Assembly (NCBI GenBank): GCA_002245135.1
Contig: NGBS01000083.1
Location: 1 to 22,484 of the forward strand
Source of the DNA: Proteromonas lacertae
Lineage: Eukaryota; Sar; Bigyra; Opalinata; Proteromonadidae
Direction of reading: 5' to 3'
DNA length: 22,484 nt
Each line of letters starts with the position of its first letter. Within the stretch, counting starts at the first letter, position 1. Shown here in pieces: positions 1 through 22,484 of the stretch. Both the position numbers and the translations under genes were made by a program. A model generated the notes under the pieces. It was not told where the DNA came from, did no database searches, and saw only the letters and a list, made by a program, of their open reading frames with translations.

Positions 1-2658
1 TGTTGGATTTAGGTAAATTAACAATTGATATTCCTACAGGAACTTTGAATTTGTTAGAAAATAATTACTATTCTTATTCTATGTTTATATCAAAATATTG
101 TGATGAAGGTATTAATAGAATTATTTATAGTATTCACGAGTTTAATGTCCCAATGCCATTGTACGATCCTACACTTACTACATTATATGATTGCAAAATA
201 AATCCAACAAATCAGTGGATATCTACAAAAAGAATTTAAAATATCAAAGAAAATCATTGAATTTGTATATATATTAGATTTAACAAATATTAATCAAGTT
301 GATTCATCTTTTCATATATTATCATCTATAACAATATCTACAAGAGAATATAACAGCAAACAAAATAATTATTATATTCAAATGACTAGTAAATCATACA
401 CATCCATTGAGGAATTAGTAGAAATATTAAATTCCTTAAATCAATTGATTATAATGGTAAGTTCAAAACAAGCACTTCAATATTCTACTAAGATAGCAAC
501 AGAGTCTTAATATTCTTTATTAATGATATGTCATCATGTCAAGAAATTACTTCGAATTCTATTCATATTGCGATGTTGGAAGATCATTATTCTATTCCTT
601 CTTTAGCTTATGGTTCTTCGATTGGTATTGAGAATTATTACTTGATATTTACTGAAGCAAATGAATTGTATATTATTTGTGTTTTTTTTTAATACTTTAT
701 TATAGTTCTAAATCAATATTGGATCATTTTGTTTATGAAGGAAAATCTTTCAATTTTACACAGATTTCATATGCCAATTTTACACCATCATGTAATGATG
801 AATATGATATAAAAAAGTTTAGAAATTTCATTAATGCAGTTATTAATTCACAACAGAAATGTGCATGTATATATATATTATTATTATTTTAAAATAGTTT
901 TATTCTTTATTCAAAGTGATTGTTTCAATAAACTATACATCATATTAACAAGTTACCCAAATGCACAAGAATATATTTCAATATTCTTATACTTTGAACA
1001 GTACAATATATTAGAGAATTATCGTTATACAAATTTCAAAATATATATTATTGGTGATTATATATCAGGTTTAATAACAGGTAGTAATTTCGAAGATGTG
1101 ATAATATCCAATTCTAATAATTATCTAAGTGCAAATATTTATACATTCCACGCTTATATTTCAATTCCGTTGATAATGAATGGATTTGAATTAGCTCGAA
1201 ATTATGCTGGTGGTGTAAATGCAATAACATCCAAAATATTAAGATATAGTCTGTATAATAGTCCAAATACATTCTCATTTGGTACTTATTCTATTAATAA
1301 TACAAATACACTGTCTTTTGTATTATATATTGCTCAAGTTTCAAACTTTTTCTCATTGAATGCTGAGAGTGAAATGACACCTCAATTGTTAATGCATAAT
1401 ATGTTATCTTATAATAGAGTTACTGAGATTAAATATTACACAGATTCATTACGAATTGCTTGCATAGTTTTAGATGTAATTGATATGATAATTATTGTTG
1501 CATTATGTGCAGGAATCTTTGTGAATTATAAATCTGTTTTGTTTAGTAAAAGTGGTTTGGAGTTTGATATGATAATTTTAGTTGGTTCATTTGTATTGAT
1601 TTTATATAATACAATTTCATTTGGAAAATCTGTTTATGAGATTTTGAATTGTGTTGTTAAATATCCAATTGTGATGATATTAAATACTTTTTACATCGCT
1701 ATTTATGGTAGTAAAATACTTAAAGGTTATCATTATTATTTGAATTTCACCAACAAATTAGTATATATATATATTATTATTATTATTATTATTATTTATA
1801 TTATATTAGAATGTAATTACAACAAAAAATATATTCTTTGCAATGGGAATATTTGCAATTCCGCAAATACTATTATCAGTTTTAAATATTATTATAAGTG
1901 TATCAGAATCAACAGAAGAGTTTAGTCCATCAGATTCTGATATTTTGCAGGAGATTTATACTATAAAGTGTAGTCATGAAGATATATTTGTGTATATATA
2001 ATTATATTAATTGTATCTATTTATTTCTAAATAGTGTTTTGCAATTAATTTTACATGATTTAATAGTAATATTTTTGATATTAATCTCAATCAAAATTCT
2101 CAAAGTCCCAAGATTATTAAACGAACAAAAGAGAATATTAGCCTATTTGATTATATATATAGTATATTTCGCTATTTTACCAACACTATCTTACTTTGGA
2201 GGTGATGCTGATTTGAACTTAATCGTTTGGGAGTTAGGAATGAATGTAATTATTGTTATTGGACCATTATTGTTATTCATTCCAAAGTTTATTACAATTT
2301 ATTTTGACAAAGATTTTGATGCTTATACTGGTACTCCATCTTCCTCATCTTCAATATTGACATATTCAAAATCAAAAGGGTCAAAGAAGAAACAAACAAC
2401 ATCCAAAGTTTATCCAATCGAAGGAAGAACCAAAACACAACAAACAAAAACTCATTATACACAATTGCACACAAAAACAAGTGGTGAAAATACTACAACA
2501 AATACTCGATTAACTCAAACTAGGACAAATCATAGACATAAGAGAAATCCATCGAATATGGTAGTTACATATATTGAAAAAGTGAGAATAGCACAAGATA
2601 CAACACAACAACCATCCACTCTCTTAGAATCATTGAGTAATCAGAAGAATCCAAATTT

Positions 2659-2698
<40 letters not shown>

Positions 2699-3049
2699 TA
2701 CCAAAGTGAAAGTGTTATTGTAAATGCTCCACCAATTTCAAAGAAGAATAGTACTTATGCAATAAAACAACCTCTAGTAAACAACAATGCAATTAGACAT
2801 AAAAGTTCTATTGAAGAATCACTTGAAAAGAGTGATAAGGTGGTGAATATGAATGGAGAAAGTAGTATGAATAACCAAGGAATGGTGAAATTAGGTGGAT
2901 CTACCTCTGCTGGTGTAGCAAATAAACTGAATATGAATAATAATAATACTTCTAATACTGGTGAAGATTCTAATACTTTAGCTTCTCAATTACCAAGGAA
3001 TAGGACTGATACATTTTTAGATGCATTCATACCTGATATAGATAGTTAA
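1..3049 (+). CDS. class C (GABA-B-like) GPCR with bacterial-type periplasmic-binding ectodomains, 5'-truncated
   Basis: The start lies outside the window. Seven exons join in frame if introns are placed at 161-215, 461-492, 668-705, 867-897, 1761-1809 and 1992-2034, giving about 932 visible residues. The last four introns are typical GTAT...AG; the first two have weaker donors (GTAC, GTTC) and are less sure. The ectodomain resembles urea/amide ABC-transporter binding proteins: a C-terminal lobe end (IDIPTGTLN) at 24-50, then what looks like a second complete lobe pair from about 259 to 1380 (YILDLT start, IPSLAYGSS, ARNYAGGVNAI). Seven hydrophobic segments follow. KILKVPRLLNEQKRILAY between TM5 and TM6 and LLFIPKF in TM7 are class C hallmarks. 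The cytoplasmic tail is Ser/Thr/Asn-rich with an Asn run (AAT repeat, about 2661-2698). By family, it would be a plasma-membrane receptor sensing small solutes. The ligand cannot be inferred. Confidence 0.75.
2661..2698 (+). repeat. AAT trinucleotide run encoding poly-Asn
   Basis: About a dozen consecutive AAT codons lie in the cytoplasmic tail of the class C receptor. Such asparagine homopolymers are common in very AT-rich protist and anaerobic-fungus genomes, and they are often length-variable. Confidence 0.9.
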
Positions 3050-3213
3050 TTAATAATTTTATATTATTATTGTTTTGAGAGTATTGAAATTGTGGTTTAT
3101 TTTAATAATACAAAAAGAAACAATATTCTATAGAATAAAATTTCAATAAAAATAAACAATCATGAATAATATGCTATTTAAAAAAAAACAAGTGGTCATT
3201 ACTCATTTTTCTT
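3050..3213. other. convergent intergenic region
   Basis: This 164-nt AT-rich spacer separates the stop of the + strand receptor from the stop of the - strand EF-hand-like gene. It must hold both 3' UTRs and polyadenylation sites; an AATAAA-like stretch occurs near 3145. I see no other element. Confidence 0.6.
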
Positions 3214-4003
3214 CTAATTATTAGTTGCAACTAAAGAAGCAATCATTGAGTTTAATTCAGCCATTTGAATTTGAATGTCTGATAATTTCTTTAAACAGTC
3301 ATTTATAGTAGGACTGGAGCTTGTTGATGGACATTTTGGTACAGTACCAGTAATACTCGTTCTTCTTGACTTTGAAGGGGAAGTAGGAGCTGATGTATCA
3401 CCTGATTTTGATTGATTAGATGAATTATCAGCAGAGAACCACCATTTGATAAATTTCTTCTTAGTAACTCCATCCTTTGGATCAACATCCATCTCATGGA
3501 ATGCTTTCCATGGCTTTAATTTCAGATCTTTACACAATTTCATTAAAGATTCAGAATCTAAGTTACCAGTCTTTTTAACATCGTAGCTATCAAAGACATG
3601 ATTGACATATTCTTCTTCTTCACGTGAATGCTATCATAATAAACTAAGAAAAATGATACTTGAGTACTTTGACTAAACCACCACTCGGCAAAAGCAGTGA
3701 ATGTGATGACATTATCTTCAACATCAATTTCCTAAATATTATGGTGTAAATAATACTTTTAAAGCCTTCCATGGTTTAATGTTCAAATCAGTACAAATAC
3801 GAGGTAAAACTTCCACATGTACCTTTGAAGTCTTTTCAGTATCATATAACAAGAAGACTTTCATCAATTGGCTCAATCCATGTTCAGAATATCTCTATTT
3901 AAAAGAATAACTAGAGTATTCTTACTTTTGATAACTTTTTGAATGGTTCAGCGTATGCTGGGCAATTTAAGATTTGACTTTGGGCACTAGTTTCTTCGCT
4001 CAT
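3214..4003 (-). CDS. EF-hand-like protein with a duplicated KPWKA...WWFS module
   Basis: Four exons (4003-3926, 3894-3757, 3731-3660, 3630-3214) with introns of 31, 25 and 29 nt give exactly 235 codons (234 aa). Two homologous modules of about 55 residues are visible. Each has a D-rich turn, then C-x-D-L-x-[IL]-KPWKA, a second D-rich turn and a WWFS end. The second module has a clearer EF-hand-like loop (YDVKKTGNLDSESL) and DVDPKDG. Canonical acidic ligands are missing at several loop positions, so calcium binding is doubtful. The C-terminal third is Ser/Thr/Pro-rich and ends in a short amphipathic helix. The start is the only in-frame ATG before the first splice. I do not recognise a named family. 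A structural or regulatory role would be a guess. Confidence 0.75.
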
Positions 4004-4196
4004 TGAAATAAAGAGAGATAAAAAATATAGAAAGTTCGAAATATTTTTAAATCATCCAATAAAATTCAAATATTTGAAAGTGTAACTGCTGATAATCAGT
4101 TATACACATAACAAACACAATGTTACAACAACAAGAATAATAAAATAGATAAATTGAAGAAAAAAATGAATAAACTTATCAAAAATACATAATCAT
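4004..4196. promoter_or_regulatory. spacer between two minus-strand genes
   Basis: This 193-nt AT-rich gap follows the stop of the WD40 gene and precedes the EF-hand-like ATG. It should carry the WD40 3' end and the EF-hand-like gene's promoter. No recognisable motif or coding segment is visible. Confidence 0.4.
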
Positions 4197-5680
4197 TTAC
4201 GAATCATCTATTTCTAAACCTAAATCATCATTTTCATCCAATTGTGTATTTGGCTTAAATACATTAAATCCATCTTCTGCTGTTGAAAATATAACATCTG
4301 GTAATTGACTGTGAAAATGTAATTCTTTGATGTGACTTTGACCTCTATGAACAAATAATAATTGATCTGGAACATCTAAATCATTTTTATTACCTACAGA
4401 TGTATCCTTTTCAAGAGATAAATCCCATAGTGTTAATTGACCATCTTCACCTGAAACACTCAATACTGTGGACTCAACTGGTGACCACTCAATAGAGGTT
4501 ACTGGGCAATCATACCATTTGTAATTGGCAATAGGTTTATCGAAATGCTGTAGATCCCAAATTTTGAAGGAGCCATCATCACTACCTGATAGTAAAAATT
4601 GTGAATTAATTTTATTCCATGAAATTACATTCACATCTTTGTCATGAGCCTTTATTGACAACATGGCTTTATTATGTTCCCTAAGATCGCCAATACCAAT
4701 ACATCCATCTGTAGAACATGTTGCAAATACATTACCTTCAGTAGGACTCCATTGAATATCTTCAATACTTCCCTTGTGTATATTATACGATAAAATATCA
4801 GTAGTAAAAGAACTGCCATTACTTGCAGGCATAGTATGGTATAAACAATTGCCGCAATCACCAGATAGTAAATGACCTTGATTAACAGGTGACCAGTCTA
4901 ATCCATATCCTTCAGAACGATGAGTATTAACTGTATAAATAGGTTTTAGTTTCATTGTGGATTTACCTGTGTTAGTTGTTGATGAAGTTGTTAAATTATG
5001 AAGAGGATCGTTAATATCCCAAATAAATACTTTTCCTGTATCACTCCATGTAGCTACAATTTGTGGCTTTGAATGTAATGATCTAATTCTATTCACTGAT
5101 CCTTCGTGTTGAATTCCGATTGACGTTAACACTGGATCTATATCTTCATTATCATCTTCATCTTCTAAATCATCTGCATCTCCATCATCATTCTTTGTTT
5201 TATGTAAATCACTCATATGAACAACTACAATCTTGTTATCGTTTGGATTTGCTGCTTGTGTACCTGCTACTGCATATGCTTCTAATGGAAACTACTTTTA
5301 TAACATAAATATATACTCTAGTTCTATTCACTCCAAGATTATCCTGAATTATGTCGAACGATAAACAAGACCATTCTAATTCAAATGAATGATACATAAT
5401 ATATGCGCTGCTATCATATTCTAACACCTCTCCTTCTTGTAAAGGTCTTTTTGAAGGATCCCACACTTCCTATTGAATAAAACAAATGAAAATATACCAC
5501 ATTATTGTCAATATTCTCTTCATCTTCTTCATTCACTTCATTCTCATTCACAATAACTTCCTCTTCTTCTTCATCTTCATACAAATCTTCACATTCCATC
5601 TCATCTTCAAGATTTGGTTCTTCTTTACCATACTGCTTCTTTGCAGCATTATCTTTTGCTCCTGCACGACGTTTTGGCAT
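4197..5680 (-). CDS. GRWD1: glutamate-rich WD-repeat protein, ribosome biogenesis chaperone (GRWD1/Rrb1)
   Basis: Three exons (5680-5498, 5469-5317, 5291-4197) with 28- and 25-nt introns give 477 codons including stop (476 aa), close to the usual length of this family. The N-terminus is basic (MPKRRAGAK), then strongly acidic (about residues 20-60). Next comes the family signature WDPSKRPLQEGEVLEYDSSA, and the second splice restores RTRFPLEAYAVAGTQA. WD40 blades follow with typical GH...WD ends, for example GYGLDWSPVNQGHLLSGDCG, SGSDDGSFKIWDL and SVSGEDGQLTLWDL. By family knowledge the yeast homologue Rrb1 chaperones ribosomal protein L3 in the nucleus for 60S assembly. All joins are clean with no disruption, so this looks like an active host housekeeping gene. 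It anchors the very short intron size of this genome. Confidence 0.93.
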
Positions 5681-5827
5681 AATTCAATTATTGTAGGCTT
5701 GATTGTGGTTTGTCAATATTTTGGCATTACTCAAAATCTCATTATTCTTCAACTTATTATGTATATAAAATATTAAATCTAGATGTACATGATATAAATA
5801 AATAAAAGATAAATGAAAAAAATTAAA
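5681..5827. promoter_or_regulatory. spacer upstream of GRWD1 and downstream of EME1
   Basis: A 147-nt gap between two genes on the same strand. It is the only room for the GRWD1 promoter. AT-rich; no distinct motif recognised. Confidence 0.4.
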
Positions 5828-6812
5828 TCATTTGAAAGTGAGATTTGGATCTGATGAATTAAATACTTTATAAATTGTTTCAGATAATGCTTTTTGTTTG
5901 GCTTTACCAAATATATTCTATTAAATAAATAAATAAAAACATAAACATACTTCCAACATTTCTTTCTTTTCTTTCTCACTATTCAACATTTCATAAGCAT
6001 TATATAAACTATTCAAGGTTGGATAAACTTCAACTATTTTACACATTCTTTCTTCACTTACTCCAGGTATTACTTTCAACATTTTCATATAACTCTGTTG
6101 ATGTTCAGATAAACTACTATCAGCTGCTATTTTCCTCTTTTTAACCGTTGATATTGTATCAGATGTTAATTTATAAGGCATTTCACTCAATGTTTTAGCT
6201 ATTTCTATTACATATTCTGATATTTGGGATAATCTTGATTTTTCAACTATTTCATTTCCTGTTTTTATATAAATTGATATTTTTGTTTCGTTTAATAGAG
6301 TTGGAGTTATTTTGAATGACATTCTTTTGTGTTTTTTCATCACTTTATTCATCTCTTCATCTATTCCATTCCAAATGTGAATTATTCTCATTTTCTTGTT
6401 ATTTATCTTTGGAAATTTTAAACTAATGTAATATAATCACTTATATACTTCAATTCTTTTATTTCTTCAAGTATATCAATTTCTTTATCTAAACTATCTA
6501 CTATCTCTTTTCCTTCACATATATGGATGATCAAAGGTATTTCCTCCAGTTTATCAGATTCACACTATTATAATATCAATATTAATAATAAAAATATACA
6601 TCTTCTTCTACAAGATAATTATCGATATCTTCTGCTTGCCAAGGTCTTCTTTTAAAACCAATGCAATTCTTTACATCATATTTCAATGGCTTACCAAAAC
6701 AGAACTCTTTATTAGCTGTGTGTTTCAATACTGTTTCTATTTCACTTCCTATCAAATCTTTAGATAGTGATATTATTAATTCTTTGTGATATATATCCAA
6801 TCTATACGGCAT
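5828..6812 (-). CDS. EME1: crossover-junction endonuclease subunit EME1/Mms4-like
   Basis: Four exons (6812-6600, 6564-6449, 6422-5951, 5917-5828) with introns of 35, 26 and 33 nt give 297 codons (296 aa). The N-terminal part resembles the catalytically dead ERCC4 nuclease fold of EME1 (KNCIGFKRRPWQAEDIDNYL). A helix follows with ISEYVIEIAKTLSEMPYK, matching the EME1 'Ft..ltKalAe.PyK' region. The C-terminus is a tandem helix-hairpin-helix (MLKVIPGVSEERMCKIVEVY, YPTLNSLYNAYEML). No GDxnERKxxxD nuclease motif is visible, which favours EME1 over MUS81. By family it pairs with MUS81 in the nucleus to cut branched recombination and stalled-fork DNA. It is much shorter than animal or yeast EME1 and lacks the usual disordered N-terminus; upstream exons may have been missed. 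MUS81 itself remains a less likely reading. Confidence 0.68.
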
Positions 6813-6820
6813 TCAGCTCA

Positions 6821-7404
6821 AATTTCAAATTTTAATTTTTGATCATGATCTGAGTTTATCTCAAAAACTAAAAAAATTAAAAATCTCATCAAATATATCT
6901 TATTATCAATTATAAACAATTTAAAATAAATATTTATTAACATATTATTGACTCATTCAAAATAATTACCTAGAAAACAATAAGCATTGTAGCTATTTGA
7001 TAAATCAATCATTTCATATCCGCATTCTTTGGTAAAATCATATTCAGTCCATTTGAAGAAGAATGACTTCATTTCTTGATATTTCAATTCAATTCTATTA
7101 TTTAAAATTAACATAGAAATACACTAAAACATCTAAATTACTGCTCAATTTTTTTAATGATTCACTTTCTTTAAATTCATTCGATTTTCATTTCATTTTG
7201 CTGCTTTTATTTCACTTGATTCTTTATCAAGAATAAAAATATATGTACATATAATTTTTGAAATTACAAAATAGATATTTCAATAAATTTCATAATAATA
7301 TTAAGCTATGTTTAAATTTTGATTGTTTTTTTTAAGCTTGATATAGTTTGTATTTAATTACTAAACACACATCTTTGATAATTATAGAAATCATTTCTTT
7401 AGTT
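6821..7404. promoter_or_regulatory. divergent intergenic region between EME1 and the Crinkler-like gene
   Basis: This 584-nt stretch contains the small minus-strand coding segment at 6953-7183 and is otherwise AT-rich. The promoter of the Crinkler-like gene should lie at about 7200-7404. A T-run precedes the region of the ATG at 7405. No further motif seen. Confidence 0.4.
6953..7183 (-). CDS. small unidentified spliced coding segment upstream of EME1
   Basis: On the minus strand, 7183-7123 and 7094-6953 join across a clean 28-nt GTAT...ATAG intron (7122-7095). The segment reads SLKKLSSNLDVLVIELKYQE and SFFFKWTEYDFTKECGYEMI and ends at a TGA (6955-6953). The composition is clearly protein-like, but no in-frame ATG is visible upstream; an earlier exon near 7250-7190 (frame reading ESSEIKAAK) or a frame break is possible. 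An alternative splice from 6968 to a TTTTTTTAG acceptor near 6868 would extend it to a TGA at 6818-6820, 6 nt before the EME1 ATG, so it might be a 5' part of the EME1 transcript. No family recognised. Confidence 0.35.
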
Positions 7405-10400
7405 ATGGAATCATCAGATTTCTTAACTTATAGTGATGTTAATAAAATTAAACTACATGAAGCGGAAGTAATCAGAGGCAAGGCTTTCTGTTATTGCTAT
7501 AATCCTGTTATTTTAATTAGAGATTGCTTCATTCGTATTTACTGTGAAATGAAGAAAATAATAATAGAGAATAAGGGATCTAAATATCAAAAATGCTTTT
7601 TAGTGTATGGCAATAACCAAATAGGTAAGACAACATTCAGCTGTTTTTTAGCATTTTGTTTTAACAAAGATAAAGATTTCAGGGAATATAATATTGTGTT
7701 TTTCTGTGATCCTGTGAAAGATAAACAAACATATTATTTCCGATCAGCTTATGGTGAAATGTATTACAGAATAACAGATCTTCCCAATACAAAGAGAAAA
7801 ACAATAATAATTAGTGACAATAAGCCCATTAACGAAGATGACTACAGTAGTGTTGAGATAGTGATTATGATATCTTCACCAGATGCAAAGAAGTACAAAG
7901 TAATGAGTAATAAAAGAGCTCCAGTGCAATATTATATACCATCTCTCACAGAAGAAGAAATTCAATTCAGCATAAGAATAGGAAATAAGGTGAGTGAAAA
8001 TATAATATACAACTTTAAAAATGTTAGTGAAATTGATGTAAATAATCAGCATTTACCATCATATATACCACCATCATATAATCAAGAATATTATATATAT
8101 GATACAGATAGAATAGATGTAATTCCAGAAAGAATAAAATTCAAATCAGAAGAAATAGAAAAAGAAATAATAATTAGATATTTCAACTCTCCAAAGAAAT
8201 TTGTAGAGTTGTATGATATATTTGATGAAAATGAAAATGGATTTTTATTTGAAAGAATGTGTCATATCATCTTTTCTAAATCAAAAGTTGATAAATTATC
8301 TAATAATAATGGCAAATTATATATGTCAAAGAAAATTTATTATCATGATGATATGAGAGAATTTGTTAAATATCTTAATTCTAAGAGAAAGTATTATATT
8401 AAAGAAGATTATAGAAATGAAAATGTTAATACATTATATGTTGATTTTAGTACAATTAAAGATTTCCCAGCAATTGATGGCTGTATTATTAATAAATTCA
8501 ATATTACAGCTGTCAAAATGACAGTTTCAAATTATCATCCTACTTTAGATACAATAATTGTATTTCTGAATGTATTTATATAAAATATTGCATTTGATTA
8601 GATGATATACAGCTATCATAAAGATATGATGATAGAATATATATTAAATCATCCAACTATTAATCCAACTGTTACTAATCTACTTGCTAGTACAGAATCT
8701 TCACTTTATGATCTTGGTTATATACCAATTAATTTAAAGAGAAATATAATATCTGAAATGGATCAACGTAAAAGAATCCTATATGAAAGCTATGTATATT
8801 ATAATATATTATTTCTATTATTGTTTATAGTTCTTATTCAATGAACTTAGTTGTAGAAAAAACGTAGATTCTAGTTTAATTAAAAACTATAATGTTGAGA
8901 GACAGACTGAATTCTTGAGTATCATGGATGGCAATATGAAAAAGATAAACAAATTAGAGTTTGAATTACTTCCTAAGACGAAGAAAATATTGAAGTGTAT
9001 TAAAAATAATCAAAAACTTACAAAACCTGATTATGTAATTTTATTTGAAGAACGATTAGATGCATTAGAAACACAAGTAAGTTTTTTCGCAACACAATTG
9101 GAAGAATTAAAAGTAAAAATAAGTGCATATGATAGAAAATTGAAAGTATTAAAGAAAAAAATAGAACAATCAAAAGATGATAAATCAGAAAATATCTCCA
9201 AAAAGCGAAAAAGGACAAATACAAAAAAAGATATTGAGATAATTGAAGGATATAGAATAAAAATCAAATTATTAATTTTTATGAATCTAGCAGATAAGAT
9301 TTATTTTCAGTTAGACGAATCAAAAGAATCAATACAAAAGTGTGTATATGAATTATCAATAGTCAAAACAAAATTAATTATAAAAAGAATCGACGAATTA
9401 AAGCATAATGTACAAATAATAAAAGATGGCATATCAAAACAAATAAGTAACGTAGATATTATATTTTCTGACCATTTGCCATTATTAGCTACATCCGAAT
9501 ATTTAATTTTCATACATATATTACAAAATGAATTAATAGCTTCTGAAAAAGAGATTAAAGAAATTCATAATCGATTAAAAGATTTATTCAATGAAAATCA
9601 ACCCAATGAACCAACTCCTGAATTAGATTATTTAGATTCGTTGTTAGAAAATGGATTATCATATATATCAGAAAGGTTTATCAAATTTTGTGATGATATA
9701 ACAGAATTACAAAGTAATGCTTCAGAATTAAAAGTATTATGTAATTTACAAGAGACATTGAAGAGTAATATATATATAATGAATAAAGTCTTCCAATCAT
9801 TTTTACAATGGGATCGTTATGCATTGGAAAATGATTTTCAAACACAATTAACATATTTCAGAACTTTCTTACAAAATTCATTTTTACAAGGTGCAACAAT
9901 AACAGAAATATTAGAAAATGAAGAAAATAATATGGAAGAGGAGAATACTTATACTATAGAAGAAGCAATTCAAGACTCTATAGATTTATATAATGAAATT
10001 GTTTTTTTACAACAACTATTTCAATTTATTAATATATATGATCTTGAAGAAGCAAATGAGTTAGTGAAAAGTGAAATAAATTCAAAGTTGTTACATGATC
10101 TGGATGACTATTTAATCGATGTTATATATAATGACTTAGATGATAATAAAAAAATAGAAATGAAACAAAGAATCATTGATGTATTAAAAATGTATTATTA
10201 TAATTATTATTATAGGCAATTGGCAAGGAAATTCAACCAATTTATGGTAGTACTGATAATAAATTCAAAGATAAATTGAAAAATGAATTGGATATATGTA
10301 ATCCATTATTTAAAATAGTATTTGTTACATATAAAATTGATAATGTTCAGAGTAAACTAATAAAAGGTGATTTGAAATTAGGAATGTATAGCAATGATTT

Positions 10401-13400
10401 TAAAATTGAAATGATAAAAGAAATGAAAAAAACTTATAAGTGGGTAATTAAATCTCTCTCAGCAAATGATGAAAATGACGAAAATCCAACAAAAAAACGA
10501 AAAATAGAATATTATGATGATAATAATACTAATAATAAAAATATAATATCTGAAAATATCATCATATCAATAAAATCAAAAAGAATTAGATTTTCTGTTG
10601 TAAAAATATCTAAAAAAGAATTGTTTGATAGTTCAGGATGTAAAATTCCTACTATGAAACGCTATGCTGCAGGTAAGACCTTGAGATTTTCACCAAAAGA
10701 ATATTCAAATATAATTATCAATAAACCGATCAAAAAGGAAAATAAACCAGAAACAGATATAAAAGAGTTGATTAAAGAATTTAACGATAGTATTGCTACT
10801 CAAGATAATACCATTGATAGTTTAGAAAAAACTTGTTCTAGATGTAATGATTTAATTCTACAATTCACTAATCGTGGCAAAATGGAAAAGTATAAACTAA
10901 GTCAAGATATTAAAAATGATATTGAAATCATGTTTAACAGAATAAATGAAAGTGTAGTACTCAATAAAAAAAATAAAGAAGCAAAGCAATTGAAAGATTT
11001 CATTAAATTAACTTTTCCTGTTGATAATAGAAGTCTAAATGTGTATATTGAAAAGTTGTTATCTGCATTTAATTCAATAAAAGAAATTATACCAAATGTA
11101 AATAATTATTGTTTAGCTTGTTCAAGTATATTTATATCAATATATTATTCTAATAATAGAAACAAATGCAATATGTCAAATATTTGAAAAACCAGTAATT
11201 ATAAATGATGATAATACAATAAGTATTGGATGTTATGTTTACCAATATCCTGAAAAGAAAGTGTATATCCGAAGTGTTTATAAAGATATATGGAATGAAT
11301 TACAATATTATATTTTATTTTTCAAAATAAAAAATGATAAAAGTAAAGATGTAAATAAGATTAATATTATTATTAAGGTTATAAATGAATTAATTGAAAA
11401 AGATAATAACAAGAATGACAAAAGAAATTTTCATATGTTTAGAAAATGTATTGATGAAGTAAGCAATTATAATGAAAAAAATATGATTCTAGAAGATTTA
11501 AACAATAGATTTTTAGCAAGAAGAATCGAAAAGGATGGAAAGGATTTTAATATAGGTAGATGTTTTAATATTTTATTAAGAGGAAATCCAGGATGTGGTA
11601 AGACCTCCTTTATTATATTTTTGTTGAAGATGATATTTGAATTGAATGAAAGAATTAGTGATGATGAATTACATATTAAGGCATCAATATTTAAAAATTC
11701 AGAAGAACAAACATGTAGTCAATATCGATTAGAAGGTAAACATGTAAAAGAAGTAAATGATGATGAACGTTGTGATATAGCTATATCTGATTCATATGAC
11801 CTTAATAAAACAACTGCAAGCGCTTCAATTATATTATATGTTACTTCACCAGATTATAAGAATTATAAACATTTTTATGATTCAGATATTAATAAGGTCT
11901 ATTATTTTATGGATGTATTTAGTGATAAAGAAATTTTAGATTGGGAAGAAAAATGTTTATCTAGTGAATTGAGAGAATCAATAAACAAGAAAGAAAATCA
12001 ATTCAATAAAAAATATGGAAATGTTCCAAGACATATTTATTATGCTTCAATATATGATGTATGTTATAGAAAAGATTATTGGGATCAGTTATACTCAATG
12101 GGTATTAAAAGAATAATAGGTGGTCTTGGATATATGGAATTTCTAATGAAATATCTATTTCCAAGTGAATCTAAAACTGATAAAATATCCAACAGAAAAG
12201 TTGCATTTGATAGTACCTTATGCCATTATATAGTGAAATATTCTATTCCATATAAAGATAAAGATAAAACAACCAAATGTTATGATAGAATCAACGAAGA
12301 TCAAATGGAATTTATATCTGATGAGGTATATGATTTTATATATTGTAATGTAAAACACAAAGTTGAAGAAGAAGATGTGAAAAAGCTTCAAAATATTTTT
12401 GCAGATATTTATGATAAAAAATATCATCAATTATTTCAATTATTATTTGAAGAACTAGTATTTTACAACTGTTTATATAATACAGATAAGTTGCAGAGAA
12501 GCAAAGGTTGTAGTATATTATTAGAAGAAATAAAAGACGATAAATTTGAAGAGTTTAAAAAATTATTTGATGTAAATATCTATTCTACTAAAATGAAAGG
12601 AGTATATATACTTCATTTAGCAACTCTTGAGAATAGAGAAATGATTTATTTGGTGAACAATTGTTTTATTCATATATTAAATGATGAAAGAAAAGTAGAT
12701 TTTGATGATAAAATAAATGAATGTATATGTGGTTTGCAAGATAAGATGAAATATTCAAAAATGTACTATGTTGTAGTATCCAATAATTGCTCATCTGTTT
12801 CATCATCTTCTGAAACAAAAGTATCAGTTTCCCATTTTAAAGGAGAGGCAAAAATAAATAAAACAAAAATTATATATTGTACATCAAAATTTGGTAATTC
12901 AGTATATGGAAATGCTTTCAATATACAAATTGGAAATGATAAAGAAGTTGAATTTAAAAAGAATAGTAATACACAGACTGCAATACTAACATCAGTATCA
13001 ATACCACCATCACCACCACCACCACAACAACAATTACAATCAATTGATAATGATGGTATTTACTTTGGAACTTCTATTGATAATGTGGGTGATAAATGTG
13101 GTTTAGTGAATGAAGGTAATACTAGTTACTTGAACTCAACATTGCAATGTTTAGCTCATATCGTACCATTACAATATTATTTCAAAAACACATACGAAGA
13201 GATATATTTTGATGAAAATGATGATAATAATACTTGCATGACAAAAGCTATCGCTCTTTTATTAAGAGATTTAGTGAAGCAAGATACTAAAAAGATAGTA
13301 ATATGTCCAAAAAATGTAAAAATAGCAATAGAAAAATGTGATAGAGAATTAAGAGTTGACATACAAAAGGATGCATATGAATTACTACAGTTACTATTAA

Positions 13401-14153
13401 ATAATCTCAATAATGAAGCCAACAAACTATTTTTAGGAGTATTTGATAATAAAATAAAATGTAAAACAAAATTTAAACCAAAAGTACATGATATTTTTTT
13501 GGTTTATCAGTTAAAGTTCCTGATAATGTAAAGGATGGTGTTAAGTTAGAAAATTGTATTAATTCTTGTAAAAAAATAATAGAAACCCCCAAAATATTAA
13601 TAATTCATTTGAACAGATTTGGTAATATGAATAAAGAGATACACACAGTTGTGGATATTTATGATGTATTAGATTTAACAAGTTATGTAAAAAGTATATT
13701 AATATATATTAATATATTATATTTTAAATAGATGGAGAAAAGAAAGTATATGATTTGATAGGAATGTCAAGTTACAGTTTCTCAATGCATCATTACATTG
13801 CTATATGTAAATCAACTCATGATAATAAATGGTTTATATTTGATGATGATGAAGTAATGAATGAATCTGATGTAGAGAATAAGAATGAGAAATATTCTGA
13901 TTTTCTTCCATACATATTATTTTATCAGTTAAGAGAAGAAGGAGAAAACATGATGGATGAAGAAGATGATGAAGATGATGATGAAGAAGATGATGATGAA
14001 GAAGATGATGAAAATGATGATGAAGATGAAGATGATGAAGAAAGTGAAGAAGAATGTGAAGAAGAAGAAGGTGGTGAAGATGACGATGATGCAGATGATG
14101 ATGATGAAGATGAAGATGATGAAGAAGGTCATGATGAGGAGGAAAATTTATAG
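7405..14153 (+). CDS. giant Crinkler/RHS-type protein: NTPase, REase-like module, coiled coil, second NTPase, USP-like domain, acidic tail
   Basis: Six exons (7405-8559, 8602-8793, 8831-10180, 10216-11125, 11160-13693, 13732-14153) with introns of 42, 37, 35, 34 and 38 nt join in frame to about 2187 aa, allowing one base lost in the T7 run at 13494-13500. Residues 69-77 form a P-loop (GNNQIGKTTF), followed by ISSPDAKKY and QYYIPSLTEEEI, as in Crinkler/RHS NTPases. FPAIDGC (353-359) and VKMTVSNYHP (from about 370) match the restriction-endonuclease-like part of that family. Helical coiled coil spans about 450-1200. A second P-loop (GNPGCGKTSF, about 1344) is followed by VTSPDYKNY and GNVPRHI. 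The USP domain starts at CGLVNEGNTSYLNSTLQCL with Ser1858 at the catalytic Cys position; its His box (MHHYIAICK) and FDDDEV are kept. The last 67 residues are mostly Asp/Glu. In known systems such proteins are effector or conflict proteins acting in nuclei; here function is inferred. Confidence 0.75.
13484..13533 (+). other. reading-frame break (T7 run) in the USP domain, or an alternative intron
   Basis: The upstream frame ends at a TAA (13529-13531). The downstream frame resumes at GGT 13501, giving FFGLSVKVPDNVK, which fits the USP fold. One missing T, or -1 slippage on T-TTT-TTG, explains the shift. An intron 13484-13533 (GTACAT...AAAG, 50 nt) would also restore frame but would delete that conserved-looking piece. 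Confidence 0.6.
13950..14150 (+). repeat. GAT/GAA triplet repeat encoding a poly-acidic tail
   Basis: About 200 nt of almost only GAT, GAA and GAG codons form the C-terminus of the Crinkler-like protein. The stretch is purine-biased on the + strand, and the antisense reading (poly-Ile/Phe) is a shadow. Confidence 0.85.
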
Positions 14154-14156
14154 CTA

Positions 14157-14407
14157 TATTCTTTTAGTATTGAAATTAACCAATCCGACGAAAAGAATAT
14201 ACTGGATATTCGAGAAATGAAATTAAATGACATATCAGTGATATTATCATAACAGTATGGTTTGAAATATATTTCTATATTTGAAAGATATGAAATTATT
14301 TTTACAAATATTTTCAACAACTGGAATAATCAAAATACATTACAGAAGAAGAAAAGAAAGACTTATCGCAACAATTTTATAATATCATTGTATATTTAAC
14401 ATTTTAA
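14157..14407 (+). pseudogene. decayed coding remnant after the Crinkler-like gene
   Basis: After the TAG at 14151-14153 the same frame stays protein-like: IEINQSDEKNILDIREMKLN, a TAA, then QYGLKYISIFERYEIIFTNI. A one-base shift then gives YITEEEKKDLSQQFYNIIVY and a final TAA. I found no splice that joins it to the gene. It may be the former C-terminus of the upstream gene or part of another Crinkler-type copy. No family recognised. Confidence 0.4.
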
Positions 14408-14427
14408 GTGTTGTGTAAGTAAATTAG

Positions 14428-14469
14428 AAGCACTCTAAAATTTAATTGTATTATAATCTAATAGTGCTT
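14428..14469. repeat. inverted repeat AAGCACT / AGTGCTT
   Basis: Seven-base perfect arms (14428-14434 and 14463-14469) flank a 28-nt AT-rich loop just before the compositional switch into the element. It may be a transcription end or part of an element boundary; unproven. Confidence 0.4.
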
Positions 14470-14489
14470 ATATAATATAAATGCATGAA

Positions 14490-14620
14490 ATCCTCTTTTA
14501 TAGAGGATCCTCTTCTAAAAGAGGATTTTTAGATCCTCTCTGAAAGAGGAAAGAGGATTTTTAGATCCTCTTTAAAAGAGGAAATATAAATTTTATAAAA
14601 TCCTCTTATTAAAAAAGATG
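14490..14620. repeat. cluster of GAGGA/TCCTC direct and inverted repeats at the element's left flank
   Basis: AGAGGATTTTTAGATCCTCT occurs twice (about 14519-14538 and 14552-14571), and TCCTCT-TTTAT-AGAGGA forms a hairpin at 14490-14506. GAGGATCCTC (14503-14512) is a perfect palindrome. More TCCTCT words follow to 14640. Together they can form several alternative hairpins. A terminal-repeat or origin-proximal role for the adjacent polymerase element is inference. Confidence 0.6.
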
Positions 14621-14754
14621 ACAAATGAAAAATCCTCTATGCTAAACATAATATTATTGAAAAAATTTGAAAAGTCTACTGATGAATTATTAAAAATTCT
14701 TCATCCAATATGATACCATCATACTAGAGGATTATAATTTATTATGTGTCTATC

Positions 14755-14835
14755 TGACCAGCCCCCCTGTGGGGGGCCGATGGGGGGGATGCCGGCGGGT
14801 GGAGGACTAGACTATAGTATAGACTAGAATAGACT
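14755..14835. repeat. isolated GC-rich block with G-tracts, then TAGACTA repeats
   Basis: GCCCCCC-TGT-GGGGGGC (14761-14777) is a perfect hairpin. It is followed by a run of seven G, GCCGGCGGG and a short array of TAGAC/TATAG units. It is the only strongly GC-rich patch in an otherwise very AT-rich window and contains no ORF. It may be a dispersed repeat or a structured DNA element. Confidence 0.6.
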
Positions 14836-14882
14836 AAAACAAAAATAAGAATATAGAATCAGTATATATTATTAGAGGAAAT

Positions 14883-17800
14883 CTAATTATTGTATCCATA
14901 AGGAACTGTTTCATAATCATCCTCAAAGTATCTTTTATCATCAAAATATGTAAGTCCTATCTTTTCTTCATAAGCAGTATAGATATGATGATTTCTACTT
15001 CTAATATGATTAATACCAAACTTCTGTTTAGAAACATATCCATCAACCATTTCAGTATAATCATCTCCTGTCATCTTACTTGCTATAGCTGTTATTAATC
15101 CTTTACATCTATTGGAGGATTTAAGTGTACCATCATTAACACATTCCTTTTCATAATAATAACATTTGGCTTTCAATCCTCTAAACTTAGTGATGACATA
15201 GAATTTCTTACCATCCTGTTCCTCAAACTTGAGTTTATTTAATGTTCCTGGTTTACATGATAATGAATCCCATTTGTAGTAATTACTGAAAGGAGGCATA
15301 TTCAGATTACTTCCATCTATATATTTTTGAAGATGATTGAAATTCCAATATATATCTTTAGTCTTTACAGAAAAGAGGAGACTGTCAGTATCTGTCATTA
15401 AGAGTCTAACATCTTCTGGTGAATTGTAATGTAATACTCCATCATACCAATACTGTTGCATTAATAATTTAGAAAGAGCAAGGATTGTCATACCTATCTG
15501 AATAGGTTTATTAATTTTGAACATCTTTTTATGATAATGTACTAATCTCAAATCTCCGTGAATAGTATCTATCTTATCAAACCAAGGATCTCTAATAGCT
15601 TTTCTTGCTTGATTTTCTGACACTACTAATTTGATACTTCTCCTCTTATCAACTCTTTCTAAAGTTTTTCCATAAAGTGAATTAAGTAATTTCTTCATAA
15701 TATTAGCAGTAGATGTTTGATGCATTTCCTTCGCATGAACTCTCATATCCTTTAATTGATCAATATGTTTAGACATATGTTTACTTTCCAAGAAAGTTAG
15801 TACTTTATATACTTTTGTTACTCTATATCCATGATCAACTGCAAATTTGAGATTCTGATAATGGATGACATAATGTTCCTTAGGCAATAAATCAGTAACT
15901 AACTTTTCAGAGGAAACATATTTATGAACATCAGGATTTTTCTGATCATCCTCTTTTTGAGAGTATAATACTTCTAATTTTTCTTTTTGTATATTTGACA
16001 ATTCATCATAGCTAATTTTCCTTCTTGAAGGTAGAATAGGATATTCTCTTAAATACTCCTTATAATAGGAAATAGGTTCAATATCCACTTCTAACATATA
16101 TCCTGTAGTTTCAAAGGAATCATTCTTATCATAGAATTTAGTAGAATCTAATATCTCATGAAGTTTAGGACAACCAGGATCTTCATAACAATAAAGATGA
16201 TAATTCCTTATAGGAAGTTTACATAAATACATTACTGAAGGATATAAGGAATTCATATCCTGATAAACAATAAACTTTGAAGGTTTCTTTGGATCATAAT
16301 CCTTCATATAGAAATTATTAGCATCTTCTTTCCTCTTTCCTATATAGGATAATCCTCCATATAATCCATTAAGGATGAAATCATATATTTCAGGTTCATG
16401 AACTTTCTTTCAAGAACAAATCCAAGGATAAACTAGGAATTGAAACATACCAACAAGGATCAATATGAAAGTGATTAAAGATGTTTTGTCTAAAATCCTC
16501 AAATACTGAACATAGGATATAAACATCAATACTTAAATAGAAATTACAATATTCTCCTATAGAAGCTTTTCCTTCAAACAAAATGTTATTCACTTCCATT
16601 GCAAAGTTATATTCATCTTCTGTTATTGTTGAATTGGATAAACTTGAATAGAAATCCTGAATCTTCAAATCCTTAAATTGATTATCATATTTTTCCAAAC
16701 AATCAACATATTCATAAGGAAAGAAGTTTTTCTGAAGAAGATACTTATCAATGATTTCCTCATCTAACTCAGGAAAGTTATCATAAATGACTTTAAACTT
16801 TTCCTTTTTACAATTTAACTCTAAAGCTGTTATCTTTAAATCCTCTGTTAAACTAGATAATTTTTCAGAAAGGAATTGGTATGAATCAATGAACATTAAT
16901 CTATCAAAGAATATAGCTTTATAGTTTTCATCAGTAGAAGGAAGGATATCCAAATTTAAACCAGTCTGTTTAGCAATTTCTGCAAGTTCTCTAATGATGA
17001 AATGTTGGTCATATCTCATAGCGTTATGACCAATTATAGGAATCTTGTATCCTTTTACTTTAATTGATAAGTTCTCTTTGGAATGAATTGAAGCAATGTA
17101 CTTTCCAGTGAAATGATTATGATGGAGGACTTTTGGATCAAAAGGAGTAAAAGGTTTATTACAAAAATCACAAACAGTTTTACTCATATGAATAGCTAAA
17201 TCTTCCTCATTTTGATCCCAATCTTTAGGATATAAGTTTATTATATTATATAAGTGTTTTACATCTTTATATACTGTCATGATATCCTCCATAAATTCTT
17301 TTTCTAAATTTTCATCTTCGGATATCTTCACATTCATAATAGTTGTAGATTTAATTTGAGGAATTTTACTTTCAATATATAAACAATATGATTTTAACTT
17401 ATGTTCATTTTTGAAGGATCTTAATGTTTTTGTCTTTTCCTGAGAATTATCAATAGGGACAATGTATGCTTCTGTATCGTAATAAATAACAACAGGAATC
17501 ATATCCTCTCTGTTAGAATGTTCAAATTTCATAAAAGCTTCCTCACTATCCTTATCAGGAAATATCCTTATTACATTATCAGGATTTTGACAATTTACTG
17601 TTTTGTGATTTACAAATGATTTTGCATTATAAGTATAAAAGGGACAATAAGGACAAACCAAAGGACTTGTTTTATTCTTAAATATTACACCAAAAACTAA
17701 GCTAAATACTTGATTTAAGGATTTAATTGCACAATAATGTCCTGTAATTACTTCATCTGTAGTATCATTATTATTAGGAAGGAATAATAAATTAATAACA

Positions 17801-18824
17801 GGATTACCAACATTCTTATCAATTATGCTATATCTTAATGGAAGGATTTTAGGTTTGTCCTTTTCCTCTTCATCAATTGCAAATGCATTTATGTTTAAAT
17901 CATAAGTTTGCTCTACTTTATCTATATCAGGATTATTAACAGGAGCTACTGGTATTGTAATAAAATCGCTACTAGGTTGTATTTGAGGTAAATGTTTTTT
18001 TTTAAACAGGAATTAATTGCTCTCCAAAAACAATCCATATTATCATTATCCTTATTTTCACAAGGATCTAAACAATACTTATTATTAAATATATCAGGTA
18101 TATGATAATTTCCTCCTGCTCCTGCCATAATTTGGTATTGATTAATATGAGTTTCCATTAAATCCATATATTGGAATATTAAACCAGATTCTGGAGGAGA
18201 AAAGTCATCCTCATTAATAGAATGAAATAAGGAACGCATCTTTGCTGCTACTGATGCAGGACTATCATACTCATTTATTAATATATTTCTTGTATTATGA
18301 AATAAGGATACTTCCTCACCTGATTCATCTTCCGAAGAAGTATAAACATACCAAAATACAAAGTATACTTTAATATTTTTCATTTCATGTGCTATTTCAC
18401 TTATTCTTAAAGCAACATCTGTGTTATCAACAATGAAATTATAATAATCTTCTGGAGTAAGAAGATGAATATCCTTTAAATTAGTAACGTACTTCCTTGT
18501 TACTCCTTCAGAGGATTGTCCTTCTAATTCATACCTTTTTATTCTTTCCTCTAAATTTCCTCTTGGAGGATGAATTCTATCATCATCCATATCATCATCT
18601 CCTCCACCAAAATACATTCCATAATCAGGATTTATAATATGTACTCGAGGATTATTATTTAAATTCCTCATATAGGAGGATTCACTTATTTTCCTTCTTT
18701 TACTAGTTGCATTAATGAAATATTGGGAAGTACTATCCTCATTTTCTAACATCTTTTCTAATAAATGAGTTTTTGCATTTAAAGCATATTTCTTCTGCTT
18801 ATCAGTATTCTTCCTTTTATTCAT
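14883..18824 (-). CDS. protein-primed family B DNA polymerase of Polinton/Maverick type, frame-disrupted
   Basis: About 1313 codons from ATG 18824 to TAG 14883. The N-terminal domain has PPESGLIFQYMDLM, NYHIPDIFN and DNMDCFWRAINSCL, typical of virus/Polinton pPolB, then GHYCAIKSLNQVF and a C2HC-like knuckle (VCPYCPF...H). The exonuclease motifs are present: YYDTEAY (about 17463), GHNAMRYDQHF (about 17017) and YLSID (about 16520). An HNH-like Cys/His insertion (CDFCNKPF...HHNHFTGKY) lies between Exo I and Exo II. Polymerase motifs A (DMNSLYPSVM), B (KLLNSLYGK), C (MTDTDS) and the GLKAKCYYY region are intact. Two breaks interrupt it: a -1 shift in a run of nine A (17995-18003) and a +1 shift near 16396-16405. 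The family replicates linear elements using a terminal protein primer. All catalytic residues remain, so decay is recent or apparent. Confidence 0.88.
16385..16410 (-). other. +1 frame break between the exonuclease and polymerase halves
   Basis: The exonuclease frame ends LDLFLKESS then TGA (stop at 16396). Shifting +1 one codon earlier continues as VHEPEIYDFILNGLYGGLSY into motif A. No GT-AG intron fits. One inserted base or a two-base loss is the simplest explanation. Confidence 0.65.
17995..18003 (-). other. A9 homopolymer frame break in the DNA polymerase (candidate -1 slip site)
   Basis: On the coding strand TTA-AAA-AAA-AAC leads to a premature stop 18 codons later. Re-reading one A (-1) resumes at CAT-TTA-CCT and stays open for over 1.5 kb. 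The heptamer A-AAA-AAA is in the right register for -1 slippage, but one undercalled or lost A gives the same picture. Confidence 0.65.
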
Positions 18825-19032
18825 GATTTTATACTTATGAAAATTCAAAACTAAAAAGAAAACAAAAAATGAATATACTTTAAAATAATTGGTCAATTAA
18901 TATAATTGGTCAAATACAAACGTATACTAAATTTTGATTGGATAATTAAAAATCTACTTAAAAATCGTTACTTTTTTATTTGCAATTTTCTTGCTATTTT
19001 TCTATTATTAAAAACTTAACTTCTAAAAAATC
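18825..19032. promoter_or_regulatory. bidirectional promoter region between the polymerase and zinc-protein genes
   Basis: This 208-nt region separates two divergent genes. ATTGG (CCAAT on the other strand) occurs at about 18888, 18905 and 18937; the first two sit inside a direct repeat AATTGGTCAA (18887-18896, 18904-18913). On the + side, CGTTACTTTTTT (18966-18977) and TTTTCTTGCTATTTTT (18986-19001) match elements before other genes of the element. Confidence 0.55.
18986..19001 (+). promoter_or_regulatory. shared element promoter motif, copy 1
   Basis: TTTTCTTGCTATTTTT, 47 nt before ATG 19033, with CGTTAC 20 nt further upstream. It is one of four copies of TTTTCYTGYYRTTTTT found 37-47 nt before + strand genes of this element. 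Confidence 0.5.
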
Positions 19033-19914
19033 ATGAGTTCTGGTAAAAAATACTTTACTTCTAAAAAGTATGTAGAAGAGGAGGCTGAGGAGGATAACTC
19101 TACTATAACTAGTGATGAAGATGATTTAGAAAATTGTGAAACTGAACCAGTATCACAAAGTGAATATGAAAAGCCTTATATTAAGGATTATGAGAGATGG
19201 TGTAAGGAAAACAATGTTGATGAAATGGAAAGTAATCCTGAACCAAAGTATGAAGCTGAATTAGTGAGGAAAATCATGGGTGATAAGCAAATGTTAGAAA
19301 TGGGAAATATTCCTAAGTTAGAATCTGCAAGAGGATTAGTGAGTGATTACCTTCCTCCTCATTTAAATAGATGGTTAACTTTCATTGGACATGTATCTGA
19401 GATGAAATTAGAAAAACCAAAAGAGGATCAGGAAGGATATTATTCTGTGAAGTTTACTAATGTTCAAGTAGCTAGGTTTGCAGGAAAGGATTGTGATGCT
19501 AGTGAATGGATAAAGTTAAAATCCTCTTGGTTATATGATGAAGAGGAAGAAGATGATAAAGCCATTCCTATTCCTAAAAAGAAGAAGGAATCAGCTCCAG
19601 TACCAGAAGGATCACAAAAGTGTTCTACATGTAACAAAATCCTTCCTTTAGAGAACTTTGCAACAAAGCCAAACGGTGACAAAAACAAAAGTTGTGAAAG
19701 ATGCCGCTTAAAAAGAAGGAGTATTATGATAAACAAAGACAACAAAAGAAACAGAAATGTTAAAGAGGAAGATTCAAGTAGTGGAAAAGTAAAAGTTGAA
19801 TTATGTCCTAAACCAGCTCCAAAGAAAAGAAAGATTGATGTTGTCATTCCTTCTGCAATGGATGAGGAACCTGATGATGATGAGGAAATAGATAGTGAGG
19901 AAATGGAAATATAA
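19033..19914 (+). CDS. acidic protein with a C2-C2 zinc-binding motif
   Basis: A single-exon 293-aa ORF starting at MSSGKKYFTSKKY. The N-terminal 50 residues are acidic. A central globular-looking part (about 90-165) includes SDYLPPHLNRWLTFIGHVSE and YYSVKFTNVQVARF. Residues about 196-227 hold CSTCNKILPLENF...SCERCR, a CxxC-x20-CxxC knuckle resembling zinc ribbons near HNH/GIY-type or transcription-related proteins. Basic stretches (RCRLKRR, APKKRKIDV, the latter like a nuclear localisation signal) follow, with a final acidic tail. It lies divergent to the polymerase and has the shared promoter motif. A nuclear DNA-binding role (replication accessory, regulator or terminal-protein partner) is possible but not shown. 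I do not recognise the family. Confidence 0.8.
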   Translation: MSSGKKYFTSKKYVEEEAEEDNSTITSDEDDLENCETEPVSQSEYEKPYIKDYERWCKENNVDEMESNPEPKYEAELVRKIMGDKQMLEMGNIPKLESARGLVSDYLPPHLNRWLTFIGHVSEMKLEKPKEDQEGYYSVKFTNVQVARFAGKDCDASEWIKLKSSWLYDEEEEDDKAIPIPKKKKESAPVPEGSQKCSTCNKILPLENFATKPNGDKNKSCERCRLKRRSIMINKDNKRNRNVKEEDSSSGKVKVELCPKPAPKKRKIDVVIPSAMDEEPDDDEEIDSEEMEI

Positions 19915-19940
19915 ATTCTAATATTAATCTTTATTTTCAT

Positions 19941-19956
19941 ATTTCTTGTTGTTTTT
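19941..19956 (+). promoter_or_regulatory. shared element promoter motif, copy 2
   Basis: ATTTCTTGTTGTTTTT, 44 nt before ATG 19985, followed by a (TA)n run (about 19960-19978). Nearly identical to the copy before the gene at 20456. Confidence 0.5.
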
Positions 19957-19984
19957 AGAATATATATATATATATATATTCAAA

Positions 19985-20389
19985 ATGCCTAGATATAGAA
20001 TTAATACTTTTTCATTAAAAGCAAATAATGTTGGACCTGTAGTTTGCAAATTATACAGGTATGCGGTAATAGATAGAGGAAATACATATCAGATTATATG
20101 GTATATCAAATTTAATCCTCAAGTATTACAGAATATTATTATGGGTGGAGATAGATGGATTCATGTAGTACCATATCGTACTAGCGATGTTAATGATGAA
20201 CCAGAATTATGGTTTATTGGAACCGGAATGAGATCTATGCAACTTGATTTACCTGAATTAATCTTTAATCCATCGCCTAATCCTCCAATTTTGCTTCGTG
20301 GAAATCTTAACGTAAGACAAAGAAGATATTTACAGCTTCATTTATTATATGATCCTTTAGATGAAGATGATGATGATGATGATGAATAA
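19985..20389 (+). CDS. unidentified 134-aa protein with acidic tail
   Basis: The ORF MPRYRINTFSLKANNVGPVV... ends in DEDDDDDDE. The start at 19985 is chosen because it is the first ATG in the frame and lies at the expected distance from the promoter motif. Predicted content is mostly beta-like (VVCKLYRYAVIDRG, YQIIWYIKF, RWIHVVPYR, ELWFIGTGMR) with a Pro-rich turn (NPSPNPPILL) and an RQRRY patch. No known domain or membrane segment is recognised. It sits in a co-oriented series of element genes. A small structural or nucleic-acid-binding protein would fit, but this is inference only. Confidence 0.7.
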   Translation: MPRYRINTFSLKANNVGPVVCKLYRYAVIDRGNTYQIIWYIKFNPQVLQNIIMGGDRWIHVVPYRTSDVNDEPELWFIGTGMRSMQLDLPELIFNPSPNPPILLRGNLNVRQRRYLQLHLLYDPLDEDDDDDDE

Positions 20390-20413
20390 AACAATAATTA
20401 ATTTCATTTTTAA

Positions 20414-20429
20414 TTTTCTTGTTGTTTTT
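20414..20429 (+). promoter_or_regulatory. shared element promoter motif, copy 3
   Basis: TTTTCTTGTTGTTTTT, 42 nt before ATG 20456. The match is exact over the TTTCTTGTTGTTTTT core with copy 2. Confidence 0.5.
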
Positions 20430-20455
20430 GTATATTATACTCTCATAATTACAAA

Positions 20456-20693
20456 ATGTTATCAAAAAATAATGAGACTGTCTTAGAGACAAATGTTGAG
20501 GAAATCAAGGAAAGTATAGGAATCCTCTTAGTATATGTCATCCTTTGGGTTGTAACAGGAAGTCATCAAAATTGTATATTATACTTATAAAGCATATTGT
20601 CCTCCTAAAGTCATTGAAGTTGTTGAGGAAATTCAACATAATTTGGGAAGCACAAATAAAAAAGAGGATGATGAGGAAGAGGATTATTATTGA
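20456..20693 (+). CDS. small spliced acidic protein of the element
   Basis: Exon 1 (20456-20530) joins exon 2 (20559-20693) across a clean 28-nt intron (GTATAT...ACAG) to give 69 aa: helical ETNVEEIKESIGILLEVIKI, AYCPPKVIEVVEEIQHN and an acidic end. Read unspliced, the frame stops after 44 codons and is less protein-like. After the TGA, a +1 frame runs on to 20787 (IIIEENEELSSINKTYRTSS, then GRLHYPPSKYSD), so the original protein may have been about 100 aa. No family recognised. Confidence 0.6.
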
Positions 20694-20787
20694 AGAAAAT
20701 GAGGAATTATCCTCCATAAACAAGACATATAGAACAAGCAGTGGAAGATTACACTATCCTCCGTCAAAATATTCTGATACAATTTAG

Positions 20788-21004
20788 AAAATGTTATAGA
20801 GTAATTTTAAAATCCTAATTAATGATTTTTTTCTAAGTTCCTTTTTTGGGTTTCGAAAATCCTCTTTTTTCGTAAAAAAAATAACGGTTTTTGTAACGAA
20901 GGAAAATCCTCCAATCATAATCGACCGTTACTTTTTAAGTAAATTTGCCGTTACTTTTCATTCTGAGTTTTCCTGCCATTTTTATGGTTAGAATTTTCAA
21001 ATAT
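20788..21004. promoter_or_regulatory. regulatory spacer with repeated CGTTAC/GTAACG words
   Basis: CCGTTACTTTTTA (20925-20937) and CCGTTACTTTTC (20948-20959) are tandem copies. TAACGG (20882-20887) and GTAACG (20893-20898) are inverted copies. A T-rich run with TCCTC words precedes them. The last CGTTAC lies 19 nt before TTTTCCTGCCATTTTT, the same arrangement as before the zinc-protein gene. Confidence 0.5.
20968..20983 (+). promoter_or_regulatory. shared element promoter motif, copy 4
   Basis: TTTTCCTGCCATTTTT, 37 nt before ATG 21005, with CGTTAC 19 nt upstream. Confidence 0.5.
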
Positions 21005-21263
21005 ATGGAAATTAATACTACTGAGATATTGAAATTAACAGTTGCTACAGCAGAAGCTACTGGTAATATTTTGTTATTTATATAATGTAGGACTTTACTA
21101 AGTTCTTGGGGAAGTCAACAATTTACCCCGTGAAAAATGGAGCAAGGAGGATGATGCTGTTGTGAGAGGATTATACTCTCAACTTGGTGCATTTATTAAT
21201 CAACTAAATGACAATCCTGCTGGAGTATATTTTGTATGTATTATACTTGCAATAGACTTGGAA

Positions 21264-21372
21264 ACATTATGAAAAGGAGGAAAAGGAGGAAAAGGAGGAA
21301 ATGAGGAAAAGGAGGAAATGGAGGAAAAGGAGGAAAAGGAGGAATGGAGGAAAAGGAGGAAATGGAGGAAAG
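21264..21372 (+). repeat. GGAGGAAAA minisatellite
   Basis: About eleven units of 8-9 nt (AAAAGGAGG, AAATGGAGG and an 8-nt variant) in direct array, purine-only on + apart from scattered T. The 8-nt units shift the reading frame of the Glu/Lys-rich gene. Confidence 0.85.
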
Positions 21373-21579
21373 TGAAAAAGAGGAAAGTAAGAAAAGTCCT
21401 GAGGTATATTTGATTATTTATATATACATAGAATGGATGCTTGAAAAAGAGGAATTCCTCAAAGAACTTAAAGAAATCAGGGATGAAGATCTTGAAGAAA
21501 GTGATAAAGAGGATATAGTATCACTAGATGAAAAGGAAAGAGAGAAACAGTTAAACCACCTTAAAAAACTTAAACATGC

Positions 21580-21586
21580 AAAAAAA
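21580..21586 (+). other. A7 homopolymer frame break
   Basis: GCA-AAA-AAA-TGT-ATT-TAA ends the upstream frame. Re-reading one A gives ATG-TAT-TTA-AAC-GTC and a 219-codon open frame. It has the same form as the A9 break in the polymerase. Confidence 0.55.
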
Positions 21587-22420
21587 TGTATTTAAACGTC
21601 AAAAAGAATGGCAAAAAAAAACATGCATCTATTATTGAACCTGATGATGATTTTGAAGAACCACCACCTCCAGAGCTTCCTCCAAAACCAAAATCAGATC
21701 CTATTAAAGAGGTGTTACAAAAAACATCAATACTGAATAAGTTTAATGTCAAAAAGATATCTAAATCCTCTCCTGAAACAATTCCTCCAAAGGATCTAAG
21801 CAAATTGAAGAAAGTCAAAGAAGTAGTAAAAGAAATTGAAAAGGAGGATATTCCTCAGATTATAGTATCAGAAAGTGATACAGATTCAGATGATGAAAAA
21901 GTAATTGTAGCAAAGAAGAGGCAAAGACCTCAGTCAGTAAAAAAGGAGGATGAAAAGAAAAAGCAGAGAAAAGTAGCTGAAATTCCTCCACCAGATCCTT
22001 CAAAGAGGTACACAGATTCAGAACTGTTCGAGATGCTGTTGAACAAGAAGTGCAGTATTAATCAATGGTACGACAAAGGATCTTTAACAAAGTACATCAG
22101 CATCCTGTCCATCAACACCTGTAAGTACCTGAAGACAGAATTAATGAAATACAAGAAAAATCAAATGAACAAGGCTTACAAGAAATCAGCTCGAATGGAT
22201 GAATTACTCAAAGAGATGCATAAGTATAAAGCAGTACAATTCTAAAGATATCCAGAACTTCCCTGACAAAGCATCTTACAAGAAACAGTTTATAGATTCA
22301 AAAAAAGCCAAAGATGATTATGAAGATGAAATTAATGCAATACAGCAGGATGTTAGCAAAGTTAAAGAAGGATTGAAGCCTATTGAAGACAGAATCAAGA
22401 CATTGGAAGGTGCACATTAA

Positions 22421-22484
22421 TTAGATGATAATGATAATTCCTCTTTATGAGATGACTTTTGTTTTTCCTCTTTTGATCTAAAAT
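22421..22484. other. right edge, no gene seen
   Basis: AT-rich sequence after the last stop, with TCCTC words. The element appears to continue beyond the window. Confidence 0.5.

What the first reader, a model, noticed from the sequence alone, without database searches (positions are those of the whole stretch)
7405..14153. One spliced gene fuses two Crinkler/RHS-type NTPases with a ubiquitin-protease domain
Five short introns restore a single frame across what would otherwise look like five or six separate ORFs. The exon lengths plus one base for the T-run sum to an exact multiple of three. The order (P-loop NTPase, REase-like FPAIDG...VKMTVSNYHP module, about 750 residues of coiled coil, second P-loop NTPase, USP, acidic tail) is unusual. 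Crinkler-type proteins normally carry one NTPase and one effector domain.
Basis: partly seen in the sequence, partly recalled or inferred. Interest (0 to 1): 0.8.

Follow-up and report, generated by a model that had tools for sequence, protein, structure and literature searches.

The report
Twin-ATPase gene with captured ubiquitin-protease domain
The window holds one long spliced gene, from a large multicopy family in an unnamed AT-rich eukaryote, that joins two related ATPase domains and a nuclease-like stretch to a ubiquitin-protease domain apparently taken, intron included, from one of the organism's own genes; in this copy the protease's cutting residue is changed.

Summary
Window 7405-14153 is one six-exon gene: P-loop NTPase A with a REase-like motif, a helical linker, a second NTPase B, a UCH/USP domain and an acidic tail. 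All five introns keep GT..AG borders in every alignable one of nine paralogues; intron 1 more likely starts at 8572 than 8560. Paralogue C855 carries A, B and UCH in one uninterrupted 1359-aa frame, so the fusion needs no splicing assumption. In the same genome 51 of 56 scored B matches have A upstream on the same strand and 18 of 56 have UCH. A and B are homologous (hhalign 96.7%; shuffles at most 2.0%). All ten RHSP-profile candidates in the genome belong to this family, none over the cut-off, and the window's own exon 1 is not among them. The UCH domain is closest to host USP C158 and shares its intron's place and phase. Not noticed before: the UCH nucleophile reads Ser here (Cys in 9 of 16 read), so this copy probably cannot cut ubiquitin. 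No Crinkler header was found. A CR/RHS-like twin NTPase with a captured USP; function inferred.

The parts
7405..8571 (+). Exon 1: NTPase A (P-loop GNNQIGKT at 7609-7632) and REase-like motif (FPAIDG...KMTVSNYHP, 8464-8541)
   Evidence: Open frame; 12-row alignment with 32 invariant columns; dN/dS 0.27-0.57 against 10 copies
8572..8601 (+).
   Evidence: GT..AG in 9 of 9 copies; C363 keeps only the second GT, and distant A-type frames keep coding across the first 12 nt
8602..8793 (+). Exon 2 (64 codons)
   Evidence: Open frame; found in 10 copies
8794..8830 (+). Intron 2 (37 nt; 31-37 in paralogues)
   Evidence: GT..AG in 9 of 9 copies
8831..10180 (+). Exon 3: linker, low in proline
   Evidence: 65 matches in own genome, the window's own included; 46 inside an A..B interval, 38 ending at residue 449 or 450; heptad signal not above shuffles
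10181..10215 (+). Intron 3 (35 nt; 28-33 in paralogues)
   Evidence: GT..AG in all 6 alignable of 9 copies
10216..11125 (+). Exon 4: linker with heptad periodicity
   Evidence: Open frame; heptad test, 1 of 200 shuffles reach it
11126..11159 (+). Intron 4 (34 nt; 34-37 in paralogues)
   Evidence: GT..AG in 9 of 9 copies
11160..13693 (+). Exon 5: NTPase B (P-loop GNPGCGKT at 11582-11605) and most of UCH; frame broken at the T-run near 13489-13500 in this copy
13097..13925 (+). UCH/USP domain, spanning intron 5; the nucleophile position (13124-13126) reads Ser, in GNTSYLNS; His and Asp boxes present
   Evidence: PF00443 on three pieces, genome scan, reading of the translations
13694..13731 (+). 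Intron 5 (38 nt; 33-39 in paralogues), same position and phase as an intron of host USP C158
   Evidence: GT..AG in all 5 alignable of 9 copies; 3' site 17 nt before the YDLIG codon here and in C158
13732..14153 (+). Exon 6: UCH C-terminal piece, acidic tail (from about 13938) and stop
   Evidence: D+E is 50% of residues in this exon

Best explanation
This is one member of a large dispersed gene family (at least 56 B matches) coding for a twin P-loop NTPase of the Crinkler/RHS kind: NTPase A with a REase-like module, a long helical linker, and NTPase B. In part of the family the protein ends in a USP domain derived from the organism's own C158-type USP gene, copied as genomic DNA because the intron came along. 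Shown by sequence: fusion, order, A-B homology, USP kinship, shared intron, and Ser at the USP nucleophile in this copy. Inferred mechanism: the two NTPases act as an NTP-driven switch that controls a nucleic-acid-directed REase-like domain inside the organism's own cells. Copies with Cys-type UCH could strip ubiquitin from a target or from themselves; the Ser-type lineage to which the window belongs would only hold ubiquitinated partners. With no Crinkler header found, an intracellular role in genome conflict (against mobile elements or rival selfish genes) is more likely than secretion into a host. The window copy may itself be decaying.
For: One 1359-aa frame with both P-loops and UCH in C855 and a 1227-aa frame with both P-loops in C1180. 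51 of 56 B matches have A upstream on the same strand, 0.3-5.5 kb. Linker matches lie inside 27 of 50 A..B intervals examined. Introns conserved. A-B hhalign 96.7%, E 4e-10, against at most 2.0% in 60 shuffles, 0.4% reversed, 0.6% for another ATPase fragment. RHSP profile: 10 candidates in the genome, nine in A-type exons (eight in my A list, C1097 recognised) and one in a B-like protein. CR UCH rows plus C158 against four other host USPs and a retroelement UCH: support 96/98; shared intron at the same site and phase, absent in the 3 other host USPs read there. dN/dS below 1 in every piece with synonymous change. REase-plus-deubiquitinase fusions are known in CifB (PMC11342252, passages read).
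Against: No transcript data. The window's own exon 1 has no NTPase profile hit; RHSP and nSTAND3 matches in relatives are below curated cut-offs, and the genome's best nSTAND3 matches lie outside this family (22 of 225 candidates scored). The REase assignment is by motif only, and the nearly invariant Q371 is K in the window. The A-B match falls to 23.5% (E 9e-4) when the P-loop is left out. The CR UCH rows form one group with only 75/83 support, several rows are long, and the five host USPs were picked from the upper part's list, most of the other UCH matches not being fetched. Some dN/dS values are near 1 (up to 0.88 in the linker, 0.80 in B and in one UCH comparison). The frame break and the Ser could mean a decaying copy. 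No homologue of A was found elsewhere and only two of B. Function, target and subcellular place are untested.
Confidence: 0.55

Rival explanations
1. Two neighbouring genes: an A gene that stops at the TAA just after 8580, and a B-UCH gene that starts at an ATG such as 8602.
For: A frame read through intron 1 ends at that stop; exon 2 begins with ATG here and in C363; 49 of 99 A matches have no B match with them, though only 56 of 414 B candidates were scored.
Against: C855 and C1180 carry A and B in one frame; distant A-type frames continue coding through the intron-1 site; order and strand are kept in 51 of 56 cases.
Confidence: 0.08
2. The gene is the cargo or the engine of a transposable element, as proposed for the origin of CR proteins.
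For: High copy number; tandem array of about 6777 bp period in C363; fragments and broken copies; a DNA-polymerase-B element starts 317 bp downstream in the window; an integrase frame (PF00665, over cut-off) lies about 1.4 kb past the C117 copy.
Against: Several introns; against 20 fetched pieces the window's similarity mostly stops near the gene's ends, but I ran no search for terminal repeats or target duplications; some copies sit among ordinary genes (SART-1 and SPX beside C1111, GNT-I beside C1155); the polymerase element has its own recurrent edge near 14470, beyond the gene (31 of 75 matches begin at query base 69-71), and C261 has a counterpart of 14400-14482 without the rest of the element.
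Confidence: 0.2
3. A secreted effector that acts on another organism, like oomycete Crinklers.
For: Expanded family with variable C-terminal modules, like CR proteins (PMC5289972, passages read).
Against: No Crinkler header by Pfam, and only 68 residues before the P-loop; none in the genome (though its control rang nowhere). No signal-peptide program was run and the lifestyle of the organism is unknown.
Confidence: 0.15
4. The window copy is a pseudogene and its UCH domain has no function.
For: Frame break at the T-run; Ser at the nucleophile; C117's linker is also split among frames.
Against: Ser is shared by 5 of 16 UCH domains read, down to 54% (C391) and 42% (C731) identity in that piece, so it is old; the last UCH piece shows dN/dS 0.25-0.41 against four copies, although the first piece ranges from 0.37 to 0.80; a T-run is where assembly errors are common.
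Confidence: 0.35

Closest known systems
Crinkler-RHS-type (CR) proteins, NTPase + REase class (Zhang et al. 2016, seen only through passages of PMC5289972; RHSP PF07999)
   Same: P-loop NTPase followed by a REase-like motif; expanded, modular family; weak RHSP matches confined to this family
   Different: Two NTPases; no Ubl header found; UCH C-terminus, whereas the peptidases named in the passage read are trypsin, zincin-like and Ulp1-like
CifB (Wolbachia), REase plus deubiquitinase fusions (PMC11342252, passages read)
   Same: REase-type module joined to a deubiquitinase-type domain
   Different: CifB has four tandem REase domains and OTU, PL-OTU or Ulp1/SMT4 domains; here one REase-like motif, two NTPases and a USP
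USP family (PF00443), host gene C158
   Same: UCH by profile; His and Asp boxes; same intron position and phase
   Different: Ser in place of Cys in the window; fused to NTPases; the zinc-finger cysteine pairs were not seen, by eye, in the window copy
C1166 protein of the same genome
   Same: B-like NTPase followed by an A-like NTPase
   Different: Reverse order, with SAP domains between

Membership tests
CR (Crinkler-RHS-type) proteins | RHSP-type P-loop NTPase (PF07999) | tested here: inconclusive
   Below cut-off, 20.9 bits or less against 25; window exon 1 itself no match at E 1; but 10 of 10 genome candidates lie in this family
CR (Crinkler-RHS-type) proteins | REase-superfamily domain after the NTPase | tested here: inconclusive
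   Motif D...Q-x-T...H conserved, recognised from memory; no profile or PDB hit
CR (Crinkler-RHS-type) proteins | N-terminal Ubl header (PF20147) | tested here: not met
   No match at E 1 in exon 1; none in the genome (control rang nowhere)
CR (Crinkler-RHS-type) proteins | Variable C-terminal domain on a common core | tested here: met
   UCH match beside 18 of 56 B matches, none beside the other 38
CR (Crinkler-RHS-type) proteins | Secretion or translocation | not tested
   No signal-peptide program on hand; localisation needs an experiment
USP / UCH (PF00443) | Profile match over curated cut-off | tested here: met
   68.0, 24.6 and 35.8 bits against 23.9 on three pieces
USP / UCH (PF00443) | Catalytic Cys | tested here: not met
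   GNTSYLNS in the window; of 16 UCH domains read, Cys in 9, Ser in 5, and in 2 the Cys sits one place off
USP / UCH (PF00443) | Catalytic His and Asp | tested here: met
   HHYIAI...WFIFDDDEV in exon 6, by reading
CifB | Four tandem REase domains | tested here: not met
   One REase-like motif in the pieces, by motif reading; folds were not tested
nSTAND3 (PF20720) | Profile match over curated cut-off | tested here: not met
   Best A-type member 20.9 bits and C1166 18.8 bits against 27.2; the 22 genome matches are not in my A or B lists

The most novel reading that the evidence does not exclude
A eukaryotic genome-conflict family acting inside its own cells, built from duplicated CR/RHS-type NTPases, that captured a host deubiquitinase gene with its intron and then split into a cutting (Cys) branch and a ubiquitin-holding (Ser) branch: a eukaryote-encoded parallel to the REase-deubiquitinase fusions of Wolbachia CifB.
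Probability: 0.3. Interest if true: 0.75.

Novelty: new variant of a known kind. Interest (0 to 1): 0.5.

Why it matters
CR proteins are thought to descend from NTPase-nuclease elements and are known mainly as effectors. A family with a duplicated NTPase core, no header found, and a USP domain whose origin can be traced to one host gene by a shared intron makes the capture of host ubiquitin machinery by such proteins directly testable, and offers natural Cys and Ser versions of the same domain for comparison.

Tried and rejected
Organism: not identified. A search for '1181 contigs/scaffolds' listed two unrelated papers. Anaeramoeba was considered; A. ignava is 80.65% A+T and A. flamelloides almost six times larger (PMC11550330, passages and section 10), which does not fit well. 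A Pelomyxa search listed nothing that I could use. The SSU rRNA scan did not complete (below).

Homologues: exon 1 alone and the 12-row A alignment found nothing in 5.8 billion proteins; the B piece found two metagenome proteins (7993 candidates scored). No confirmed relatives in viral contigs or prokaryote contigs. These collections say little about eukaryotes. PADLOC gave one hit, IetA, E 2.3e-6 (25.2 bits), on residues 569-615 of the C855 frame, around its second P-loop; I read it as generic P-loop likeness. PDB profile of A: none at E 1; of B: best E 0.013. UCH in piece B matches solved USP structures, best E 3e-9.

The idea that the polymerase-B element carries this gene was rejected: its edge recurs near 14470, 317 bp past the stop. 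Pfam hits to RPGR1_C, SlyX, Lipase, DASH, RNA_helicase and the like stayed below cut-off and are taken as chance or generic P-loop signal. Literature: listings for Crinkler with ubiquitin, deubiquitinase or UCH terms, and for RHS with NTPase terms (2 of 2, 1 of 1, 12 of 66 and 8 of 25 papers listed) showed no title or abstract on a CR protein with a USP domain; the NAR 2016 paper itself is not held.

Limits of my counts: one search scored 56 of 414 B candidates and one search scored 105 of 381 A candidates, so family sizes are lower bounds. The lists of 56 B and 99 A places were typed from 85 and 124 matches; the 29 and 25 left out by hand are further pieces on the same contigs. One search used 50 of the 51 A-B pairs (C146:66492, which shares its A match with another B, was dropped). 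Only part of the 134 UCH matches was fetched. 'Stand-alone' is not shown for the distant A-type frames: four A matches without a B have a UCH match downstream.
Full report
What is there. The window is contig C782 (22,484 bases) of a 50.2-Mb assembly in 1181 contigs; introns and gene content show a eukaryote. I kept the pieces apart throughout. Exons: 7405-8571, 8602-8793, 8831-10180, 10216-11125, 11160-13693 and 13732-14153.

Splicing. In nine paralogues every alignable intron begins with GT and ends with AG: 9 of 9 for introns 1, 2 and 4, 6 of 9 alignable for intron 3, 5 of 9 alignable for intron 5. Introns 2-5 change length freely. Thirty-eight of 65 matches to exon 3 (the window's own included) end at its last or last-but-one residue, as a real splice border would give. 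The T-run near 13489-13500 breaks the frame in this copy; C261 and C117, the only two that aligned there, stay open.

One gene. The strongest evidence needs no splicing: C855 (L029:389-4465, - strand) has a single 1359-aa frame with P-loop A, P-loop B and a UCH domain over Pfam's cut-off (42.9 against 23.9 bits), and C1180 has a 1227-aa frame with both P-loops. By reading, these two lack the REase-like stretch and most of the linker. In the genome 51 of the 56 B matches scored have an A match upstream on the same strand (56 of 414 candidates were scored), and linker matches fall inside 27 of 50 such intervals. Forty-nine of the 99 A matches had no B match with them. Every piece with synonymous change shows dN/dS below 1: 0.27-0.57 in exon 1, 0.41-0.80 in B, 0.48-0.88 in the linker, 0.37-0.80 in the first and 0.25-0.41 in the last UCH piece. 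Exon 2 and the UCH pieces had no synonymous change against C261 and C117 and give no ratio there.

The NTPases. Scanned directly, exon 1 of the window has no NTPase family at E 1 and B only below-cut-off matches. Profile alignment of A and B gives 96.7% (E 4e-10) over 147 columns. Sixty column-shuffled controls reach at most 2.0%, the reversed profile 0.4%, and an unrelated ATPase fragment 0.6%; without the P-loop the match falls to 23.5% (E 9e-4) but keeps its register. Pfam's RHSP profile finds ten candidates in the whole genome, none over its cut-off and none in the window itself; nine are A-type exons (eight in my list, C1097 recognised by reading) and the tenth, in C1166, is a B-like protein (hhalign to B 99.4%). 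C1166 also has an A-like NTPase after it, with SAP domains (E 2.9e-16) between: the same pair in reverse order. So the link to RHS proteins is indirect but specific. nSTAND3 is not specific: its best genome matches lie elsewhere. No Crinkler header was found (the control rang nowhere). The REase reading rests on FPAIDG...QMTxSxxHP, conserved in the alignment and recognised from memory.

The UCH domain. Three pieces match PF00443 over its cut-off. The nucleophile position reads Ser (GNTSYLNS). Of 16 UCH domains of the family that I could read, Ser stands in 5 (window, C261, C117 first, C391, C731), Cys in 9 (C991, C776, C976, C1178, C855, C117 second, C216 first, C821 first, C925), and in 2 (C216 second, C821 second) the Cys sits one place off. 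Ser is therefore inherited, not a fresh change of this copy. Among five host USPs fetched from the upper part of the genome's UCH list, C158 is the closest, and a tree puts it with the CR rows at 96/98; the CR rows alone form one side at 75/83, with several long branches. C158 has an intron whose 3' end lies 17 nt before the YDLIG codon, in the same phase, as in the window, C391 and C1178, and one codon nearer in C991. The three other host USPs read at that place have none; the fifth, C1119, was not read there. I infer that a C158-type gene was copied as genomic DNA onto a twin-NTPase gene. An intron-less group (C976, C216, C821, C925, C117 second) is a clade at 100/99.

Surroundings. Left are a WD40 gene and a piece weakly like MUS81 (26.8 bits, cut-off 27.4). 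C117 shares that flank at 99.3% but has about 2.2 kb more before its copy. Right, a DNA-polymerase-B element begins near 14470; 31 of the 75 matches to this stretch begin at that edge, and C261 has a counterpart of 14400-14482 without the rest of the element. An integrase frame lies past the C117 copy, while ordinary genes flank others. The distance of the window copy from C261 falls along the gene (dS 0.135 in exon 1, 0.019 in B, none in UCH), which suggests gene conversion.

Function. Shown: architecture, kinship, selection, a Ser in place of the cysteine. Inferred: NTP-driven control of a nuclease-like domain, with the USP module adding ubiquitin cutting in Cys copies and only binding in Ser copies. 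Fusion of REase-type and deubiquitinase domains has a precedent in CifB (PMC11342252, passages). CR peptidases named in the review passages I read are trypsin, zincin-like and Ulp1-like (PMC5289972); the listings of four searches showed no CR-USP fusion. No structure prediction could be run.

Verdict. A new variant of the CR/RHS kind.

Noticed in passing
window 14470-22484: A DNA-polymerase-B (PF03175) mobile element with a recurrent left edge near 14470; the polymerase frame is split in the window but 1344 aa long in several other copies.
   Followed up: partly
window 7085-7092; L011 2815-5000: Compared with C117, about 2.2 kb is missing between the left flank and the gene; the extra stretch in C117 looks by eye like an XPB/ERCC3 helicase gene (not tested by profile).
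   Followed up: partly
L052 (C1166:50001-52800): B-like and A-like NTPases in reverse order with SAP domains between.
   Followed up: partly
C363; L031: Tandem array of the family with a period of about 6777 bp.
   Followed up: partly
L012 about 2080-2785 (C117): A second UCH domain, with Cys, follows the acidic tail in the C117 copy.
   Followed up: partly
L012:4144-4743 (C117): An integrase frame (PF00665 over cut-off, PF17921 below) about 1.4 kb past the C117 copy of the gene.
   Followed up: no
L046 (C398:20801-25900): A UCH domain lies in a repeated long frame that looks by eye like a retroelement with an RNase H region.
   Followed up: no
window 1-3049: Frames that look by eye like a multi-pass membrane receptor with asparagine runs; no Pfam hit for the two frames scanned.
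   Followed up: no
window 14490-22484: TCCTC/GAGGA words seem unusually frequent across the polymerase element; seen by eye only.
   Followed up: no
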